A stretch of 64,000 nt of DNA from a virus. A program made the position numbers and the translations under genes. This document shows positions 1 through 64,000 of this stretch, piece after piece. Positions within the stretch are counted from its first letter, which is position 1. Each line of letters begins with the position of its first letter. Where the stretch lies: positions 1 through 64,000 of IMG/VR virus record IMGVR_UViG_3300042332_000310; one strand, given 5' to 3'. The notes under the pieces were generated by a model that saw only the letters and a program-made list of their open reading frames with translations, was not told the origin of the DNA and ran no database searches.

Positions 1-11
1 CCCAGTACCTC

Positions 12-107
12 AATGTTCAAACATCAATGTCTAAACAATAATGTTGAAACACTAAACATATATTACGATTATTTATATATATTATTTTTTTAATCAATGT
101 TTAAACA
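12..107. repeat. Iteron-like repeats, four copies of AATGTYNAAACA
   Basis: Four 12-bp copies of AATGTT/C-N-AAACA start at 12, 26, 40 and 96, so the spacings are 14, 14 and 56 (four times 14). The core TGTTNAAACA is itself nearly palindromic, and the copy at 96 contains the perfect palindrome TGTTTAAACA. An AT-only stretch (60-90) lies between copies 3 and 4. Phased short repeats beside AT-rich DNA are typical of replication-initiator or repressor binding sites; which of these applies is inference. Confidence 0.6.
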
Positions 108-562
108 CTGAAAACCCTTTGCACAAAAAACCTTTCTAACTAATTTTTTAGGTACAAATGAATAACTCAATCTACTAATTTTTTTAGTAAAATAATACTA
201 ACTTATTTAGTAATTATCAACAAGCTAGGCCGTATAAACTCAATCAATTTTAAGGCCATTTTTAGCCGTTTTTAGCGCCTCAATCCTTTGGACATATAAA
301 CACTAGCAAGGCCTTGAGAAAGTTCAACCTTGCAAAAATTGCCTTTTTTTTTCTAATATATAACTTACTGATAATCAATACCTTATCAATATATTTTTTT
401 AATTATATCAAGCTAAAATAAACTAAAATTTAACATTTAATTAACAGCTTTGTATCAATAAATACCTTATTATACGCGCGTATGCGCGGTTCAACTATCA
501 TCTTTTTTCGCATTACATTTTTTTGTAATATGTTAAAACATTGTTATAAAAATGCAAAATAG
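108..562. other. Non-coding AT-rich leader with palindromes
   Basis: No convincing gene. It holds T- and A-tracts, short ACTAA/TTAGT inverted repeats near 170-215, the perfect 12-bp palindrome ATACGCGCGTAT at 472-483, and the 16-mer AAATACCTTATTATAC (460-475) that recurs at 21522-21537. The GGCC-containing words that mark the left end begin at about 226. Confidence 0.5.
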
Positions 563-593
563 TTTTTTATTTAAAATACCCTTTGTAGTATTG
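563..593 (+). promoter_or_regulatory. Putative Bacteroidota-type promoter for the leftmost gene
   Basis: TAGTATTG at 586-593 matches TAnnTTTG in 7 of 8 positions and is followed by CAAA, as in the other plus-strand promoter candidates of this window. The -33 position 20 nt upstream is TTT rather than TTG. The start codon at 659 would leave a leader of about 60 nt. Confidence 0.35.
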
Positions 594-658
594 CAAAGGA
601 TTAAGGCAACCGCTTTTTTCTAAAGTTCTTTTATTCATTCATTTAAAAATTATCAAAA

Positions 659-1114
659 ATGAAAAACGCAATTTTGAACGCGCCTAAAACAAGCGCAAAA
701 AATGGTATCAAGTTAGTAAAGGGTAAAAACGGAATGGCCCTAGTTACTACAAAAAATGTTGCAAATGTGCCTGAAAATGCAACGGGTGAAAAAATTAAAA
801 AGGCCAAAAAGCTAGGTGAGATTTCACTAGCTAAAATTGAAGCAAATGCTATTGAAAAAGCAAAGCGCAAAAGTTTAACGTATAACTTAAACGCGCTGAA
901 AGGCAATGCCGAAAAGTATGCAACCTTGCTAGGCCAAAAATATGAACTCAATATATCAATTGAGGAACTATGCGAAGCCTTGAAAAGTCCAAAGGTATTT
1001 TTAGCTTTTTTAAGCGAAAAGCAAAAGGCCAATTTTGAGGCCAAAAAATTGAGCTTTTCTTATTGGTTGATACTAGGCCTAGTGGCAAAGTATTTCAAGT
1101 CCAAAAAGGCCTAA
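659..1114 (+). CDS. Small Lys/Ala-rich basic protein, unknown function
   Basis: A 151-aa protein unlike any family I recognise. The first 70 residues are Lys/Ala-rich and probably flexible (KKAKKLGEISLAKIEANAI), followed by a more ordered helical half with a hydrophobic segment near residues 133-145 (SYWLILGLVAKYF). The DNA is unusual: its flanks and coding sequence carry about a dozen GGCC sites in 1.2 kb, which are scarce elsewhere in the window, so this gene may have a different recent origin. It is separated from the micro-gene operon by about 550 bp of structured non-coding DNA. The start has A-rich sequence before it (attatcaaaATG). A DNA-binding role linked to the upstream iterons is possible but only a guess. 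Confidence 0.6.
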   Translation: MKNAILNAPKTSAKNGIKLVKGKNGMALVTTKNVANVPENATGEKIKKAKKLGEISLAKIEANAIEKAKRKSLTYNLNALKGNAEKYATLLGQKYELNISIEELCEALKSPKVFLAFLSEKQKANFEAKKLSFSYWLILGLVAKYFKSKKA

Positions 1115-1125
1115 AAACGGCCTAT

Positions 1126-1183
1126 AAAGGGAACTAGCGCGCTGAAAATAGGCGCGCGCAAATGTCGGCCATTTGTTCCCTTT
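1126..1183 (+). terminator. Large GC-rich hairpin after the first gene
   Basis: AAAGGGAAC (1126-1134) and GTTCCCTTT (1175-1183) are perfect inverted repeats, and inside them GCGCGC at 1137-1142 can pair with GCGCGC at 1152-1157. It lies 11 nt after the stop codon at 1114 and is followed by a T-rich stretch, so it probably acts as a terminator or protects the mRNA 3' end. Confidence 0.5.
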
Positions 1184-1186
1184 CTA

Positions 1187-1206
1187 TTTTGCCGTTAGTG
1201 GCAAAA
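1187..1206. repeat. Perfect 7-bp hairpin TTTTGCC / GGCAAAA
   Basis: A 7-bp inverted repeat with a 6-nt loop (gttagt). The loop plus right arm, CGTTAGTGGCAA (1193-1204), is repeated exactly at 1267-1278, 74 bp away. A further inverted repeat, GAACGC (1211-1216) with GCGTTC (1232-1237), lies between them. Confidence 0.5.
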
Positions 1207-1207
1207 G

Positions 1208-1477
1208 TTAGAACGCAACAAGCAATGTCAAGCGTTCGGTATATATTGCAAAAAAAATTAATATGTCGTTAGTGGCAATTAGTTCGGGCAAAGTATATCT
1301 AGCAAAGTTTTTTGAAATATTGTCGGGTTTCTTATCTAGCAAGTAAGAAAAAAAATGCTCAAATTGTGCTATCCCGTTTGCACATTGGTAAGGAGTAATG
1401 CCGTATAACGGAAGCCTTACTGCTTTGTAGTTCAATTTTGCCGTATGATTGTAGCAATCAATAACACAAAGTAACAT
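1208..1477 (-). CDS. Doubtful small ORF on the opposite strand
   Basis: An 89-aa frame with no recognised domain. It fills most of the gap between the first gene and the micro-gene operon, and its codons are not obviously aberrant. Against it: it is the only leftward frame for kilobases around, it overlaps the repeats at 1211-1278, and it has no promoter or start context that I can defend. Listed as a low-confidence gene. Confidence 0.22.
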   Translation of the reverse strand: MLLCVIDCYNHTAKLNYKAVRLPLYGITPYQCANGIAQFEHFFSYLLDKKPDNISKNFARYTLPELIATNDILIFFAIYTERLTLLVAF

Positions 1478-1548
1478 AAAAACAATCTGTCTGTATCAAT
1501 AGACAATAAACTCAAATAAAAATTAACAATAGTAAATAACTTATAAAG

Positions 1549-1586
1549 AGGGATAAGGTATGCCGTCAATGGTATGCCTTGTCCCT
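1549..1586 (+). ncRNA. RNA hairpin, 16 bp with three G-U pairs
   Basis: Positions 1549-1564 pair with 1571-1586 along 16 consecutive base pairs if three G-U pairs are allowed; the loop is GTCAAT. The G-U pairs mean the symmetry exists in RNA but not fully in DNA, which favours a transcribed structure over a protein-binding palindrome. No U-tract follows. It lies about 85 nt upstream of the micro-gene operon, together with the smaller hairpin CTAC-ATTTT-GTAG near 1599-1611, so it may be a 5' leader element or a small RNA. Confidence 0.45.
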
Positions 1587-1669
1587 ATCTAAACTAACTA
1601 CATTTTGTAGCTGTCCCAAGTCAGCATAAATAGTGAGGGAATATTTATAAACAAAAAACTATCAGCTTT

Positions 1670-1840
1670 ATGGCACAAAAAATCTATTCAACCGAAAAGA
1701 AAATCCGTAGACGTATCTACACAAATGAAAGAATTGTCAACACCTACATTCAACTAGGTAACACTAGACAAGTGGCATGGCAAAATGTAAAGATGAATGA
1801 CCAAATTACAAAATTACTTTCATCTTATAAATTTATGTAA
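1670..1840 (+). CDS. Arg/Lys-rich micro-protein, 56 aa
   Basis: Starts ATGGCACAAAAAATC and encodes a basic peptide with an RRRIY stretch at about residue 13. No family recognised. Its stop TAA shares the final A with the ATG of the next micro-gene (TAATG at 1838-1842), so the two are probably translationally coupled. First gene of the main early operon. Confidence 0.6.
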   Translation: MAQKIYSTEKKIRRRIYTNERIVNTYIQLGNTRQVAWQNVKMNDQITKLLSSYKFM

Positions 1841-1935
1841 TGGATATAGTAATGGACTCAATCTTTCTAATAGTGCTAATACTATTTTGGTACTATGCAA
1901 TATATTTTATAATTAAAAAAATCAAAACAAAATGA
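1840..1935 (+). CDS. 31-aa single-span membrane micro-protein
   Basis: One hydrophobic helix (IFLIVLILFWYYAIYFII) followed by a Lys-rich tail, so the C-terminus is predicted to lie in the cytoplasm. It is coupled upstream by TAATG and downstream by ATGA (1932-1935). The double coupling is the main evidence that it is a gene. Confidence 0.5.
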   Translation: MDIVMDSIFLIVLILFWYYAIYFIIKKIKTK

Positions 1936-2126
1936 ACAAAAATTTATTATCGTGCATCATCTTTTCTATCCTTACATTAATAGGGATAATGGCTGTATTT
2001 TATTTTATGGATTGGGGAACACACGCATTTTTCTATCTATATCTAATAACCTTTAGTGGTTCGTTTACAGCCTATTATCAGTATGACCTGTACTCACAAT
2101 CAAAAATAAAGAGATGGGAAAAATAG
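1932..2126 (+). CDS. Two-span membrane protein, 64 aa
   Basis: Two hydrophobic segments (about residues 5-25 and 32-48) and a basic end (KIKRWEK). It overlaps the previous micro-gene by ATGA and the next by 13 nt. Function unknown; early phage membrane peptides often modify the host envelope, but nothing specific can be assigned. Confidence 0.6.
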   Translation: MNKNLLSCIIFSILTLIGIMAVFYFMDWGTHAFFYLYLITFSGSFTAYYQYDLYSQSKIKRWEK

Positions 2127-2251
2127 ATAAGTATTGGCACAATGGCTATTGGATATATGTCATTGGGGATAAGTATGTACCATCCATTGATGGCTCGGAA
2201 TGGGCAACACTGGAAGGAGCAAAGGCACACATTGATTATTTAACCAAATAA
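2114..2251 (+). CDS. 45-aa Trp/Tyr-rich micro-protein
   Basis: Aromatic-rich (KYWHNGYWIYVIGDKYV), probably a small beta fold. No family recognised. It overlaps the preceding gene by 13 nt. Confidence 0.5.
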   Translation: MGKIDKYWHNGYWIYVIGDKYVPSIDGSEWATLEGAKAHIDYLTK

Positions 2252-2262
2252 ATTTTAAAAAA

Positions 2263-2436
2263 ATGGCAGCTTACATTATGATAGGCGGAGACCTATTAGA
2301 TTTTGACGAATTCGTAGCTAAATACGGAGACAGAAAACCTAAGTTTCAAGCGTTTCAAACTGAAGAGATTGATGACGCAATTGAAGAAATTAAAAACAAT
2401 AGTATTAACAATCAAAATAAAGTAAATCATGGATAA
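2263..2436 (+). CDS. 57-aa acidic micro-protein
   Basis: The start at 2263 follows an A-rich run (ttttaaaaaaATG). The peptide contains GGDLLDFDEFVAKYG and an acidic helix. It overlaps the start of the next gene by 8 nt. Function unknown. Confidence 0.5.
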   Translation: MAAYIMIGGDLLDFDEFVAKYGDRKPKFQAFQTEEIDDAIEEIKNNSINNQNKVNHG

Positions 2437-2719
2437 AATTATATACAAAGCTAGAATAGACTTTGAAGATTATGGAGGATTTGTTATTGATGGCACAAAG
2501 TATTACTCAGTGATAAATAAATTTATTGCTGATAAATCATATCAGCCAAGTGGAATAGAGCGAGACGGTTGGTGCATGGAAGCAGAATTTGAAAGCTATG
2601 AAGATGCTGCAAATTGGTCTATTGCTGAATTAGAATCACATTTAAAGCGTGAAACTGATAAAATAAATAAGTCAATAGATACCTTAAAAGGCAGAATAGA
2701 AAAATACCTAACTAATTAA
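2429..2719 (+). CDS. Unknown early protein, 96 aa
   Basis: Probably alpha/beta, with a C-terminal amphipathic helix (about residues 70-92, rich in Lys, Glu, Leu and Ile). No domain recognised. Its position in the tightly packed early operon is the main support. Confidence 0.65.
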   Translation: MDKIIYKARIDFEDYGGFVIDGTKYYSVINKFIADKSYQPSGIERDGWCMEAEFESYEDAANWSIAELESHLKRETDKINKSIDTLKGRIEKYLTN

Positions 2720-2731
2720 AATAATAAGCCT

Positions 2732-2971
2732 ATGGACAAAGTAAAATGTACCAAATGCGCAAATGATATGCCCATACTAAGATTAACTAAGTATGGGTAT
2801 TCTTATTGTGTAAACTGCAGCACGACTGCAAAGGTAGGCTGTGCGCCTATCACTAATCACAAGACTGGCAATAGCATACAGATACTTCCTATGGAGTTAG
2901 CTGTTAGGATAACTAAAGCATCTCAAAGGCAAGGGTATGGTGTATGCAAGGGTATGAAATCATCATTTTAA
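2732..2971 (+). CDS. Zinc-ribbon mini-protein, 79 aa
   Basis: Two Cys pairs, CTKC at residues 6-9 and CVNC at 26-29, form a classic zinc ribbon with 16 residues between the pairs. The segment after it (GCAPITNHKTGNSIQIL) reads like a conserved phage family motif, though I cannot name the family. The spacing is close to that of DksA/TraR zinc fingers, but the DksA acidic tip is absent. A role in binding nucleic acid or host RNA polymerase is conceivable but unsupported. Confidence 0.7.
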   Translation: MDKVKCTKCANDMPILRLTKYGYSYCVNCSTTAKVGCAPITNHKTGNSIQILPMELAVRITKASQRQGYGVCKGMKSSF

Positions 2972-2989
2972 TAATCAAATAAATATCAA

Positions 2990-3172
2990 ATGGCAAAAGT
3001 CTATCATGTATGTAGCTTCACTGACTCATACGACAATTACAGCATTGTAGCGTCTACAATAGAAGAAGCGTCTACAATAATAAAACAAATGGGATTGTCT
3101 ACTGATACTCATTGGATAATGAAAGACGCAGACGAACTAAGTAATGACCTATACGAACGTTCAGCAGAATAA
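2990..3172 (+). CDS. Unknown early protein, 60 aa
   Basis: Starts after an A-rich leader (aaatatcaaATGG). The pattern YDNYSIVASTIEEASTIIKQ suggests a beta strand followed by a helix, like small ferredoxin-fold phage proteins. No family assigned. Confidence 0.55.
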   Translation: MAKVYHVCSFTDSYDNYSIVASTIEEASTIIKQMGLSTDTHWIMKDADELSNDLYERSAE

Positions 3173-3199
3173 TTTTTAATAATCATAAAATCAAATCAA

Positions 3200-3598
3200 G
3201 TGAGAAAATTAACAAAAGTCACAGACGCAACAAAGTTTAGAATTTTAGTAGACCTATGCGAAAGCAATGGTATTTGGGTATGCCCAACGTACAAGGAATC
3301 ATTCACAGAATCATATCCTCAAGAGGATACAAGATGGTGGGTATTCCAATTATTTAAGGATGGATTCACAGGTCGCTACGAAGCGATAGGCACTAATGGA
3401 TACGAAGATGAGTTAATATCGTATGAACAAATGATTGATGAGATTCTTGGCATCAATAAAACTATCACGCTTTGTTTATCAAACTTGCTAACTGCTTACT
3501 ACGAAAAAGGAGATAGCTACATGAAGATAGGTAATGATGCCGTAGATATTATAAAGCTAGAGGAATTATTAACTAAAGTAAACCAATTAAATGCCTAA
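3200..3598 (+). CDS. Unknown early protein, 132 aa, GTG start
   Basis: No ATG lies near the front of the frame, and GTG at 3200 sits right after an A-rich leader (aaatcaaatcaaGTG), so GTG is the likely start. The sequence combines aromatic beta segments (RWWVFQLFKDGFTGRYEAI) with a helical C-terminal half. It overlaps the next gene by 8 nt. Confidence 0.6.
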   Translation: MRKLTKVTDATKFRILVDLCESNGIWVCPTYKESFTESYPQEDTRWWVFQLFKDGFTGRYEAIGTNGYEDELISYEQMIDEILGINKTITLCLSNLLTAYYEKGDSYMKIGNDAVDIIKLEELLTKVNQLNA

Positions 3599-3848
3599 TA
3601 TGAAACCACTAATGCAATTGCTAAATGAAACTATAAGTATTCAAAGCAACGACTACGAGTTTATCAAAAAAGAAATAGATAAAAGGATTAACATGGGTAA
3701 TCACAATGTTGAAGCAAATGATTTCCAAGAAATGATGTGTTTCCTATTTGCTTGGAGCGATACTCCACAAGGTCATGCTTATTGGAATAGTGTAGTAACA
3801 AGAGAGGTTAAAATGAAAGAGGACTTACAGAATCATTCACAAGAGTAA
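3591..3848 (+). CDS. Small protein with W..[ST].QG..YW motif
   Basis: 85 aa; ATGs at 3591 and 3600 are both possible. Residues from about 53 read FAWSDTPQGHAYWNSV, which matches FTWHESAQGREYWDAL near the N-terminus of the next, much larger protein. The two neighbours are therefore paralogous over this segment. Function unknown. Confidence 0.6.
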   Translation: MPNMKPLMQLLNETISIQSNDYEFIKKEIDKRINMGNHNVEANDFQEMMCFLFAWSDTPQGHAYWNSVVTREVKMKEDLQNHSQE

Positions 3849-3878
3849 ATAAATTATGTAACCAAAATCTAATAACAT

Positions 3879-5582
3879 ATGGAAATGACAATCGTAGAAT
3901 GGCTTAACCTATTAGACGAGCCATACAAAACACGCGCCCTGTTGAAACTAAGAGAAGACAGGCGCACTAGAATGGTAGGTAATATGAGTGAAGCTATCAA
4001 CCAAGCATTTACTTGGCATGAATCAGCTCAAGGTAGAGAATATTGGGATGCTCTATACAAAAGTTACTTACGAAAAGAAGAACTTGCATATGCAGAAGAG
4101 CGTCAAGATGCAATGATGCGCGCACAAGCTGAAAATCATAAAATGCAAGAAGAAAGAGTGCTGTTTTCAGCCTCAATGTATGAGATGCTTGAAAAGTTAT
4201 CATGCGATTCAAAGGTGGCAGATTATCTAAATTCCTGGAGGTTTACTATAAATACCTTCGGCAACTATGTAACTACAAGACGAGGGATGCTGTCCTTCTT
4301 GCCTAATGGTAGAGAGCATAAAGTAAACGAAGAGACAGGCAAATGGCTTAGAGATGGTAGGCAAGAGATGAAGCCTGCAAAATTGGCTCGTAGGCTAATC
4401 AGAGAATCGCACCTAGCAGACCTAACAGATGCAGACTTTGAGAAGTTCGGTAACAAAGTACGTGCTTATCTAGGCGTAGTGGGCGACGAGGATGGAGAAG
4501 GTAAGAATATAAGGCTAGAGATTATTGAAGGAGCAGCCATCAAAGATGCGTATCTAAGAGACAATTATAGTACGCTGCTAGGAGATGGCACAAACCTACA
4601 CAACTCTTGTATGCGAACTGAATGTAGTCAAAGATACTTTGGTATCTATACTGAAAATCCAAGCGCAGTCAAGATGCTAGTAGCTAGAGATGAAGATAAC
4701 AAGGTACTAGGTCGCGCTTTACTATGGCAATTTGATGACGGAGACAAGGGTATGGATACGGTATATGGGCCTGATATAGTAGCACAACTAATGATTGATT
4801 GGGCTATGGATAATGGGTATTGGCACAAGACTAATCAAAGCTGTCATCATCACACATTTGATGGGCATGGACTAGATAGGTATAGCAACTCCGAGCTTAG
4901 AGATATCAGCAAACTGACAAGAAAGGTAACGATTACATACAAAGAATTTGATTTTTATCCATTCGTTGATTCGCTTTACTATCTATGTAATGACGGAAGC
5001 AAATACTATCTAACCAATATACACGATAGCAATGTAGAAAAAACGCTACGAGATACAGGAGGTAGTTACGAAGAGCATGACGACGACGATGATGATGATG
5101 ACTATGTAACCCTTGAAAGCGGAGATAGAGTTCATCAAGATGACGCTTGCTATGTAGATTATCGTAATTATGAAGGGTCTAGGATTGATGGATACTATCT
5201 TGATTCTGATTGTATCTATTGTCTAGATGGAGAAACTAGACTAAGAGAAGATTGTGTAAGAGTTGACGGAGATTGGTACGCACTTGATGATGATGAGATT
5301 GCATATGTAGAAGATAGGAGTGATTACTTCTTAACAAGTGATACCGTTTACTGCGCGCAAAGAGAGGTAACAATACACGTAGATGATGCTGTTGAATTAC
5401 ATGACGGAGACTACTGCGATAGCGAATATGCTCACGATTGTGTTATTGATGGGGAAATGTATAAAGATAGTGACATGGATTGTATTGATGGTGTATGGGT
5501 AGCGCTTGATAACAAGGAAACTTATTTAGAACAACTTAAAGAAAAACAAAATGAAACAGAACGAGAAAGAACTACTGCTTAA
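3879..5582 (+). CDS. Large acidic early protein, 567 aa, with poly-Asp tract
   Basis: Three parts are visible. Residues 1-60 carry the W..S.QG..YW motif shared with the preceding gene. The middle (about 100-345) resembles a phage family I have seen but cannot name, with a Cys-Met-Arg motif (NSCMRTECSQRYFGIY), GRALLW near residue 272 and a His-rich patch (SCHHHTFDGHGLD). After an uninterrupted run of eight Asp (about residue 400), the C-terminal 160 residues are a very acidic repetitive region of D..Y..D-type units rich in Asp, Tyr and Cys (DCVRVDGDWYALDDDE). Such an acidic domain could mimic DNA, but that is inference. The end overlaps the next gene by 32 nt. Confidence 0.7.
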   Translation: MEMTIVEWLNLLDEPYKTRALLKLREDRRTRMVGNMSEAINQAFTWHESAQGREYWDALYKSYLRKEELAYAEERQDAMMRAQAENHKMQEERVLFSASMYEMLEKLSCDSKVADYLNSWRFTINTFGNYVTTRRGMLSFLPNGREHKVNEETGKWLRDGRQEMKPAKLARRLIRESHLADLTDADFEKFGNKVRAYLGVVGDEDGEGKNIRLEIIEGAAIKDAYLRDNYSTLLGDGTNLHNSCMRTECSQRYFGIYTENPSAVKMLVARDEDNKVLGRALLWQFDDGDKGMDTVYGPDIVAQLMIDWAMDNGYWHKTNQSCHHHTFDGHGLDRYSNSELRDISKLTRKVTITYKEFDFYPFVDSLYYLCNDGSKYYLTNIHDSNVEKTLRDTGGSYEEHDDDDDDDDYVTLESGDRVHQDDACYVDYRNYEGSRIDGYYLDSDCIYCLDGETRLREDCVRVDGDWYALDDDEIAYVEDRSDYFLTSDTVYCAQREVTIHVDDAVELHDGDYCDSEYAHDCVIDGEMYKDSDMDCIDGVWVALDNKETYLEQLKEKQNETERERTTA

Positions 5583-6624
5583 CATCTTGAATGTTCAATC
5601 GTATTCATACGAGACAAAGAGAATGGAAGCTTTCATTATCAAACACATTGAACGATTGGGATTGGATTGCACCTATGACAATGGCAACATCTATGTAACC
5701 AAAGGTGTATCGGATAGCTATCCTTGTATTGTATCGCATACTGACACAGTGCATAAGATTATCCCCGATAAAGATTTCACAATCATATCTAATGATGAGT
5801 TTGCTATCGGTTACGATAGAGCTAGGATGCAAGCGACTGGCTGTGGTGGTGATGACAAGGTGGGTATCTTTATCTGTCTACAAATGCTGCAAGAGTTTGA
5901 TGCTATCAAGGTAGCCTTCTTCAAAGACGAGGAGGTAGGTTGCGTAGGTAGCTATGAAGCTAATGTAGAATGGTTCAACGACACAAGGTTTGTATTGCAA
6001 TGCGACAGACGTGGCAATGCTGACTTTGTAAATAGTATCTATAGTACACCATTACAGAGCAAACGTTTCAAGAAAGCTGTTGCACCTATCCTTAGTAAGC
6101 ACGGCTACAAACCAACATCAGGTATGCTTACCGACGTATATGCACTCAAGACTCTAGGTGTCAATGTATCAGTAGCTAATATGTCTTGCGGTTATTACAA
6201 TCCACATATGGATGACGAGACTATAGTATTTGCAGATGTAAACAACTGCCTTGAAATGTGTCGCACTATATTCAAAGACATGACAGAAGTATATACTCAT
6301 TCAGCACCTGTTCAATCACACACTACATACTACGGAGGGTACAATAACAAATACATACCACCTAACCCTACGTCATCTAGGTATGGCTCTTATTATGATT
6401 GGGATGATTGGGATACTACGCCCTTACCTAAAGATGCTAAGGATAAGGATGACAAGGACATTGAATACTATTCTACTCACGAGCAATGCGAGTCATGTAT
6501 GGAATGGGGAGAGATTGATAATATGGACTTTAGTTATGATTATAATTGCTACTTATGTCCAAGCTGTTCTGATGAAATAATATACGATAACGCTCAACAA
6601 ACCAAAAAACAAACATATGACTAG
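5551..6624 (+). CDS. M20/M28-type zinc metallopeptidase with C-terminal zinc ribbon
   Basis: 357 aa. The metal ligands expected for the M20 (peptidase T/carboxypeptidase G2-like) fold are all visible: SHTDTVH (His63, Asp65), GGDDKVG (Asp101), KDEEVG (catalytic Glu127, Glu128), QCDRRG (Asp152) and NPHMDDE (His219). The usual large dimerisation domain is missing or strongly reduced. A Ser/Tyr/Asp-rich linker follows, then a C-terminal ribbon with CESC and CPSC pairs. Family members remove residues from peptides or amides, or hydrolyse related substrates; the substrate here is unknown. It overlaps both neighbours, so it is firmly inside the early operon. Confidence 0.8.
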   Translation: MKQNEKELLLNILNVQSYSYETKRMEAFIIKHIERLGLDCTYDNGNIYVTKGVSDSYPCIVSHTDTVHKIIPDKDFTIISNDEFAIGYDRARMQATGCGGDDKVGIFICLQMLQEFDAIKVAFFKDEEVGCVGSYEANVEWFNDTRFVLQCDRRGNADFVNSIYSTPLQSKRFKKAVAPILSKHGYKPTSGMLTDVYALKTLGVNVSVANMSCGYYNPHMDDETIVFADVNNCLEMCRTIFKDMTEVYTHSAPVQSHTTYYGGYNNKYIPPNPTSSRYGSYYDWDDWDTTPLPKDAKDKDDKDIEYYSTHEQCESCMEWGEIDNMDFSYDYNCYLCPSCSDEIIYDNAQQTKKQTYD

Positions 6625-6874
6625 AGACATGAAAGAGTTAGAAACCTTTTGGAACAAAAGGGCAAAGCAAGTCTTATTAGGTAAGACTATAGTAAGTGTC
6701 AACTATATGACGCACAAGGATGCAGAAAGTATGGGATGGTACAAAAGACCTATTGTATTTAAGTTAAGCGACGGAACTGTATGCTATCTGTCTTGTGATG
6801 ATGAAGGCAATGATGGTGGCGCACTATTCTTTTCAGACAAGAATGGTAAACATGATGAACTTCCAGTATTATAA
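6617..6874 (+). CDS. Unknown early protein, 85 aa
   Basis: Starts inside the end of the peptidase gene (8-nt overlap). It contains GKTIVSVNYM, KLSDGTVCYLSCDDEGNDGGALFF; this G(K)-dG-EGNDGG pattern resembles a widespread small phage protein of unknown function, probably an all-beta fold. Confidence 0.65.
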   Translation: MTRDMKELETFWNKRAKQVLLGKTIVSVNYMTHKDAESMGWYKRPIVFKLSDGTVCYLSCDDEGNDGGALFFSDKNGKHDELPVL

Positions 6875-6892
6875 ACAATTAAAAAAAATCAA

Positions 6893-7153
6893 ATGAACAA
6901 AAAAGAAATCGTTGAAAAAATTAGAATCGTAGAAGTTTCCCAAAATAGTTGGGAAGAAGAGAATTTGTTATTGTTAACTACTTTAACAGATGAACAGATT
7001 AAAGCTGTACTAACTCCCTTGTTGCAAGAAGAAAGGGAAGATGAAACAGGAGAAGTTATTTATGCCAATGAAGATATGGCAAGTGTATTAAGTGAAAAAT
7101 ATCCTGATGATATTGTGGTATTGTATGGAGAACCAGATTATTTAACTATATAA
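6893..7153 (+). CDS. Unknown early acidic protein, 86 aa
   Basis: Strongly acidic, with two predicted helices and an EEREDETGEVIYANEDMA segment. The start follows the A-rich leader aaaaaaatcaaATG. No domain recognised. Confidence 0.55.
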   Translation: MNKKEIVEKIRIVEVSQNSWEEENLLLLTTLTDEQIKAVLTPLLQEEREDETGEVIYANEDMASVLSEKYPDDIVVLYGEPDYLTI

Positions 7154-7164
7154 ACAAATCAATT

Positions 7165-7365
7165 ATGCAAAATGTGACTATTAACATTATTGAGTTGGCA
7201 TCAGAGCTTGCTAACATGGAACTAGAGAATAATTGGATGGACTCCATAAAAGTATGGGTTGAAGATGATGATGGAAGTTTAAGCTATACAGAAGAAGCTC
7301 AAGATATATTTAATGACCTATATGATAAATACTATTCAGTAATTGAAAACACAAAAATAAATTAA
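7165..7365 (+). CDS. Unknown early acidic protein, 66 aa
   Basis: Acidic and helical (ELASELANMELENNWMDSI). 11 nt separate it from the previous gene and 10 nt from the next. No domain recognised. Confidence 0.55.
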   Translation: MQNVTINIIELASELANMELENNWMDSIKVWVEDDDGSLSYTEEAQDIFNDLYDKYYSVIENTKIN

Positions 7366-7375
7366 AAACAAACAA

Positions 7376-7924
7376 ATGAAACAATCAAACTTCTTTGCTG
7401 TAAAAAGTAACAGCGCAAGGAAACTAAGAAACTTTATCAGATTGGTAAAGAGAATGGGTATTAATTACAATAACGATTGGATTATTGATAGAGATATCCT
7501 ATCCGACTACCCTAGAACAAATAGCCAATACTCTTTAGGATTCTCAAACAAATGGGGTGAGACTCCTGTATCACCTAATCTTAGCTGTGCTATGACTGCT
7601 GCTACTATTAATATAGATATAGATAGTAAAGATGGGTATATTGATGCTGTCAAGAGAGTATTGCAAGAGATTGAATACATAAGCACTCAAGTATTCAGCG
7701 ATATCAATGGTGCTGAATTAAAAGTAGGCGACAGGGTGGTAATGATTGACAATGAAGACTTGCTAGCAGAAGATGAAGGAGATGCTACAGTATTTAAAAT
7801 AGGAGAGGTTTTAATAGTTGAACAACTAAGAGACCTAGAACCTAACTATATCACTTTTGTAAGTAAAAAAACTGGATTAATGAATGGATTCTATGGACAT
7901 AGAGTAGCAAAATTAATTCAATAA
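7376..7924 (+). CDS. Unknown early protein with KOW/SH3-like C-terminal part, 182 aa
   Basis: The N-terminal half has no recognisable motif. From about residue 120 the pattern ELKVGDRVVMIDNE...GEVLIVEQL...TFVSKKTG looks like a small SH3-like beta barrel, as found in many phage adaptor-type proteins. Function unknown. Confidence 0.6.
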   Translation: MKQSNFFAVKSNSARKLRNFIRLVKRMGINYNNDWIIDRDILSDYPRTNSQYSLGFSNKWGETPVSPNLSCAMTAATINIDIDSKDGYIDAVKRVLQEIEYISTQVFSDINGAELKVGDRVVMIDNEDLLAEDEGDATVFKIGEVLIVEQLRDLEPNYITFVSKKTGLMNGFYGHRVAKLIQ

Positions 7925-7962
7925 TATTTGCAAATTAACAAAAAACAATTTAACTTTACAAA

Positions 7963-8199
7963 ATGAAATATAAAGTAATCAGCCAATTAGAATTAGAATT
8001 AGGCGAAGTAGAAGAAAACTTATTTGACTTTAAGAGTCTAGAAGATGCAAAAGAATACTACAGAGATGGCTTAAAGACAATGGCTGAAACAATAGCAGAC
8101 TTTGGTGGAGATTTTACAATTAGTCTTATATCCATTGAAAAGTCTGATGTACAAATACTTAAAAGAAATAATGTTACAACATCAATAAACCAAATGTAA
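7963..8199 (+). CDS. Unknown early protein, 78 aa
   Basis: N-terminal beta strand, then a helix-rich acidic middle (NLFDFKSLEDAKEYYRDGL). It is preceded by a 38-nt A-rich gap and followed 1 nt later by the next gene. No domain recognised. Confidence 0.55.
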   Translation: MKYKVISQLELELGEVEENLFDFKSLEDAKEYYRDGLKTMAETIADFGGDFTISLISIEKSDVQILKRNNVTTSINQM

Positions 8200-8200
8200 T

Positions 8201-8434
8201 ATGACAACTATCAACAAGTTAAGCACGGCATTGACTACGCTAAAAGACATTCCATACATGGAAAGGTGCGACATGATTGGTTCTGTACAAAGAGAATCAA
8301 TACCTGAATCTTATTCACTAAAAGAAGAAGTTATAATGCACGGATATAGGATATGCATTTATGACATGGGTTTGGTTGGCAAGAAATCATACTTTGTAGA
8401 TATTAAACAATTAGGTTACTTTCAAATAATGTAA
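8201..8434 (+). CDS. Unknown early protein, 77 aa
   Basis: No domain recognised. It begins 1 nt after the previous stop and ends 1 nt before the DnaA-domain gene, so all three are likely co-translated. Confidence 0.55.
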   Translation: MTTINKLSTALTTLKDIPYMERCDMIGSVQRESIPESYSLKEEVIMHGYRICIYDMGLVGKKSYFVDIKQLGYFQIM

Positions 8435-8435
8435 A

Positions 8436-8837
8436 ATGCTAGATGAATTAATTAGTCCTTATGTATATGTTGGCATAAGAGGAGCTGACATACCTATAAA
8501 ATTTAGGAAGTCACTAAAAGAACAAAAGCCTTTATATACACAACAAATGGTGGTAGAAGCTGTTGAGGATGTCATGGGTATCGCTTTTGCAGAGATGCAG
8601 AGTAAGTATAGATTCAGACAGATAACTCAGGCTAGGAATATGTACTGCCATTATATGTATAAGTATCTTGGATGGACATTGCTTGAAATTGGTAAAAGTA
8701 TAGGAGGCAGAGACCATACTACCGTTATGCATAACATAAAGGTACATGACGATATGTGTTACTCTGACCCTGAATTTGAAAAGAAATCTTTAGCCATTAA
8801 AACAATGATAGAATGGAAGAAGCTAAATACTATTTAG
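8436..8837 (+). CDS. Free-standing DnaA domain IV (DNA-binding) protein
   Basis: 133 aa. Residues about 30-110 match the C-terminal DNA-binding domain of the replication initiator DnaA: a helical Arg-rich segment (RFRQITQARNMYCHYMYKYL), GWTLLEIGKSI, and the signature GRDHTTVMHNIK (DnaA signature GRDHTTVLHA). There is no AAA+ ATPase domain and no N-terminal helicase-loading domain, so it cannot replace DnaA alone. It could recognise phage or host DnaA-box-like sites as a replication factor or a competitor of host DnaA; this is inferred. The nearby iterons at 12-107 are a possible target. Confidence 0.85.
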   Translation: MLDELISPYVYVGIRGADIPIKFRKSLKEQKPLYTQQMVVEAVEDVMGIAFAEMQSKYRFRQITQARNMYCHYMYKYLGWTLLEIGKSIGGRDHTTVMHNIKVHDDMCYSDPEFEKKSLAIKTMIEWKKLNTI

Positions 8838-9040
8838 ACAACGGCATGGTTGTATTTACAGAGAAGTTCCTTTTAGATAGGGGATTCTGTTGCGATAACG
8901 GATGCCGTCATTGTCCATATAAAAAATTAAATAAAAATGAATATATTAAAACAGATTTTTCAACCTCCGAGAGCGGAGAAACCAAGCCTAAGCTACGACA
9001 AGGCTGTCCTCACAGCAGAATTGAGGACGAAGATGCTTGA
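8813..9040 (+). CDS. DUF5522-like Cys-rich mini-protein
   Basis: 75 aa. FLLDRGFCCDNGCRHCPYKK at about residues 19-38 matches the CC-x2-GCRHCPY signature of a small family found in bacteria and eukaryotes (annotated DUF5522 as far as I recall). The four cysteines and the histidine probably bind metal. The family domain ends near residue 40; the remaining 34 residues overlap the next gene in another frame. The start also overlaps the DnaA-domain gene by 25 nt. Confidence 0.7.
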   Translation: MEEAKYYLDNGMVVFTEKFLLDRGFCCDNGCRHCPYKKLNKNEYIKTDFSTSESGETKPKLRQGCPHSRIEDEDA

Positions 9041-9323
9041 TGATTTATTTTCTATTCAGCGTGATATCCTTGACAAGAAAGGGTATGACTACGCAGGGGA
9101 AGATGTGCTGTCTAATTTTAGATTAGCTGGCATGATTGTCAATCAAAGTGTACGCAATCCTGATGCTGTCAACTGCCTTAACTTAATAGGCACTAAGGTC
9201 GCAAGGCTAGGGCAATTGCTTTCATCAAACAAATCTGTTCAGAATGAGTCTATTCAAGACTCTGTTGTTGACCTGTGTAACTATAGCGCATTACTTTATC
9301 TAATCCTAAAAATGGAAAAATAA
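8937..9323 (+). CDS. DUF1599-like (nucleotide-modification-associated) protein
   Basis: 128 aa. KKGYDYAGEDVLSNFRLAG, KVARLGQLL and ESIQDSVVDLCNYSALLYLIL follow the order of a phage family annotated as DUF1599 / nucleotide modification associated domain 1: a conserved K-G-x-DY, an NF and a C-terminal D-x3-DL-x-NY helix. That family is linked by context to modified-base metabolism or nucleotide handling, but the reaction is not established. It overlaps the Cys-rich gene upstream by 104 nt. Confidence 0.65.
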   Translation: MNILKQIFQPPRAEKPSLSYDKAVLTAELRTKMLDDLFSIQRDILDKKGYDYAGEDVLSNFRLAGMIVNQSVRNPDAVNCLNLIGTKVARLGQLLSSNKSVQNESIQDSVVDLCNYSALLYLILKMEK

Positions 9324-9398
9324 ATGATAAAAATAATTATAACAATAGCGATATGGGAATTAACTAAATTCATATTCTATAAACTTATAAACGAATAA
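9324..9398 (+). CDS. 24-aa hydrophobic micro-protein
   Basis: Begins immediately after the previous stop codon. MIKIIITIAIWELTKFIFY is one possible membrane helix. Only context and contiguity support it. Confidence 0.35.
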   Translation: MIKIIITIAIWELTKFIFYKLINE

Positions 9399-9401
9399 CA
9401 T

Positions 9402-9530
9402 ATGAAACCAAAATTTAAACTAACCTGCAATGCAGGTAGTTACGAAGCTGACACATTTTTTGCCTTAATTATTGAAGTATTAAAACATAGATTCTGGCAT
9501 CTAAGAACACACGGAAAATGGATGGATTAA
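9402..9530 (+). CDS. 42-aa micro-protein
   Basis: Preceded by the recurrent start context AATAACATATG (also at 3879, 9550 and 9978). It ends with a basic/aromatic segment (LKHRFWHLRTHGKWMD). No family recognised. Confidence 0.5.
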   Translation: MKPKFKLTCNAGSYEADTFFALIIEVLKHRFWHLRTHGKWMD

Positions 9531-9549
9531 AACTTTAAATAAATAACAT

Positions 9550-9753
9550 ATGAAAACAGCAATGCAAGAGATGTTGGAATGGACTAGAAGCACATTCCCA
9601 ATGGATTTAGACACTCCAAGAATGATTGAAGATAAGATTCAGTCATTACTTGAAAAAGAAAAAGAGCAGACAATAGACTTTGCTTATGGGTGTGTGCAAC
9701 ATATAAGTAGAGAGGATATTGAAGAATACTATAACCGAACCTATAACCTATGA
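9550..9753 (+). CDS. Unknown early protein, 67 aa
   Basis: The start uses the AATAACATATG context. The C-terminal pattern DIEEYYNRTYN is one I have seen in many short phage proteins. Helical and acidic. The stop overlaps the next start by ATGA (9750-9753). Confidence 0.6.
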   Translation: MKTAMQEMLEWTRSTFPMDLDTPRMIEDKIQSLLEKEKEQTIDFAYGCVQHISREDIEEYYNRTYNL

Positions 9754-9974
9754 CAAGCTATCAGAAACTACAGCATACCAATGAGCTGTTAGAAGATAAG
9801 ATAAGAGAGCTTACTAGACAGCTTATGGTTATATCTATGGGCAATGAATTATCAGCCGAGGCTAGGTATATAAAGTCTTTTTATAGACTAAGGTATAGGT
9901 CGGAGCATGCATTATGGCATGGAGATGTAGGAGAATTTAAATCTTATGGAATATCAAATAAAATAAATCAATAA
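9750..9974 (+). CDS. Coiled-coil mini-protein, 74 aa
   Basis: Helical N-terminal half (LQHTNELLEDKIRELTRQLM) with heptad hydrophobics, then a Tyr/Arg-rich part (YRLRYRSEHALWHGD). Coupled upstream by ATGA. Unknown function. Confidence 0.55.
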   Translation: MTSYQKLQHTNELLEDKIRELTRQLMVISMGNELSAEARYIKSFYRLRYRSEHALWHGDVGEFKSYGISNKINQ

Positions 9975-9977
9975 CAT

Positions 9978-10235
9978 ATGACTAAAGTACAAATCAAATG
10001 CAGAATGTGTGCTAAACAGCCTAAATTTGGGCTGATAGGCAAGACATTTTATGTGCTAGGCAATGATAATATTCTATGCCATAGACACTGGTATCAATGC
10101 GATACCCCCAAATGTGAGCTGTTTGGAGACTATGATGACTTAAATGCTAAGTTAAATCCAAAGGCTAAAAAGAATCAAATAAAGCCTATTGACGTAGTAA
10201 AGGCTATTGTTAAACAATCAAATCAAACAACATGA
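9978..10235 (+). CDS. Cys/His-rich mini-protein, 85 aa
   Basis: CRMC (residues 9-12), a CHRHW segment and two later cysteines (CDTPKC) suggest a metal-binding fold. The rest is basic (LNPKAKKNQIKPI). The AATAACATATG context precedes the start, and ATGA couples it to the next gene. Confidence 0.6.
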   Translation: MTKVQIKCRMCAKQPKFGLIGKTFYVLGNDNILCHRHWYQCDTPKCELFGDYDDLNAKLNPKAKKNQIKPIDVVKAIVKQSNQTT

Positions 10236-10426
10236 ATATAGGAATAACGAATATAGAATTTGACTTATCTTCTCCATTATTTGGCACAGGAGATAACTCT
10301 TTGTTAATTGGTATTTCAAGTACAGAAGGGTTTACAGATTGCTGTAATGACCCTGTAATTGTATTTGAGATTGGCATTTTAGTGGCAAAGCTAACTATCA
10401 TCACAAGCCGTAACCATAAACATTAA
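10232..10426 (+). CDS. Unknown early protein, 64 aa
   Basis: Overlaps the preceding gene by ATGA and is the last gene before the regulatory region. Predicted beta-rich (NIEFDLSSPLFGTGDNSLLI) with a CC pair near residue 37. No family recognised. Confidence 0.5.
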   Translation: MNIGITNIEFDLSSPLFGTGDNSLLIGISSTEGFTDCCNDPVIVFEIGILVAKLTIITSRNHKH

Positions 10427-10474
10427 AATAAATTTGGTGGTTTAAAATAAGCTACTTAATTTTGTGTTGCAAAT

Positions 10475-10540
10475 CCGATAAGGTAAGGGAGATACGTTAT
10501 CGGGTATGTTTAAAGAACTAACCCTTCTTAAGATATGCCC
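10475..10540 (+). promoter_or_regulatory. Structured RNA that competes with the downstream terminator
   Basis: CCGATAA (10475-10481) pairs with TTATCGG (10497-10503). GGGTAT (10502-10507) pairs with ATGCCC (10535-10540) with one G-U, around an inner stem TTAA(A)GAA / TTCTTAA. The GCCC at 10537-10540 is also the 5' arm of the terminator at 10537-10572, so the two folds exclude one another. The first loop carries AAGGGAGAT (10485-10493), complementary to ATCTCCCTT (10547-10555) in the terminator loop. This is the layout of an attenuator or kissing-loop switch; ligand and function are unknown. Confidence 0.45.
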
Positions 10541-10572
10541 ATCAAAATCTCCCTTTGGTGGGCTTTTTTATC
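10537..10572 (+). terminator. Rho-independent terminator of the early operon
   Basis: GCCCATC and GGTGGGC form a 7-bp stem (one G-U) with a 13-nt loop, followed by T6. It lies about 110 nt after the last early gene. Confidence 0.75.
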
Positions 10573-10804
10573 ACCCTATCTGATGTAGTCAAAGCAATAT
10601 GGCTACTGCACCTACTGATATCTGCCTGAAGTTAAGTACGGCTGTCCATCATATGGGAAACGCATAAGGTCTAAACCTCCGATATTTATTCTTACACTTT
10701 CCTTTGCATTTGCAATGGGGGAGGGTAGGGAGGGGGTGTAACACAGATAATCAACTACATACAAGAGGCTGTCAAACAGCCGTAAAAAATAAAGTAAAAA
10801 ATAT
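10573..10804. other. Non-coding region with G-quadruplex motif and hairpin
   Basis: No convincing gene in 230 nt. On the + strand, 10717-10736 holds four G-runs of 5, 3, 3 and 5 separated by loops of only 1, 2 and 1 nt, an ideal intramolecular G-quadruplex. At 10767-10781 a perfect 6-bp stem GGCTGT / ACAGCC closes a 3-nt loop, followed by an A-rich tract. Both are rare in such AT-rich DNA; a replication or transcription control site is plausible. Confidence 0.55.
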
Positions 10805-10835
10805 TTGGATAGTAGTATAGTATTTTGTAATTTCA
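10805..10835 (+). promoter_or_regulatory. Putative promoter of the recombination operon
   Basis: TTG at 10805-10807, a 20-nt spacer, then TAATTTCA (10828-10835) followed by CAAAC. It has the spacing of a Bacteroidota -33/-7 promoter and lies 22 nt before the ERF start codon at 10858. Confidence 0.5.
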
Positions 10836-10857
10836 CAAACAATAAAAAAAATAACCA

Positions 10858-11433
10858 ATGAAGAGTTTATTAACAGCATTAGCTAAGTTTCAGCAGGAAT
10901 GTCCTGCAGTAGAGAAGGGTAAGGATAACCCATTCTTTAAGTCAAAGTATGCAGGTTTAGATGCAATACAGTATGTAATACAGCCAGTATTATCTAAGCA
11001 TGGATTAGTGGTAACTCAATGTAATATTGCGACAGACGGTGGTCTGTTTGTAGAGACAAGAGTATATCATGCAGATAGTGAAGACAAGTACATATCGTCT
11101 ATATTCCCTATCATCATTCAAAAGAATACAGCTCAAGATTATGGTAGTGCTGTTAGCTATGCTAAGAGATACTCATTAACAGGAGTATTGAATGTAAGAG
11201 TAGTAGATGAAAGTGATGACGATGGCAATACAGCATCTGTTCAGCATCCACAAGTTGAGAAGAAAGCAGCACCTATCGTAAAGAAAGTAGCTGTTAAGCT
11301 GCCTGAATTAGTAGAAGGTACTGATATATTTTTTGTAGTACAAAAGGCTATGAAAGAAGGACAGACTACTATTGAAAGATTAAAGACTAAATATATCTTA
11401 TCTAAAGATGTAGAAGCTAAACTAACTAAATAA
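10858..11433 (+). CDS. erf: ERF-family single-strand annealing protein
   Basis: 191 aa. The first 120 residues match the ERF superfamily (phage P22 Erf): KFQQECPAVEKGKDNPFFKS, YAGLDAIQYVIQPVLSKHGL and the later QDYGSAVSYAKRYSLTGVLNV followed by an acidic DESDDDGN. ERF proteins form rings on single-stranded DNA and anneal complementary strands during recombination-dependent replication. A linker of Lys/Ala/Val and a small C-terminal helical domain follow. The RecE-like nuclease at 12071 and the SSB-like protein at 13584 complete a Red-like recombination set. Confidence 0.9.
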   Translation: MKSLLTALAKFQQECPAVEKGKDNPFFKSKYAGLDAIQYVIQPVLSKHGLVVTQCNIATDGGLFVETRVYHADSEDKYISSIFPIIIQKNTAQDYGSAVSYAKRYSLTGVLNVRVVDESDDDGNTASVQHPQVEKKAAPIVKKVAVKLPELVEGTDIFFVVQKAMKEGQTTIERLKTKYILSKDVEAKLTK

Positions 11434-11438
11434 ATTAT

Positions 11439-11690
11439 ATGCAAGCATCTAACGAAACATACCTTGATGTAGAGAATAATCAAAAGTCTGTTGAAGAACA
11501 GCTAAGAGAAAGAATACTTAGACTAGAGTCTTTACTAGAAGATACAAGGGATGAGATTCAAATCATACAGACAGAACTAGAGTCTATACTTAACGCACTG
11601 TATAATGCAGTAGAGAATGGAGTACAGCTCAATATAGGTATAGTAGTAGGACAAACAATGTCTAAACTATCCGATATAATAGGCAAATAA
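11439..11690 (+). CDS. Coiled-coil protein, 83 aa
   Basis: Residues 18-60 form a clear heptad coiled coil (EQLRERILRLESLLEDTRDE). It starts 5 nt after the ERF stop. It might be an oligomeric partner of ERF, but the sequence gives no function. Confidence 0.6.
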   Translation: MQASNETYLDVENNQKSVEEQLRERILRLESLLEDTRDEIQIIQTELESILNALYNAVENGVQLNIGIVVGQTMSKLSDIIGK

Positions 11691-11698
11691 AAATATTG

Positions 11699-11773
11699 CC
11701 CTCTCTGTCATCTATTTTTAATAATAAAATTTAACAACAAGATAGTAATTGCGGGTAAATTTGACGGAGGGGG
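11699..11773 (+). other. Long-range 12-bp RNA stem
   Basis: CCCTCTCTGTCA (11699-11710) pairs over 12 consecutive positions with TGACGGAGGGGG (11762-11773) when G-U pairs are allowed; the 51-nt loop is AT-rich. It lies just after the stop at 11690. No U-tract follows, so it is not a standard terminator. Confidence 0.4.
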
Positions 11774-11782
11774 TAATTTATT

Positions 11783-11935
11783 TTAAGATATAAAAGCCAT
11801 AGTAATTGATAATCCTTGAGGTACAGCCTTTGACCTGGAATAGACACAGCTTTCTTGAAATTTGTATGCTATGGTGACGATTCCAATAACAATAAAGAAA
11901 GCAAGGGCGTTTAGGATTGTACGAGAACAATTCAT
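11783..11935 (-). CDS. Possible 50-aa membrane-anchored protein on the opposite strand
   Basis: This frame starts at 11935 and runs to TAA at 11783. It begins MNCSRTILNALAFFIVIGIV, a basic/hydrophobic anchor, followed by a short polar tail with one more Cys. It exactly fills a 265-nt hole in the rightward operon. A leftward gene here would be isolated, and chance frames of this size occur in AT-rich DNA. Confidence 0.35.
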   Translation of the reverse strand: MNCSRTILNALAFFIVIGIVTIAYKFQESCVYSRSKAVPQGLSITMAFIS

Positions 11936-11955
11936 TTTTTAAAATATAATTACAT

Positions 11956-12060
11956 ATGAATAAAGAAGATAAAGATGAATTATATGGTTATATAGTAATG
12001 GTATTTATACCTTTAATACTTACAACAATGTTATACATCAAGAAACACCTTTTTAAATAA
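11956..12060 (+). CDS. 34-aa single-span membrane micro-protein
   Basis: MNKEDKDELYGYIVMVFIPL begins an acidic head followed by a hydrophobic helix and a basic end (KKHLFK). ATG is preceded by attacat as at other starts here. It ends 10 nt before the nuclease gene. Confidence 0.45.
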   Translation: MNKEDKDELYGYIVMVFIPLILTTMLYIKKHLFK

Positions 12061-12070
12061 AACAAAACCA

Positions 12071-12826
12071 ATGATAACACTAGAAAACCTACAAGAGCGA
12101 CCACTTAGCTACAGCTCTCTAAAAGAATTTGCTAAGAGTCCAAGACACTACATATCCTATCTAAACAAAGAAAGGAAGTCAACACCTGCAATGGAGTTTG
12201 GTAGCTTAGTACACTGTCTGTTATTACAGCCAGAAGAATTTGCAATGAACTACATGGTTGCACCTAACCTTGATAGAAGAACTAAAGATGGCAAGGCAGA
12301 GTATGAGAAGTTCCTAGAAGCAAGCAATGGCAAAACTGTTGTAAGCGCTGATGATTACAATAATGCGTATGACCTAGTAGCTAATGCAAAAGAAAATCAA
12401 TTGATATCTGATGCTGTTATGGGATGCAAGAGTTTTGAATCAGAGTGGAGAGCAGAGATAGGAGGCCTTCCTGTAAGGGGATTCTTTGATGGAGAAGCGG
12501 ATGATTATATCCTAGAAGTAAAGACAACCAATGATGCAGAACCAAGAACGCTCATCAATGATTTCTACAAAAGAATGTACCATATCCAAGCAGGCTTATA
12601 CAATTTAGTATCAGAAAAACCAATCAAATACTTAGTTGTTGAGACAACAGCACCATACAATTCATACATTGCATTAGCAAGTGATAAGTATGTAAATGCA
12701 GGTAGAAAAAGAGCATTAGACCTTATTGAAGGGTTTAAATATTGTATGGATAATCAAGAATTCCATAAAGGATATGAACATTATCACGGTAGTATTTCTA
12801 TAGATTTACCCCATTGGGCAGATTAG
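12071..12826 (+). CDS. RecE-like PD-(D/E)XK exonuclease
   Basis: 251 aa. The order of motifs fits the exodeoxyribonuclease VIII / PDDEXK family: LSYSSLKEFAKSPRHY near residue 12, GSLVHCLLLQPEEF (His48), RGFFDG (Asp140), ILEVKTT (Glu149, Lys151) and HIQAGLY (the QxxxY motif, Gln173-Tyr177). Such enzymes degrade one strand of double-stranded DNA ends, leaving 3' tails for an annealing protein; the ERF gene 640 bp upstream is the expected partner. All catalytic residues are present. Confidence 0.88.
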   Translation: MITLENLQERPLSYSSLKEFAKSPRHYISYLNKERKSTPAMEFGSLVHCLLLQPEEFAMNYMVAPNLDRRTKDGKAEYEKFLEASNGKTVVSADDYNNAYDLVANAKENQLISDAVMGCKSFESEWRAEIGGLPVRGFFDGEADDYILEVKTTNDAEPRTLINDFYKRMYHIQAGLYNLVSEKPIKYLVVETTAPYNSYIALASDKYVNAGRKRALDLIEGFKYCMDNQEFHKGYEHYHGSISIDLPHWAD

Positions 12827-12828
12827 AT

Positions 12829-12860
12829 TTGGTAGTTTCGCAAAATATATTGTATATTCG
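12829..12860 (+). promoter_or_regulatory. Putative promoter before the SSB region
   Basis: TTG at 12829-12831, a 21-nt spacer and TATATTCG at 12853-12860 (7 of 8 to TAnnTTTG), followed by CAA. A second -7-like TAGTTTCG lies at 12833-12840. The start codon of the next gene is at 12881, 20 nt downstream. Confidence 0.5.
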
Positions 12861-12880
12861 CAATACCAATTAATTATAAA

Positions 12881-13246
12881 ATGGGTAGATACGATAAACT
12901 AAAGATAAACGCGAAACTCCTTCCTACGTCAAGCGCGCAAGAACTAGAGGACTTAACAGACCTAGAGTTCCAAACAAAAGACTTAGACAGAGAATTCTTA
13001 GAGTATTATGTAGGAGATGATGGCTATCTATATTACGAAGACTTTGATTACGAAATGAAACCAACGAACAATCCTGATGGGCTGTTTTCAATAGAACTAA
13101 TAAAGATTAACCAAAGAACCAAGAAGAGTTATCACACTGGCGATATTAAATTTTACGGCAAACCTTATGAAACATTCTACACATTCAGTGCTAGATTTAC
13201 AGATGGAAAGCTAGAGTCAGTTGATTTGTTTTCTAAGGCGCAATAG
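12881..13246 (+). CDS. Conserved-type phage protein, 121 aa
   Basis: MGRYDKLKINAKLLP, LEFQTKDLDREFLEYYV and HTGDIKFYG follow the pattern of a small protein common in phages and prophages (M-G-x-YD-L...EFQTKDx...GDI.FY). Function unknown. It follows its own promoter. Confidence 0.65.
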   Translation: MGRYDKLKINAKLLPTSSAQELEDLTDLEFQTKDLDREFLEYYVGDDGYLYYEDFDYEMKPTNNPDGLFSIELIKINQRTKKSYHTGDIKFYGKPYETFYTFSARFTDGKLESVDLFSKAQ

Positions 13247-13260
13247 ACCAATGAAACCAT

Positions 13261-13497
13261 ATGACCAAAAGCAAAGGAATAACCAAAGAAAAACTAACCA
13301 AGCATTATCCTAAACTAGCTAAAGTATTAGACACAATTCTTGAAAAAGATAAAGCACAGAACTATTGGTTCTATGTGAACTATTGTGGAAAATATAAAGA
13401 TAGACAAGGTAATCCTAGGACTGTATCAATCGGCTCTGTCATAGACCTAGTGTCAGAGTACGGATATACAGTAGATATAACACCTAGAAAAAATTAG
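13261..13497 (+). CDS. Unknown protein, 78 aa
   Basis: Basic, Lys/Tyr-rich. No domain recognised. It ends just before a terminator (13520-13550), so it closes this short transcription unit. Confidence 0.55.
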   Translation: MTKSKGITKEKLTKHYPKLAKVLDTILEKDKAQNYWFYVNYCGKYKDRQGNPRTVSIGSVIDLVSEYGYTVDITPRKN

Positions 13498-13519
13498 TTT
13501 AACGCGACATAGGTAACCC

Positions 13520-13550
13520 CCCGCCTTTATTCTTATTGGTGGGCTTTTTT
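13520..13550 (+). terminator. Rho-independent terminator
   Basis: CCCGCC (13520-13525) pairs with GGTGGG (13538-13543) with one G-U; T6 follows at 13545-13550. Confidence 0.75.
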
Positions 13551-13583
13551 AAAAAAATTTACAAACCAATAAACCATAACACA

Positions 13584-13910
13584 ATGAGTAAAGAAGCAAA
13601 AGTTTACTTAAACAAATTCAACTCTGTTAAATCTAGCGAGTATGGATTTGGAATCTACATCAAGAGTGTAGATGAATTATACCAAGAATTAAAAGCTAAT
13701 GCAAACGCTGATGGAAGTATCCGTTTGTATGTTAGCAAGAAACAAACACCTGATAAGTTTGGCAACGATGGAACAGTTACACTGAATACATGGAAGCCAA
13801 CACCAGGCGCACAGCCACAAGGACAGCAATATGCAAAGCCTAAAGCTGCAGTTTACACACCTCAACTTGCCGTTAATCAGCAAGAAGCAGAGGACGACTT
13901 GCCATTCTAG
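13584..13910 (+). CDS. SSB-like single-stranded DNA-binding protein
   Basis: 108 aa from ATG 13584; the upstream ATG at 13536 lies inside the terminator and is rejected. The body is a small beta-rich domain, followed by a Gln/Pro/Ala-rich linker (GAQPQGQQYAKPKAA) and an acidic tip ending EDDLPF. This matches bacterial SSB, whose DDIPF-type tail recruits replication proteins. The body is shorter than a normal OB-fold SSB and I cannot confirm homology, so functional analogy is the safer claim. It is flanked by terminators on both sides, which suggests independent and probably high expression. Confidence 0.65.
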   Translation: MSKEAKVYLNKFNSVKSSEYGFGIYIKSVDELYQELKANANADGSIRLYVSKKQTPDKFGNDGTVTLNTWKPTPGAQPQGQQYAKPKAAVYTPQLAVNQQEAEDDLPF

Positions 13911-13938
13911 TTTTTTCTGTTTTCATATTTTAGATTTT

Positions 13939-13972
13939 CCCCTGTGAGTATAAAAGCTTGCAGGGGTTTTTT
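13939..13972 (+). terminator. Rho-independent terminator
   Basis: CCCCTG (13939-13944) pairs perfectly with CAGGGG (13961-13966), with a 16-nt loop and T6. It overlaps the in-frame GTG at 13944, which argues that the next gene really starts at ATG 13986. Confidence 0.8.
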
Positions 13973-13985
13973 AACCCCGATACCT

Positions 13986-15806
13986 ATGCAAAAAGTAACA
14001 ATATTTGATAACATAAAGTCTATTACAGACCCTAAGTTTAGAGATGTAGATAAGGTATTGCAGGCTATAAAAAATGGAATATACAAGGAGCAAGTTGAGA
14101 ATATTAGAAGGTGTAAGGAAGACTACAAAATACCTGCATTAAAAAGCCAACTTCCATGTGTTTTATTTTCTGGAGAGTTTGCAAAACCAATTGAGAAGAC
14201 ATCATCAGTAAGCGGAGAAAAGTATATATCCTATAGAGATGACAAGTCATTGACATCACACAGCGGATTTGTACCTATTGATATTGATGACATTGATGAC
14301 ATTAACGAGAAGAAAGAAGAACTAATTAATAACCCATACATCTATGCACTATGGACTTCATCTAGTGGTAAAGGATTACATGGATTAGTTAGGATTGGAG
14401 ATGGTAATAAGCATAGCGAACATTATAAGGCGCTGTTAGAAGAAATACATGGCCTAGACCCAACAGCTAGAAACCCTTCAAGAGTTTTATATATCTCATA
14501 TGACCCTGATATATATATCAACACCTCATCTAGCGTATTTTATAATATCGTAAAAGAAGAAGAGGTAAAGCCTAATCTATTAAGATTTGGAGATGGATAT
14601 ACGGATTATAGAAAGATTGATATAGCATCTAGGATGATTAGGCTAGCTCCTGATGGAAGCAAGCATCACACATTATTAAAGGCTGCTCACTTATTAGGTG
14701 GATATGTAGCTACAAAAAATATAGAATATGATATTGCTGTTAACATACTTACTCACGAGATATCTAAGAGGCAAGTAGATGACCTCGGTTTAGCTATCAA
14801 AACTATTGAAGATGGTATTAGGCACGGAATGTCAATGCCTATCTCAGAAATTGAAACCAATCTTAGAGAGGCTGTTAGAATTATAGGGGTTCAAGAAGAA
14901 GACCTTAGCTTCCTAGCATCCAATACTAAAGATGATGATTTTATCTACAGATTTAGGGCAGGATTGATACCAATGGGATTACCATTTGGATATAATGACT
15001 TAGACCCCCATTTAAGGCTCAAGGAAGGCGAATTTTACGCTTCCCTGGCACATAGCCATATTGGTAAGACGACAGTCAATTTGTGGCTTATATTCCTATC
15101 TGCGATACATTACAATTGGAATTGGATGATGTATATGGGAGAGAATCAGTCTGCATCTATTAAGATGAAGCTAATGGAGTTCTTTATAGGCAAGAAGGTA
15201 TTAGACATGTCTGACCTTGAGCATAATGTTTCACTCAAGTTTGTTGATGAGCATTTCTTCATCCTATCTACCGATAACATGTATACGTATGGAGAGATAT
15301 TAGAACATGCTAAAGTATTGATGGAATATAAATCTTTGAAAGGAGTATTTATTGACCCATATAATTCACTTAAAATGGAACTTACAGCAGCCAAGAATAA
15401 GTATATATATGACTACGAAGCATATAGCGAGATGCTAAACTTTACTAAGAAATATAATACTACCATATTTTTATCTGTTCATAGTACCACAGGCTCTCAA
15501 AGAGAGAGGGATAATGAAGGTAATCAGAAGATGCCACACGCATCTGATACCGAAGGTGGTGCAGCCCTATACAATAGAGTAGATAACTTTGTTACCCTTC
15601 ATAGGAAGATTAAATCAGCAGATGAATGGATGTTTACCCAAGTATCTATTGATAAAGTTCGTAATCAAGAAACAGGAGGCTCTCCTACTAGGCAAGGCAA
15701 TCCTTGTATATTAAGGATGAATAAAGGCTTAGAGTTTGTTGATATAAATGGGTTGCTACCATTTGACAGAGACCAATTATTAATGAAATATAAATGTAGA
15801 TTTTAA
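13986..15806 (+). CDS. Primase-helicase (BT4734/VirE-N primase domain plus RecA-like helicase)
   Basis: 606 aa. The N-terminal part is an archaeo-eukaryotic-type primase domain as found in Bacteroidota elements (VirE-N/BT4734 family): acidic motif PIDIDDIDD at 98-105, SSSGKGLHGLV at 125-135 and YISYDPD at 169-175. The C-terminal part is a RecA/DnaB-like ATPase: Walker A AHSHIGKTT at 355-363 (the unusual first half AHSH still fits AxxxxGKT), Walker B GVFIDP at 453-458, and a sensor-like TIFLSVHSTT near 495. It probably makes primers and unwinds DNA at the fork. The next gene begins directly after its stop. Confidence 0.88.
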   Translation: MQKVTIFDNIKSITDPKFRDVDKVLQAIKNGIYKEQVENIRRCKEDYKIPALKSQLPCVLFSGEFAKPIEKTSSVSGEKYISYRDDKSLTSHSGFVPIDIDDIDDINEKKEELINNPYIYALWTSSSGKGLHGLVRIGDGNKHSEHYKALLEEIHGLDPTARNPSRVLYISYDPDIYINTSSSVFYNIVKEEEVKPNLLRFGDGYTDYRKIDIASRMIRLAPDGSKHHTLLKAAHLLGGYVATKNIEYDIAVNILTHEISKRQVDDLGLAIKTIEDGIRHGMSMPISEIETNLREAVRIIGVQEEDLSFLASNTKDDDFIYRFRAGLIPMGLPFGYNDLDPHLRLKEGEFYASLAHSHIGKTTVNLWLIFLSAIHYNWNWMMYMGENQSASIKMKLMEFFIGKKVLDMSDLEHNVSLKFVDEHFFILSTDNMYTYGEILEHAKVLMEYKSLKGVFIDPYNSLKMELTAAKNKYIYDYEAYSEMLNFTKKYNTTIFLSVHSTTGSQRERDNEGNQKMPHASDTEGGAALYNRVDNFVTLHRKIKSADEWMFTQVSIDKVRNQETGGSPTRQGNPCILRMNKGLEFVDINGLLPFDRDQLLMKYKCRF

Positions 15807-16046
15807 ATGCATAAAGGACACGCTTTTATTATAGATTCAGCTGTAAACGTACTAGCGTATGACGTTAGTATAGCTGATTTAGAATTAAGAAAAAAAACTG
15901 TCTTAGAATTTAAGACATTAAAACTTGCAGAGCAGAAACTTGGAGTAGGTCAGAACGTACTGAAGAGGGCATTGACCACCAGGACTAGGGTCTATTCGCC
16001 ACTAATGGAGAAGGAGTATGCTATAAGATTAAAACCAAAAAAATGA
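15807..16046 (+). CDS. Small protein with possible HTH, 79 aa
   Basis: Starts on the base after the primase-helicase stop. KLAEQKLGVGQNVLKRAL reads like a helix-turn-helix as in NUMOD-type DNA-binding modules, but without a nuclease domain. It overlaps the next gene by 4 nt (ATGA). Confidence 0.55.
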   Translation: MHKGHAFIIDSAVNVLAYDVSIADLELRKKTVLEFKTLKLAEQKLGVGQNVLKRALTTRTRVYSPLMEKEYAIRLKPKK

Positions 16047-16405
16047 AATACTCATCAAGTTTCAGCCATGACCTAGCATTCGGAGAGAATGCAGAGGATT
16101 GGGTTCACAACCTATTTAACTCTGGCAAAAAGATAGAAGTTAAGTACGATAGGATAGCCCACGAGACAGGTAATGTATTCATAGAATACATATCAAGAGG
16201 TAAGCCTAGTGGTATCTCTACAACAGATGCAGACTATTGGGTCTACAAGATAGAGAAGACAGGCTGTGCTATTATACTTCCTGTGCCATTCCTAAAAGAA
16301 AAGCTAAGGCAATACTATGTTAATGGCATGTACCTTAAAGATGGAGGAGACAATGATACGTCAAAAGGATTTTTAATACCAATACAAAAACTAATAACAA
16401 AATGA
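16043..16405 (+). CDS. Putative PD-(D/E)XK nuclease-like protein, 120 aa
   Basis: GENAEDWVHNLF (possible catalytic Glu/Asp), KKIEVKYDR (E-x-K), TGNVFIEYISRGKPSGI and TTDADYWVY occur in the order of a compact endonuclease-like phage family. The E-V-K and downstream acidic residues fit a PD-(D/E)XK core. Candidate activities are Holliday-junction or other branched-DNA cleavage; not proven. ATGA overlaps on both sides. Confidence 0.6.
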   Translation: MKYSSSFSHDLAFGENAEDWVHNLFNSGKKIEVKYDRIAHETGNVFIEYISRGKPSGISTTDADYWVYKIEKTGCAIILPVPFLKEKLRQYYVNGMYLKDGGDNDTSKGFLIPIQKLITK

Positions 16406-16812
16406 AAGCAATAAACGTAAAGTTTAACGAAGGCTCTCACGAAGAGAAGCTATTCAATGATTCAAAGAAACAGTACGCACAAGTTCAAGCTATTGTAAGT
16501 AAACAAATAGACTGCTCTAATGCTACAGAAATAGTAAACCATCTATCTGAAATAACAGGCATAATGGGTTCTGCAGTTTACTGCAAGGCTCAGTTAGAAT
16601 ACCTTACAGATAAGCTATCTACAAAGGCAATGATGAATTTAAAGGATGAGGAAGGTAGCGCAAATGAACGTAAGGTAATGCTTGCATTCGCTATTGGAGA
16701 CTGTTCTTTTTACAATCATATAATGGAATTGCTGATAAAAGAATTGCATTATAAGATAGAAATATTAAGAACTTCTTTGTCATATTGCAAAAGTGAATTA
16801 GCTTTGTCTTAA
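16402..16812 (+). CDS. Helical protein, 136 aa
   Basis: Mostly helical, with regularly spaced Leu/Ile. No domain recognised. It lies between two nuclease-like genes and overlaps both (ATGA upstream, a shared base downstream). Confidence 0.6.
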   Translation: MKAINVKFNEGSHEEKLFNDSKKQYAQVQAIVSKQIDCSNATEIVNHLSEITGIMGSAVYCKAQLEYLTDKLSTKAMMNLKDEEGSANERKVMLAFAIGDCSFYNHIMELLIKELHYKIEILRTSLSYCKSELALS

Positions 16813-17174
16813 TGAAGCAAATAAAAAAAGTACATAAGTATGGAGAGAAATTTGATTCTAAATTAGAATTATATTTCTATGAACTACTTAGTAATAACGG
16901 CATACCATTTGAATTTCAGGTGTGCTATGAATTGATTCCCTCTTTTAAGTATGACGGAAAGTCCATTAGGGCTATGACACTTACTGTTGATTTTGATTTT
17001 ACAGAACATGGATTGAATGTAGTTGTTGATACAAAAGGATTTTGGAGGAATGATAATAAATTAAAATGGAAGATGTTCCAATGGTGCAATGAAATGCAAC
17101 CTAAATTATTCTTTCCTAAGTCTCAAAAGGAATGTATAGAAGTTGTTCAACTGATAAAAAACATGAAGAAATGA
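16812..17174 (+). CDS. DUF1064-like nuclease-fold protein
   Basis: 120 aa. HKYGEKFDSKLELYFYELL, FEFQVCYELIPSF, KSIRAMTLTVDFDF, VVVDTKGFW and KWKMFQW follow the DUF1064 pattern (FDSKLE..., Q-V..L.P.F, R...T.DF, VDxKG, K.KMF). The E, D and D-x-K residues give a PD-(D/E)XK-like set; relatives are widespread in phages and are suspected endonucleases. Confidence 0.72.
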   Translation: MKQIKKVHKYGEKFDSKLELYFYELLSNNGIPFEFQVCYELIPSFKYDGKSIRAMTLTVDFDFTEHGLNVVVDTKGFWRNDNKLKWKMFQWCNEMQPKLFFPKSQKECIEVVQLIKNMKK

Positions 17175-17368
17175 TGTCCGTAACTAGAACAAATGAAACA
17201 TTTGTAAATAAGTGTATGAGATGCCACTTTAAGTGGAGAGCTGTAGTAAATGTAGATATTATAGATTGGGATAACAATACTTCTAGCCTAGTTGCTAGTA
17301 ATTATATAGAATGTCCCAAGTGTAGAAAAACAAGTCCAATAAAAAAAATAAACGATAAATATGAATAA
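17171..17368 (+). CDS. Zinc-ribbon mini-protein
   Basis: 65 aa from ATG 17171, which overlaps the previous stop as ATGA; the longer upstream frame is rejected. CMRC and CPKC pairs enclose a beta segment, the layout of a DNA- or RNA-binding zinc ribbon. Confidence 0.6.
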   Translation: MMSVTRTNETFVNKCMRCHFKWRAVVNVDIIDWDNNTSSLVASNYIECPKCRKTSPIKKINDKYE

Positions 17369-17618
17369 GATAAAATATAGATTAACAAGGCTAAATGATG
17401 GGACTATAATAGAGTCTAAAAATGTAGCATTTGTCAAAAGAGATAAAGATGGCTCTTTTAGCATACTAAAAACACCAGAAACAGGAGCTACATGCAGTAT
17501 GTATAACAGTATGGAGAGGCTAATTAGAACAAGCCTTATAACAGACTTTAATATAATTGATGAGGATAACATTGAATTTACTACAATAAATAGTAAGTAT
17601 AAGCTAGAAAAGGTATAA
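17361..17618 (+). CDS. Unknown protein, 85 aa
   Basis: Beta-rich with repeated DG/KDG turns (LNDGTIIESKNVAF). It overlaps the zinc-ribbon gene by 8 nt. No domain recognised. Confidence 0.55.
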   Translation: MNKIKYRLTRLNDGTIIESKNVAFVKRDKDGSFSILKTPETGATCSMYNSMERLIRTSLITDFNIIDEDNIEFTTINSKYKLEKV

Positions 17619-17622
17619 AAAT

Positions 17623-17653
17623 TTGCTTAATTAAAATATATGTTGTAGTTTAG
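17623..17653 (+). promoter_or_regulatory. Putative promoter of the phosphoesterase gene
   Basis: TTG at 17623-17625, a 20-nt spacer, and TAGTTTAG (17646-17653, 7 of 8) followed by CAAAA. The start codon at 17675 lies 21 nt downstream. Confidence 0.5.
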
Positions 17654-17674
17654 CAAAACCATTAACAAAACCAC

Positions 17675-18718
17675 ATGAGCAAAAAAGAAGTTAGACCTCG
17701 TATTTCTCCTGATGAAATGATTATTTTACAGGATATCCGTAACAAACACGCTGCTTTAGAAAAAGAATGTATTGCACAAGGAATACCTGTAGAAGATGTA
17801 AAACACTATTGGTTTAAGGGAGAACACTTCTCTATCAATGTTAGAGGAGCTTCTGTTTCTTATGATGATATCAAGGCTGACATCATTAATGAGATGAAGG
17901 AGTACGCTCCTGTTTATCCTAAATTAAAAAGGGATAAAGAGAATCTAAAGCTAGACAGCCATCTGTTGGTTATAGACCCTGCTGATGTTCATATAGGCAA
18001 ATTAGCTATGGCTACTGAAACAGGGGAAGAATATAATAATATTATTGCTGTTAAGCGTGTAATGGATGGAGTGTACGGCATTGTAAATAAGGCTTCTGCA
18101 TTCAAGACAGACAAGATTTTATATATCATAGGTAATGATATCTTACACATAGATACACCAAAGAGGCAGACTACAAGCGGTACTCCACAAGATACTGATG
18201 GTATGTGGTATGCTAACTTCTTGATTGCTAGAAAGTTACACGTTGAAATGATTGAGGTATTGAGAGAGATTGCTGATGTTCATGTTCAGTATGACCCATC
18301 TAACCACGATTATACTAATGGATTCTTTTTAGCAGACAGCATTCAGTCTTGGTTTCACAATGACCAACACGTAAGTTTTAACTGCTCTCCTGCCCATAGA
18401 AAGTATTTTCACTACCATAATAACCTTATAGGTACAACGCATGGAGACGGAGCTAAAGAGAATGATTTACCATTGTTAATGGCGCATGAAGCAAAGCAAG
18501 AGTGGAGTATATCAGACCATAAATACTTCTACACACACCATATTCATCACAAGCGTTCTAGAGATATTATGGGCGTAACCATTGAATCATTAAGAAGTCC
18601 TAGCGGAGCAGATAGTTGGCATCACCGAAATGGTTATGTTCATTCACCAAAAGCTATTGAAGGATTCTTACACCATAAGATGCACGGACAGATAGCTAGA
18701 TTTACGCATCTATTTTAA
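17675..18718 (+). CDS. Calcineurin-like metallophosphoesterase
   Basis: 347 aa. The N-terminal 90 residues are helical and may be a DNA-binding or oligomerisation part. The catalytic domain shows the metallophosphoesterase signature in order: DPADVHIGK (Asp104, His106), IIGNDILH (153-157), SNHDY (Asn210, His211, Asp212), TTHGDG (His256) and THHIHHK (288-293). Such enzymes cut phosphodiesters with two metal ions; phage versions may process DNA ends or degrade oligonucleotides. It is the last large rightward gene. Confidence 0.85.
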   Translation: MSKKEVRPRISPDEMIILQDIRNKHAALEKECIAQGIPVEDVKHYWFKGEHFSINVRGASVSYDDIKADIINEMKEYAPVYPKLKRDKENLKLDSHLLVIDPADVHIGKLAMATETGEEYNNIIAVKRVMDGVYGIVNKASAFKTDKILYIIGNDILHIDTPKRQTTSGTPQDTDGMWYANFLIARKLHVEMIEVLREIADVHVQYDPSNHDYTNGFFLADSIQSWFHNDQHVSFNCSPAHRKYFHYHNNLIGTTHGDGAKENDLPLLMAHEAKQEWSISDHKYFYTHHIHHKRSRDIMGVTIESLRSPSGADSWHHRNGYVHSPKAIEGFLHHKMHGQIARFTHLF

Positions 18719-18906
18719 TTAGCGTAGATATAAGACAATAAGAATGGGTCATCATTAGGCGCATAAACACCATTGTCGTGTGTTATGAAGTCGTCTATAT
18801 ATTCATTCATGAGTAGCTCTTGAGGGTCTCTTTTGATACAAAGAAACAGCACGTCAAAGTCTAGATATGAAGCTGTCTCATCAATCTTATGTAGTCTTAT
18901 TATCAT
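18715..18906 (-). CDS. Possible 63-aa leftward protein
   Basis: Acidic peptide (NEYIDDFITHDNGVYAPNDD) with normal-looking composition, filling the 200-nt space between two rightward frames and overlapping the phosphoesterase end by 4 nt. No domain, and no promoter seen. Confidence 0.38.
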   Translation of the reverse strand: MIIRLHKIDETASYLDFDVLFLCIKRDPQELLMNEYIDDFITHDNGVYAPNDDPFLLSYIYAN

Positions 18907-18922
18907 AGAAACAAATTGTATT

Positions 18923-19060
18923 ATGAAGGTAGTAAAAATAAACGAGTCAGATGATAAGAAGCTCGCTGAACTAATAAAGGAAAAAGATAAGCATCAAGCA
19001 ATAGTAGATGAACTTACTAAACAGATTAGAAAAATAATATATAAGTACGATAGAAAGTAA
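18923..19060 (+). CDS. 45-aa coiled-coil mini-protein
   Basis: From ATG 18923 the peptide is a single charged helix (KLAELIKEKDKHQAIVDELT). The longer frame from 18833 is rejected because its first 30 residues look non-coding. It ends 5 nt before the stop of the first leftward gene, marking the convergence point. Confidence 0.45.
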   Translation: MKVVKINESDDKKLAELIKEKDKHQAIVDELTKQIRKIIYKYDRK

Positions 19061-19065
19061 AGATT

Positions 19066-19257
19066 CTATTTTGATTTTTTAAGCTCTTTTAGCTTAAGAT
19101 AGATATTAATACATAAATATGTAATAGATAATCCAGAGATTATCAAGGTTAAAATCATATTTATATTAGACAGATTAAAAATTGTCATTAAATTTAAAGC
19201 GATAGCACCTAGTGTGCTTGAAACCCCAACCTCATCTGAAATTTTAAAGTGTTCCAT
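19066..19257 (-). CDS. Two-span membrane protein, 63 aa
   Basis: Two hydrophobic helices (about residues 12-32 and 35-53) and a Lys-rich tail. It has its own -7 element at 19278-19285, 20 nt upstream. Located at the far end of the late region after the lysis genes; unknown, perhaps an accessory lysis or superinfection peptide. Confidence 0.6.
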   Translation of the reverse strand: MEHFKISDEVGVSSTLGAIALNLMTIFNLSNINMILTLIISGLSITYLCINIYLKLKELKKSK

Positions 19258-19277
19258 CTATTATATTAATTATTGTG

Positions 19278-19285
19278 CAAATATA
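19278..19285 (-). promoter_or_regulatory. -7 promoter element TATATTTG
   Basis: Exact TAnnTTTG followed by C, 20 nt before the ATG at 19257. Confidence 0.5.
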
Positions 19286-19287
19286 TA

Positions 19288-19569
19288 TTATTTTTTAGTA
19301 GACTTTCCATTCTGTCCATTACGGCCTCTGTTCTTAGACTGATGCTCTTTAACCATCTTGCCTTTTTTAGTATGGCTCATATCTTTATTGTCGCCATTAC
19401 CATAAGTACCAGCATCTCTGTTTGCTTGATTTAATTCAGCTCTATAGTTAATCTTCTCCTTGGATGCATTATATTTCTTATCGTATGCACGCTTTCTAGC
19501 GATTGAGCTAGGACTCCAATTTAATTTAAGGTAACTAGGATGCTTACCAGCATTTCTATTTCTAGCCAT
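19288..19569 (-). CDS. Highly basic protein, 93 aa
   Basis: Rich in Lys, Arg, Asn and Gly throughout (MARNRNAGKHPSYLKLNWSP; ends KNRGRNGQNGKSTKK). No domain recognised. A nucleic-acid-binding or virion-associated role would suit the charge; this is inference. Its start overlaps the stop of the micro-gene at 19562-19651. Confidence 0.6.
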   Translation of the reverse strand: MARNRNAGKHPSYLKLNWSPSSIARKRAYDKKYNASKEKINYRAELNQANRDAGTYGNGDNKDMSHTKKGKMVKEHQSKNRGRNGQNGKSTKK

Positions 19570-19651
19570 TTTTAACTATATTTTTAAGGTCATCCAAAGA
19601 TACTGATTGTATAGCTATACTTCCAGGCTGTGGTACGTTACTCTGTGCCAT
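19562..19651 (-). CDS. 29-aa micro-protein linking two late genes
   Basis: Reads MAQSNVPQPGSIAIQSVSLD and then DDLKNIVK-type sequence. It overlaps the end of the gene upstream (19638) by 14 nt and the start of the basic-protein gene by 8 nt, so all three are chained. Chain overlap is the evidence. Confidence 0.45.
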   Translation of the reverse strand: MAQSNVPQPGSIAIQSVSLDDLKNIVKNG

Positions 19652-19883
19652 GTATTATTTCTTTTACTTCTTTACAATTAACTTCAGATACTTGTTCAAC
19701 TATGCTTATGTATCTACCTTTCTCAAATATTTCTATATCTAATTCCCCTTTAAGTGAATCTATTAAGACTTTATCTTTTCTAATAACAGCATTTAGTTTA
19801 TCCGTCTCTTGCTTAAAAGATATAATAACTAATGTAATTGATACAAATATAAACGCAATTAAAAGAGATATAGCTTTTGGCAT
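19638..19883 (-). CDS. Small membrane-anchored coiled-coil protein, inner-spanin-like
   Basis: 81 aa. An N-terminal membrane helix (SLLIAFIFVSITLVIISF) followed by a charged helical region with one Cys. This is the shape of an Rz-type inner-membrane spanin, and it follows the endolysin (TAATG overlap at 19881-19885) as spanins often do. No sequence homology is claimed. Confidence 0.5.
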   Translation of the reverse strand: MPKAISLLIAFIFVSITLVIISFKQETDKLNAVIRKDKVLIDSLKGELDIEIFEKGRYISIVEQVSEVNCKEVKEIIHGTE

Positions 19884-20479
19884 TATGATAACAGTTGATG
19901 ATATTCTTTAAAGTGTTTTATTCTGTCAGCCAATCCAATAGTTCCACCATTTACTTTCTTAGTAACCTTTGTTACAACCTCGTCTGTTGCTCCTTGGTCA
20001 GCAACTGCATTCAATCCAGTCTTAGACCAAAACCATGCAGCAGATAAAAGTGGGTACTTTGTAGCTACTAAATCAGGATTTGCTTCAATGTTATCTTCAA
20101 CAGTCTTATCAAATGCTTGGTAGTTAGTCTTACCTGTTAATTGAATATAACCTCTTCCACGAAACTTAAATCCATCTCCACTAGCTTGATTGCCATTACC
20201 CATTCTGTTTGCATATACAATGTTAGCAATCTTCTCAGGCTTACGCTGATATTCAGCAGCACTCTCAGGAGTGAAATACTTTTTAAATATACCTACAAGA
20301 CCTTTAGCACTATAGTTTAAGTTTTCTGTAGTAACTCTAAAGCCTCCACTCTCGTGTCCTGTTTGAGCTAAAAAATGTGCTAAACGTATTGGTGTATTAA
20401 CACCAAACTTTTGAGACACTTCAGGAATCTGTTTGATAACAGAATCAGGTATATGACCCTTCAATTTATCTAAATTCAT
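19883..20479 (-). CDS. Endolysin, glycoside hydrolase family 19 (chitinase-like)
   Basis: 198 aa. GHESGGF (Glu43) and TENLNYS (Glu52) fit the two catalytic glutamates of GH19, and FRGRGYIQLTGKTNYQ near 106-121 is the conserved substrate-groove segment. Phage GH19 enzymes cut the glycan strand of peptidoglycan. There is no signal peptide, so export depends on the holin encoded directly upstream (2 nt away). Full-length catalytic domain, no extra wall-binding domain. Confidence 0.92.
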   Translation of the reverse strand: MNLDKLKGHIPDSVIKQIPEVSQKFGVNTPIRLAHFLAQTGHESGGFRVTTENLNYSAKGLVGIFKKYFTPESAAEYQRKPEKIANIVYANRMGNGNQASGDGFKFRGRGYIQLTGKTNYQAFDKTVEDNIEANPDLVATKYPLLSAAWFWSKTGLNAVADQGATDEVVTKVTKKVNGGTIGLADRIKHFKEYHQLLS

Positions 20480-20480
20480 T

Positions 20481-20726
20481 TTACTTTTCCTTTATATTTT
20501 TATTACCAAATACAGCTTCTACGCCAGTGATACCACACATAGTTAGTGCTGTATACATAAGGCCGTTAAATACGATAGGTTCAATAACAAATGCAATACC
20601 CATTGCACCTGTAACTACATCTGTGATAGCATAGATAGCCATTAACAGAAATGATACAAACCCTAATACAGCCTTTTGATTTACGTCAGACTTATCGCTG
20701 AACATTCTAAGTAAAAATTCTTTCAT
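20481..20726 (-). CDS. Holin
   Basis: 81 aa with two or three hydrophobic segments (about 20-37, 39-50 and 52-70), a charged N-terminus and a Lys/Glu tail. Size, topology and position directly before the endolysin support a holin that opens the inner membrane. Confidence 0.75.
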   Translation of the reverse strand: MKEFLLRMFSDKSDVNQKAVLGFVSFLLMAIYAITDVVTGAMGIAFVIEPIVFNGLMYTALTMCGITGVEAVFGNKNIKEK

Positions 20727-20728
20727 GT

Positions 20729-21331
20729 TTATTTTATTTTCCAGTAAATAGATGCGTTAACAAATGGTGTCTTATTGATGTCAACACCAGCTCCTACGTT
20801 ATATATTTTATCACATTTGGTATTCAATAGTAAGTTAACCTGTATGTTATTTACAAAGTTAACCTTGTCAAATGAAGCTCCTACACCCCAAAACAGCTTA
20901 GTCTTAGGTAATTCCTTTACAATTGTAGTCTCCTTGATTGTTCTTTGCTTTACATTAGCTGTAAACATTCTAGACTCAATTGTGTTCTTACTAATAGTAT
21001 CTAACAGTACAACGTATCCTAAGCTATCTGGTAGACGTAAGGTGTCCTTGTATACGTTCTTAGCGAAATACATTTTAATAATTTCTAATGTGTCTACATT
21101 CATTGAAACTTGTACGAAGATTGTCGTATCGTGGTAGATATCTTTACCTTGCTTAGTAATGACTTTGGTCTTAATAATGTCAACAGTGTCTATCTCATGC
21201 TTTATAACCTCATAAGGTTTGCCTGCAACATATTTTATCTTAGGTGAGAATGGGTTCTTTACTCCTGTCATCTTTGAGAACACAAGCAAGACAACTATCA
21301 CCAAAACTGCTATCTGTAATATCTTTTTCAT
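20729..21331 (-). CDS. Membrane-anchored spanin-like protein
   Basis: 200 aa. N-terminal membrane anchor (LQIAVLVIVVLLVFS), a periplasmic part with KDIYHDTTIFVQVS and a C-terminal set of strands ending in an aromatic/Lys motif (NASIYWKIK), like an outer-membrane beta segment. It heads the lysis cassette. A protein crossing the periplasm from inner to outer membrane would be a one-piece spanin; that is inferred. The -7 element TAAATTTG ends 4 nt before the ATG, so the transcript may be nearly leaderless. Confidence 0.55.
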   Translation of the reverse strand: MKKILQIAVLVIVVLLVFSKMTGVKNPFSPKIKYVAGKPYEVIKHEIDTVDIIKTKVITKQGKDIYHDTTIFVQVSMNVDTLEIIKMYFAKNVYKDTLRLPDSLGYVVLLDTISKNTIESRMFTANVKQRTIKETTIVKELPKTKLFWGVGASFDKVNFVNNIQVNLLLNTKCDKIYNVGAGVDINKTPFVNASIYWKIK

Positions 21332-21335
21332 ATTG

Positions 21336-21343
21336 CAAATTTA
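21336..21343 (-). promoter_or_regulatory. -7 promoter element TAAATTTG of the lysis cassette
   Basis: Exact match to TAnnTTTG followed by CAA, immediately upstream of the start codon at 21331. Confidence 0.45.
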
Positions 21344-21387
21344 CTCTATTTTTTCATACAGCTTAATGTGTCATAAAACGCACTTTT

Positions 21388-21552
21388 TGACTCATATTTA
21401 TCCCATATAAGTCACATTGATACATTTTGCATGAATTATTAGAAAATTTCATGCAGATTCTGTCACAATTTTTCAAATATTTGTGACATATTATACCCTA
21501 TAGCGTATAAAGTAACATATAAAATACCTTATTATACCCTATCACGTATAAT
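21388..21552. repeat. Array of five inverted repeats in the intergenic region
   Basis: In order: TGACT-c-ATAT / ATAT-a-AGTCA (21388-21414); TGCATGAA / TTCATGCA with a 12-nt spacer (21428-21455); TGTCACAA / TTGTGACA with a 12-nt spacer (21461-21488); and two copies of TTATACCCTAT-nn-CGTATAA (21491-21510 and 21533-21552), each with TTATAC/GTATAA arms. The two last copies are exactly 42 bp apart, four helical turns. The region separates the exported-protein cluster from the lysis genes and holds no gene. Confidence 0.65.
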
Positions 21553-22802
21553 TATAAGTTAAATTTAGTCCCTATTAGAAGCCCAATCATATTGACAGGG
21601 TACATGTATTTTACGTTAGTGCTGAGCCTAAAACGCTTAGATATGGCTATATCAAATGATGAGCCTACAATATAGGTCATTTGGCTAGTAGCCGCAAAGT
21701 CCTTTGACTTGCTAGAGTAAGATAAAGGGTTAGACATTATAAATAACTCAGGGGTAATGCCTAGTCTTTTGCTGTAGGTAATAGGCTTCATACCAAACAG
21801 CACTATAGAAGATGCCCAGAACTGCTGTTTCACGCTCTCAAATGGAATAGATGTATTGATAAGGCTTAAGGCATAACCATAGACATATGACTTATGCGTC
21901 ATTACATATGAATTTCCTATAATATGTAGTAAATCTCCTGCATTATAAGCTAGCGTATATGACATTGTAGAAATACCACATAATTTACCATCCTGTATGT
22001 TCATTTTAGAATACCTCGTAGATAGGGCAAATTGCCTTAAATTTGAGAAGATTGTAAGCGTTGAGCCATAAGATACGTCTCCTGCCATAGATGCCCTAGA
22101 AACGCCTAAATTTGCCATTAAATTAAACTCACCTTGAATCTGTTGAACCGCACTCATATCAGACGAAAAAATCAATGGCGTTTGGCCTGCTTTTGCGGAA
22201 GACTTTTTCTTTTCTTCCTTTTTTTCTTCTTTTTTCTCTTCCTTTTTCTCCTCGGATTTTTCTTCACTTTTGCTTTCAGATTTGCTTTCAGAAGACTCAG
22301 AACTGCTTTCGCTAGAAGATGAGCTACTCTCGCTACTTGATGAAGATTCACTAGAGCTACTCTGACTACTTGACGAGCTAGATGAAGATGACGCTGCTGG
22401 AGCAGGTGGAGGTGGTGCGCTTGCTGCCGCAGATGACGCTGCTGATGATGCCGCTGAACTTGCTGCACTTGATGCTGCCGCACTAGCTGTAGAAGCGATT
22501 GTATTAGCTACTGTCTGCTGTGTTAACTGTTGTGCTAATTGAGCAACAGGGCATGGCGCTGAATACTCTGCATATACTTGATTTACCCAAGTCATTAAAG
22601 CTCCTGACTTTACATCTTGAGCTGTTATGTATTTAGACTTGCCCATAAACGTAAGCGTAGTGCCTTGTAGTGGAACTATAAATACAGTTACACTCTTACT
22701 GCATGGGTCTACGAATGTACTCGTAAGTATCTGAGAGTATGAAAATAAAGGTAGTAATACTACTACCAATAGAGATAAAATAAACTTATTTAGGGAATAC
22801 AT
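21552..22802 (-). CDS. Exported low-complexity protein with outer-membrane-like C-terminal domain
   Basis: 416 aa from ATG 22802 (13 residues shorter than the longest frame), so the protein begins with the signal peptide MYSLNKFILSLLVVVLLPLF and a cleavage site after SYSQ. An N-terminal domain of about 90 residues has two Cys. A 120-residue low-complexity part follows: Ala/Ser repeats (SSAA), a Pro patch, poly-Ser with Glu, then Lys/Glu repeats (EKKEEKKEEKK). The last 190 residues are beta-rich with alternating hydrophobics and end in Leu-type strands, like an outer-membrane or PorV-type barrel. It overlaps the CsgG-like gene by 17 nt. Function unknown. Confidence 0.65.
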   Translation of the reverse strand: MYSLNKFILSLLVVVLLPLFSYSQILTSTFVDPCSKSVTVFIVPLQGTTLTFMGKSKYITAQDVKSGALMTWVNQVYAEYSAPCPVAQLAQQLTQQTVANTIASTASAAASSAASSAASSAASSAAASAPPPPAPAASSSSSSSSSQSSSSESSSSSESSSSSSESSSESSESKSESKSEEKSEEKKEEKKEEKKEEKKKSSAKAGQTPLIFSSDMSAVQQIQGEFNLMANLGVSRASMAGDVSYGSTLTIFSNLRQFALSTRYSKMNIQDGKLCGISTMSYTLAYNAGDLLHIIGNSYVMTHKSYVYGYALSLINTSIPFESVKQQFWASSIVLFGMKPITYSKRLGITPELFIMSNPLSYSSKSKDFAATSQMTYIVGSSFDIAISKRFRLSTNVKYMYPVNMIGLLIGTKFNL

Positions 22803-23502
22803 TCTTTTTAACCATTCTTGATAGGATGCGAGCACACGCAATATCTAGTGCTTTCTTTGTGGCTGTTCCTATGGTTGATTGGTTAAACTTAACTTCTGAC
22901 AAATTCTCGTCATTAAGTAAGCTTGCTTCACGTGTAGTCTTTGCTTCTCCAAGACCAGACGCTGCTATAATTTCTCCTGTCTCTGCATTCGTAAATCGTA
23001 CTTGTAATCCTATTCTTGTTACAACAGTTTCCTTGATACCATCCTTTACTCTAATCTCCTCATCTTCTGAAATAGAATAATCGTAGCATTCAATCTCTAC
23101 GAAGTAGTGGGCTAGTCTAATCTTTCCTCGTCCATCCAGCTTATCTTGAGAAATTCCTGACTGCGAGGCTTGAAACTGTTTGACCATACGGTTTTTAATT
23201 TCCGTCTTGTCTTCTGTAAAGGTAAAACGATTGAGATTTTCAAGGTACTCAAGGGTGATGTTTGCAACACCCAAACCGACACGCTTTTCTTTAAGCTCTG
23301 GATACTGTTCATACATTTCATCTGATATTCCGCATTTTAAGATTTGAATTGGTATAGTCGGGCCATCATAATCCATGTATTGACTAATGTCAATTTTAGT
23401 CTCAAAGCTAGCCTTGAAGTTCTCTGTCTTAGTTGTCGCTACCTGTGAAATACCACTAACAGATAGCAACAACAATACAATAATATGAGTCAGTTTTTGC
23501 AT
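22786..23502 (-). CDS. CsgG-like secreted protein
   Basis: 238 aa with the signal peptide MQKLTHIIVLLLLSVSGIS. The mature part follows the CsgG/curli secretion channel pattern: RVGLGVANITLEYL, LNRFTFTEDKTEI, a RLAHYFVEIECYDY strand, VVTRIGLQVRFTNAETGEII, then TATKKALDIACARILSRMV at the end. CsgG-family proteins form lipoprotein pores in the outer membrane; here no lipobox Cys is seen, so it may be periplasmic or unlipidated. It is co-transcribed with other exported proteins of the cluster. Confidence 0.65.
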   Translation of the reverse strand: MQKLTHIIVLLLLSVSGISQVATTKTENFKASFETKIDISQYMDYDGPTIPIQILKCGISDEMYEQYPELKEKRVGLGVANITLEYLENLNRFTFTEDKTEIKNRMVKQFQASQSGISQDKLDGRGKIRLAHYFVEIECYDYSISEDEEIRVKDGIKETVVTRIGLQVRFTNAETGEIIAASGLGEAKTTREASLLNDENLSEVKFNQSTIGTATKKALDIACARILSRMVKKNVFPK

Positions 23503-23518
23503 TTTTTGACTTATGTTT

Positions 23519-24082
23519 TTATTTATCTTTCAAAAGTCCGCATTTTTGACACTCAAGTTCTCCGTCTCCGTCAGAATCTCCCCAAACATGCTCACATTGT
23601 CTGTGCGCTTGATATTCAAATTCTAACTTCTCCATTTCTTGCTCATGCTCTTGTTGGTCTCTCTTAAGTTCAAAGTTTTGTCTGTTCTCTGTAACAGCTA
23701 AATCTCTAGCAGCCTCAGCACCTTTGATAAACGCATCAGGAATAATCGGTGTTGGAACTTTGTTTGTTTCCTTCATGTCGTTAGTATGAGATAGCGTTAC
23801 ACCATCTTCTTCATCCATTTTTTGTACCAACATCTTATCCTTGTCTGCATCAGAATAGTAGTAGTCTATAATCTTACCATAGCTACCTATAAATGCACCT
23901 AGTAATAATAATAACAGCTCCTTCCACTCAGCACCCATTGCTGTACCTGTAGCGATTGCTGCAAATATTCCTAATAAGATTAATACAAATAGTCCTAATA
24001 CGATGGCTGTTACATACCATCTTTTATCCATTAAACTAGTTAAAAGGTCTTTAAAACCTGATTGCTGTTGAGGCTTGTCCAT
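23519..24082 (-). CDS. Two-span membrane protein with coiled coil and zinc ribbon
   Basis: 187 aa. Two hydrophobic helices (about 23-46 and 54-70), an Asp/Lys-rich linker, a long charged helix (residues 120-160) and a C-terminal zinc-binding tip with CEHVWGDSDGDGELECQKCG. The membrane part resembles holin-type phage membrane proteins; a second holin or an anchor for a cytosolic complex is possible. The start overlaps the 47-aa micro-gene by about 43 nt. Confidence 0.6.
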   Translation of the reverse strand: MDKPQQQSGFKDLLTSLMDKRWYVTAIVLGLFVLILLGIFAAIATGTAMGAEWKELLLLLLGAFIGSYGKIIDYYYSDADKDKMLVQKMDEEDGVTLSHTNDMKETNKVPTPIIPDAFIKGAEAARDLAVTENRQNFELKRDQQEHEQEMEKLEFEYQAHRQCEHVWGDSDGDGELECQKCGLLKDK

Positions 24083-24183
24083 ACGTTATAAATTGTTTCT
24101 TGATTACTATTAATTAATTGAGCTGTTTTTTTGCCTGAACGTATACTACGTTTTGCTCTAGGCTTTTTTGCTTTATTTGCCAT
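24040..24183 (-). CDS. 47-aa basic micro-protein
   Basis: Starts MANKAKKPRAKRSIRSGKKT. Its ATG overlaps the stop of the preceding gene as TAATG (24181-24185), which strongly suggests coupled translation, and it overlaps the next gene by 43 nt in another frame. Nucleic-acid or membrane-surface binding is likely from its charge only. Confidence 0.5.
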   Translation of the reverse strand: MANKAKKPRAKRSIRSGKKTAQLINSNQETIYNVWTSLNSNQVLKTF

Positions 24184-24488
24184 TACCAAGCTGCTGGTTT
24201 TTCTTTGAACTCATCCGCTTCTTTTTTAGGCTTAGCTGGTTGAGGTTTTGCTGCTACTTCTTTCTCTTTGATAATCACAGTTTTACCACCACCTGCCGCT
24301 TGTTGTTGCGTTTGGTTGTTTTGTATATTAATTACTGGAGCTGCTTGTTGAACAGGTGTTTCTTTTTCATCTCCTCCTGTTAACTTAGTAGTTATCCATC
24401 CACCTACACCTAAAGTAATTGTGCTAACGAATCCTATGATTACATTTTTCATAGAACTACCAGTTGATTGTTCTTGTTCTTCTGACAT
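24183..24488 (-). CDS. Single-span membrane protein with Gln/Pro-rich tail
   Basis: 101 aa. One hydrophobic segment (NVIIGFVSTITLGVGGWITT) and a long low-complexity tail rich in Gln, Pro, Ala, Lys and Glu. It sits between the lipoprotein and the coiled-coil membrane protein. No family recognised. Confidence 0.55.
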   Translation of the reverse strand: MSEEQEQSTGSSMKNVIIGFVSTITLGVGGWITTKLTGGDEKETPVQQAAPVINIQNNQTQQQAAGGGKTVIIKEKEVAAKPQPAKPKKEADEFKEKPAAW

Positions 24489-24494
24489 ATTATA

Positions 24495-24845
24495 TTATTT
24501 TATAATTATTGGGGTTCTAGTTTCCTGACCATTTATATTCATCAAAATTAAGTCATAAGTACCACTCTGCAAACCAGACAGATTCTCTTCCTTAATTAAA
24601 AAGCCATCTACAGAAGATAGCCCATAAGATTTATAGACTTTGCCTGACATATCCTTAATTGTTACATTGTACTTTGCAGAAGGCTGTAAGTTAAAACTCA
24701 TAGTAATAGGGCCAGTTGTTGGCGTTGGAGCTACATTTACATACCCTTGCTTGTCAGGCTTTGCAGCTTGTGGAGCAGGATAATACTCTATTTTCTTACA
24801 TGCAGATATCGCAACGACACAGAAAAGGATTATAATTTTTTTCAT
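24495..24845 (-). CDS. Lipoprotein with a type IX sorting-like C-terminal domain
   Basis: 116 aa. Lipoprotein signal MKKIIILFCVVAISACKK with Cys16 as the probable lipidation site. The rest matches the C-terminal sorting domain of Bacteroidota type IX secretion substrates in order: APTPTTGPITMSFNL, YNVTIKDMSGKVYKSYG, LSGLQSGTYDLILMNINGQ and a basic end (PIIIK). In normal substrates this domain sits at the end of large exported proteins; here it is almost the entire protein and is lipidated. It could occupy or jam the host secretion machinery, or be displayed on the surface. Function is inference; the resemblance is directly visible. Confidence 0.6.
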   Translation of the reverse strand: MKKIIILFCVVAISACKKIEYYPAPQAAKPDKQGYVNVAPTPTTGPITMSFNLQPSAKYNVTIKDMSGKVYKSYGLSSVDGFLIKEENLSGLQSGTYDLILMNINGQETRTPIIIK

Positions 24846-24846
24846 A

Positions 24847-26490
24847 TTATTTAAAGTTGTTTATACCGATTAAACGAATTAATGCTGTGTTTAGGCTTAT
24901 TCCTATTTGGTTTCCTTTATTATCAGACGCATCCATATTATCTGTTACACCTACATAAGTATTTATGTCAGTGCCTGCAGACTTAGCCTTAAATATAACC
25001 GTAAACGGTACAATAGTTCCTTTTATTGGCTCTTTTAATGTCTTGTCTATACCACCAAACTTAACATAGCCATCACCATTCGTAAAGAAGTTAAGCCAAG
25101 ATGGATTGGTATTAGCCTTAATTTCTTGCAACTGAAGTTTAGTTGCATCATAGGTAAACTCAAACTGTATACCGCATACAGATAATTCATTGGTATTTAC
25201 AGATATAGGTATAGATATATTATCTGATTCAACTACTGCGTTAGCTAAACTAACAGCGATGGCTTTCTTTTGTATTGGTGTATTCACTAGTGAAAATGAT
25301 TGAATTGTTCCGTCCCTAGCTACAACTTGTGAGCTATGGCTTCTGTTGATATCTCCTGCTATAAGGTAGTTTAATTCTAAGGCCTGATTGGCATTAGTAG
25401 TACGAAAATACACAAACTCTTGCGGAGTTAAAGTATCCTTGCTAAACTCATCCCTCTTATAAGTATACACCTTTGGGTCTATGTTATTGGTAGCAGCAAC
25501 TTGTGCAAGTACAAGGTAAGGGTCTGCAGCATCAAATGAGCCATTATAGTTCACATCAGCAGCCAACCAAGCAGCACCTGACTTTAAATTAGTCTTATTA
25601 AAAGTGCCATCTAAATTAACAGAACCAAACTCATTTAACGCAGCTGTCGCATCTGATACCGTAACAGCTGATTTAGTCGCATTTAAGAGGCTATCTATGA
25701 TAACTGATACTTTGTATGTCCTATTGGCTAAAAGCTCCGTAGAAGCCTTAAAAACGCCATTTACATCAGGAGTAAGCGTAACAGAATTTGTTGAGGCCGA
25801 GTCGGTAAACTTAATGCGAGTCTGAACAGCATTATTTTTATATATATTACCAGTAAGAAGAGTATTTGCATTAGCATCTAAAGTTATAAATGTGCTCTTA
25901 GGAAGAGGCATATAAGTATCAATATAAGTACCATCCGATTTCCAGCCCGACACGAAGTTCATATACAAACTATCATAAGCCGTTCCTGCTGGCACATTGT
26001 TTATCTTAAGACGTATCTTGATGTATTTCCCATCACGTAGATTGCTATTTGAAGTAACTGTAGTGTAGATTCTCTGGATAGCATTATTGCCATTTGGTGA
26101 ATATACATAGTTAGCATAATTGTAATTCTGTGAACCATTTTGTGTTGTGTTTTGAGCTGTTCTAATATATGTAAATCCTGGATGGAAGCTGTTTTGAATA
26201 CTCATTGTAGCACCTGTAGGCATAGCACTGCTATCGTCACTAAAGTTAGTTACGCTTAATATAGTATATGTTCTATAGTTATACTGAAAGTCAAAATATA
26301 GCGTTCTAGTAGAAGATGATTTCTCCTTATACATAACCACCATATCAACAGTATCCCCTTTAAGGATACTCGTATCTTTTATATTTCTAGTAATATTAGA
26401 CTTCTCTAGGTAAATTTCAGGAGTTTGAGCTGTTACATTTATACATAAAAACGTAACAAGACTAAGGATTAATTTTTTGAATAAGTTCAT
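24847..26490 (-). CDS. Secreted protein with dockerin-like and cohesin-like parts
   Basis: 547 aa from ATG 26490 (21 residues shorter than the longest frame), giving the signal peptide MNLFKKLILSLVTFLCINVTA. The first part is beta-rich (residues 25-200). Around residue 310 a calcium-loop segment ADVNYNGSFDAADPYLVLAQ fits one dockerin/EF-hand-like repeat, preceded by VSDATAALNEFG. The last 130 residues (ISIPISVNTNELSVCGIQFEF and FTYDATKLQLQEI) fit a cohesin-type beta sandwich. There is no sorting domain. It overlaps the preceding secreted-protein gene by 28 nt. Together this suggests an exported binding scaffold; the ligand is unknown. Confidence 0.6.
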   Translation of the reverse strand: MNLFKKLILSLVTFLCINVTAQTPEIYLEKSNITRNIKDTSILKGDTVDMVVMYKEKSSSTRTLYFDFQYNYRTYTILSVTNFSDDSSAMPTGATMSIQNSFHPGFTYIRTAQNTTQNGSQNYNYANYVYSPNGNNAIQRIYTTVTSNSNLRDGKYIKIRLKINNVPAGTAYDSLYMNFVSGWKSDGTYIDTYMPLPKSTFITLDANANTLLTGNIYKNNAVQTRIKFTDSASTNSVTLTPDVNGVFKASTELLANRTYKVSVIIDSLLNATKSAVTVSDATAALNEFGSVNLDGTFNKTNLKSGAAWLAADVNYNGSFDAADPYLVLAQVAATNNIDPKVYTYKRDEFSKDTLTPQEFVYFRTTNANQALELNYLIAGDINRSHSSQVVARDGTIQSFSLVNTPIQKKAIAVSLANAVVESDNISIPISVNTNELSVCGIQFEFTYDATKLQLQEIKANTNPSWLNFFTNGDGYVKFGGIDKTLKEPIKGTIVPFTVIFKAKSAGTDINTYVGVTDNMDASDNKGNQIGISLNTALIRLIGINNFK

Positions 26491-26959
26491 AGCATGCTTT
26501 TTTAATTGCTGTGCTAAGGTTCTGTTGGTTAAACTTACCGTCTGTGCCGACAAGTATCGTTGAAGTTGACACCTCGGATGCGCTACCTTCTACCAGGATT
26601 GGCTTGGACTTTTTACCATCCTTATCCATATAACCCTTGATTCTAATAACGACATCGGTGTTGTCTTTATGGAATACTGATAGGTTGCTTTTAGTCTTCA
26701 GCACATCCATATAAATCAACTCCGCAAAGATAATGTTTTTGGATGATGGGTTCAAAGCGTATCCTTTCTCTTGTAACAACTCCTCTATAATATTCTTTAC
26801 ACCAAACTCTATTTTTCTGTTGCCAGCTAAATCGCCTAGCTTAATGCTGTTCTGAACAGATATAGATATATCTTGGGCTGTAACGCTTGATACAAATAGC
26901 AAAGCCCCCATTAGGAGGCCAAGCTTATATTTACTTACACAATGAGAACTAATTTTCAT
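26462..26959 (-). CDS. Secreted protein, distantly CsgG-like
   Basis: 165 aa with a signal peptide (KLGLLMGALLFVSSVTAQ). It contains FAELIYMDVL, TDVVIRIKGYMDKDGKK and the end FNQQNLSTAIKKACYELIQK, which parallels FNQSTIGTATKKALDIACAR of the CsgG-like protein at 22786-23502. The two are probably distant paralogues or partners. It starts inside the end of the upstream gene (11-nt overlap). Confidence 0.55.
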   Translation of the reverse strand: MKISSHCVSKYKLGLLMGALLFVSSVTAQDISISVQNSIKLGDLAGNRKIEFGVKNIIEELLQEKGYALNPSSKNIIFAELIYMDVLKTKSNLSVFHKDNTDVVIRIKGYMDKDGKKSKPILVEGSASEVSTSTILVGTDGKFNQQNLSTAIKKACYELIQKINP

Positions 26960-27386
26960 CTACCAAAGGTACAATAGTAGCTTCAATTTTTTCTTTACCT
27001 AATACCTTCTCAAGTAATACTGGGAAGTAGTCGTCTGTTTCAATATTGAATAACTCAGCTACATCTAACTTAGGTACTTCAATATTCTTCTCAATAGCTT
27101 CTAACTCTTGAATTTTCTTGATTAACTCTTCTTGATTCTCAGGAGCAACAACATAAGATTCACCTTCTTGCTTACCTAATTCCTTAAAGATTTCTAATCT
27201 AGCTTCTTCATAAGATTTAACTTCTTCAGCTACAGCCTTATTCAATTCATTGTTTAATAAGTACTTAGCACGGATACTTAACTTGTGAGATAGTACACCC
27301 TTGCTTCTTTCGCCTGTTTCTCTGTTTAATAATCGTCCGTTTAATTCTTCAAATAAAACTACGATTTCTCCTAATGTTAACTTCAT
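26949..27386 (-). CDS. Helical protein, 145 aa
   Basis: Long charged helices (RAKYLLNNELNKAVAEEVKS), no Cys, probably coiled coil. Unknown function; joined by overlap to the exported-protein cluster and separated by 1 nt from the Cys-rich gene upstream. Confidence 0.55.
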   Translation of the reverse strand: MKLTLGEIVVLFEELNGRLLNRETGERSKGVLSHKLSIRAKYLLNNELNKAVAEEVKSYEEARLEIFKELGKQEGESYVVAPENQEELIKKIQELEAIEKNIEVPKLDVAELFNIETDDYFPVLLEKVLGKEKIEATIVPLVDEN

Positions 27387-27387
27387 A

Positions 27388-27663
27388 TTATTGGTTTGGT
27401 GTTAAAAATTTTTCATCTACTTCCGCCCATTTGCCTGCTGGACAAGCTCCTTTTACTGGAGAGAATACCTTTGCCTTCAAAGCACAACCGCATAGTCCAC
27501 AATGGATAACAGGGTCTGTCTTCTTGTGTTCGCATCCGTTACAAATCTGTATTCTTTCTGTAGCTAGTTCTGCTTGTTCATCTGTAGGGTTAAACATTAT
27601 ACCCCATGCAGAGAATATCTCTTTTACTTTTGCCATAGCCTTAAAGGCATCACTTAAATTCAT
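27388..27663 (-). CDS. Cys-rich metal-binding protein, 91 aa
   Basis: RIQICNGCEHK, HCGLCGCALKAKVFSP and ACPAGKW form the pattern C-x2-C...C-x2-CGC-x3-K...CP-x-GKW, which I recognise from a small phage and bacterial family without known function; it should bind zinc or iron. It has its own -7 element 22 nt upstream. Confidence 0.65.
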   Translation of the reverse strand: MNLSDAFKAMAKVKEIFSAWGIMFNPTDEQAELATERIQICNGCEHKKTDPVIHCGLCGCALKAKVFSPVKGACPAGKWAEVDEKFLTPNQ

Positions 27664-27685
27664 GTGGTTTTACTTTGTGGTTAGG

Positions 27686-27693
27686 CAAATATA
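27686..27693 (-). promoter_or_regulatory. -7 promoter element TATATTTG
   Basis: Exact match followed by C, 22 nt before the ATG at 27663. This probably gives the exported-protein cluster a transcript separate from the tail fibres. Confidence 0.5.
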
Positions 27694-27700
27694 AGAAATA

Positions 27701-28183
27701 TTAGCAATCAACTATGTTCTCAGCACCGAATAATGTAACTAATTTTTCCTTAAGCTTACCATAAGCAAAAGCAAATATTGTGCCATCTTCTAAAGCGCTT
27801 AAATCAGGAACTGTTTTTGTATATTCTTCTTCCACATCTTGCATTTCCCAAGTAGAACTTGCAGGAGTTATAACCTCTCCCTCTGAATCTAAAACAGCAT
27901 CTGTTACTACTTCTACATTTCTTTGTACTGTTCTTGTAGCCTCTACTTCTTTAGTCATAGCAACCCATAGGTTATCACCTATTTGTTGATTACGAGCTTG
28001 TCCGCCACTTAGTGGCATAGGGGACATACCGCTGTTAGTTACTGAGTCAGCCTGAGATTGAAATAATTCAACTCTAAAGCTAGCGCTACCGTACTTAGAT
28101 ACTTGATAGTCTGCGATTCTTACGTAAGCCTCAGATGTGATACCTTTATCTGTACCAATCTGTGTTGTGATTTTTAAAGCCAT
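27701..28183 (-). CDS. Unknown late protein, 160 aa
   Basis: Beta-rich N-terminus (YVRIADYQVSKYGSASFRVE), then a segment describing no known motif. Position after the tail fibres suggests a structural or fibre-assembly protein. Confidence 0.55.
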   Translation of the reverse strand: MALKITTQIGTDKGITSEAYVRIADYQVSKYGSASFRVELFQSQADSVTNSGMSPMPLSGGQARNQQIGDNLWVAMTKEVEATRTVQRNVEVVTDAVLDSEGEVITPASSTWEMQDVEEEYTKTVPDLSALEDGTIFAFAYGKLKEKLVTLFGAENIVDC

Positions 28184-28202
28184 TATTTATTGTTTTTAGT
28201 TG

Positions 28203-28559
28203 TTATGATTGAGGTGGCTCATCTTTAGTTAAAAAAGGAGCATTTGTGTATACAAAGTTATCTGATTTCTTTTTAAAGGCAAGCATTCCATCTAGTCTGC
28301 TATTAATAAAGTCTTGATTTAATAAAGACTCTAGCCATCCAGAAACTATCTCTGTTGTAAGCTCATTGATTGGAGAAAAGTTAGCTGGGTTAGGAGGAGG
28401 TAATTTAGCTTCACCTATAAAGTCTGCCTCATATTTTTTACCATCAACTTCTTCCACCACTCTTTTAATATAGTGTACTTTATATACAATATTCTCCATC
28501 CCATCCTTGTTAGGCATGATTGCAGAATCAATAATCCTCCATGTGTATGTTTTGCTCAT
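28203..28559 (-). CDS. Small phage protein next to the S74 fibre, 118 aa
   Basis: TWRIIDSAIMPNKDGMENIV, FSPINELTTEIVSGWLESLL and a proline-rich end fit a small conserved phage protein type (W-x-I...FxPxxELTxExVxxW) that I recall near tail genes, without known function. Confidence 0.6.
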   Translation of the reverse strand: MSKTYTWRIIDSAIMPNKDGMENIVYKVHYIKRVVEEVDGKKYEADFIGEAKLPPPNPANFSPINELTTEIVSGWLESLLNQDFINSRLDGMLAFKKKSDNFVYTNAPFLTKDEPPQS

Positions 28560-28560
28560 A

Positions 28561-31047
28561 TTATGCGTTTAATAATTGGTTAATTTTGGTTTCTAATAGC
28601 TCTATTCTTGCATTAGCATCTGTTAGTTTTTGATTTAATTCTTTAACACCTTCTATAAGGACACCAGATAAGTCATTGTAACTTACAGTAAGTGTATCAG
28701 TTTCTTCATGATAAAGTACAGCTTCAGGACAAACTTCTTGAACTTCTTGTGCAATAACACCAATATGCTTTTTATTTTCTGTATCTATAATCCAGTTGTA
28801 GTATACACCTCTTAATTGTAATATCTTATCAAGAGCATTGTCAACAGTTACAACATTTTCTTTTAGTCTAGCATCTGATATAGGGTTAAATGAAACAGCG
28901 TAAGATATTGCATCACACCATGAATCATTTGTAATTCTATGTTTACCATTAGAACACACTCTTACCCAGTCATATGTTTCAGAGCCAGTTATTGCTGTAC
29001 AGTTATTACCACCAAAATAATATATCTCCCACTTACCTCTATCTTGCATATAAATACCTCCGTTTCCTGCTTCCCACATGAAAAATGAACGATATCCTGA
29101 AGCATCACGTGCACCATAACCAGAATAACCATTTATTCCAGTTCCATAAGTATGTACATTACCATATGAACCATATGTATCAGAAGATGTTAAACCTCTT
29201 CCACCGCTGCCAAAATAAGCATGATTTGTATTTAATGTTCCTATTGCAATATCTCCATTACCATCTCTTAACACAATATTATTACCTGCGTTTCCTGATG
29301 TAGCATTTATAGTTGCGGAGTTTGCTTGACCTGATATAGAAGCCGCTTGTCCTGATATATTAAAATATCCAGTACCAGATGTAAATCTAGCTGTCCACCC
29401 CACACCCTCTCTATGAAACCCAAACTCTCCTTCATTCATCATTAATGTCATACCATTAGCACCACCAAAGTGAATACCATGCCATCCGTTTCTTGTTCCT
29501 TCTATTCTCCATGACCCATAAGATGCATTATTAATATAAAGATGAGCGTTATTTGTAGGAGAATATAAACCATATGTACCATTAAGTTGTATCCAGTTTT
29601 CTGGGATTAAGTAGCCACTTGCATTTCTTGTAGGAATTGTATTTGCACTACCAGCAACAGAAACAGAATAACCACCTACGGTAGCAGAATTACCATTATA
29701 TTGTGAACCATTAGCACTAATAGAATACGTAGTTCCATTTAAATATATAATACCATTTTGATAATAGTTTAAATATATGCCTTTACCAACTCCACTATCC
29801 ATGTGCAAATTACCATCTGTGGCTTGAACAACTGCAATATTAGCAACGCCTGAACCTCCTCCATTCCCACCTAATTGTACTCTAGCTCCCCATGTAGGGT
29901 TTGCCTGTGTTAAAAAACTTACACCTGATGCTGCTGCAGCAGTGCCAACAGACAATGCTGATGTTCTATATGTTCTTAGATAATCATCACTACCATTAGT
30001 ACCCCAAACCCTATCTGCATTAGTGTTATTATTTTCATTACCACTTGTTGAATTAATATATCCAGCTTGTATATAACCATTTACGTCTGTTCTTACTATT
30101 TGATTAGCTGCGTTATTTCTTCCAGTATGAACAGCTAATCCTCCTGCTGTTGTTGCGTTAGATACTGATTGAGAACCTATATTACCAGAGTCAATTACTG
30201 TTCTCCATGCTTGCCAAGAATTAGCGTTTTTACCTCTTATTGCAATTTGTCCAGTTCTATAATCACCAAATATTTGATGTTGCCAAGATGAGCTATATGC
30301 TTGTGAATACAATGCCCCATCACTTTGACCCAATAATGACACAGAAGTATAACTTATACCATTACTTGCAATAGTGTCAGGTACTGTTGCTAAATTAGAA
30401 TTTGTATTAACAAACCCCACCCCATCAATATTATCTGCACTAGTTGCTGTTGCAGCATTACCAGATATACTTCCAGCAGAAGTTATATATCCAGCAGGAT
30501 TAGTAGCGTTATAAGGCGTAAATCCTAAAGCATTTGTTACTAATGTACTTGTAATACCAGTTAGGTATGTAGAGTTATCATAAGTTATTGTAGTACCACT
30601 AGCTTTAACAAAACCTGTTCCATTTAATGTAGTTCCTGCACTTACTGTATAACTTCTATCAGCAGATAAATCAAAAGTAGTGCCATTTATTGTTATTGTT
30701 CTAGCGTTTGTTACAGGAGTAAATCCTAGTGCTGTTGTTACATCACTTGAAGTAAGTGTAACATCTCCAGTTCTTGTATTAAACGAAGAAAGACCTGCAG
30801 CTATAGTAAATGTTCTATTAGCGCTTAAATCTAATGTTGTACCATTGATTGTTATTGTTCTAGATGTAGGTACATATGAGCTCAATGAAGATGACAATGC
30901 ATAAGAACTTAAAGCTGTAGTCACATATGATTGTGATGCTACTAACTGATTTGTATGCATAGTAATTCCAGCAGGAACTGTTATATGGTTTTCTGCATCG
31001 TATGCTACTATGTGAGCTAAGTGACCTAAATCTTTTGTTTTTCCCAT
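28561..31047 (-). CDS. Tail fibre with C-terminal S74 intramolecular chaperone
   Basis: 828 aa. The N-terminal QLVASQSYVTTALSSY segment is shared with the next fibre protein. Three to four repeats of TINGTT-[LF]-DLSANR... follow (residues 60-130), then GTGFVKASGTTITYDNSTYL and Gly/Asn-rich beta-helix or triple-stranded regions. The last 105 residues are a peptidase S74 domain: ISDARLKENV (catalytic Ser), YYNWIIDTENKKHIGVIAQE, and a C-terminal trimeric coiled coil. S74 domains help trimerise and then cleave themselves off. Probably a host-receptor fibre. Confidence 0.85.
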   Translation of the reverse strand: MGKTKDLGHLAHIVAYDAENHITVPAGITMHTNQLVASQSYVTTALSSYALSSSLSSYVPTSRTITINGTTLDLSANRTFTIAAGLSSFNTRTGDVTLTSSDVTTALGFTPVTNARTITINGTTFDLSADRSYTVSAGTTLNGTGFVKASGTTITYDNSTYLTGITSTLVTNALGFTPYNATNPAGYITSAGSISGNAATATSADNIDGVGFVNTNSNLATVPDTIASNGISYTSVSLLGQSDGALYSQAYSSSWQHQIFGDYRTGQIAIRGKNANSWQAWRTVIDSGNIGSQSVSNATTAGGLAVHTGRNNAANQIVRTDVNGYIQAGYINSTSGNENNNTNADRVWGTNGSDDYLRTYRTSALSVGTAAAASGVSFLTQANPTWGARVQLGGNGGGSGVANIAVVQATDGNLHMDSGVGKGIYLNYYQNGIIYLNGTTYSISANGSQYNGNSATVGGYSVSVAGSANTIPTRNASGYLIPENWIQLNGTYGLYSPTNNAHLYINNASYGSWRIEGTRNGWHGIHFGGANGMTLMMNEGEFGFHREGVGWTARFTSGTGYFNISGQAASISGQANSATINATSGNAGNNIVLRDGNGDIAIGTLNTNHAYFGSGGRGLTSSDTYGSYGNVHTYGTGINGYSGYGARDASGYRSFFMWEAGNGGIYMQDRGKWEIYYFGGNNCTAITGSETYDWVRVCSNGKHRITNDSWCDAISYAVSFNPISDARLKENVVTVDNALDKILQLRGVYYNWIIDTENKKHIGVIAQEVQEVCPEAVLYHEETDTLTVSYNDLSGVLIEGVKELNQKLTDANARIELLETKINQLLNA

Positions 31048-31057
31048 TATATAATTA

Positions 31058-32848
31058 TTATAAAGTATGATATGTTATACTAAATCCATAAATAACACCT
31101 GAGCTTGCCACTGGTGGATTATGACTGTATCCGCCGCCAGTTGAATCTCCTTGAATGACATAAATAAAATCTGCTCCAGGGTCTATAACTAATATCCAAT
31201 GGTTATAACCTGAATTAAAAGAAATACCAGAACCTACTGCTCCCATACTTCCAGCACTTCTTACACCAGTACATGCAAATGGTAATCCAGTTATTCTAAC
31301 CATTCCTGTTCCAGAACCTCCTGACCATTGAAGATGCCCTGATATAGTTACTTGATTTCCAACTCTAACATATCTGCCGTCATTAATACCACTCATTGTA
31401 AAAGATGTACTTCCAGCAATTAACTGTGGAGTCCAACTACCTTCTTGATAGTAGTTTAAATTACTAGCTCCTGAAGCAAAACGAATTCCAGTAGAATTAA
31501 TTAGTTGTAATAAACCACCGCTTGTGATTCTCATTCGTTCTACTGGTGTTGTGCTACCAGGTTGTGTAAAGAATCTAAAGCCACCACCAGTTGTAAAAGT
31601 TCCACCTCCAGCTATTTTAAAATCAACATTATCTGTTGCTTCACCAGGGCCAAAATTATAAGTTGTACCCAGATAGTTCATATATGCATAAAACTGTGTA
31701 TTAGTTCCTGCATAAGTTGTAATTTCTCCAGCTACTTGCAGCTTGCTTGTTGCATTATTAAATCCGATTCCAACGTTACCTAATCGTGTAATTTTCATTC
31801 TTTCCGTTAATGCACCAGCTGTTGATTGTGTGTGAAAACTAATGGATGTATCATTATTAGTACCACCATCTGCATCAAAAGAAATTGCTGATATAGCTGA
31901 ACCATTATTTGATGTGCCTACAATACGAACACCATATCCACTTGTTTGAATACCTGTAACAGTATCTGATAATGTTAAAATATTAACATTAGTACCACTT
32001 GTTCTTGCTGATGTATTAATATGAAGTAATGTACCTGGACTAATTGTTCCGAATCCAACATTACCACCCTCTAATATGGTTAAATTCTCTCTGTTATTAT
32101 TATCTACAAATGAAAGTCGTTGAGATGTACCAAATACTTTTAAAAATATTGGTGAGACTATACCTCCTGTAGGCGCACCTATTTGAAGTCCTCTTTGACC
32201 ACCCCCAGATGCATTATTTATAAATGATGCAATTGGATATGAACTTAATACAGAACCTGCTACTGAATCTGTAGTAGCTAAGCGTGTATCAAATATAGTT
32301 ATAGGCGAACTAGTTCCTATCCCAACATTACCACCACTTGTAATTAACATACTTGTAGTTCCACTTCCGTTTGTTCTAAATGCTATATCTCTACCAGTTG
32401 CTGAAGTTATATATAACCCATCTGTCGTACCTGTTCCACCAGCTATTCTATTAAAGCCATTTGACACACCACCAAAACCAATAGTGTAATAGTTAGTTCC
32501 AAAAGTACCATCAAGATTAAATTGAATATTACTTCCCATAGCAGCTAACGTACTTGAAAAACTAGCACTTGTCCCATTCAATGCTCCAGTCAATGTTCCA
32601 CCACTTAAATTTAGTTTTGTGCCTATGCTTGTAGCAACCGTAGTAGCAAAGTTTGCATCATTTCCTAAAGCTGTTGCTAGTTCATTTAATGTATCTAAAG
32701 TAGAAGGAGCAGAAGCAACAAGATTACTTACAGCTGTAGTTACATAGTTCTGAGTAGCTACCAGCTGTCCAGTAGATAATACCACATTACCACTACCATC
32801 TACTGAGATGTAGTTAATTAAGTCCGCTATGTTTGTATTCTTACTCAT
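31058..32848 (-). CDS. Tail fibre protein, 596 aa
   Basis: N-terminal GQLVATQNYVTTAVSNL, LNLSGGTLTGALNGTSASFS and many RMRIT-type repeats (LGNVGIG, GGNVGIG) typical of phage trimeric fibres. No S74 domain; the C-terminal 130 residues (QLIAGSTSFTMSGINDGRYV) form a compact beta domain that could bind the receptor. It shares modules with both neighbours. Confidence 0.75.
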   Translation of the reverse strand: MSKNTNIADLINYISVDGSGNVVLSTGQLVATQNYVTTAVSNLVASAPSTLDTLNELATALGNDANFATTVATSIGTKLNLSGGTLTGALNGTSASFSSTLAAMGSNIQFNLDGTFGTNYYTIGFGGVSNGFNRIAGGTGTTDGLYITSATGRDIAFRTNGSGTTSMLITSGGNVGIGTSSPITIFDTRLATTDSVAGSVLSSYPIASFINNASGGGQRGLQIGAPTGGIVSPIFLKVFGTSQRLSFVDNNNRENLTILEGGNVGFGTISPGTLLHINTSARTSGTNVNILTLSDTVTGIQTSGYGVRIVGTSNNGSAISAISFDADGGTNNDTSISFHTQSTAGALTERMKITRLGNVGIGFNNATSKLQVAGEITTYAGTNTQFYAYMNYLGTTYNFGPGEATDNVDFKIAGGGTFTTGGGFRFFTQPGSTTPVERMRITSGGLLQLINSTGIRFASGASNLNYYQEGSWTPQLIAGSTSFTMSGINDGRYVRVGNQVTISGHLQWSGGSGTGMVRITGLPFACTGVRSAGSMGAVGSGISFNSGYNHWILVIDPGADFIYVIQGDSTGGGYSHNPPVASSGVIYGFSITYHTL

Positions 32849-32889
32849 AATTTATTTATTCTCTAATTCGTTTACTTTTTGTGTTAGTT

Positions 32890-35800
32890 TTATCCAGCTG
32901 CTTGAGAACCTTGAATTCTTACTTGAACATGATAAGCTGCTGCACCACCAGTTATATAAACCTGAATTTCTCCTCCATTGTTTCTAAATTGTGCTGCTGC
33001 ATTTTGGTCGTTATTAAATAATGTGTAAACAACTCCAAGAGTATTAGTAGCAGAAACATACGCCCATCGCATATAAGCTGCTCCACTTCTATTGTAATCA
33101 CCAGAACTTGTCCAAGTAAATTCAGTTATAGCAGCCCAGTTATTATTAGGTGCATAAAAAACTGTTGTCCAAGTATTTACTGGAACTGAAAAAGTAGAAA
33201 AGAAATGACCCCCTGAAGTTGTAGAATTTGCAGTTCTACCTACTTCAAGTTTACCTTGTGGTGCAGTATTTTGAATCCCTACTCTACCAGCACTTGTGAT
33301 TCTCATTTGTTCATTTCCACCAGGTATAAATAAAACAGGAGTTGAACTAGTTGTTTGAATATATAATCCTGAAAATTCAGCATATATATAAGTATGTATA
33401 CTTGAAGTACTTCCAAGTATTATGCTTCCCCCTCCACTACCTCTAATATCTAATCCTGTATAACCACCACCAGCAGTTGCTGGAGTATAAGTTCCAATTC
33501 CTACATTTCCGCCTCTAGGTTGTAAAGTTAAATTTCTGCTAGTCCAACTTGTAGCGTCTTGCATTACTTGTATATACCCATAATTACCAGCATTACATGC
33601 GCCTATTGCTATTTTACTTTGACCAGATGCAGATAATACAGAAAAAGCCATATTTGCTTCTTCAATATTAGTACCATTTGTATTTGTATCTTTTAATATT
33701 TGTAATGGTGTTTGTGGTGCAGTTGTTAAAATTCCAATGTTACCACTATTGGTAAATGTAAATAAGTCAACACTATCTGCTGCATTTGTAATTCTTAAAC
33801 TATTAGAATTTGTACCAATTTTTATATAACTATTTGGCGCACCACTTGAATATCTACCTATTTCTAATTTACCATTATTATCATCTTTAGTAGAAATACC
33901 ACCAAATACAGAAAGCGTACCATAAGTGCCACTTGGCGCACCTGCTATACCTACACTACTTACAAATGTAGCAGCACCAGTTGCACCGCTAATTATTAAA
34001 TCACCTCCTCTAGCTGAGTTATTAGCTATTATATAAAGGTTACTATCTTGACCTGCACCAAAATACGAACTAACTGAACCTCCTGCATTTACTTGTTGTC
34101 TTACTCTTAAATAAGAACGATTTCCACTTGTAAAATCACTATTATAAATTTGTGCAATAGTATTAAAAGTTCCAGCTGAATTAGTTAATAAGTCTAAAGG
34201 AAATGAAGGTGAAACTCCAATACCAACACTACCACTAAGCGTAGCACTTGTACCACTTAAAGCACCAGTAAGCGTACCACCAGATAAAGGCAGGTAAGTA
34301 CTTGATGCGGAACTTGTTGTTAAGTATGTGCTGTTATCGTAAGTAACAGTTGTTCCTGATACTTTTACAAATCCAGTACCATTTAATTGAGCCTGACCTG
34401 AGAATGCGCCTACTTGATAACTATATGCATGCACCTCCAATGTATCGTTTAAGTTACATGGGAAGTTTAATACAATAGTAGTTCCATTGCCTGCCGCATA
34501 CTCTGTAGATAAAAGCTTAGAGCCATTATAAAACACATCTACTAAACCTGAGTTATAAGTTACATTAAATGTAGTCTGTCCTGCAGTTGCAGTAAACTCA
34601 GTAACAACTCTTAAAGCATTATTAGCTAAGAAAGCTGTTTGGTATCTATATACCTCTATAACGTCATTTACAGACGCACCATTGGTCAATACTATCGTAG
34701 TGCCATTAGTTGCTGTAAAGTCTGTTGAGTTGTCTAATTTAACCCCATTTCGGTATACATCTGTAAGCCCTGGCGTATACCCACCAGATATTGTGAATGT
34801 AGTCTGATTTGCAGTTGCTACATATCTTAAAATACTTCTTGCAGACGCATCTGTTGTAATAGTCCATGCCCTGTTTGCAGATAAGTCGTAAGTGGTTCCA
34901 TTAATTGTAAGTGTTCTAGAACTTGGAACATACGCAGTTAAATCACTTGTTAATGCTATAGTACCTGTGGCATTAGGAAAAGTAAATGAATTATTACTTG
35001 TTGCAAAGTATAAATTATTCGTATAATTTGTAGATACAGGTCTTGTTACTATTGATATACCTTGACTATTACCACCAATGCCTGAATATAAATTACTTGT
35101 AATATTTGGCATTACACCATTCAAAAATCCAATACCAGCATTTACAGTAATAGCGGCATCAAATGATTTTGCTCCTGTTATTACCTGCGCTCCTGCCAAT
35201 TTAACTACCAAAGAATCATCTGATGGCGTAAATCCTAATATTGTAGATATGCTCTTAGGCTTATATAAGCTAGTAGAAGATTCATAAACAATAACTTGAT
35301 TGTTTTGAACAGAGCCTTCTTGGTAATTATGAAGCTCATTCATCTCAAATCCATTCTGCACCTTCACGAAGATTTCTCCGTTATTAGAGTTAACTCTAGT
35401 TACGATACCTATGAATACTAGGTGAGCAGGAGCATAAGGCTTATTTGCTAATCCGTAAATTAAAGCACCATCTACTCCTAGCCATACTGGGTCTCCAGCT
35501 GTAGCTCCATTTGTATTTAATCCAGAAAGTAAACCTTCTGTAACTACATTTCCTTTACCATTAGTAGATAAACTAACCTCAAGCAATCCCATTGTCTTAG
35601 AAGAAGTTCCTTCTGAAACATTAGATGCTTTTGATACAATCATATTAGTACCATCCGCAGATGATACATAAACAGCTTGTCCTTTGCTTATTGCCTGACT
35701 AGCTTTTACTTCATGTTTTAAAGTAGAAGTAAATCCAGCAGGTAAAGAACCTATTCCTAAGTCAGCATATAATTCAGCAGCAGTTCTATATGACACTACA

Positions 35801-35910
35801 TTACTTGAGTCTAATACGAGAAACTTGTCTGTATTAGAACCTGCATCAGCCACCGTATTAAGGGCAGCTGAACCAGTTACATTTATTCCACTTAAGAATC
35901 TTTTAGACAT
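32890..35910 (-). CDS. Tail fibre protein, 1006 aa
   Basis: N-terminal region with LVLDSSNVVSYRTAAELYAD, a ~120-residue capsid-decoration-like segment (KAVYVSSADGTN), TINGTTYDLSANR, then two tandem ~66-residue repeats (QTTFTISGGYTPGLTDVYRN and QTTFNVTYNSGLVDVFYN) of a beta domain widespread in marine phage fibres. VGIG-type repeats follow, and the C-terminal 120 residues are a distinct beta domain. Part of the fibre set. Confidence 0.75.
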   Translation of the reverse strand: MSKRFLSGINVTGSAALNTVADAGSNTDKFLVLDSSNVVSYRTAAELYADLGIGSLPAGFTSTLKHEVKASQAISKGQAVYVSSADGTNMIVSKASNVSEGTSSKTMGLLEVSLSTNGKGNVVTEGLLSGLNTNGATAGDPVWLGVDGALIYGLANKPYAPAHLVFIGIVTRVNSNNGEIFVKVQNGFEMNELHNYQEGSVQNNQVIVYESSTSLYKPKSISTILGFTPSDDSLVVKLAGAQVITGAKSFDAAITVNAGIGFLNGVMPNITSNLYSGIGGNSQGISIVTRPVSTNYTNNLYFATSNNSFTFPNATGTIALTSDLTAYVPSSRTLTINGTTYDLSANRAWTITTDASARSILRYVATANQTTFTISGGYTPGLTDVYRNGVKLDNSTDFTATNGTTIVLTNGASVNDVIEVYRYQTAFLANNALRVVTEFTATAGQTTFNVTYNSGLVDVFYNGSKLLSTEYAAGNGTTIVLNFPCNLNDTLEVHAYSYQVGAFSGQAQLNGTGFVKVSGTTVTYDNSTYLTTSSASSTYLPLSGGTLTGALSGTSATLSGSVGIGVSPSFPLDLLTNSAGTFNTIAQIYNSDFTSGNRSYLRVRQQVNAGGSVSSYFGAGQDSNLYIIANNSARGGDLIISGATGAATFVSSVGIAGAPSGTYGTLSVFGGISTKDDNNGKLEIGRYSSGAPNSYIKIGTNSNSLRITNAADSVDLFTFTNSGNIGILTTAPQTPLQILKDTNTNGTNIEEANMAFSVLSASGQSKIAIGACNAGNYGYIQVMQDATSWTSRNLTLQPRGGNVGIGTYTPATAGGGYTGLDIRGSGGGSIILGSTSSIHTYIYAEFSGLYIQTTSSTPVLFIPGGNEQMRITSAGRVGIQNTAPQGKLEVGRTANSTTSGGHFFSTFSVPVNTWTTVFYAPNNNWAAITEFTWTSSGDYNRSGAAYMRWAYVSATNTLGVVYTLFNNDQNAAAQFRNNGGEIQVYITGGAAAYHVQVRIQGSQAAG

Positions 35911-35913
35911 CTA

Positions 35914-36888
35914 TTATTTTTTAATTACTACACGATATGCGTTTGATGAAGGAGCTATTGCAAAAGAAACTGTAACTACTGTTGTACTAGTAGCCACTAC
36001 ATCTGCCATAACTTCTTCATATGTTGCATTATCGTAAATCGCTACAATTACATCTCTTGTACCCAAGTTATGAGTCAAAGCAAAAGTTGTTGCAGAAGCG
36101 TTACCAACATTAGCAGCATAACCACCAACAGCTGCATCCAAGTAAGTTTTTAACTTAAGAGGAGTTACTATTCTTTGGTCATCTGTTCCTGTGTTTACTT
36201 CAGTTTGAGTAGCAATTTCTGCTAAACCTAAAGTAGTTTCTGTAGCTTGGTCTCTATTTACTTCTAATTGAATCCAATCAGCAGCACTTGAAGTAGATGC
36301 GCTATTAATTTTTGCAATGATAACATCACCTACATTAAACGCTACACCACCTGTAGTACCTGCTACAGATACATACCAGTAGTCACCAGCTTTAGTTCCT
36401 GCTGTTGGAGCAGAACCAACTGGGAAAGAACCACTAGAAGCATCCCATGCGCCTTCTAAGTTTCCTAGACCTGCTACATTTGCGTCTACATAAGCCTTTA
36501 CAGCTGCTGCTGTAGGAACTGCTGTAGAACCATTATTTGTAGTTAAGTCTGTAGATACGTTAGCAAGTTTTGCAGTAGTGATACCAGCATCTTTTACTCT
36601 AATTGTATCTGTCGCAATCTCTACTGTAGAATTATCTACATTCACATCTAAGGTAATAATACCATTAGAAGTACCTGCAGTTAATCCAGCACCACCGATT
36701 ACGTCACGAATGTCTCCTGACATGTCAATCCATGCTGTGCCATCCCAGAAGTAAATTCTGTTATCTCCAGTATTGTAATAAACCTGACCAGCTACAGGTG
36801 AGCTAGGTGCAGATGATAAATTCTGAATCGCTGCGTTCAGAATCTGGTTTTTCGCTAGGTCTAAATTGACCAAAAACTTTTTTGCCAT
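35914..36888 (-). CDS. Fibre-attachment or short fibre protein, 324 aa
   Basis: Begins KKFLVNLDLAKNQILNAAIQ and GQVYYNTGDNRIYFWDGTAW, a segment found at the base of many phage fibres. The end (THNLGTRDVIVAIYD) is the common HNL-type module that also ends the preceding protein. Probably links fibres to the tail or serves as a short fibre. Confidence 0.7.
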   Translation of the reverse strand: MAKKFLVNLDLAKNQILNAAIQNLSSAPSSPVAGQVYYNTGDNRIYFWDGTAWIDMSGDIRDVIGGAGLTAGTSNGIITLDVNVDNSTVEIATDTIRVKDAGITTAKLANVSTDLTTNNGSTAVPTAAAVKAYVDANVAGLGNLEGAWDASSGSFPVGSAPTAGTKAGDYWYVSVAGTTGGVAFNVGDVIIAKINSASTSSAADWIQLEVNRDQATETTLGLAEIATQTEVNTGTDDQRIVTPLKLKTYLDAAVGGYAANVGNASATTFALTHNLGTRDVIVAIYDNATYEEVMADVVATSTTVVTVSFAIAPSSNAYRVVIKK

Positions 36889-36893
36889 TTTTT

Positions 36894-37508
36894 TTAATTT
36901 AAGTATGCTTTTCCACTAAACGCAGCAGTAAAGCTAATTGTGATTTGATTTAAAGAATTATATTTTACATCTCCAGTAACTTCGTCATTTGCTGTATCAA
37001 CGACATTTACTGAAGGGTATTTATTCATATTATGATTTACAGTCCATGTAGTAGAAGCAGTCTGTTGGTCGTGAACATAGTTTTCTCTTACTTGCGTTTT
37101 TATATACGCAAAGTTTAAGTCTATCTCAACAGTAGTTCCTTCAAAATTATTTGAGCCAGTTAATCCAAGTCCAAGGTCTAATATTGTAGATTTTAAAACA
37201 TAAGGTGTAGCCTGACTTAAACTATTATTAAATACAATGTCGCTGTAAATAGGAGTCAACTTACCATAGTCATAAAGATTAACCTTTACAGATAAGCGTT
37301 CAACAACTTGGTCTAATTTCAATGTTCCAACATAGAAGTTATCAGCATATTCTACAGCCTTCTTATATATATAAATGATATCTCTCTCATAATCAAGCGT
37401 TTCGCTCTCTTCGGAGAACATATCGTTGTATGCTACAGCTCCTAGCCTATAAAGCGTCTTATCCGCTTTTAAGAGAATATCTGATATTTCGGTTATATTA
37501 TAACCCAT
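36894..37508 (-). CDS. Structural protein with C-terminal HNM module
   Basis: 204 aa. The C-terminal 60 residues (TTWTVNHNMNKYPSVNVVD and ITISFTAAFSGKAYLN) are a module widespread at the ends of phage fibre proteins. The N-terminal part is unassigned. It overlaps its upstream neighbour by one base. Confidence 0.65.
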   Translation of the reverse strand: MGYNITEISDILLKADKTLYRLGAVAYNDMFSEESETLDYERDIIYIYKKAVEYADNFYVGTLKLDQVVERLSVKVNLYDYGKLTPIYSDIVFNNSLSQATPYVLKSTILDLGLGLTGSNNFEGTTVEIDLNFAYIKTQVRENYVHDQQTASTTWTVNHNMNKYPSVNVVDTANDEVTGDVKYNSLNQITISFTAAFSGKAYLN

Positions 37509-38065
37509 TAGTACCCTATTTTAAGTGCGTCAGAAACAAATTTACCTCTATCTAAACATGACTGAGATGCACCAATGTCTCCATCAATACCAGCCTTCTT
37601 AGCAGACTCCTGCTCAATAAATAATCTCATAACATCTTTTACAAATCTGTATTCTTTTTCTAAGCTTGGGTTTAAAGCCATCTTATTAGAGTTAGAGTAA
37701 AACGCACTCATGATATAACACACTAGAACAGCCAATTCTGTCTTAGTATAAATACTGCCAGATTGAGGGCTAGATGATGTTAATGTAAGTATAATTGTAA
37801 AAGCGTAGTCTTTTTCTATAAAAGCCGTATTAGTGACACTATCTGTACCACTTAATAAAATTGTATTACCAGCGTTAAAAGGCCATACATATTCGTTATA
37901 TGTAATATTCCCAACCTTTAAATAAGTTCCGTCTGATTTTCTAATAGTCAACTTTCTAGCTGTAAAAGTACCAGTAGCCTCTACGTTGTATGTAGACGTA
38001 TCAACTATAGTTAGCTGACTACAGTCTGCACCTTGTGAAACCGTAATTGAGGTAATAAAAGGCAT
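37508..38065 (-). CDS. Unknown virion-type protein, 185 aa
   Basis: ATG 38065 is chosen because the longer frame (start 38083) would begin inside the -7 element at 38081-38088. The first half is beta-rich, the second half helical with a CYIMSAFYSNSNKMA stretch. Position suggests a tail or baseplate protein. Confidence 0.55.
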   Translation of the reverse strand: MPFITSITVSQGADCSQLTIVDTSTYNVEATGTFTARKLTIRKSDGTYLKVGNITYNEYVWPFNAGNTILLSGTDSVTNTAFIEKDYAFTIILTLTSSSPQSGSIYTKTELAVLVCYIMSAFYSNSNKMALNPSLEKEYRFVKDVMRLFIEQESAKKAGIDGDIGASQSCLDRGKFVSDALKIGY

Positions 38066-38080
38066 ATTGAAATGTTTATG

Positions 38081-38088
38081 CAAATATA
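38081..38088 (-). promoter_or_regulatory. -7 promoter element TATATTTG upstream of the fibre operon
   Basis: Exact TATATTTG plus C, 15 nt before the ATG at 38065. It sets the start of the downstream gene and probably drives the tail-fibre transcript. Confidence 0.5.
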
Positions 38089-38099
38089 CCTAAAAACTA

Positions 38100-41000
38100 C
38101 TATTGTTCCCCTGCCTTGTATTCAAATCCAGCTTTGTTGGCTAAATCATTTAATATTTGAAAATCTATGCTGAAATCAACTCCTTTTAATTTTAACTCTT
38201 TTTCTTTGCCAGCAAGGTAAGATGCATAGTTAAGAAGCATTTTCTTAGTAATGGCTTTTGTGGCGATACCTTCAGCAATATAGTCATAGAACTCTGTTGG
38301 GGAATCTGCCATGTCTTGTCTCTTTTGAAATAACTTGTATGTTACCACATCAGAGTCATTATACAATACAGCTTTTGATACATCTTCTAAATTCTTGTTT
38401 TGGCTTGTAATGCCTCTAAATGCGAATATATCCTTATTACTAATAATGTTTAATTTAGCTTCAACTGACCTAGGCTCATTGTATTTCTCAATTACCCTGT
38501 TCATTTGAATAAGGTCTTCAATTCCAAACTTATCTGCTAATGACTTAAGATACTCAGCCTTAGCTAATGGGTCGCTTTGAGTTAATATGCCTGGAATCTC
38601 TTGGAAGATATTCTTTCCATCAACTTTCTTAAACTCTGTTAATTTAGAGCCAGCCTCCATAATTGTATCGTAATCCTTCTTCTGCTTATCTGTAAGCGCT
38701 CTATTCTTGATAATGTTGTATCCTTCAACAGCAACGCTCTTAAAGTCTGCAGGGAATAATCCAGTTGCCTGTAATGCGGTTACAGCTCCATAAATAGCTG
38801 ACCTACTCTTATCTTCAGGTATAATCTTAAATTCTTTAGCTTGACCATTTATCTGCTTTTCAACCTCTTCTAAATAAGATGTTTCAAACATTTCATATCC
38901 TTTCATAAAACCTCCGATACCTATACCTATAAGACCAGCTTCTTGTCCTGGCTTTATATTCTTAGCTCCGCCTAGCTGTGGTCTTAATCCTTTAGGGATA
39001 TCTGTGAAATTATCATAATACATATCCATAACCCCACCAACACCAGACTCAACTACAGAATTTAAAAGAGGGAATGGAGATATTAAATCTCCTACTATAT
39101 TACGAAGTGTCATATCACTTCTCTTATTTTCTCTCCTTTCTAGCTCCATTTCAGAAGGAGTATGGTCGTTTAATAGGTCTGCACCACTTTGATATAAAGC
39201 AGACATATTACCTTTAATACTATTAAATACAACTGATTCTAATACTGTACCAAATGCATTTTGAGCACCATCTAATCTATTCTCTAGGCTTGATGAAAGA
39301 CTTGTAGCCTTTTGTACGTTGTTAAAGAAAGATATCTTTTGGTTCATCATAAAGTCAGATAATGGCATAACCATATTCTTAACAAATCCAACCTTAGTAT
39401 CTCTTGATGACATCATAGCACCTTTTAAATCTGTCTGTACTACGTTCTGCTTTTTATCTACTTGAGCTTGCGCAAAGTCGGCAGCCATATCATCTAGCTT
39501 TTCAACTTTAGACCAATCTATCTTATTTACATCTGTACCATTATCTTCAAGATACTTTGTGTAGTAAGACCAGAATGCGGCTCTTCTAGATAAAGCATCA
39601 CCCCTTCCTATTGTTTGCTTACCCCAATAAGCTGCAGCATCTTTGAAAAACCCAGCAACAGCGTTTGCATCTGAACTTGAAGATTTCATAAATCTATCAA
39701 TTGCTGTAAGACTTAATTGTCCTTCTAGAGTAGAGTTAGCTATATCTCTACCAGAATTATCTAGTAATCTTTTAATATTTGAATTTGTAGTAACCTCTTT
39801 AACACCCAATCTTCCTGTCTCCATAAATGATTTTCCTAATGGAGAAAGCTGTTGAGCAGCACCTCTAATACTAGCTAGTGTAGCAGATGATGCTAATGAT
39901 GCTAATGTAGCAGATGTCTTAAAGAAGCTAGACTCATTAATCATATCTGATTCGTAAGAAGTCTTTCCTCTTGAAGAGTTTACATATTTTCTAAATCTCT
40001 TAGTTAAATTATCAGCATTTAATTCATTATCAAAAGAAGAAGCCATGCCCTTAGACCTAATAAATGCATCCATTTGAGCTACATACTTTGAGCTTTTTAC
40101 ATCAATAAGAGTAGACCTCATAGTATTCTTTTGGTCAGTTAAAAAGTCAAGGCTAAGGTATTTACCTTCTGCAACTTTTGGTTGTATATTAGAAGGCATA
40201 AATCGTCCGCTCTCCTTTTTAAATATCATATCGGCTGTAGATGGAATAAACCCTTCATCAAAAGAATCTTCATTAACTGATAACTTCAAAGCGCCAGTAC
40301 TTCTAAATACATCTGGAGTAAAATTATTTTGTCTTCCAAGTTCTTTATTGTAGAAATTCTTAGCGTGAGATTGCATATCTGGATACATCTCTTCCCATTT
40401 ATTATTCCAGAACTTAACAGCCTCTATATTTGTTTTATCCATCTTAGACTCTACTTCATCTATAGAGTTAGCATCTTTTAATAATTTATCATATATCTTT
40501 TTATATGCAGAACCTAATTTTTTTATATCATTGTCACTACTAGATAGCATTTTGTTAATACTATCATCAAGCAAACTCTTTCTAATTAAAAATTCTTCAG
40601 CAATGTCATCAGCAGTTCCTCCAGCATTTCTTAATACATGAGAATATAATCCCATCTCATGTATATTGTCTTGACTATTTATAGCCATACCATTAGGTCT
40701 TGCCTTACCAATAAATTGTTTAAATCCATTCTCCATATTATCAATCATGGTATATGCTTGAGATATTGAGTTTTTGTAGTCATTAAAACCAGAAATCTTT
40801 CCAAACTCTACATCTTTAACACCAAACAACTTACTCATATAAACAGGAATAGAAGCAAAAGCATTTGTATATGCTGTTGAGTTTTTACCTGCACTTGTAA
40901 TGGCTTTAATAGGAGACTGTCTATTGAACTCTGCATTCATATCTCCATAGTAACTATATAAAGGCTTTTGTAATCCTGAAGCATCTCCGTTTGTTACAAA

Positions 41001-43991
41001 GTTTCCTAATCCTTCTATAACTCTATATGCATCTGTAAGCTTCATATTTTTAATACCAGCCTTCATTACACTATTCAATATAGCCTTGTCTTGCTCTGGT
41101 ATATCCAATTCAACTTTATTTCCAAATCCATCCTCTCCTTTTGTTAATATAGAATTAGCAACAGAGTATAAACTAGAAAATCTTCTATCTAAGAAAGACT
41201 TAATATTATTTGTTTTTTGAGCAGGAGGAACTGGATTCTTACCGTCTACATCTGATTCTATAGCAGCAACTATTGACTCCATTTCATCAAATGGCATATC
41301 TTTTGATATAATACCCTGGTCTACTAAATCAGCATAATCATCCATCATATTCTGCTTATTCTTAGCAGCAATCATTTCCTTCTGCTTTGCAGTATATTCG
41401 TATACATCTTCAATCTTAAACGGCTGTGCAAAAGATTTTGCACTACCTTTTTGAGTTGTTTTAACACGTCTAACACCTTCAAATACTTCATTTGCTTTAG
41501 CTATGTAGCCAGCTATATCATCAACTTCTGATGGGTTTATTTTAGCAAATTCTTTTGCTGTCTTAGATAAACCAATATCTAAATCTTTTCTTTTTGCAAG
41601 TTCAGCTATTTTATTTTTAATAGCTTTTGCTTGGCTTAAATTATCTTCATAATCTGCCTTGTTAATTACATTGCTAACATAGTCAACAAATGCGTTCACT
41701 TGGTCATTATTTGTAATATTTAACTTATCATACTTCTTAAGTAAGTTCTGAAACTGAGTAGCTTTAACAGAGCCTCTCTTTTTATCAAGAGCTGCAATGC
41801 CATCTGATATTTGCTTTCTAGTAGCCTTTATACCATCTGCAGTAGACATTTGAGCCTTAATCATTCGCTTCACAATAGACTTTTCTGTAACAGTTATTTT
41901 TTCTGTTACATTACCTAATATTTTATCAAGCGTCTTTTGAGCACTTAAACCCTTTACAGGCGGATTTCCAAAATGCTCCATAGCGGCGACTACATATTGC
42001 TCTCTATCATTACCATCTAGATTTTTATAAAACTGCGAGTTCTTTAAAATCTTAACAGCCTTTTGAGCAGCACCTCTTGTGTCTTCTGCATTTCTGCCTA
42101 ACTGCTCTGTAGCTGCAGTAGTCATTTTACCGAATACGGCATTAGCATCCCCTTCTTTAAATACTTCAGGTGTTACTACTTCCTCTTTGATGCCGACAGC
42201 GCGATAGCTATTATCTGCTTCATTGGTCGCTTGTTTTTGCTCGCCTTCAGTTCCCTGATATTGGCCGACACGGCTGTTTGCATCGCCTTCTTGGATTTCC
42301 CCTTGGAGTTTTGTAGTGGCATTTTTACTTATTTGTGCGGCCTCTTCTTGTGATATTAAAGTGCCGCTTGTTAATGGGTCAAGCTCTCCAGCTAACTCGT
42401 CGTCAGATGATAGAGCCTTTTTAATTCTAATATTTATATCGTCAATAACAGATAATGTCTCTGCTTTTGTAGGGTCATTGTCAGGCATTAAACTAAATGC
42501 TTTTTGATACTTTTTCTTTTTAAGCATCAGCCCTATAACAGCAGGAACTTTATCATCTGATATCTGTGGATTTTCTTTTCTTAGTTTAGCAAAGTCGTCA
42601 ACTTCTTTTAATATTTGGTCGTAAGTAGATTGGTTTATTTCTCCAGATTGCTTCATTTCAGAAAGCCTAGCAGTAACAAAATCTTTATCAGCAGTAGCTG
42701 CCATATTTAATGCCCTTGCTTTAAGTGCATTACCCCCAGCTATTTTAGTAGCACCAACTGTTGTGCTCAATACTTTAAAAGAACCATTTAATAACATTGC
42801 ATATTTAAATGCCTCAGTTCCTCTTCCTAATGGGTCTACATCTTCATCTCCTGTAGCAGATTCTATACCTTTAGCTCTAGCATATTCCATAAGTCCTACT
42901 GTGCCAGAACTAGCAACAGCTTCTGGAACATTGTATAATGCTGTTTTAGTAAGATATTGGGACAAATTATTTCCTGCTGCCTTTGCTGCTACAGATAAAT
43001 CTTTAGCAATTTTACCTCCAGCTAATTGTAGTGCAGCATTTTCAGTAAAAGATGTAGTTAAGTTAGTAGCTCTATTTCTACTAGCTATTGCAGCAGCCTG
43101 ACCTTTATCCATGCCATTATTTCTAGCCCTGATATAAGTCTCTTTTTCAGTTTCAAAGCCAGTTCCAAATGCCATGTATAATCCATTGAGTGTAGCAGAT
43201 AATGCTGGTAAGGTATAAGCAGATGCAGCACCTCCAGATTCAACAGTAGCTGCTGTTAGTAATCCTGCTGTTGCAGCAGCACCTGCTATTGTTGTTATTC
43301 CTGCTCCCATACCTCCAATCAAAGTACCAGCTGTGCTTACTTCACCTTGAGGGATAGCCTTTAATGATTTTACAAATTCTTGTTCAAGTATATCCTGCTT
43401 TTCTTTTTCACTTCCCTTATAATAATTTATTCCTATAGATTTATTATCAAAGAAATCTATAAATGATTTTGATGCAGATTGGAATATGTTTGCAGGCTTA
43501 GTAACAACATTGCCTTCAGGAGATATCACATAGTCTCCATTTCTAATACCAGACAATATATCTTTTTTATAATCTTCTCTAGGTTTTGAAGGAATGAATT
43601 TTCCAGAGTACTTCTGATTAACTGTTCTATCAACAGTAGCGTCAATCAAATCCTCAATAAGCTTATTATCAAATTTTGGCATTTGATAAGGCTTAGTAAA
43701 GTCTGGCTTTGCCTTTATCTCGTAAGTAGTAGGCTTAAGGCTTCTTTCTGGCTGTTTTGCAGGCGTTCTAGGGCCTTGTTGTTCTGTAGTATCTTCTGCT
43801 GCAGTTTGGATTAATTCTGGCTGAATAGGCTCAGCAATAGGCTCAGGAGTAGGTTCAGGAGCTTGCTCTATCTTTATAGGCTCTACAGCCTTTTCTTTAT
43901 ATGGAGATACGCTTTTACTTTCTTTTGTTCTATCCAAAATAGACTTTAAAGTTCCTGCACTAGGTCGTCTTGATTGCTCTAAATAGGCCAT
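38100..43991 (-). CDS. Giant internal virion / DNA-ejection-type protein, 1963 aa
   Basis: The longest gene of the window. The N-terminal 110 residues are Pro/Glu-rich and unstructured (PEPTPEPIAEPIQPE). A hydrophobic Gly/Ala block at about residues 225-275 (GGMGAGITTIAGAAATAGLL) could insert in a membrane. Long helical regions follow, with a second small-residue helix near 1420 (LASLASSATLASIRG). Such huge helical proteins with membrane-active segments resemble the internal core proteins of podoviruses (T7 gp16 type), which are ejected to help DNA cross the envelope. No peptidoglycan hydrolase motif seen. Assignment is from length, composition and position. Confidence 0.6.
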   Translation of the reverse strand: MAYLEQSRRPSAGTLKSILDRTKESKSVSPYKEKAVEPIKIEQAPEPTPEPIAEPIQPELIQTAAEDTTEQQGPRTPAKQPERSLKPTTYEIKAKPDFTKPYQMPKFDNKLIEDLIDATVDRTVNQKYSGKFIPSKPREDYKKDILSGIRNGDYVISPEGNVVTKPANIFQSASKSFIDFFDNKSIGINYYKGSEKEKQDILEQEFVKSLKAIPQGEVSTAGTLIGGMGAGITTIAGAAATAGLLTAATVESGGAASAYTLPALSATLNGLYMAFGTGFETEKETYIRARNNGMDKGQAAAIASRNRATNLTTSFTENAALQLAGGKIAKDLSVAAKAAGNNLSQYLTKTALYNVPEAVASSGTVGLMEYARAKGIESATGDEDVDPLGRGTEAFKYAMLLNGSFKVLSTTVGATKIAGGNALKARALNMAATADKDFVTARLSEMKQSGEINQSTYDQILKEVDDFAKLRKENPQISDDKVPAVIGLMLKKKKYQKAFSLMPDNDPTKAETLSVIDDINIRIKKALSSDDELAGELDPLTSGTLISQEEAAQISKNATTKLQGEIQEGDANSRVGQYQGTEGEQKQATNEADNSYRAVGIKEEVVTPEVFKEGDANAVFGKMTTAATEQLGRNAEDTRGAAQKAVKILKNSQFYKNLDGNDREQYVVAAMEHFGNPPVKGLSAQKTLDKILGNVTEKITVTEKSIVKRMIKAQMSTADGIKATRKQISDGIAALDKKRGSVKATQFQNLLKKYDKLNITNNDQVNAFVDYVSNVINKADYEDNLSQAKAIKNKIAELAKRKDLDIGLSKTAKEFAKINPSEVDDIAGYIAKANEVFEGVRRVKTTQKGSAKSFAQPFKIEDVYEYTAKQKEMIAAKNKQNMMDDYADLVDQGIISKDMPFDEMESIVAAIESDVDGKNPVPPAQKTNNIKSFLDRRFSSLYSVANSILTKGEDGFGNKVELDIPEQDKAILNSVMKAGIKNMKLTDAYRVIEGLGNFVTNGDASGLQKPLYSYYGDMNAEFNRQSPIKAITSAGKNSTAYTNAFASIPVYMSKLFGVKDVEFGKISGFNDYKNSISQAYTMIDNMENGFKQFIGKARPNGMAINSQDNIHEMGLYSHVLRNAGGTADDIAEEFLIRKSLLDDSINKMLSSSDNDIKKLGSAYKKIYDKLLKDANSIDEVESKMDKTNIEAVKFWNNKWEEMYPDMQSHAKNFYNKELGRQNNFTPDVFRSTGALKLSVNEDSFDEGFIPSTADMIFKKESGRFMPSNIQPKVAEGKYLSLDFLTDQKNTMRSTLIDVKSSKYVAQMDAFIRSKGMASSFDNELNADNLTKRFRKYVNSSRGKTSYESDMINESSFFKTSATLASLASSATLASIRGAAQQLSPLGKSFMETGRLGVKEVTTNSNIKRLLDNSGRDIANSTLEGQLSLTAIDRFMKSSSSDANAVAGFFKDAAAYWGKQTIGRGDALSRRAAFWSYYTKYLEDNGTDVNKIDWSKVEKLDDMAADFAQAQVDKKQNVVQTDLKGAMMSSRDTKVGFVKNMVMPLSDFMMNQKISFFNNVQKATSLSSSLENRLDGAQNAFGTVLESVVFNSIKGNMSALYQSGADLLNDHTPSEMELERRENKRSDMTLRNIVGDLISPFPLLNSVVESGVGGVMDMYYDNFTDIPKGLRPQLGGAKNIKPGQEAGLIGIGIGGFMKGYEMFETSYLEEVEKQINGQAKEFKIIPEDKSRSAIYGAVTALQATGLFPADFKSVAVEGYNIIKNRALTDKQKKDYDTIMEAGSKLTEFKKVDGKNIFQEIPGILTQSDPLAKAEYLKSLADKFGIEDLIQMNRVIEKYNEPRSVEAKLNIISNKDIFAFRGITSQNKNLEDVSKAVLYNDSDVVTYKLFQKRQDMADSPTEFYDYIAEGIATKAITKKMLLNYASYLAGKEKELKLKGVDFSIDFQILNDLANKAGFEYKAGEQ

Positions 43992-44012
43992 AATCTACAT
44001 TATATATTAATG

Positions 44013-44020
44013 CAAATCTA
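44013..44020 (-). promoter_or_regulatory. -7 promoter element TAGATTTG
   Basis: Exact TAnnTTTG followed by C, 21 nt before the ATG at 43991 of the giant protein. Confidence 0.45.
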
Positions 44021-44044
44021 ACCATTTTTTGCCACTTTGTATCC

Positions 44045-45283
44045 CTATTTGTTCTCTTCTGCAGTAGCGTTTGCTGTAGCTCTAGCAACAACTTCTAATG
44101 GACTTAATCCTTTATTTTTACCAGCTTCAATATCTCTCATTAGCTTAGGTATATCTTTTACACCAAGATTCGTCAAATCCTGTTGTATATTACCAGAGTT
44201 ATTTACAATAGCACTAGCGCCATCTCTTAAAATAAATCCGAATGTTCTATAAGCTGAAGCTTGAAGGGCATTTGTTTGTGCATTCTTTTGAGAAGCAGCT
44301 AAGAATCCTTTAGATATTTCTATCTTTTGTTGTGCATTTAAAGCCCCTAATTGCTTCAATTTTGTAGTAAGGTCGCTCATATCAATAATTTCCTTGCCTG
44401 TTGTTTTGCTATCGTAAACACCCATTGAAGTAGCTGTTAAATGAACTGGCTCAATTAAATCTATAGAAGAAAGTCCTGCTTTTGTAGCAATATTTTTTGC
44501 AGCAGAAAGCGCATCTTCTTTCTCCTTAGTGCCATCTGGCATAGCTAATTTAGCCTTAAGATTTTTATACATCTCTACACCTGAATTATTAACAGGACTA
44601 GATTTCAATGACTCAATTATTAAATCGTTGGCTTCTTTAGAAGATGAGAATGTTGGAGTATATCTAAAAACTTTAGCCTTACCCAAAATAGGCAAGTCAA
44701 TATCCTCTTCAGACCTATTAGCTTGAACAAAATTTGTTTTAGTCTTGTCAATCATAGTCCTAGTCTTTATCAAATCATCAGCTTTAGGAGATAAATTTAA
44801 CGACATTTCTTCTTCTAAATCTGTTTCTTGCATTTTAGATACTGGAGTATTAACTAACGTTGATATAGACCTTTTGTATTCTAAAGGGACAACGTATCCC
44901 ATTTTTTGAGCAGTTTCAATCTCTTTAGTAAGTCTTAAAACCTTATCATTCTTCATTTTAGACTTGCCGTATATGGTAGCAAGTTTAGCTTGAGATGCTC
45001 TTAATTGCTTATCTATTTCATCAAGGTTTTCTTTACTTCTTCCAGTTTCTGCTCTTAGTTGTCTTTTAGCCAAATCTTTGTTTTCCTGAAATGCATTTAT
45101 ATAGTCTGTTCTATCTGAGTCAGATATCTTAGTTGGGTCAAACATTCTAGAATATTCTCTCCAATCATTATCAAACATCCTTTGCTCTTGCATCTGTCTT
45201 TCTGCAGCAATCCTCATCCCTTGAGCTATTCCTTCGCCAAGTCCAGAAAAATCAACACCTTGTGTATAGAAATTTAATGCCAT
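44045..45283 (-). CDS. Internal virion-type protein, 412 aa
   Basis: Begins GVDFSGLGEGIAQGMRIAAE, then long charged helices with many Lys/Glu, no Cys, and ends Ala-rich (SPLEVVARATANATAEEN). Likely packaged beside the giant protein; no domain named. Confidence 0.5.
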   Translation of the reverse strand: MALNFYTQGVDFSGLGEGIAQGMRIAAERQMQEQRMFDNDWREYSRMFDPTKISDSDRTDYINAFQENKDLAKRQLRAETGRSKENLDEIDKQLRASQAKLATIYGKSKMKNDKVLRLTKEIETAQKMGYVVPLEYKRSISTLVNTPVSKMQETDLEEEMSLNLSPKADDLIKTRTMIDKTKTNFVQANRSEEDIDLPILGKAKVFRYTPTFSSSKEANDLIIESLKSSPVNNSGVEMYKNLKAKLAMPDGTKEKEDALSAAKNIATKAGLSSIDLIEPVHLTATSMGVYDSKTTGKEIIDMSDLTTKLKQLGALNAQQKIEISKGFLAASQKNAQTNALQASAYRTFGFILRDGASAIVNNSGNIQQDLTNLGVKDIPKLMRDIEAGKNKGLSPLEVVARATANATAEENK

Positions 45284-45303
45284 ATTGGTTTTTTATATTT
45301 TAT

Positions 45304-45903
45304 TTATTTTGGTTTACCTAAAGCAGCTCCAAGAACTTGGCCACCAAATGACATCAGCCCACTTAATGTTTGCGCTCTTCTAGCCTTTTTAGCAGAAAGT
45401 TCGTTATATACAGCTTCTGCTTTATATTTTTGAAGGTCGCTTTGAGCCTGTCCAAATTGCATGCCTGTCTGAATACCTGCTAATTGGTTTTCTCTTCTTA
45501 TCATTGCATCATCTGCAGCTAATCTTAAAGCAAAATCACTTGAACTTTGAAGTAATCCAGGAGCAGATGCTAGGAAAGAACGTTTACTTCTAGCTTGAGA
45601 AGCAAGTGCATTTTGTCCTCTTGCCTGTTGTTGAATAGCCATTTGTCTTGAAGCAGCATCCATACCTTGTCCAGCTAATGCTTGAGATTTTTGATAAGCG
45701 TCCATCATCTCTGGAGATAATCCAAGCCCTTGAATATTTTTCATAGCTTCCTCCATCTGCCTAGTTAATTTGCTTTTACCAAAAATACCAGTAGCTGCCA
45801 GACCTAATCCACCAGTAAGAACACCAGTTGCAATCTTGCCTCCTTTTGTTTTTAAAAAGGGTTTATTGGTTGGAGCAGTCGCTGCCATATTTTCTTGAGC
45901 CAT
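45304..45903 (-). CDS. Ala/Gln-rich internal virion-type protein, 199 aa
   Basis: Contains a Gly-rich hydrophobic segment (GVLTGGLGLAATGIFG), Gln/Ala helices (QMAIQQQARGQNALASQARS) and a basic end (SAKKARRAQTLSGLMSFGG). The small size and glycine-zipper segment recall T7 gp14-type membrane-channel proteins, but only by composition. Confidence 0.5.
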   Translation of the reverse strand: MAQENMAATAPTNKPFLKTKGGKIATGVLTGGLGLAATGIFGKSKLTRQMEEAMKNIQGLGLSPEMMDAYQKSQALAGQGMDAASRQMAIQQQARGQNALASQARSKRSFLASAPGLLQSSSDFALRLAADDAMIRRENQLAGIQTGMQFGQAQSDLQKYKAEAVYNELSAKKARRAQTLSGLMSFGGQVLGAALGKPK

Positions 45904-45904
45904 T

Positions 45905-48900
45905 TTATCTATTATTTAAAGGTTGTAATATTCCTAATTCTGCGTAGTACAAATCTACTAAGTTTTGCGGATTTGTAGCTTTCAAGTTTAATTCAAGCCA
46001 TGAACCCTTCAATACCTTTCCACCATATAGTCCACCAACGCTATTAATGTCTCTTTTAAAAGATGCATGATATTTATCATCTTTTATCTTAAAATCAGAA
46101 CTTAACAGCTTTGAATTGTTATTCATATTGGTAACAATATCGCTAGTCAAAGGAGCTGTCCATGTAGTATTTCCTAGTATAGTAAGCGTATTGTAATGCT
46201 TTTTTACACTAGGACTCTGATTAAATATCAATTTAATAGAAGGAGTTTGCTGTACTCCGTAAAAGTTAGCGTAAGCTGTAGTATTATTATGTGCCCATAA
46301 CTCACCATTCTTCCAAGATACTACAAGGTTACCAGCAACAGTAATCCATTCTGGATTATAATCATAGAATGCACTATATGCATTTCTAGGCTCAGAGAAC
46401 CCAAATGTGTAGTCTGTTATAGTGCTCCCACTTCCCTGCATAACAGTTATAAACTCTTCTTCAAATGCATCATAAACACCTAATACTTTAGCATACCCTC
46501 CGTTACCAAACTTATCAGCATTATTTGTTTTTTGATATTTAGTTATCTTATCTGTAAGGAAAAAGTGAGCTTTGTATGTTTCACTTATAGAAGTCATACC
46601 ATCTGCAGCTAATCTAACTTGACACCCAAGTATTGGGTCTGTAAAGTAGTCAGCGCTAGCAGAAGATGCTAATGAGCAATACTGCTCACCAATTCCATAA
46701 TCACCTTGATAATACTGAATGCTATTTAAAATTTCTGAACTTTGAGATACCACGCTTCCTCCATCAGCAGTCTGTAGTACATTTTGTAATACAGGAACAA
46801 CTCCACAAGCTCTATTTTGGAATACTTTTAACTGCTGTCCTCTTATTTTAAATCTTTGTATATCTCCCTTTTGCCTATCATATTCATCAAGATTTGCAGG
46901 GTTAAATCTATTTGTATTATTTATATTTGTTCCTTGCTCGTATTCGCCTGAATATCTTATAAGGGTAGGATAATATGTTTCTTTTGCATATTCATCTATT
47001 ACAAAAGCTCTGCCATTGCCATCTATTTTAGATGGATATTTATCAGACACAGACATATCAATTACATAAGCATTATTATTTCTTCTTCTGTTGTATACGT
47101 CTCCTCTAATAAAGTTATACTTAGCAGGTCTAGAGCCTGTTCCTATGATTTGATTTTGTCCAGCTCCTTCATGCACAAGGTTATTATTAGCATCTTTTAT
47201 AATATAATAATCTTCCCCAAACTCGTAATATAATTGCTGTTCGTCGGTTGCATTAGGAAAGGTACTATACAGCTCTAGATAGTATCCTGTAGTAGATGTT
47301 TCCCATTGACTCATTAAACTAGCGTCATATGTAACTTTTATCCAATATCCTGTTCCAGTTCCATCATTATCTCCAGTAGGATTTTCTAATACAACATCTA
47401 ATATTGGCAAATCTAATGCAAGGCTATTAAATCCATATATCTTAACTCTATCCCCTTTTTGGAATGAATATACAGGATATCCATTTTTATTTTTATTATA
47501 ATTACTAATATCCATATATCCATAAAGAGTATCCTTATGAACTTTATTTGTAGTAGCCCAAATAAAATTAGATGAAGTTAAATTATTAGTTCTTACAAAA
47601 GAAAATGTTTTAGCCCAAGAAGGAGGTGCATGATTTACATCAATTAATATCTTTGGATTATAAAGCAATGAATTTCCTATTGCATTACTACCTACTACTT
47701 TTAATGGCAATGTTGTAACCTTCATTGAATCACCAGTTACAACACCATTAGTAACTCCAAATTCATCAAAATAAACTATACCAAATTTATATGTAGAGCT
47801 ATGTTTGTAGCATGATATATTTACATCTGTAGGAATCTCTGTTGATACTAAATCAACATAAGCTTCTCCTACTGTATTCCATGTAATTCTATTTCCTGTA
47901 GGAGTATATGATACTAAGAGGTCATTAGTGCTACTACTTGTTCCTGATAATTTTGCTTCTGCGTCTATAACTCCTTTAAAATAGTCTCTTATATTTGTCG
48001 CAGTAGTAGTTCCATTAGGGACTGTATAATCATATCCAAAAGTTTCTTCAGTAACCTCAACTGGAAAAACATTATCATTTGTAACTGTAACTACTACATC
48101 TAATCTAACCTTGTCTCCCATAGCAGGAACACCACTAAATATAAATCTCCAGTTCCTACCAACATCCTGAGATGTAACACTTAATAAAGCAGTACTAGAA
48201 GAAGGCTCTTGCTCATCTGCTGTTATTGTAACAGATATTGGATTATTAAAAGTATTTCCTTCTAATATTCCTCCATATGCTAATATATTACCATTAAGTA
48301 ATTCTTGCGTATTAGCTTTCTTAGGTACATAATCAAATAATTGAATACTTTCTGTAACATTTGAGAATGGATAAGCTCCATCATTAAAAAAATTATATAC
48401 TCTAGTAACATTACTTGGCATTGCCAATCTTTGCTTATCTAATACAGTAACTATCATCCTGTCCGAAAATGCAGAAGCAATAGTCTCTCTTGTAGATATT
48501 TCTATTCTATAACAATCTATAGGGCCTGTATTATATGATACGCTTATTACGTTATTTTTTGTAGGGTCTGCGTCTAAGTTTAAATCAGTAATATTAAATG
48601 GTGCAAAGACTTTACTCCATGGACTCCATGTAGATTTAGTATTGTCTTTGTATACCCATCTGTAACTAAATTGGAATAACTTACTTCTAAGATTATTTTG
48701 AGTATCTGGACTATCTCCATAAGAACATACTGGTGCTTTTGTAGGCATCTTCCTAGCAACAGTTAAATATTCCATTTTCCAATTTGTTCCATAAGTTTTA
48801 CCTGATACTGTAGCTTCTTTTATATTAAGCTTCATAGGTTTATTATTCCTATCAGTCCAATGAATCACATCACCTTCGTCTTCTGTTCTATAAAGTATAT

Positions 48901-49105
48901 TAATAGATGCAATAGGGAACTTAGGGTCAAAATTAAATATATCCTCTTGACTATCTATAAATGATATTAAAAGTGGAGATATAGTATTTGCCTTAACATC
49001 ATAAGAATATATACCATGATAACCAGCTGAGTTATAGTTAAAGTAAAATACCCTCTGCTTTAACTCGTCGTAATGAGAACCTATACATTGATTTGTAGAC
49101 GGCAT
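45905..49105 (-). CDS. Tail hub/stabilisation-like protein (core part), 1066 aa
   Basis: Opens with CIGSHYDELKQRVFYFNYNS and HGIYSYDVKANTISPLL, which in related Bacteroidota phages, as I recall them, directly follows an N-terminal GMNLDD-type domain in the same polypeptide. Here that domain is encoded separately (51991 and 52184). The rest is beta-rich with tail-spike-like Tyr/Asn content. Probably the central tail tube or nozzle. The start is right after the 78-aa gene (3 nt). Confidence 0.55.
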   Translation of the reverse strand: MPSTNQCIGSHYDELKQRVFYFNYNSAGYHGIYSYDVKANTISPLLISFIDSQEDIFNFDPKFPIASINILYRTEDEGDVIHWTDRNNKPMKLNIKEATVSGKTYGTNWKMEYLTVARKMPTKAPVCSYGDSPDTQNNLRSKLFQFSYRWVYKDNTKSTWSPWSKVFAPFNITDLNLDADPTKNNVISVSYNTGPIDCYRIEISTRETIASAFSDRMIVTVLDKQRLAMPSNVTRVYNFFNDGAYPFSNVTESIQLFDYVPKKANTQELLNGNILAYGGILEGNTFNNPISVTITADEQEPSSSTALLSVTSQDVGRNWRFIFSGVPAMGDKVRLDVVVTVTNDNVFPVEVTEETFGYDYTVPNGTTTATNIRDYFKGVIDAEAKLSGTSSSTNDLLVSYTPTGNRITWNTVGEAYVDLVSTEIPTDVNISCYKHSSTYKFGIVYFDEFGVTNGVVTGDSMKVTTLPLKVVGSNAIGNSLLYNPKILIDVNHAPPSWAKTFSFVRTNNLTSSNFIWATTNKVHKDTLYGYMDISNYNKNKNGYPVYSFQKGDRVKIYGFNSLALDLPILDVVLENPTGDNDGTGTGYWIKVTYDASLMSQWETSTTGYYLELYSTFPNATDEQQLYYEFGEDYYIIKDANNNLVHEGAGQNQIIGTGSRPAKYNFIRGDVYNRRRNNNAYVIDMSVSDKYPSKIDGNGRAFVIDEYAKETYYPTLIRYSGEYEQGTNINNTNRFNPANLDEYDRQKGDIQRFKIRGQQLKVFQNRACGVVPVLQNVLQTADGGSVVSQSSEILNSIQYYQGDYGIGEQYCSLASSASADYFTDPILGCQVRLAADGMTSISETYKAHFFLTDKITKYQKTNNADKFGNGGYAKVLGVYDAFEEEFITVMQGSGSTITDYTFGFSEPRNAYSAFYDYNPEWITVAGNLVVSWKNGELWAHNNTTAYANFYGVQQTPSIKLIFNQSPSVKKHYNTLTILGNTTWTAPLTSDIVTNMNNNSKLLSSDFKIKDDKYHASFKRDINSVGGLYGGKVLKGSWLELNLKATNPQNLVDLYYAELGILQPLNNR

Positions 49106-49108
49106 TTA

Positions 49109-49345
49109 TTATGTTTTGAATCTTAGTGTAATAGAATTTGTACAATATGTAGTGCTTGACTGAACTTTAATTTGGAAGGCTGTATCAGGCACATCAGTAT
49201 ATCTAATAGCAGTACCAACCGTGAATGAAACACCTGTTTTAGTCCACCCAGCCACAAGAGCACCTGCTGTGTCCAAAGCTGTTAATGTAAAGTTTCCTGT
49301 ATCTAAGCCTTTTGTTGAAAGCGTTACGTCTACTGTTTGAGGCAT
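49109..49345 (-). CDS. Small beta-domain protein, 78 aa
   Basis: All-beta sequence (VDVTLSTKGLDTGNFTLTAL and YCTNSITLRF), like a single Ig- or fibronectin-type domain. Has its own -7 element and lies between the two halves of the tail-hub region. Confidence 0.6.
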   Translation of the reverse strand: MPQTVDVTLSTKGLDTGNFTLTALDTAGALVAGWTKTGVSFTVGTAIRYTDVPDTAFQIKVQSSTTYCTNSITLRFKT

Positions 49346-49365
49346 TGAAATTCAATTTAATGGTT

Positions 49366-49373
49366 CAAAGATA
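49366..49373 (-). promoter_or_regulatory. -7 promoter element TATCTTTG
   Basis: Exact TAnnTTTG, 20 nt before the ATG at 49345. Confidence 0.45.
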
Positions 49374-49378
49374 CGAAT

Positions 49379-51991
49379 TTAAGCGCTACAACTTCCTACA
49401 TTAGTAACATTACCACCACCTGCAGATACCGTATTTTCTACTGCGCATACATTCATAGTCATTCCAGGGCCTACTGAATCATAAACCGTTGAACCACCAC
49501 ATTGTTCGTAAGATATATAGACGTCATAATTACTATCTGGATTATAGATATCGTAAGATGTACAAGTAACTGGATTATAACCACAATATCCAGCAACAAT
49601 TCCATCTTGAGCTCCTGTACGAGTTTGACCCGCTGTTGGAGAACATTGATTTATATCCATTTGTCTGTAGTATCTTACATTGCCCACACACTCATAATAG
49701 TCTTCTATTGGCAGCATGTTTATCCAGTTAGCAGTCGTACTTGGATATGAATTTGCAGGGTTAGCTCCAGTTCCATAATATAAATAATTGCCACCCCCTA
49801 AGTCAACCCTAAATTGTGCAGTATTCATACTACTATAACAAGGATTTGTATTAGCCATTACTGGAGCTTCATAAACAGTACCAGCTGAACAATAATGATA
49901 AGTTCCAGCAGCGGATGTGTAACTAGGAGTTGTTGTATTACATGGAGCTGCTCCATAAACACCGTCTGAATTTCTAGTAGTATTATAAGTAGAAGAGCAT
50001 GGATTTACATCTCTTTGAGGTTGATATGAGGTACAGTCTACACAAACCCTAGCTCCTTCATTTTGCCAGTTTGCAGTTGTTACACAGTTACCATTAGAAG
50101 GAGCTGTATTACCTACGTTTATGTATGTAGCACTAGGAGGTTGATTTAATACATAATTATTAAATGTTGCAGAACAAGGGTTAGTATCTCTAAACACAGC
50201 ATAATTAGCACACTGATAACAAGTATTATAACTTTGAGCTGTTAGTGTAGGTGTAGTAACACAATTCCCATTAGGAGGAGCGGTATTCCCTACATTTACA
50301 TCATTTACTCTATAATTATTGTAAGTAGGACTACAAGGATTGGTATCTCTATATACTAGATAATTTGTACAAGACGAGCATGTATTATATGCCTGGCTTG
50401 TCCAAGCAGCAGTTGTATTACAATCGCCAGCAGGAGGAGCTGTTTGTCCTAAACTAATCGTATTATTTATAAAGTATTCATTCCAAGTAGGAGAACATGC
50501 ATTTCTATCTCTATAAACTAAATACGTTACACAATTATAACAATAATTAAATTCCTGACTAACTAATATCCTATCATCATCTGGATATTCATTTACTGGA
50601 TTAGTGGCATATGTAATAGTGCCATTTGGGCCTCTACTATATTGATTGCCAGTAAAGCATGGATTACTATTTTGATGTATAGCATATTCGTTAATTTGTC
50701 CTCCAATACAAACATAATAAGTACCAATACTTTCACCACTATAATCAGCAGTTGTAATACAATTGCCAGATGCAGGCTGTATTGTATCTATTACTCCATT
50801 TACCTTATACTTGTTATAACTTGTTGAGTTAGGATTAATATCCTTATATACGTCATAAGTAACACAATCTATACAGGTATTATAATTTTGGTCTACCCAT
50901 ACAGGTGTAGTGTCTCCACATTGAAAGCAAGTTGTATTTGTAGTACAAGGAACAACAGGGCTACATCTTGATATATCTAATCCAGTAACAGCTGGAGGAG
51001 TAGTACCACCAGCTACACAAATATATTCAGGAGAATTAGCTTCAACAACTCTTGAAGAAGGATTACCATTACATGCAAAGAATGTAACATCTAATCTATT
51101 TGCAGTTGTATTTGTAACAGTAAAGCAAGAGCAATCTCCAGCTAAAACGCAATCTGAAACTATAGAAATAGCTACTTTATTTGCAGTATTAGCTTTATCT
51201 CTTAAACCTATATAGTATGTTCCATCTACTACGTTAGTGTATTCAGTATTAGGAAGAGTTACATCTACAAATGTACCAGCTAATGCAGCAGCTGCAGTAG
51301 TATAAATTGTATTAGTTATTTGAAAAGTTCCTCCACCTCCAGTAAAAGTATTAGCTCTTATGGTTGATTGACCAGTAAATTCATCACAAACATGATTTAA
51401 TACACAGTTTACAGGCTCTGGTTCACACGCAACAGTATCAGAAGTACTACCCTTTAATCCTCCCGTATCCATTATAGCTATATAATATGTAGCATTATTT
51501 AAATTTTGAAAAGTATAAGATGAAGTAGTCAATGCAAATCTAGTTCCAGACGAATCTAGTCTAGCCAATGCATCTGCTGCAGATACTGTACTTATAGCTA
51601 TAAAACTAAAAGACTTCCATCCTCCAGCAAAATTTGAAACTACTATCTTTCCACTTCCTATGTATGCAGTACAGCTAACTGTAGTTGTCATAGTAATAGG
51701 GTCTGGTATCCAAACAGCAGTTCCAGCTAACTCACACTTAGGCACATAAACAGCAGTCCCTTCTAATGAGCAATTTGGAGTAAATAAGGCGCTTCCTGAC
51801 AACTTACAGTCATTGATTGCTAAAGATGCATTATTAACCTTTACATTGCCTCTAATGGCCGTAAAATGCATTTCAGGGGCATTCCCCTTGAATACACCGT
51901 TTCTGGCTTCCTTATGGTTATTTAATGGTAAGACATCATTAGAATCGTCAAGATTCATGACACCATCTAATGTTTTTATTTCTTTGCCCAT
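49379..51991 (-). CDS. Cys-rich repeat tail protein with hub-type N-terminus, 870 aa
   Basis: Residues 1-60 (LDGVMNLDDSNDVLP, NHKEARNGVFKG, FTAIRGNVKV) match the short upstream gene and the N-terminus of crAss-like tail hub proteins. Three ~13-residue repeats follow (CKLSG.., CSLEG.., CELAG..). From about residue 375 to 640 there are tandem ~45-residue repeats of the type YNTC-x2-C-x2-YxVxRDxNPCSxTYN...GNC-x-TT. Two larger modules, near 300 and at the end, share C-A-N/V patterns. The many Cys imply disulphide-stabilised, extracellular repeats, suggesting a host-contact or spike protein. Confidence 0.6.
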   Translation of the reverse strand: MGKEIKTLDGVMNLDDSNDVLPLNNHKEARNGVFKGNAPEMHFTAIRGNVKVNNASLAINDCKLSGSALFTPNCSLEGTAVYVPKCELAGTAVWIPDPITMTTTVSCTAYIGSGKIVVSNFAGGWKSFSFIAISTVSAADALARLDSSGTRFALTTSSYTFQNLNNATYYIAIMDTGGLKGSTSDTVACEPEPVNCVLNHVCDEFTGQSTIRANTFTGGGGTFQITNTIYTTAAAALAGTFVDVTLPNTEYTNVVDGTYYIGLRDKANTANKVAISIVSDCVLAGDCSCFTVTNTTANRLDVTFFACNGNPSSRVVEANSPEYICVAGGTTPPAVTGLDISRCSPVVPCTTNTTCFQCGDTTPVWVDQNYNTCIDCVTYDVYKDINPNSTSYNKYKVNGVIDTIQPASGNCITTADYSGESIGTYYVCIGGQINEYAIHQNSNPCFTGNQYSRGPNGTITYATNPVNEYPDDDRILVSQEFNYCYNCVTYLVYRDRNACSPTWNEYFINNTISLGQTAPPAGDCNTTAAWTSQAYNTCSSCTNYLVYRDTNPCSPTYNNYRVNDVNVGNTAPPNGNCVTTPTLTAQSYNTCYQCANYAVFRDTNPCSATFNNYVLNQPPSATYINVGNTAPSNGNCVTTANWQNEGARVCVDCTSYQPQRDVNPCSSTYNTTRNSDGVYGAAPCNTTTPSYTSAAGTYHYCSAGTVYEAPVMANTNPCYSSMNTAQFRVDLGGGNYLYYGTGANPANSYPSTTANWINMLPIEDYYECVGNVRYYRQMDINQCSPTAGQTRTGAQDGIVAGYCGYNPVTCTSYDIYNPDSNYDVYISYEQCGGSTVYDSVGPGMTMNVCAVENTVSAGGGNVTNVGSCSA

Positions 51992-51992
51992 T

Positions 51993-52184
51993 TTAAGGTC
52001 TGTCGTTTGTTTTTAAATTACTATTAGTAATCTTAGTATTACCTCTTATTGCCTGAAATTTAATTAATCCCTGAGTACCTCTAAAAACGCCATTCCTTGC
52101 TTCCTTATGATGAGAAGAAGGAAAAGTGTCTCTTGGGTCATCAAGATTCATGACACCGCTAAATGTCTTTTTCTCAAATCTCAT
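51993..52184 (-). CDS. Short tail-hub N-terminal domain paralogue, 63 aa
   Basis: FSGVMNLDDPRDTFPSSHHK, EARNGVFRG and FQAIRGNTKITNSNL align residue by residue with positions 7-58 of the 870-aa neighbour. The gene ends just after the shared part, so it is either a truncated duplicate or a functional stand-alone domain. Its frame is intact and its start directly follows the upstream gene (1 nt), which favours a functional gene. Confidence 0.65.
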   Translation of the reverse strand: MRFEKKTFSGVMNLDDPRDTFPSSHHKEARNGVFRGTQGLIKFQAIRGNTKITNSNLKTNDRP

Positions 52185-52185
52185 A

Positions 52186-52956
52186 TTATGATTTAGCTAC
52201 AAGTTTGCTTCCCATTCTTATTACCTCATTTGCATCCCATAGCATAACAGGGTTTTCACGTAGGTTGGCATTTCTTTTTTGATTATAGTATTCTTTTCTT
52301 CTAAGTTGTTTATCACCAAGACTAGCTCTTCTACCCAACGGTAAATGCTCTATATCTTTCCAAGCTATAAAAGCTAAAACAGCTTCTCTAATCTGAACAG
52401 GAATTTTATAGTCAACATCATCTGCTGGAGATGATAAATATTCTAATACTACATAATCATACCCATATTCATTATCTAAATATATAAGTCCTTGTTCTTC
52501 ATCTACATCAAACTCTCCAGCCGCATTTAAAACAGAACCTGTACCAAATATATTTACATATCTAGCTCCATCAAAATAATTTACAAAAGCTAAATCTTGA
52601 AGTCTATATGTATTTCCTGTGCTGTTGTCAGTATTGCTTGTTAATCTATCTGTTTGATTTATTTTATAAGAACTTAAATTTTTATTTCTTCTTAAAGTAG
52701 ATACTTCACCCTTTTGGTTAAAAATACCAATTTTAGAAAATCCTACATAATCAGAAGGTAGACTTACTGTCTTATTTGCATTTACTACTAATTTAACAGT
52801 TTTAGTAGTTCCATATACATCCATTCCCATTTCTTCTACACCTCTAACTCCAATAGTCCATAATCTTCTATAGTCTGAATTAGAAAGCCTAGCTTGGTCT
52901 ATATACTGATATATTACCTCTGATAATCCAACCCATTTTGCAGTATCTTTTGCCAT
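52186..52956 (-). CDS. Connector/tail-tube-like structural protein, 256 aa
   Basis: SEVIYQYIDQARLSNSDYRR, SLPSDYVGFSKIGIFNQKGE, EFDVDEEQGLIYLD and AFIAWKDIEHLPLGRR are features of a structural family typical of Bacteroidota podoviruses, between the capsid and tail hub. Probably a ring or neck protein. Exact role inferred from order. Confidence 0.6.
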   Translation of the reverse strand: MAKDTAKWVGLSEVIYQYIDQARLSNSDYRRLWTIGVRGVEEMGMDVYGTTKTVKLVVNANKTVSLPSDYVGFSKIGIFNQKGEVSTLRRNKNLSSYKINQTDRLTSNTDNSTGNTYRLQDLAFVNYFDGARYVNIFGTGSVLNAAGEFDVDEEQGLIYLDNEYGYDYVVLEYLSSPADDVDYKIPVQIREAVLAFIAWKDIEHLPLGRRASLGDKQLRRKEYYNQKRNANLRENPVMLWDANEVIRMGSKLVAKS

Positions 52957-52961
52957 ATTAA

Positions 52962-53585
52962 TTATAATTTATCTAAGCCATCATTTGTTGAATCTTGAGG
53001 AGTTGCTTTTCTTGGTCTTAATTGTCCCATTACAAGATTAATAATATCTGTTATATACTCTTGAGGAACATTTAATTCCGCATCCATATCTGAAGTTTCA
53101 GTACTAACCATTCTAACTATAGCAAATCTTCCAACTAAATTAGTGTAACTTTTAAACCATAGTTTTTTACCTTCTGCCCAATAGAATATTTTACTAGGAG
53201 GTTGTTTTAAGCTATCCATATAATCTAACTCTCTAACAGAAATAGGTATTGGTGATTTAGCAAGACCTGTTGATGTTGGGAATGTTACAGTAGATATACC
53301 ATATCCTCTAGCTAGTCCAAGTGGAACTTGAGGTAAGTCTAATGAATAATATCCTGTATCATTATCTCTTGTTATAGCAAGATTTTTAAATGTCAAATAA
53401 AATACATCACTAACAGTTTCTATACCATCAAGCTTAATTGAGTCTGTATAGTTTATTTTAGCCATGTAAGCTAATGCCTGGTTAATATACAGATTGATTT
53501 CTTTCTCTGTGATATTTGCGTCATCTGTAGGGACTCCTCCGTACAACATACGTCTTATCTGTTCTATTAATACTTTTCTAGTCAT
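52962..53585 (-). CDS. Connector-type structural protein, 207 aa
   Basis: Starts with a helical adaptor-like part (KEINLYINQALAYMAKINYT), then a beta domain (FYLTFKNLAITRDNDTGYYS) and KIFYWAEGKKLWFKS, and ends helical (EYITDIINLVMGQL). Resembles the gene downstream and is likely another ring or adaptor protein. One-base overlap with its upstream neighbour. Confidence 0.58.
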   Translation of the reverse strand: MTRKVLIEQIRRMLYGGVPTDDANITEKEINLYINQALAYMAKINYTDSIKLDGIETVSDVFYLTFKNLAITRDNDTGYYSLDLPQVPLGLARGYGISTVTFPTSTGLAKSPIPISVRELDYMDSLKQPPSKIFYWAEGKKLWFKSYTNLVGRFAIVRMVSTETSDMDAELNVPQEYITDIINLVMGQLRPRKATPQDSTNDGLDKL

Positions 53586-54280
53586 TATTGACCTTCATTT
53601 TTAATTGTTTGAGAAGCTCTAATCAAGTCTACATCTTTTAAATTAATACCTATTAATCCTACTGCTATATAAATTATCTCATTCATATCTGCTTCTCCCC
53701 ACTCTGGATTTACAGAGCCAGTAGAAGGTATAAGTGTTTTACCTGTAGGAAGTGTAGCGCCTTGAGGTAAATGAACTAAGTCATCATAATAAGCCCATAC
53801 CATTTTATTTGGAGTTCTTATGTATCCTACTATTACGCTATTATTTACTAATGGAAATAGCTTTAATGTACTTCCAACTTCCATATACACTGGGTCTGCG
53901 GCTGTTGGTGCATCTATTGGATTAGTTAAATGAGTAGCTAAATTATCATCAAATACTTTTTTAACAGGCCTATTTGCAGTTGTTCTTACTGAAGTTATAG
54001 CCCATGCTGTAGCAGGTTTTGTAACTATTCCTAAAGTAGCACTTAAATTCACCTCTGTATAAAACTTAGAAAGCCTATCAGATACTGAAGAATTTACCAT
54101 TAATCCAGCAGGACTTTTTCTGTTATTACTGTTTATATTACCAGTACCATCAACGATAGATTCAATATATTGGTTTTGAGCCATATTGATTATCATATTG
54201 AAATCGTCTGGTGCAATGTATGTACCTTGATATTTATCTACCAAGTACGATACTATTTTGTATGCTTCATCTATAGTCAT
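53585..54280 (-). CDS. Head-tail adaptor-like protein, 231 aa
   Basis: TIDEAYKIVSYLVDKYQGTY, PDDFNMIINMAQNQYIESI and a beta core (GSTLKLFPLVNNSVIVGYIR) with a helical end. Order after the capsid and the 306-aa gene suggests the adaptor under the portal. The -7 element ends only 4 nt before its ATG. Confidence 0.58.
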   Translation of the reverse strand: MTIDEAYKIVSYLVDKYQGTYIAPDDFNMIINMAQNQYIESIVDGTGNINSNNRKSPAGLMVNSSVSDRLSKFYTEVNLSATLGIVTKPATAWAITSVRTTANRPVKKVFDDNLATHLTNPIDAPTAADPVYMEVGSTLKLFPLVNNSVIVGYIRTPNKMVWAYYDDLVHLPQGATLPTGKTLIPSTGSVNPEWGEADMNEIIYIAVGLIGINLKDVDLIRASQTIKNEGQ

Positions 54281-54284
54281 AATG

Positions 54285-54292
54285 CAAATATA
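54285..54292 (-). promoter_or_regulatory. -7 promoter element TATATTTG
   Basis: Exact element 4 nt before the start codon, directly after a terminator hairpin; implies a new, nearly leaderless transcript. Confidence 0.5.
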
Positions 54293-54295
54293 AAC

Positions 54296-54324
54296 AAAAA
54301 AAGCCCCACCGAGAACGGCAGGGC
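54296..54324 (-). terminator. Terminator between structural transcripts
   Basis: On the minus strand GCCC-TG-CCG / CGG-TG-GGGC arms surround a TTCT loop (54303-54324) and are followed by T7 (54296-54302). The inner TG/TG mismatch is bulged. Confidence 0.7.
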
Positions 54325-54356
54325 GTAACCAATGAAACCATATAACACAAAGCGAC

Positions 54357-55277
54357 TTAATTATTGATTATATGCTTAATTTGAGAATAGAATTCTTTTC
54401 CTTTCTCAGTCAAGCAAAATTCAGCCAAAAACTGTAACGGCTCTTTACCGTCAGGTATTTGTGCAATATATGATTTACTATCCCCCCAGATAGCTTGCCC
54501 TTTTACAGAGCTGGTATCAACAAGACCACTAGCCATAGCCTTCTGTACTACGTACTGAATCTTAACCAATGGGTTATTGTATGTCTTAATGAACATATCA
54601 GGATTCTTATCGGCAACATTTAGATAATCAAATCTAATAGCCTTTTCTCCTCTTTCTACACTTTGAGCATTTACAAATTTAACTCCTAAATATTTAGCAT
54701 GAGGAATCATCATATCTAAAGGAGCATCCATAGCTATTCTCATAGCATCCATGCGGACTTCTGCCTTTTCCATATTCTTTGTTTCCTCAGCTTGGAAATC
54801 TAGCATTTTATATAAAGGCTTACTTCCAGCCATTCTGTTCTTTACATCAACATTCATGTTGCTCTTTTTCAAGAACTCCAATAATGAAGGCTTGTTTGAT
54901 GGAACTCTTAAGTATCCATTTACAAATCTTACATCAGGTCTTTGACGTTGCTTTTGCTCTGACAGATGCTCTTGGTCTTCTACCCATATGCTAGAAACTC
55001 CTTCTAAGTATCTAATATTTCTTTCTGTACCTGTTTCTTCATCATAAATAATGTCTTCATTCTTAATCAAATAATTCTCAGGGTAAGGCAACTTACCTGG
55101 AGTGGTTACATAGAAAGTTTGAATTAATTGAAATACGTAAAAATCTGGTTTCTTAGCTTGCTTTTTAGGAACATCAACTACGATGTCAACTACTTCGCTA
55201 ATTTGTGTTGCTGTTGGCTCTACATCAATGATATTGCCTTCAGCGTCAATTGTTTGCTTTTTAATTGCTTTTGCCAT
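54357..55277 (-). CDS. Head-region protein, 306 aa
   Basis: A Lys-rich start, then FYVFQLIQTFYVTTPGKLPY, VRFVNGYLRVPSNKPSLLEF and a helical part ending FCLTEKGKEFYSQIKHI. No domain name. It is its own transcription unit, with a promoter 20 nt upstream and terminators on both sides, so it may be needed in high amount, for example as a decoration or minor head protein. Confidence 0.5.
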   Translation of the reverse strand: MAKAIKKQTIDAEGNIIDVEPTATQISEVVDIVVDVPKKQAKKPDFYVFQLIQTFYVTTPGKLPYPENYLIKNEDIIYDEETGTERNIRYLEGVSSIWVEDQEHLSEQKQRQRPDVRFVNGYLRVPSNKPSLLEFLKKSNMNVDVKNRMAGSKPLYKMLDFQAEETKNMEKAEVRMDAMRIAMDAPLDMMIPHAKYLGVKFVNAQSVERGEKAIRFDYLNVADKNPDMFIKTYNNPLVKIQYVVQKAMASGLVDTSSVKGQAIWGDSKSYIAQIPDGKEPLQFLAEFCLTEKGKEFYSQIKHIINN

Positions 55278-55297
55278 AATGGTTATTTTGTGTTATG

Positions 55298-55305
55298 CAA
55301 ATATA
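55298..55305 (-). promoter_or_regulatory. -7 promoter element TATATTTG
   Basis: Exact element followed by C, 20 nt before ATG 55277, and just after the terminator of the capsid gene. Confidence 0.5.
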
Positions 55306-55308
55306 GGT

Positions 55309-55342
55309 AAAAAAGAAAACCCCACCATTTCTGGCAGGGTTT
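55309..55342 (-). terminator. Terminator after the major capsid gene
   Basis: On the minus strand AAACCC-TG-CCA / TGG-TG-GGGTTT surround a GAAA tetraloop (55317-55342) and are followed by a T-rich run (55309-55316). Confidence 0.7.
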
Positions 55343-55363
55343 CCTATATGTATCTTGTTAAAA

Positions 55364-56707
55364 TTAGCTCTTAACTGAGATGTATTGGTTTGCACCAAAC
55401 ACTTGGATACCGCAGTATGCCATGTGGTGTACATTCAATTCCATCTTGTCAGAAGTTGGAACTTTAGCTAATGCACCAGTTTCCCAAACTTTAACATCTT
55501 TTCCAGCCTCTACTTCGTTAGTAACGATACGTAAAGAAGGAATCTTATCTCCGTTTGCTGCATCTCTTCCCTCTTTCATTGGGATTAAGATACCGCTGTT
55601 CTTGTAGTACTCAGTTGTTGGAGCAACACCGTATACAGCTTCAGCATTGAATGGTAAGTACTTCTTCAAGTGGAAAGTTGTACCGTCAATCTTCAATGAA
55701 TCAAAACCGTATTTAACAGCTAATTCTTGAGAACCACCTGCATTAGCCCAAACAATAGCACCATTTTGGTACTTAGTGAATAAAGCGTCATCAACTACAG
55801 TTCTTAAGTAAGAATCCATCAAGAAGTGATACTCTTGAGCACCACCATTGAAATCAGCTAAACGAGCTAAAGCATGGAAGTCATCAATTGTGAAACCGCT
55901 AGAAGAAGCATTCCACTGATAAGTTTGACCACCAGCCTCAATTTGAGGAACTAAACCTGTAGCACCAACTGTTCCAGTGATGTTATCTGTAGGCTTACCA
56001 AACATTAACTTGAATTCTTTGTTGTTCATGAAACGACGAACAGCTTCATCTAAACCTTTGTAGGTATAGTAAGCTTGGCCATCTACATTGAAATACAATT
56101 CTTCAATCTTAGCACGGTCAGTGATAGAGAAATCTTCACGGATTTCAGTTGTGTAGAAAGTTTTCTTTTCAGTCAAACCTGTTAAAGTGTTGAATTTGCT
56201 AGATGCTTCACCAGCTTCTGTGATACCACGGAATAACAAGAATGCAGTAGAATCAGCACCTAAGTCTGTGTTTGCATCAATTGCAGCGCTTAAAGGCTTG
56301 ATTGTGCAAGCAGTAGCAGAAGCTACAGCAGTGATTTTGTACTGAACGCCAGTTGCAGCATTCTCAACAACTTCACCAACACGTAATGGAGACTTTCCGT
56401 TATCAACGAATGAATTAGAGATTACTACATCAATAGCAGCACCAGCAGCAACATTTGTTAATGCACCACCGTTTAATTGTACTGCAGAATGTAATTTACC
56501 CTTAGATTCAAAGTGGAAGAATTCTCTTGAAGGAACTGTAGCTTTCATTCCTAACGCCTCAAGTAATTGAGTGTAGTTTTGAGAGCCATACTTCTCAATA
56601 AACTTATCGTAGTATTGAGGTTTTAAAATAGACAAATCAGACACGAATTGACGTGTAACTTGTCCGCTGGTAGGTTGTACGCTACCTGGTTGTAATGGAG
56701 CTGGCAT
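55364..56707 (-). CDS. Major capsid protein
   Basis: 447 aa. Placed after terminase, portal and scaffold-like genes and followed by a strong terminator, as expected for the most expressed structural gene. FVSDLSILKPQYYDKFIEKY near the start, an E-loop-like acidic stretch, and the repeated pattern of beta strands are consistent with an HK97-fold capsid protein. Codon use is smoother (more GC-containing Ala, Gly, Lys codons) than in neighbours, consistent with high expression. Confidence 0.75.
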   Translation of the reverse strand: MPAPLQPGSVQPTSGQVTRQFVSDLSILKPQYYDKFIEKYGSQNYTQLLEALGMKATVPSREFFHFESKGKLHSAVQLNGGALTNVAAGAAIDVVISNSFVDNGKSPLRVGEVVENAATGVQYKITAVASATACTIKPLSAAIDANTDLGADSTAFLLFRGITEAGEASSKFNTLTGLTEKKTFYTTEIREDFSITDRAKIEELYFNVDGQAYYTYKGLDEAVRRFMNNKEFKLMFGKPTDNITGTVGATGLVPQIEAGGQTYQWNASSSGFTIDDFHALARLADFNGGAQEYHFLMDSYLRTVVDDALFTKYQNGAIVWANAGGSQELAVKYGFDSLKIDGTTFHLKKYLPFNAEAVYGVAPTTEYYKNSGILIPMKEGRDAANGDKIPSLRIVTNEVEAGKDVKVWETGALAKVPTSDKMELNVHHMAYCGIQVFGANQYISVKS

Positions 56708-56739
56708 AATTAAATGTTTTTATCCTTTTATTAAAATTG

Positions 56740-57861
56740 TTATAAACTAAACATTTTGCTTACCATGCTATCAAAATCACTTGTATTAGAAACAGCAGCC
56801 GTCCTAGGCGTATTACTGTAATCAATATTTTTCATCCCCTTTAATAAGTCTGCCTTTGCTTTGCTTACCGCTTGGGTAACCATAGAATTAACAATCTTAT
56901 CTCTGTTTTGTAAGAAGTAGACGTCTTCTGCTAATTGCTTGGTATCGTACTTACCATCCTTGTAGTAACGAGGCCCATAAAAAGACTCTAAGTCAAAATC
57001 TTTCAAATCATTCTGAAGTTGCAATTTCTCTTCTGCTGACAGAGAGTATTTGCCGTCAAACTGGACTTCCTCGTCTTTGTAATTGACGTTAAACCCTTCA
57101 AAATTTTTCAATCCATCTGAAATGCTATTTTCATACATTTCTCTAGATTGTTGATAGACCTTTGATTGTTCTTCTTCTTGAGATTTCAAATACTGACTCA
57201 CAATATCTTCCGCATTAACGGTAGACTGAGACTGTTCTTGAAATTGACTCAAGATATCTGGAAAGCTAATGTCCTGTTTTAATGTTTGCAAGTAGTCTTT
57301 CGCTTCACCCACAGCCTTCTTCAACTCTCTTGCAATCGCTTTTTCTTGCTTCTCAATTTGCTTGTTTTTAGCAGCAATTTCGCTATCAGTCATTAAAGAT
57401 TCATCAAAATCTTTATCAACTAAATACTTAGAAGCAAACTCTTCTTCAATTTCTTCTGGGCTTAAATCTGGGTAGTCATAAGCTATTTTAAGCTTTAATA
57501 CATCAGAATCATTCATTTTATCTAGCTCAGAAAGAACTTTTTGTTCATATAAGATATCTGCTACATCACTAATGTTACCATTAGTTAAGTTTTCATATAT
57601 CTCTTTTGCTACTTCATTTTCCCATTCAAAACTAATTTTTGATGGTTCTGATGTTTCACTTACCTTCTCTTCTGTAGTAACTGGTGTTGATTCAGTAGCT
57701 TCAGTAGTATTAGGTGTTTGAGTTGATTCAGTAGTTTCTGTAGCTTCAGTAGTTTCTGTAGCTGTTTCTGTCTGAATTTCCTCATTTGTTGTTTCGGTTG
57801 ATGCTGTAGTTTCTGTTGAGTAACTTGATACATCAAACGGATTGATTTCTTGCTCTGTCAT
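56740..57861 (-). CDS. Scaffold-like acidic protein, 373 aa
   Basis: ATG 57861 is used because the longer frame would start within the -7 element (57883-57890). The first 80 residues are a Thr/Glu low-complexity region (TETATETTEATETTESTQ). The rest is highly charged and helical with coiled-coil potential, ending in SDFDSMVSKMFSL, which could be the hook that binds the capsid protein. Position between portal and capsid matches scaffolding proteins. No protease motif seen. Confidence 0.65.
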   Translation of the reverse strand: MTEQEINPFDVSSYSTETTASTETTNEEIQTETATETTEATETTESTQTPNTTEATESTPVTTEEKVSETSEPSKISFEWENEVAKEIYENLTNGNISDVADILYEQKVLSELDKMNDSDVLKLKIAYDYPDLSPEEIEEEFASKYLVDKDFDESLMTDSEIAAKNKQIEKQEKAIARELKKAVGEAKDYLQTLKQDISFPDILSQFQEQSQSTVNAEDIVSQYLKSQEEEQSKVYQQSREMYENSISDGLKNFEGFNVNYKDEEVQFDGKYSLSAEEKLQLQNDLKDFDLESFYGPRYYKDGKYDTKQLAEDVYFLQNRDKIVNSMVTQAVSKAKADLLKGMKNIDYSNTPRTAAVSNTSDFDSMVSKMFSL

Positions 57862-57882
57862 TTTGGTTTGGTTTATATTATG

Positions 57883-57890
57883 CAAATATA
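57883..57890 (-). promoter_or_regulatory. -7 promoter element TATATTTG before scaffold and capsid
   Basis: Exact element followed by C, 21 nt before ATG 57861; probably drives the scaffold-capsid transcript that ends at the terminator 55309-55342. Confidence 0.55.
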
Positions 57891-57894
57891 TAAA

Positions 57895-60261
57895 TTATTG
57901 TGCTTCATTATCCATTTCTTCATTTTCAACTCCTTCTTCTTCAATATATTGCTCTTGCTCGCCTTGTTCTTGTTGCATTTGTTGTTGCATCATTTGTTGC
58001 TCTTGCATAGCTTGTTTTTGCATAGCTTCTTGCTGCTTTTCATTAAAAAACTCGCTAACAAGCATCTGTAATTCTGGAGTCAATGGTCTTCCTAGTTCAA
58101 AAGACTTAAGCAAAGCTGAATGAATGAAAGCTTGTTGTTGAATATATTTTTTCATTTCAAGTTCAGTACTTGCAATAGTAACTTTTGATTGAGTTTCTAG
58201 TTCAGCTAATTGAGCATCCATTTGGGCTTTCATCTGTAAAGATTGCTGCTGTGATTGGGCATTCATTTCAGAATTAGCTCTAGCTTTTTCCATTTCAGAT
58301 TTTTCCTTATTCTTTTTAGCCTTAGCTAAATACATTTCAGCAAGTTTAACATTCTTGATGCTTCTTACTCTAAACGCATCTTCAAAGTCAATAACACCTG
58401 CAGATAAAGCAGTTTGAATCATTTGTTCTACAAATTGCCTTTCTTTATCATCAGGCAATACTTCAATCATTACATCAAATTTTTTGCCATCTACAGCATT
58501 AGCTCCAAGATATTCTGAATATTGCTTACCTCCGTATAATACAGAATCATAAAGTAACAATGAAATCTTAAATGCAGTTTGCTGATAGATGTTTAAGTAA
58601 GCATCATATATAAAATCTGTAGCATTGTTAGACGCTTGTATTTGAGATTGTTGAACACCTAATCCTAATTTTGGATTTACTCCAGAACCTTCTCTATATT
58701 CATTTACTCCAATCTCGTCACGAAGTCTTTCTAGATAATGATTATAAACCATTATCAATTGTTGAATCTGACTTACAGAACCAGAATTAGGAGCTTCTTG
58801 AATAGGAACACCATTCATTTGGTCTCCATCTTCAGTTCTTCTCTTATAATAAATGTTACCAGTTTGGTCGTAAACAGCTTGTAACTCAAGTGGAGTTAAT
58901 GCTTTTGCTTGACCAATATTAATATCTGATAAAGAATCAATATCTATAATTAAACCAGAAGGTCTAAGTTTTGCAATTAATTGCTGAATCTTTAAGTGAG
59001 CTAATGTCATCTGACGAATAGAAGTCTCCATTCTTTCAGGGATAGCCATATTCTCTAAATCAAGATTCTCGTGCATATATACGCTATAGCTAAAGTATGC
59101 ATCAGACATCTCTTTTATAGTAGATGGCTTAATCATATTCTTAGCAGGGCCCCATTCAAGCATTACGTCTGTATTTAATACATATACGCCTCTATAGATA
59201 ACATACATATCTTTTGATATAGCTTCTTTGTTATCTCCATTTACTTGATATGCCTTATCTTTTTTATCTACAGCAATTAGATTGCCGTATTTATTAGTTT
59301 TAGCTTGGTAAACCATGCTATCAATAGTCTTGATTTCATAGTCTAAAACATCTACAGTCCAATCGTCATATGGTCTATCAATAGAATATCTAAATCTATC
59401 GTCCCATTTAACAGACTGATTGTATTGCTTTGCATTTTTAGCTAATAAGAATAATTTATCTTCTGGTAGATTAGGGTAGTTATTTCTAATGTCTATTATT
59501 TTCATAGACAAAACCTCTCCTATAAAAGATACATCACGGAAGTCGTCATACTGAGAAAATCCATAAAAACTATTTTCTGGAACAACTCTTCTTATATCTA
59601 TTTTACCATTCACGCCAGTGCTAACTTTTGTAGCGCCTATACCTGTTTCAGCTATATCTTCTAAAAGCTTACGTTTAATAACAGGCCATCCGTTCTCATG
59701 AAATACATAATCACATCCTTTTTCAAATAAAACCTCTTCGGGAAGTTGATATTCTAATCCAAAGTATAATTCTAATTCTTCGTAGTTTTCTGGTGTATAT
59801 TGCCCTTTTGCCATTAATCTAACTCCAACCTGTTCTTCCATGGCTTCTACTTCTTTGCCATACTTCATTCTAAATTCAGCCTCTTCTTTATCGTATACTT
59901 TTCTTTCAGTAGATACAGGGTCAACAGCACTTGCCTTTACCTTTTCTTCCCTTTTCATGAATCCACCAATAATAACCTGCATAAACTTAGGAGCAATAGC
60001 AGGAGCTTTCATGTCTAGATTGACAAACGCCTCTTTACCATCTACATTAAGTAAGTCAAGAAATTCAGCCATTGGCTGTTTTCCTCTAGAGAACTTTCTA
60101 TTTTTCTCAAACTTTTTATTACGTGCAGAGAAGTAGCCGCTATTGTAAGCTTTTTGCAAGAATTTGGATATCTTTAATCCCTCTTCTTTTTCTCTTTTAA
60201 GACTTGAATTACCAAGGTGGAAATTCAATATCTCTTTTGTTGTTGCGTTATTATCACTCAT
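57895..60261 (-). CDS. Portal protein
   Basis: 788 aa, the usual size for portal proteins of large podoviruses. The order terminase, portal, scaffold, capsid is classic. A helical clip and wing pattern is visible, with VRSIKNVKLAEMYLAKAKKN, and a long Gln/Met-rich C-terminal helix and low-complexity tail (QEAMQKQAMQEQQMMQQQ) that could form the barrel inside the capsid. Twelve copies would make the DNA gate. Confidence 0.75.
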   Translation of the reverse strand: MSDNNATTKEILNFHLGNSSLKREKEEGLKISKFLQKAYNSGYFSARNKKFEKNRKFSRGKQPMAEFLDLLNVDGKEAFVNLDMKAPAIAPKFMQVIIGGFMKREEKVKASAVDPVSTERKVYDKEEAEFRMKYGKEVEAMEEQVGVRLMAKGQYTPENYEELELYFGLEYQLPEEVLFEKGCDYVFHENGWPVIKRKLLEDIAETGIGATKVSTGVNGKIDIRRVVPENSFYGFSQYDDFRDVSFIGEVLSMKIIDIRNNYPNLPEDKLFLLAKNAKQYNQSVKWDDRFRYSIDRPYDDWTVDVLDYEIKTIDSMVYQAKTNKYGNLIAVDKKDKAYQVNGDNKEAISKDMYVIYRGVYVLNTDVMLEWGPAKNMIKPSTIKEMSDAYFSYSVYMHENLDLENMAIPERMETSIRQMTLAHLKIQQLIAKLRPSGLIIDIDSLSDINIGQAKALTPLELQAVYDQTGNIYYKRRTEDGDQMNGVPIQEAPNSGSVSQIQQLIMVYNHYLERLRDEIGVNEYREGSGVNPKLGLGVQQSQIQASNNATDFIYDAYLNIYQQTAFKISLLLYDSVLYGGKQYSEYLGANAVDGKKFDVMIEVLPDDKERQFVEQMIQTALSAGVIDFEDAFRVRSIKNVKLAEMYLAKAKKNKEKSEMEKARANSEMNAQSQQQSLQMKAQMDAQLAELETQSKVTIASTELEMKKYIQQQAFIHSALLKSFELGRPLTPELQMLVSEFFNEKQQEAMQKQAMQEQQMMQQQMQQEQGEQEQYIEEEGVENEEMDNEAQ

Positions 60262-60269
60262 AATTATAG

Positions 60270-60277
60270 CAAAAGTA
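60270..60277 (-). promoter_or_regulatory. -7 promoter element TACTTTTG
   Basis: Exact TAnnTTTG followed by C, 8 nt before the portal start codon at 60261. Confidence 0.4.
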
Positions 60278-60287
60278 CAAAATTACA

Positions 60288-62312
60288 TTACATGTTAATC
60301 TTGTATGTTTTTAAAGGTAATGAAACTAGCTTTTGTTGAGGCTTGTCACTTTCCAAAGATACGCCAGAAAGTAGACTAATCATAAAAGCTACAGTTCGGT
60401 CAAATGGGGTACGATGCTCATGGTCATATGCCAGCAACTCTTCTAATAAATCATAGAAGTATATTTTTTCGCAATGGCTTTCAATATAAGATATGCAAGT
60501 GTCTAGCTGTCTAGCTAAAGCAAAAGCATCTCCAGATGCAACTCCATATTTTACATTACCCTGTCTCCTTTTGTGCCTATCTACAGCTATTTGAGGTGTC
60601 CTTAAAAGGTATCCCTTAAATCCTTTATTCTGAAAATAGTCCACAAAGTCATCACCTACGTCATTCTCATAACAAGCCTTATATCCGTAGAATACAGAAG
60701 CTTTAAGCATCTCATCATGAAATAAACTCTTAAGCCTGGGTCTGCCAACATATTCGGCAATAGGCATCCCTGTATTATCAGGGTCTTTCATATTAAGCAT
60801 TTCAAATATGTAACAAGTACCCATAGAACCCTTACCACTAATAACAGAAGACTTAAATGGGTCAATACCGCTAGAGTAGATATGGTTGTTCCCTGGAATC
60901 TTAACGCCATTTACCTCAACAGACTTATTCTTTAGGTCATCAGGAGGAAATTTATGTATAAGCCAGCTGCCCTCTTTATCATCCGCCCAATCTACAGTTC
61001 TATTGTCTTTCCAAAAGAGCCTTACTCTTCTCATTGGCACTTTCTCTTCTTTAAGGAAATCTATCTGATTGTATATCTTTTCAGCATTAAAGTAGCATTT
61101 CTTAGAGTCAATCATAAAAGCTTCATTCTCATCAAATGGATTCATACGAACCTCCTCCGATAGCTGTTGCTTGTCTGTAATTAGCTTTCTTTGGTTAATA
61201 AGGTATTCCTTGCTACCCATTTCAATCTTAATTCCAAACTTCTCGTATATAAACTTCTTTTGCCTATCAGTAGGTGCATCTATAATAGATTTGCCATATT
61301 CATCTATAAATCCTTCATATCCATCATAAGCAGGACAGAAATATCTGTATAGCCCTGATGCCGTCATTGATGTTTCAAAATGGTTAGATGAGTCGTAAAG
61401 ATTTTTATACGGCTCACCTCCAGACTTGGCATCATTGGCAGTAGATGGTATTAGACAGAATCCAACCTTAATAGCACCACGACCCATTGTCTTTTTAACG
61501 ATAGGCCAGTATTGGTTAACAGATACATCTTTAGGCCACTTACCAGCTTCGTCCATTAGTAGCGCAGTAACACGCCCAGAATCGTACGAATTAAGGGCAG
61601 TGTTCTTGAAATTAATCTTTGACTCAAGGCCAATGTCATCATCAAATATCTTTCCCTTCTCCCTGCTCTTAGCCTTCTTTTTATCCTTCTTTTTCTTAAA
61701 TACAAGTTCTGTTTTAGTCTCTTCATCTTCTGCTCTCGGTTTTAGGAATATCGGTAAATTACGATATCCATTCATTACCATATATACGAATGCATCACTA
61801 GCATCCTTTCCTGTTTTTGATATAATGCCACAGAATGACTTACGTTTAGTTATTGACTTCCATACTAGATAAGCAGTAGCTTGTGATGTAGCACCCTCAC
61901 GACGTTTTTTAATTCTTACTATACCAAAACAGTATGGTAATTCTTCTGCATGTTCCTGGAAATAAAAGTATCTTCTATCTACATCTCTATAGTCTGGGTT
62001 AGTTCCATCCTCTAGCGTCCAATAGTTTAAATAAAAATAATGCAACCCTGTAATATAGGTTGCCTCTCCGTCATTGTAAAACCAGTACCCTTTATTAATC
62101 CTATTCCATTCTTGTATGACAAAATCCTTTTGCTCGTCAGAGTATATGGGATTGCCATCTTCATCAAATTCAAGCTCATCAAAATAATCAGGTATTTCTA
62201 TTTTGTAGAACTTTTGGTCTTCCTTATCTAACTCAAAGTTTTCTATTAGAGAACTTTTTGGCATTTCAGGTAGCTTATATTTTATACCATATACTTCTAC
62301 TATATTATTCAT
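60288..62312 (-). CDS. terL: Terminase large subunit
   Basis: 674 aa. The ATPase shows a degenerate Walker A (KKRREGATSQ at 135-144, with GATS in place of GKT/S), Walker B LLMDEAG at 251-257 with the catalytic Glu, and a coupling motif IPSTAND at 288-294. The nuclease domain begins near SSGIDPFKSS (Asp484) with acidic residues ENDVGDD later. The N-terminal 90 residues contain extra acidic segments. It pumps DNA into the procapsid and cuts it. It overlaps the candidate small subunit upstream by 8 nt. Confidence 0.9.
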   Translation of the reverse strand: MNNIVEVYGIKYKLPEMPKSSLIENFELDKEDQKFYKIEIPDYFDELEFDEDGNPIYSDEQKDFVIQEWNRINKGYWFYNDGEATYITGLHYFYLNYWTLEDGTNPDYRDVDRRYFYFQEHAEELPYCFGIVRIKKRREGATSQATAYLVWKSITKRKSFCGIISKTGKDASDAFVYMVMNGYRNLPIFLKPRAEDEETKTELVFKKKKDKKKAKSREKGKIFDDDIGLESKINFKNTALNSYDSGRVTALLMDEAGKWPKDVSVNQYWPIVKKTMGRGAIKVGFCLIPSTANDAKSGGEPYKNLYDSSNHFETSMTASGLYRYFCPAYDGYEGFIDEYGKSIIDAPTDRQKKFIYEKFGIKIEMGSKEYLINQRKLITDKQQLSEEVRMNPFDENEAFMIDSKKCYFNAEKIYNQIDFLKEEKVPMRRVRLFWKDNRTVDWADDKEGSWLIHKFPPDDLKNKSVEVNGVKIPGNNHIYSSGIDPFKSSVISGKGSMGTCYIFEMLNMKDPDNTGMPIAEYVGRPRLKSLFHDEMLKASVFYGYKACYENDVGDDFVDYFQNKGFKGYLLRTPQIAVDRHKRRQGNVKYGVASGDAFALARQLDTCISYIESHCEKIYFYDLLEELLAYDHEHRTPFDRTVAFMISLLSGVSLESDKPQQKLVSLPLKTYKINM

Positions 62313-62922
62313 TAAAGTGTTTTTTGGTAAACTTATCTATTTTATTGAACATATCAACTCCTGTTCCTGTTAAAGCGTATTGTCTTAATCCCTTTTCATT
62401 CCTTATTCCTACAATCATATTCTTCTTAGTAAAGTAGGTTATCATATTATGATATGTAACTAAAGTTTTAGGTATATCTCTTTTAAAGTCCTTAATAGTA
62501 AAGAAATTGTATCTACCTGCCCATAATATAAAAGCGCAGTAACTCAATTTCATTCCTAGTATATTTGATACTTGCTCTGTTTGAATCAAGAATTCATACA
62601 TCTTTATAACAGAATAGTCTTTTACTCTAATTCTATCTCTACCTTCTTGTATTCCTTTCTTCTTAGCCTTTGACCTTTCATTAACAGCAAACCTTTGTAG
62701 GTTCATTATATGCTGGTTTAGTCTAAATATCTTTTGGTCTCTTTTAAGAACTTGATATCTAAGCTCATTATACTTCTTATTCTTTTCTTTTCTAACTTCA
62801 GCTACCTTATCTTGTATCTCTTTCTTATGGAATACTGTAGCCTTGAGCCTTTTCTGAGACTCTATATAAGCTTCATATATCTCTTCTTTAGATGAGTCCT
62901 TTGTGATATAGGCTACGTTCAT
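62305..62922 (-). CDS. Candidate terminase small subunit: coiled coil plus winged helix
   Basis: 205 aa. Residues 15-95 are a basic coiled coil (KVAEVRKEKNKKYNELRYQV); residues 110-195 read as a winged-helix domain (SNILGMKLSYCAFILW, FTIKDFKRDIPKTLVTYHNM, QYALTGTGVDMFNKI). DNA binding and the position just upstream of the large subunit fit a small terminase. A transcription regulator is the alternative. Confidence 0.5.
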   Translation of the reverse strand: MNVAYITKDSSKEEIYEAYIESQKRLKATVFHKKEIQDKVAEVRKEKNKKYNELRYQVLKRDQKIFRLNQHIMNLQRFAVNERSKAKKKGIQEGRDRIRVKDYSVIKMYEFLIQTEQVSNILGMKLSYCAFILWAGRYNFFTIKDFKRDIPKTLVTYHNMITYFTKKNMIVGIRNEKGLRQYALTGTGVDMFNKIDKFTKKHFNE

Positions 62923-63212
62923 CGTACTAATTGTTCAATTAAAGGTTTTGTTCTAGCCTTATCCTTTTCTTCATCTCCAGTAAGGGCATTGTCAAGCTTC
63001 AATTTCTTCATTACGTCGTTGATATCGCCTACGCTATTAAAAAACTTCATAACTCTTTCCATAGTGCCATCATTTTTATCAGATAGTTCTATTTGAGATA
63101 AGTCAGTCTTATTAAGCATTGTTGTAATCTCATTAAGCTTTCTATTCAAAGCGTAGTAAGCACCTACGATACCATCTTGTTCGTATATTTTTATTTTTTC
63201 TTTATCGTTCAT
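62919..63212 (-). CDS. Helical protein, 97 aa
   Basis: ATG 63212 is preferred over the frame start at 63233 because it overlaps the previous stop as ATGA. Charged and helical (RKLNEITTMLNKTDLSQIEL). It also overlaps the next gene by 4 nt. Unknown function. Confidence 0.55.
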   Translation of the reverse strand: MNDKEKIKIYEQDGIVGAYYALNRKLNEITTMLNKTDLSQIELSDKNDGTMERVMKFFNSVGDINDVMKKLKLDNALTGDEEKDKARTKPLIEQLVR

Positions 63213-63802
63213 ACAGTTTCTTTTGCTAAACAATCGGAATATCTAAGTCTTATTGCAGTTTCAACAACACCATTGACGTTATGAGTCATCTCATAGTCAG
63301 AATGTATGTATGTTATAGCAATATCACCTACTTCAAAGTCAGTTATTGAGTCAGGCTTCGCTAAAATTCTTAATTTGTTGGGTATTTTTACTTTTTCCGC
63401 CTCAAATACGCTAGATTGCTCTACATATATCCTTTCTGCGAGCATAAATCCGTCTATTGGAATTAATTTTCCTTCAATTACGCCAAAGTATACGAATATC
63501 CCTTCAACAGAAAAGAGTTTGTAACCGTGTGGGATACGTTTGTCTGTAAGTTCAGACTCCTCACGCATGCTATTGTGGTGTGCCAGTACATGTGTTCCTG
63601 CTTTTAAGTTTTTGTAATCAGTTAATAAGACTCCTTGGGTAAAATTAGTGACACGACTATCCCATGAATACTCGTTAGCCATGTAAAGTTGCCCTTTAGT
63701 TCCGTCTTCTTTTGTAAATGAGTGTGTTTCTTTTTCATCAACGTCAACTAATACTATGACGCGATTGCCAACAGGCCTAATTTTGTTGTAGAGTTCTTTC
63801 AT
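63209..63802 (-). CDS. Protein with GroES-like N-terminus, 197 aa
   Basis: IRPVGNRVIVLVDVDEKETH resembles the start of the co-chaperonin GroES (KPLGDRVLVK-x-DE), and a GTHVLAHHNSMREESEL segment sits where GroES has GDxVLF and the mobile-loop-like variation. The C-terminal half (RILAKPDSITDFEVGDIAIT) repeats the same small beta-barrel pattern. It is longer than GroES (about 95 aa). A capsid-folding co-chaperonin or a virion protein with that fold are both possible. Confidence 0.45.
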   Translation of the reverse strand: MKELYNKIRPVGNRVIVLVDVDEKETHSFTKEDGTKGQLYMANEYSWDSRVTNFTQGVLLTDYKNLKAGTHVLAHHNSMREESELTDKRIPHGYKLFSVEGIFVYFGVIEGKLIPIDGFMLAERIYVEQSSVFEAEKVKIPNKLRILAKPDSITDFEVGDIAITYIHSDYEMTHNVNGVVETAIRLRYSDCLAKETV

Positions 63803-63818
63803 TTGCTTTGGTTATTCG

Positions 63819-63826
63819 CAAATATA
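63819..63826 (-). promoter_or_regulatory. -7 promoter element TATATTTG
   Basis: Exact element followed by C, 16 nt before ATG 63802; likely the promoter of the packaging operon. Confidence 0.5.
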
Positions 63827-63848
63827 CGCAGATATTCGTATTTGTATC

Positions 63849-64000
63849 CTATTTAAATCGTTCTCCTTTGCCAGATGTTCTACCAGAGCGGTATACTTGA
63901 GAACTTTTAGACCATAGATGATGATAAGCCCACCATCCTGGAGTTAATTTAGATGCGTTTGCAGATTTTGCATGACGGCTTCTATAGTTTTTTCTTGCTT
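63849..64000 (-). CDS. Partial CDS at the window edge, basic C-terminus
   Basis: An open frame runs from the window edge to the TAG at 63849-63851. The visible 50 residues end KLTPGWWAYHHLWSKSSQVY then a Gly/Arg/Lys-rich tail (RSGRTSGKGERFK). Basic, aromatic; family not recognised. The N-terminus lies outside the window. Confidence 0.55.
   Translation of the reverse strand, partial: ARKNYRSRHAKSANASKLTPGWWAYHHLWSKSSQVYRSGRTSGKGERFK

Follow-up and report, generated by a model that had tools for sequence, protein, structure and literature searches.

A conserved accessory gene block of phages, most likely of Bacteroidota viruses, is a candidate apparatus for export and display at the host outer envelope

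Introduction

Phage-borne curli or type VIII secretion genes have been described in pelagiphages (PMC9599517) and in the methylophage Melnitz (PMC9004378), and "sibling capture" has been proposed as the role of the pelagiphage curli (PMC9599517). Phage-encoded type IX cargo is known from Cryophage (PMC7468147). The other systems closest to the locus studied here are FapF, the functional-amyloid secretion barrel of Pseudomonas (PDB 5o65), the PelB-PelC exopolysaccharide exporter, and cohesin-dockerin scaffolds of the cellulosome type.

The analysed sequence, hereafter the window, comprises 64,000 nucleotides of a virus (positions 1 to 64,000 of IMG/VR record IMGVR_UViG_3300042332_000310). Its positions 21552-26959 hold, on the minus strand, eight overlapping or closely packed open reading frames (A to H), neighbours being spaced from -43 to +16 nt, in agreement with the eight consecutive genes described in an earlier note on this DNA. 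These genes and the three on their lysis side are as follows.

A, 165 aa, 26462..26959, minus strand: exported, signal peptide by sequence; probable short CsgG-clan paralogue of G
B, 547 aa, 24847..26490, minus strand: exported; cohesin at the C-terminus, plus a single dockerin-like loop of EF-hand type
C, 24495..24845, minus strand: lipoprotein, nearly all of it a type IX sorting-like (Por_Secre_tail) domain
D, 101 aa, 24183..24488, minus strand: single hydrophobic segment, then a Lys/Pro/Glu-rich tail with terminal Trp
E, 47 aa, 24040..24183, minus strand: basic peptide, lineage-specific
F, 23519..24082, minus strand: membrane protein, two hydrophobic segments, conserved KDKMLVQKMDEEDG tail
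G, 238 aa, 22786..23502, minus strand: exported, CsgG-clan by predicted fold; most conserved block member
H, 21552..22802, minus strand: exported; disulphide-type N-terminal domain, stalk and predicted C-terminal 12-strand outer-membrane barrel
I, 20729..21331, minus strand: membrane-anchored, lysis side; outside the conserved block
J, 81 aa, 20481..20726, minus strand: two hydrophobic segments, holin-like
Endolysin (chitinase/GH19-like), 19883..20479, minus strand: phrog_181 endolysin, 5e-70

The fibre genes lie on one side of the block, and I (I200), J and the endolysin on the other, which is the placement between fibres and lysis genes given previously. Five of the eight proteins carry export signals recognised by sequence or prediction (Sec signals in A, B, G and H, and a lipobox in C). 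Together with the CsgG-fold, cohesin/dockerin-like and sorting-like parts, these signals bear out the description of the cluster as exported and envelope-directed.

Like curli and type VIII secretion genes, the block is phage-borne, multi-gene, exported and outer-membrane related, and G has a predicted fold of the CsgG clan. Unlike their curli counterpart, G and A are unlipidated, miss the Pfam CsgG model PF03783 and are without convincing membrane hairpins, and the block includes a separate barrel (H), cohesin/lectin-type cargo and a linkage to endolysin. No Pfam match to CsgE, CsgF or the curlin repeat was obtained in the window block proteins or in those scanned from loci L083 and L084 and from phage immuto. 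H shares with FapF a 12-strand barrel placed after an N-terminal domain and a stalk, but its identity is only about 8%, its N-terminal domain is small and of disulphide type, and its stalk is Ser/Ala/Lys-Glu-rich; no Fap amyloid partner was named by Pfam among the window block proteins. The PelB-PelC exporter likewise sets a CsgG-clan ring protein under a barrel, and both PelC and PelBC are among the structural matches, yet the block has no consistent polysaccharide synthase, H is far smaller, and G is no lipoprotein. As with type IX cargo, B proteins of relatives bear a signal peptide and a C-terminal Por_Secre_tail, along with adhesin domains of PA14 type; in contrast, the block embeds B among about seven conserved genes, and the sorting domain of the window is a separate lipoprotein. 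Finally, the exported proteins have cohesin and calcium-loop dockerin-like regions as cellulosome-type scaffolds do, but with a single Ca loop where two repeats are usual, on a phage, and with sugar-binding cargo and no enzymes. What is new lies in how the unit is composed and in the features of these systems that it does not share; every single fold is already known.

Results and discussion

Conservation of the block as a unit

Loci baited with G were taken as full-flank when at least 9 kb was present on either side of G, which left 85 loci. B, C/CTD and H are each present in 85/85 of these, an A-family gene in 83/85, D in 80/85 and F in 65/85, with all block genes on one strand. Baiting with F yielded A, B, C, D, G and H in 32/34 loci each, and baiting with A yielded B, C and D in 38/38, H in 37/38 and G in 36/38. 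Every block member tested is under purifying selection, and G presents a dN/dS of 0.03-0.09. Gene-by-gene conservation and dN/dS values below 0.5 exclude chance, and the block is a real unit. The earlier note had named genes that never travel together as grounds for abandoning its view; the opposite is found, and the block is conserved in related phages.

Among IMG/VR sequences, 521 relatives of G were found, the best 80 of the 521 being 75-97% identical. Carrier contigs reach 434 kb, and many are without a detectable match to the terminase of the window. The hundreds of uncultured phage genomes that carry the block are most likely Bacteroidota viruses. One version occurs in the cultured Flavobacterium phage immuto, where it adjoins replication genes, with the annotated endolysin not adjacent and the annotated structural genes elsewhere. 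Searching named phages by DNA similarity gave nothing beyond a 49-bp fibre match, and tblastn with B found no named phage. A match in Amphritea (L085; 33% over 52 aa) was set aside as spurious.

The remaining genes are more variable. The basic 47-aa peptide E is real, as claimed previously, and is found mainly in close relatives (14/80 loci). D and F were likewise correctly described as membrane proteins, with one and two hydrophobic segments, respectively; the final residue of D is Trp in 143/143 relatives. I occurs in 14/85 carrier loci and also in block-less relatives. The J family is present in 50/85 G-baited and 38/38 A-baited loci, within the block or adjoining the endolysin, and J is called holin-like by its size, hydrophobic segments and neighbourhood only. 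Neither PHROG nor Pfam gave a name to D, F or J.

Accessory character and relation to lysis

The window terminase was detected in only 3/22 block carriers. Of 20 terminase relatives, some of them fragments, 9 have G together with H and 11 have neither, so that within the window's own lineage the block is all-or-none. In the contigs examined, close block-less relatives with the same terminase retain endolysin, holin-like and I-type genes. Since these relatives keep their lysis genes, the block is an accessory cassette that is dispensable for lysis, and it is probably shared horizontally among phages.

This bears directly on the alternative that survives best, namely that G, H, C and D aid the opening of the outer membrane at lysis, replacing or supplementing spanins. 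In 60/92 loci, no more than 3 kb separates the endolysin from the block; J and the endolysin (here abbreviated E) are even interleaved with it, in the orders J-E-A-B-C-D-F-G-H and A-B-C-D-F-J-G-E-H; and F adjoins the endolysin in two loci where the block is absent (L210 and L218). Given this recurrent adjacency, the block may have a lysis-timed role. However, a lysis cassette should be present wherever the lineage lyses cells, which the 11 block-less terminase relatives contradict, and the block of immuto lies away from the annotated endolysin. Cohesin, lectin and sorting domains would also be superfluous for a spanin, and C is often fused to B without a lipobox. The envelope disruption at lysis suggested in the earlier note is thus weakened by the lysis genes of the close block-less relatives, and we regard a lysis auxiliary as unlikely. 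C and D as an o-/i-spanin pair was rejected as a main reading: many lineages have C and B in one chain, and phages can do without the block.

CsgG-clan proteins and the barrel protein

The Pfam CsgG model (PF03783) matched nothing in the whole record, in G alone, or in 24 family members. The assignment of G to the CsgG clan hence rests on its fold as predicted with AlphaFold2. Foldseek aligned this moderate-confidence model (pLDDT 73, pTM 0.66) to CsgG structure 4uv2 with an E-value of 1.5e-7 and a probability of 1.00; over 4uv2, 4uv3 and 6l7c, E-values range from 1.5e-7 to 1e-6, all with a probability of 1.00, and TM-scores from 0.44 to 0.52 (0.47-0.52 in the model comparison to CsgG, with a large rmsd). 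PelC, FlgT and LptE follow CsgG among the matches. Neither the profiles of G and A nor B found anything useful in sequence searches of the PDB. When A was compared with the G profile using hhalign, a match was obtained across the C-terminal FNQ..KKA motif (P 71%, E 3.7e-5), and the A-family and G-family profiles overlap. This shared motif and overlap suggest that both are probably CsgG-clan proteins, A being a likely short paralogue of G. Of the previous claim of two secreted proteins, one of them CsgG-like, the likeness of G therefore stands by predicted fold and probably extends to A, whereas the Pfam model misses G.

The implied CsgG pore requires correction. G of the window has no Cys within its N-terminal signal, hence no lipobox, and has a conserved Q at the mature end; the scattered lipobox-like matches in its relatives were seen on inspection to lie upstream of a conserved AQ/GQ site. 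In the monomer model, the conserved residues of a single long hairpin are charged, and this hairpin lacks the hydrophobic face that a CsgG pore would show; the second hairpin is not predicted. With a model of moderate quality and these two features lacking, G may not be a pore.

H is a better pore candidate. The earlier description of a Ser/Ala/Lys-Glu-rich protein with a barrel-like end fits its architecture: a small disulphide-type N-terminal domain is followed by a long Ala/Ser and Lys/Glu-rich low-complexity stalk and a C-terminal barrel, for which AlphaFold2, Foldseek and strand hydrophobicity support 12 strands. In the model, which is of a monomer, the strands are predicted at residues 213-418, where pLDDT is 67-90 and mostly above 80. 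The best match among solved structures is FapF (E 1.2e-7), followed by NanC, KdgM and autotransporter barrels; PelBC and PelC also appear among the H-barrel and G matches. The N-terminal extension would be periplasmic. H resembles 12-strand barrels generally, and not FapF alone. Its Pfam matches (Tim54, Zip and others) and phrog_2229 were discarded as low-complexity noise.

Cohesin, sorting domain and lectin cargo

B matches Pfam Cohesin (PF00963; 7.4e-8, 33.1 bits against a cut-off of 24.1). The dockerin-like Ca loop, which in the window B reads DVNYNGSFDAAD, is present in 180/255 B-family proteins and in 0/526 other ORFs; B has no Pfam dockerin match, and presents a single EF-hand loop instead of duplicated Ca loops. 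The secreted protein described as dockerin/cohesin-like thus has a cohesin part and one dockerin-like Ca loop. C was correctly taken for a lipoprotein with little besides a type IX sorting-like domain: it matches Por_Secre_tail (PF18962) at 6.7e-6 and 26.7 bits, marginally below the 27-bit cut-off, and a lipobox is found in 80/89 stand-alone copies. In many phages the domain is instead fused to B without a lipobox, as at the cohesin-bearing B ends in L084 (1.9e-11) and immuto gp15 (2.4e-8); relatives with a Sec signal and a C-terminal PF18962 on one chain score 44.5 and 34.6 bits.

Second B-type proteins show Lectin_C, Laminin_G_3, PA14 or Ig_7 domains swapped within a conserved carrier with a dockerin-like end. 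No lectin domain was recognised in the window B, and the window C is split off and just below the cut-off, so it is the relatives that suggest a display of sugar-binding cargo. Because lectin-type domains are interchangeable among B-family proteins, masking of the surface or adhesion is plausible. A diversity-generating retroelement was considered as the source of lectin variation and rejected, as no reverse transcriptase was found in 25 records.

In the adhesive alternative, the displayed lectin/cohesin assembly would stick an infected cell to its neighbours or to particles, and progeny would then be freed near new hosts. The swapping of Lectin_C, Laminin_G_3 and PA14 within a fixed carrier fits this, and the sibling capture put forward for phage curli (PMC9599517) is a like idea. 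Nonetheless, the scans made found no amyloid subunit, CsgE or CsgF, and the late, lysis-linked position leaves a short time for aggregation; we judge adhesion slightly less likely than the lysis auxiliary. A decoy role, in which cargo-less, lipid-anchored C together with B would occupy the host type IX machinery and block export of receptor proteins, is improbable. C does retain the PxPTxG..F, GxY and C-terminal IIIK features plus the lipobox, but other lineages fuse the domain to B like ordinary cargo, the sorting motifs are lost in some (e.g., L058), and G, H and A are left unexplained. That A-H are ordinary virion proteins placed between fibres and lysis genes by happenstance is very improbable, since the adjacent tail fibre genes of the window and a single weak match of low-complexity H to a head/packaging PHROG are set against signal peptides, a lipobox, sorting domains, an outer-membrane barrel, and a block that in immuto lies away from the annotated structural genes.

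Proposed function

On balance, we lean towards the reading that the block is a phage-encoded apparatus for export and display in the infected host's outer envelope, acting late in infection. H would serve as an outer-membrane channel or anchor, and G and A might form a periplasmic ring or gate under it, comparable with PelC or CsgG. B-type proteins could reach the surface through this apparatus, the host type IX system, or both, and would be kept there via cohesin-dockerin contacts and the C/CTD part. It is a serious possibility, short of probable, that this amounts to a previously undescribed phage outer-membrane secretion/display system, with G/A rings under FapF-like H, tied to the inner-membrane D/F, showing on the infected cell interchangeable lectins joined by cohesin-dockerin contacts, and mobile across unrelated phages. 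The most likely benefit, itself tentative, is that surface glycans are covered or altered so that sibling or rival phages fail to adsorb, whether to the cell or to its debris.

If the export and display reading is true, an accessory cassette for rebuilding the host outer envelope shortly before lysis is common to phages of many sizes, jumbo phages among them. CsgG-fold and FapF-like parts would then make up a viral export/display system that uses cohesin-dockerin coupling. The block would also offer a handle on readsorption and superinfection control by Bacteroidota phages, which are common in fresh water and sea. Recurrent envelope-gene neighbours of the block are a TonB-dependent receptor, an exported endonuclease and a GT2 glycosyltransferase.

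Conservation and gene content

The 67,276-bp IMG/VR virus record that holds the window, and of which the window is the greater part, carries genes A to H tightly packed on the minus strand, between tail-fibre genes and a lysis cluster (I200, the holin-like gene J81 and an endolysin). From the sequence, A, B, G and H begin with signal peptides of the Sec type and C carries a lipobox, and D and F have one and two hydrophobic segments, respectively.

These genes and their homologues, hereafter the block, recur as a unit. A total of 521 relatives of G were confirmed in IMG/VR, with identities of 75-97% for the best 80, and a second subfamily search yielded 246 relatives on contigs of up to 434 kb. 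Where G has 9 kb or more on either side (85 loci), B, H and C or its type IX sorting-like domain were always present (85/85 each); A was found in 83 of these loci, D in 80, F in 65, J (the J81 family) in 50, and all of these genes share one strand. Of 34 full loci baited with F, 32 had A, B, C, D, G and H together, the remaining two having F and an endolysin only; loci baited with A had B, C, D and J in 38/38, H in 37/38 and G in 36/38. The three sets overlap in some contigs and also include near-identical ones, and so are not fully independent. Every block member tested is under purifying selection. Bacterial genomes gave only two credible matches, both on contigs with phage-type genes; among named isolates, G was found only in Flavobacterium phages immuto.

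Contigs L083 and L084, filed under bacterial metagenome-assembled genomes, resemble phage DNA, with the block, an endolysin and tail-collar-type genes. Tryptophan ends D (window 24183-24488) and its relatives (143/143); the D ORF as called in contig L031 (64 aa) seemingly has no hydrophobic segment. Some relatives have, between F and G, a further exported protein, rich in Trp, which has no Pfam match and whose end looks barrel-like (u4 family, L010:7282-8157).

Accessory character and linkage to lysis genes

The window's terminase was detectable in only three of 22 carriers tested, all three of them 67-73 kb long. Of 20 contigs that carry a related terminase, nine have both G and H and eleven have neither. 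Some of these eleven are fragments; those examined were G042 (65 kb), G049 (64 kb) and G051 (58 kb). In G049 and G051 the block is absent, and I200, the endolysin and a gene of the J type are all retained. In G042, homologues of I200 and of the gene directly upstream of A (26949-27386) lie close together, separated by a single fibre-like gene and without A to H, and a different small gene comes next, which we read from its sequence as endolysin-like. These comparisons suggest an accessory, mobile block, and, given the lysis-type genes of the three block-less contigs, it does not appear to be needed for lysis.

At 60 of 92 loci, the endolysin is found no more than 3 kb from the block, and J and the endolysin fall among the block genes in several orders; in immuto, the block adjoins replication genes instead. 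In our reading, the linkage reflects a common timing, not a common function. In a relative without the block (L392:11474-12111), the endolysin has beside it genes for a short membrane protein and then a small lipoprotein, which look like a spanin pair.

Predicted folds of G, A and H

The Pfam CsgG model does not match G. When the AlphaFold2 model of G (pLDDT 73, pTM 0.66) was compared with all solved structures, CsgG was the top match (E 1.5e-7, prob 1.00, TM 0.47-0.52), followed by PelC, FlgT, GNA1162 and LptE. The prediction has a long hairpin with conserved acidic residues and without a hydrophobic face, and no second hairpin. Hence, the model places G in the CsgG clan, yet does not support a membrane pore role. 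A and G have in common a C-terminal motif, FNQ..KKA (hhalign E 3.7e-5, probability 71%), and the profiles of their families overlap in iterated searches.

H comprises an N-terminal small domain with conserved cysteines, a low-complexity stalk (Ala/Ser and Lys/Glu) and a modelled 12-strand barrel, most strands of which alternate hydrophobic and polar residues. The barrel's best structural match is FapF (E 1.2e-7), followed by NanC, KdgM and autotransporter barrels.

Cohesin, sorting and sugar-binding domains

In B, a cohesin domain (7.4e-8) is accompanied by an EF-hand-type loop; the type IX sorting-like domain of C scores 26.7 bits, against a cut-off of 27. Cohesin (5e-9) and sorting domain (Por_Secre_tail 1.9e-11) occupy a single chain in L084-type blocks, as they do in immuto gp15; the chain is broken into two in L133 and L137, and the window lineage has the sorting domain detached as the separate lipoprotein C. 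Since the chain is split at several joints, its parts may well work together.

Many phages have a second B-type protein, in which a conserved carrier and a dockerin-like end enclose interchangeable Lectin_C, Laminin_G_3, PA14 or Ig_7 domains. A calcium-type loop is present in 180 of 255 B-family proteins, against 0 of 526 other long ORFs. B often has only 23-40% identity where G has 76-84%. No reverse transcriptase was found in 25 records, and thus no sign of a diversity-generating retroelement.

Proposed mechanism

Folds and signals suggest that the block serves export and assembly. G and A would be periplasmic and, by analogy with PelC and CsgG, ring-forming; H would be an outer-membrane barrel with a stalk, and D and F inner membrane partners. 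Together, these phage-made proteins would form an envelope apparatus that exports or anchors B-type proteins, which would assemble through cohesin-dockerin contacts and carry sugar-binding modules, while C or the fused sorting domain would attach them to the outer membrane or the host's type IX route. The likely benefit, we conjecture, is that surface glycans are masked or changed near lysis, so that superinfection is reduced and fewer progeny are lost on debris. Receptor masking has a precedent in Llp of phage T5.

Phage-borne curli systems have been described in pelagiphages (PMC9599517) and in methylophage Melnitz (PMC9004378), and Cryophage encodes type IX cargo, including a PA14 protein (PMC7468147). 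Searches of the open-access literature gave no description of the A-H block, nor is it mentioned in the papers checked.

Near some block copies, TonB-dependent receptor, exported endonuclease and glycosyltransferase genes are found, which fits envelope remodelling.

Additional genes in or near block copies of relatives
L048:12684-15167 and L026:6431-8710, TonB-dependent receptor-type outer-membrane protein (OMP_b-brl_3 and Plug), in or next to the block
L021:9025-9657, exported endonuclease of the DNA/RNA non-specific type (Endonuclease_NS 1.4e-31)
L022:10779-12290, family 2 glycosyltransferase paired with a calcineurin-like phosphoesterase
L036:9155-9928, Class 3 lipase gene, immediately upstream of G in one phage group

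The receptor-type gene is followed by that of another exported protein. The endonuclease recurs near the block in approximately 18 further loci and as immuto gp12, and about a dozen loci have the glycosyltransferase/phosphoesterase pair close to the block.

Follow-up and report, generated by a model that had tools for sequence, protein, structure and literature searches.

The gene designated C here encodes a 116-residue lipoprotein whose mature part is homologous to the type A sorting domains of the type IX secretion system (T9SS). It lies in a conserved viral cassette, 1 bp 3' of a gene (B) for a cohesin-domain protein, a position that the initial annotation of this DNA did not record. We favour, and would give an even chance to, the reading that C originated as the sorting domain of a T9SS-type cargo protein, was severed from it and now serves as the lipid-anchored partner of B, helping to display B on infected cells. 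The window analysed comprises 64,000 nucleotides (positions 1 to 64,000 of IMG/VR record IMGVR_UViG_3300042332_000310), and its features are given in Table 1. The record belongs to a phage whose host is probably a member of the Bacteroidota; its terminase matches 97 phage records, and the best 15 matches listed, at 28-30% identity, come from phages of Cellulophaga, Flavobacterium and Maribacter and from one unassigned phage.

Table 1. Coordinates of gene C, its parts and the surrounding genes within the window.
Feature	Position	Strand	Basis
Gene A (165 aa, signal peptide, conserved in cassette)	26462..26959	-	
Gene B (signal peptide, C-terminal cohesin, weak dockerin-like motif)	24847..26490	-	PF00963; start at the ATG of MNLFKK
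Gene C (116-aa lipoprotein, stand-alone T9SS type A sorting-like domain)	24495..24845	-	ORF, TIGR04183, relatives, model
C, lipoprotein signal peptide and lipidated Cys16 (lipobox ISAC)	24798..24845	-	Sequence; invariant Cys
C, sorting-domain stretch (residues 38-116)	24498..24734	-	TIGR04183 model 1-72 of 72
Gene D (101 aa, apparent N-terminal membrane segment, then Q/P/K-rich stretch)	24183..24488	-	Sequence; conserved
Gene E (187 aa, apparent membrane segments, C-terminal CxxC motif)	23519..24082	-	Sequence; conserved
Gene F (238 aa, signal peptide, predicted CsgG-like fold)	22786..23502	-	Foldseek, VIA
Gene G (signal peptide, S/K/E-rich linker; C-terminal part outer-membrane-barrel-like by eye)	21552..22802	-	Sequence; start at the ATG of MYSLNK
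Small membrane protein, holin-like by eye	20481..20726	-	Sequence; conserved cluster
Endolysin, downstream of cassette	19883..20479	-	Sequence; conserved cluster

C begins with a short signal peptide that closes on the lipobox ISAC, with Cys16; about 18 linker residues then lead into a domain that extends to the last residue. The layout of a T9SS cargo, with a Sec signal for signal peptidase I and an N-terminal passenger, was not found, since C has a lipobox, Cys16 and only those roughly 18 residues before the first strand. That C is a lipoprotein with its lipobox at Cys16, as the initial annotation had proposed, is borne out by the sequence: the cysteine is invariant in all 61 aligned members of the C family, and the lipobox pattern that defines bacterial lipoproteins is present in 74 of 77 C sequences. 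The proposal of a stand-alone sorting-like domain also holds, residues 38-116 aligning with the whole TIGR04183 model of NCBIfam (24.2 bits, E 2.4e-5, cut-off 23), and this is the sole match at E <= 0.001 when the whole 67,276-base viral record is searched. The second profile, PF18962, was missed by 0.3 bits (26.7 against a gathering score of 27), so that one of the two models upholds the assignment and the other falls just short of it. An acid-rich stretch after the lipoprotein cysteine is a surface-export motif; it is absent from C, 65 of 77 sequences having at most one acidic residue at positions +2 to +7, and C may therefore face the periplasm. Relatives of C at 74-92% identity occur in four viral contigs. 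The C genes of the window and of locus L002 (24801-24845 and 8001-8045, respectively) differ by a replacement of the signal peptide, their DNA being identical at 302 of 303 positions in the mature part and at 22 of 45 in the signal peptide. Among C or F pairs with mature DNA at least 93% identical, 15 of 226 showed signal-peptide DNA less than 65% identical, and most of these 15 come from two groups of related contigs.

The position of C relative to the rest of the sorting-domain family was assessed with 14 other sorting domains (nine viral fused forms, two from the metagenomic contig L119 described below and three from other contigs of the same MAG), in which the four columns of P-x-P and G-x-Y are invariant and a fifth, a glycine, nearly so. 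The C of the window keeps all five columns (P-x-P, G, SGxY), as does its clade. In the C family at E <= 0.01, TIGR04183 matches 8 of 61 members, PF18962 10 and DUF3244 13, and only 5 of 77 C sequences align at the P-x-P columns and keep them. When the window's clade was removed, hhalign of the remaining 56 C sequences against the profile of the 14 sorting domains still gave 95% (E 3e-8), with 91% against the nine phage fused forms and 29% against the three host domains alone. Because few C sequences match TIGR04183 or keep P-x-P, yet hhalign still supports the relationship, C is, as judged from these profiles, kin to phage sorting domains and for the most part drifted from the standard model.

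A structural model of C built from 61 sequences has seven strands and a mean pLDDT of 87.5. VIA-align placed Ig-like domains of complement C3 first (Z 11.6) and, among solved T9SS sorting domains, gave Z 10.8 for PorU, 10.2 for mirolase, 9.9 for translocon-bound NucA and 9.8 for PorZ, whereas Foldseek returned no sorting domain among its best 50 rows. The similarity to sorting domains on which the initial annotation depended is thus seen with TIGR04183, and solved sorting domains are among the structural matches listed, ranked below complement C3; the predicted fold agrees with a sorting domain and is too generic to single sorting domains out. Searches of PDB sequences with C alone, with the C family or with the phage protein gp015 (see below) found no sorting domain among the matches listed, and a mixed profile (A15) was the only such query to reach one (NucA, E 2e-8).

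Clustering of the ORFs in the fetched loci defined a conserved set A-B-C-D-E-F-G, with holin-like and endolysin genes nearby and with tail-fibre-like genes, recognized by eye, upstream. Before the counts given below, loci L008, L010, L019 and L087-L090, whose contigs are shared with other loci, were dropped together with L001 and L006. The cassette is a widespread virus gene set that may build something on the exterior of the infected cell. In E, the C-terminal CxxC stretch that follows the membrane segments looks zinc-ribbon-like by eye. The holin-like protein had no match in PHROGs at E <= 0.01, and we take the endolysin, by eye, to be GH19-like.

The B of the window ends with its cohesin domain (PF00963, 33 bits, gathering score 24.1), after which C begins. 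The dockerin-like motif scored 15.2 bits with PF00404, below the cut-off of 22.9; dockerin matches stayed below the cut-off in all six records searched and reached E <= 0.01 in 3 of 42 aligned B proteins. At the same threshold, 22 of these 42 matched cohesin, 8 C-type lectin, 5 PA14 and 3 GLEYA, so B looks modular, with putative glycan-binding domains in certain phages. In three loci, G is followed by another B-like ORF, of 477-481 residues (L068, 10187-11632; L070, 10181-11617; L086, 10178-11611); these ORFs end at GD(V/I)NLSHSS, where the cohesin would follow, and no sorting domain was found in the one that was scanned, that of L068.

In sister phages the sorting domain is fused to the cohesin protein. 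In the cultured Flavobacterium phage immuto, F is 54% identical and the neighbouring genes match the profiles of B, D, G and A; its protein gp015 combines a cohesin scoring 36.7 bits with a sorting domain at the C-terminus, where TIGR04183 scores 44.8 bits, and relatives of gp015 occur in 27 viral contigs, immuto itself among them. Searches with tblastn of 50,697 phage records returned no match for C or for B and, for F, only four immuto records. Three layouts can be distinguished: cohesin and sorting domain in a single protein of 634-658 residues; an N-terminal protein encoded apart from a cohesin-sorting-domain protein; and, in the group of the window, a B that ends at the cohesin, followed by the lipoprotein C. 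When 15 whole records were searched with TIGR04183, 11 matched once each, and the ten over the cut-off comprise six fused and four split forms (the window, L002, L003 and L004). The record of L026 gave a weak match (16.2 bits) outside the fetched stretch, and those of L033, L014, L062 and L044 gave none, although C is present.

B and the sorting domain occur in a 1:1 ratio in all 54 loci that span A to D, the sorting domain being a separate C in 44 and fused in 10. By gene content, 23 of these loci have two B and two C, 21 have one of each and 10 lack C; ten further loci with fewer whole B than C, whose stretch starts within B or immediately ahead of it, were left out of this count. All ten B proteins without a C match TIGR04183 at their C-terminus, nine at 23.5-24.3 bits (cut-off 23) and that of L070 at 22.6. 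Eight of the ten are near copies sharing the same last 90 residues, so the independent fused cases are few. Shared descent as neighbouring genes may be all that lies behind the pairing. B and C are tightly coupled, the stop of B and the start of C overlapping by 1 bp at 26 of 47 junctions and lying 1 bp apart, as in the window, at 14 of 47. The gene order is B-B-C-C in all 23 loci with two pairs, and in L078, which has a single pair, a class-1 B accompanies a class-2 C; together, and with the class mix seen in one locus only, these observations suggest that the second pair was inserted between the partners of the first.

A tree of F (67 rows) was rooted at the midpoint, next to the exceptionally long branch of L112 and L113; the fused label of nine L068-type loci was assigned by hand. 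In this tree the fused forms lie outside and the split forms make up one group except for L070, requiring two changes, so the split state seems derived if the midpoint root is accepted; constraining all split rows to one group lowers the likelihood (p-AU 0.0625). Read with caution, the tree is compatible with one split and later exchange. That the protein of L070, with cohesin and sorting domain fused, falls within the split group suggests that the B module has been exchanged.

Gene F is more conserved than B or C. At least 160 relatives are present in viral contigs, and across the best 80, which were fetched from contigs of 5.6 to 287 kb, best-segment identity is 75-97%. A model of F based on 30 sequences (pLDDT 80.5) had CsgG as its best Foldseek match (E 1.5e-7), with low TM-scores of 0.27-0.48 in the best 20 rows. 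The best eight VIA rows were all CsgG (Z 10.9-11.6 over 160-173 residues, rmsd 3.6-4.2 Å), ahead of Cj1090c (Z 10.1) and PelC (Z 9.2), and a CsgG-like fold is accordingly predicted for F. The identification of F as CsgG by sequence was rejected: the Pfam CsgG family PF03783 was found in none of five records, the F of the window had no Pfam match of any kind, and hhalign against three CsgG sequences gave 1.5%. The signal peptide of this F also has no cysteine and so lacks the lipoprotein cysteine of CsgG. Comparison of the A and F profiles gave only 9% over 20 columns. A scan of 84,980 bacterial and archaeal species, which used two short peptide patterns and was not exhaustive, found a single F relative, on a 254-kb MAG contig. 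This contig (L119, CAIWBA010000291.1; L123) is binned in a Bacteroidetes MAG, and the 17 kb that were read look like phage; they include the cassette, its sorting domain in the fused state, and a second sorting-domain frame of 288 residues.

Under the reading that we favour, C would once have been the C-terminus of a cohesin-bearing, phage-encoded secreted protein that was split at the border between cohesin and sorting domain; having gained a lipoprotein signal, C would now act, anchored by its lipid, as partner to the cohesin protein B, the product of the gene immediately upstream. In the course of infection, the Sec-exported B would assemble with C and the CsgG-fold F at the outer membrane, where C would hold B through the contact that joined the two domains within one chain in the fused ancestor, and the purpose would be to display an adhesin on the infected cell. 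Here we infer the binding of B to C, their location and orientation at the outer membrane, the export route, the timing and the purpose.

C could instead act as a sorting signal in trans, a possibility that we regard as unlikely: it would still dock into the host SprA-PorV translocon and escort B, itself devoid of a sorting domain, to the translocon or across it. In its favour, the window's clade retains the conserved P-x-P, G and SGxY positions, the four split records named above exceed the TIGR04183 cut-off, and in sister phages the fused forms have the appearance of ordinary cargo. Docking may also tolerate change, since sorting domains show little conservation at their contact surface (PMC10994853). 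The same source describes a lysine near the C-terminus of sorting domains as almost invariant and functionally important. At the aligned column, which probably corresponds to this functional lysine, all five members of the window's clade have threonine, against lysine in 20 and arginine in 5 of 27 host domains (host stretches L151 and L161 having been dropped before this count). Fused phage forms have lysine there in 19 of 22 cases and lack it in three, and only 9 of 77 sequences of the wider C family align at that column (Thr in six, Lys in three). A simple count of lysine at position -5 (27/28 fused, 2/77 split) was rejected, host domains having it in only 6 of 29; aligned columns were used instead because the tails differ in length. 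The scarcity of P-x-P across the C family and the lipidation of C, as read from its sequence, also speak against a signal in trans, and we know of no lipidated T9SS cargo. A bolder proposal, in which the trans-acting T9SS sorting lipoprotein and a CsgG-fold pore form a hybrid phage export system that delivers signal-less cohesin adhesins to the surface of infected Bacteroidota via the host translocon, seems to us rather improbable.

Less probable again is that C, an Ig-like lipoprotein on this view, has an independent function such as superinfection exclusion or disruption of the outer membrane at lysis, its pairing with B being gene linkage only. The neighbourhood would suit such a role, since of 89 loci, counted with redundant contigs, 69 have the holin-like cluster and 34 the endolysin cluster (some copies lying inside the cassette), and the generic fold would suit it too. 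A weak match to the Cor superinfection-exclusion family (PHROG 1119, E 0.012) covers residues 1-23 of C, essentially the signal peptide. This reading is opposed by the copy number of C, which tracks that of B in every complete locus once fused B is counted, and by the fusion of the same domain to cohesin in sister phages.

The initial annotation had suggested that C competes with host cargo for the T9SS translocon, so that surface receptors are removed or masked. The similarity to sorting domains and the small size without a passenger are what such a decoy would show, but the idea found no support in our analysis and we consider it very unlikely: the key lysine is not kept, the fused versions in sister phages are cargo-like, and a decoy leaves both these fusions and the pairing with B unexplained, the 1:1 ratio of separate or fused forms fitting a partner of B better. 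Bacteroidota chromosomes, moreover, have small stand-alone domains of their own. TIGR04183 is present in 26 of 31 Bacteroidota genomes, and three of the four small frames that were read among the matches listed are stand-alone sorting domains (L166, L167 and L169; 108-111 residues, 53.5-58.8 bits). The stand-alone sorting domain is for this reason not new. Like C, these proteins consist almost entirely of the sorting domain; unlike C, they score high with TIGR04183 and their signal peptides have no lipobox by eye, the cysteine of L169 lying in the core. The fourth small chromosomal frame has no clear signal peptide. A lipidated sorting domain paired with a cohesin gene did not turn up in our searches of open-access papers. 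That C is a virion or tail decoration protein is scarcely credible, for although Ig-like domains are common on phages and the cassette lies downstream of the tail-fibre-like genes, the lipobox cysteine is invariant and the cassette is rich in signal peptides.

Compared with known systems, C shares with the T9SS type A sorting domains (the CTDs of NucA, RemZ, mirolase and RgpB) the full-length HMM match, the P-x-P, G and SGxY positions and a seven-stranded model placed at the protein C-terminus. It differs from them in carrying a lipoprotein signal where they have an ordinary Sec signal, in lacking a passenger and the near-invariant lysine, and in a score barely over the cut-off. Phage-encoded T9SS cargo has been described before: in the accessible text of the respective reports, Cryophage encodes cargo with a type A sorting domain, one of these proteins with PA14 (PMC7468147), a domain also found in five of the 42 B proteins here, and the crAss-BACON proteins are phage-encoded T9SS cargo (PMC6949934). 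In both of these, as far as those texts go, the sorting domain is carried on the cargo, whereas in the present cassette it is encoded, as a lipoprotein, by a gene of its own that is paired with the cohesin gene (PMC7468147, PMC6949934). The B of the window resembles cellulosomal cohesin-dockerin components in its cohesin, which is over the cut-off, and in the weak dockerin-like motif; it differs in being a phage product and in having a dockerin below the cut-off. With regard to F, pelagimyophages carry the curli genes csgF-csgG, for which "sibling capture" is proposed in PMC7029224, and for the csgF-csgG of methylophage Melnitz a role in lysis is proposed, clumping not having been seen, in PMC9004378. 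The likeness is a CsgG-type protein in a small phage gene cluster of unknown purpose (PMC7029224, PMC9004378). F shares the fold only, with no Pfam CsgG match, hhalign support or lipobox, and its partner genes are others. Sibling capture or a lysis role like that suggested for Melnitz could apply to the present cassette.

Phage T9SS cargo and phage curli pores have each been reported already; here a sorting domain and a protein with a predicted CsgG fold share one conserved cassette. In this cassette one sorting signal occurs naturally in both fused and lipidated versions, and the fused version is available in a cultured phage, immuto, whose host is Flavobacterium sp. LMO8. If C does act in trans, the idea that the T9SS requires an obligatory covalent link between signal and cargo would need revision.
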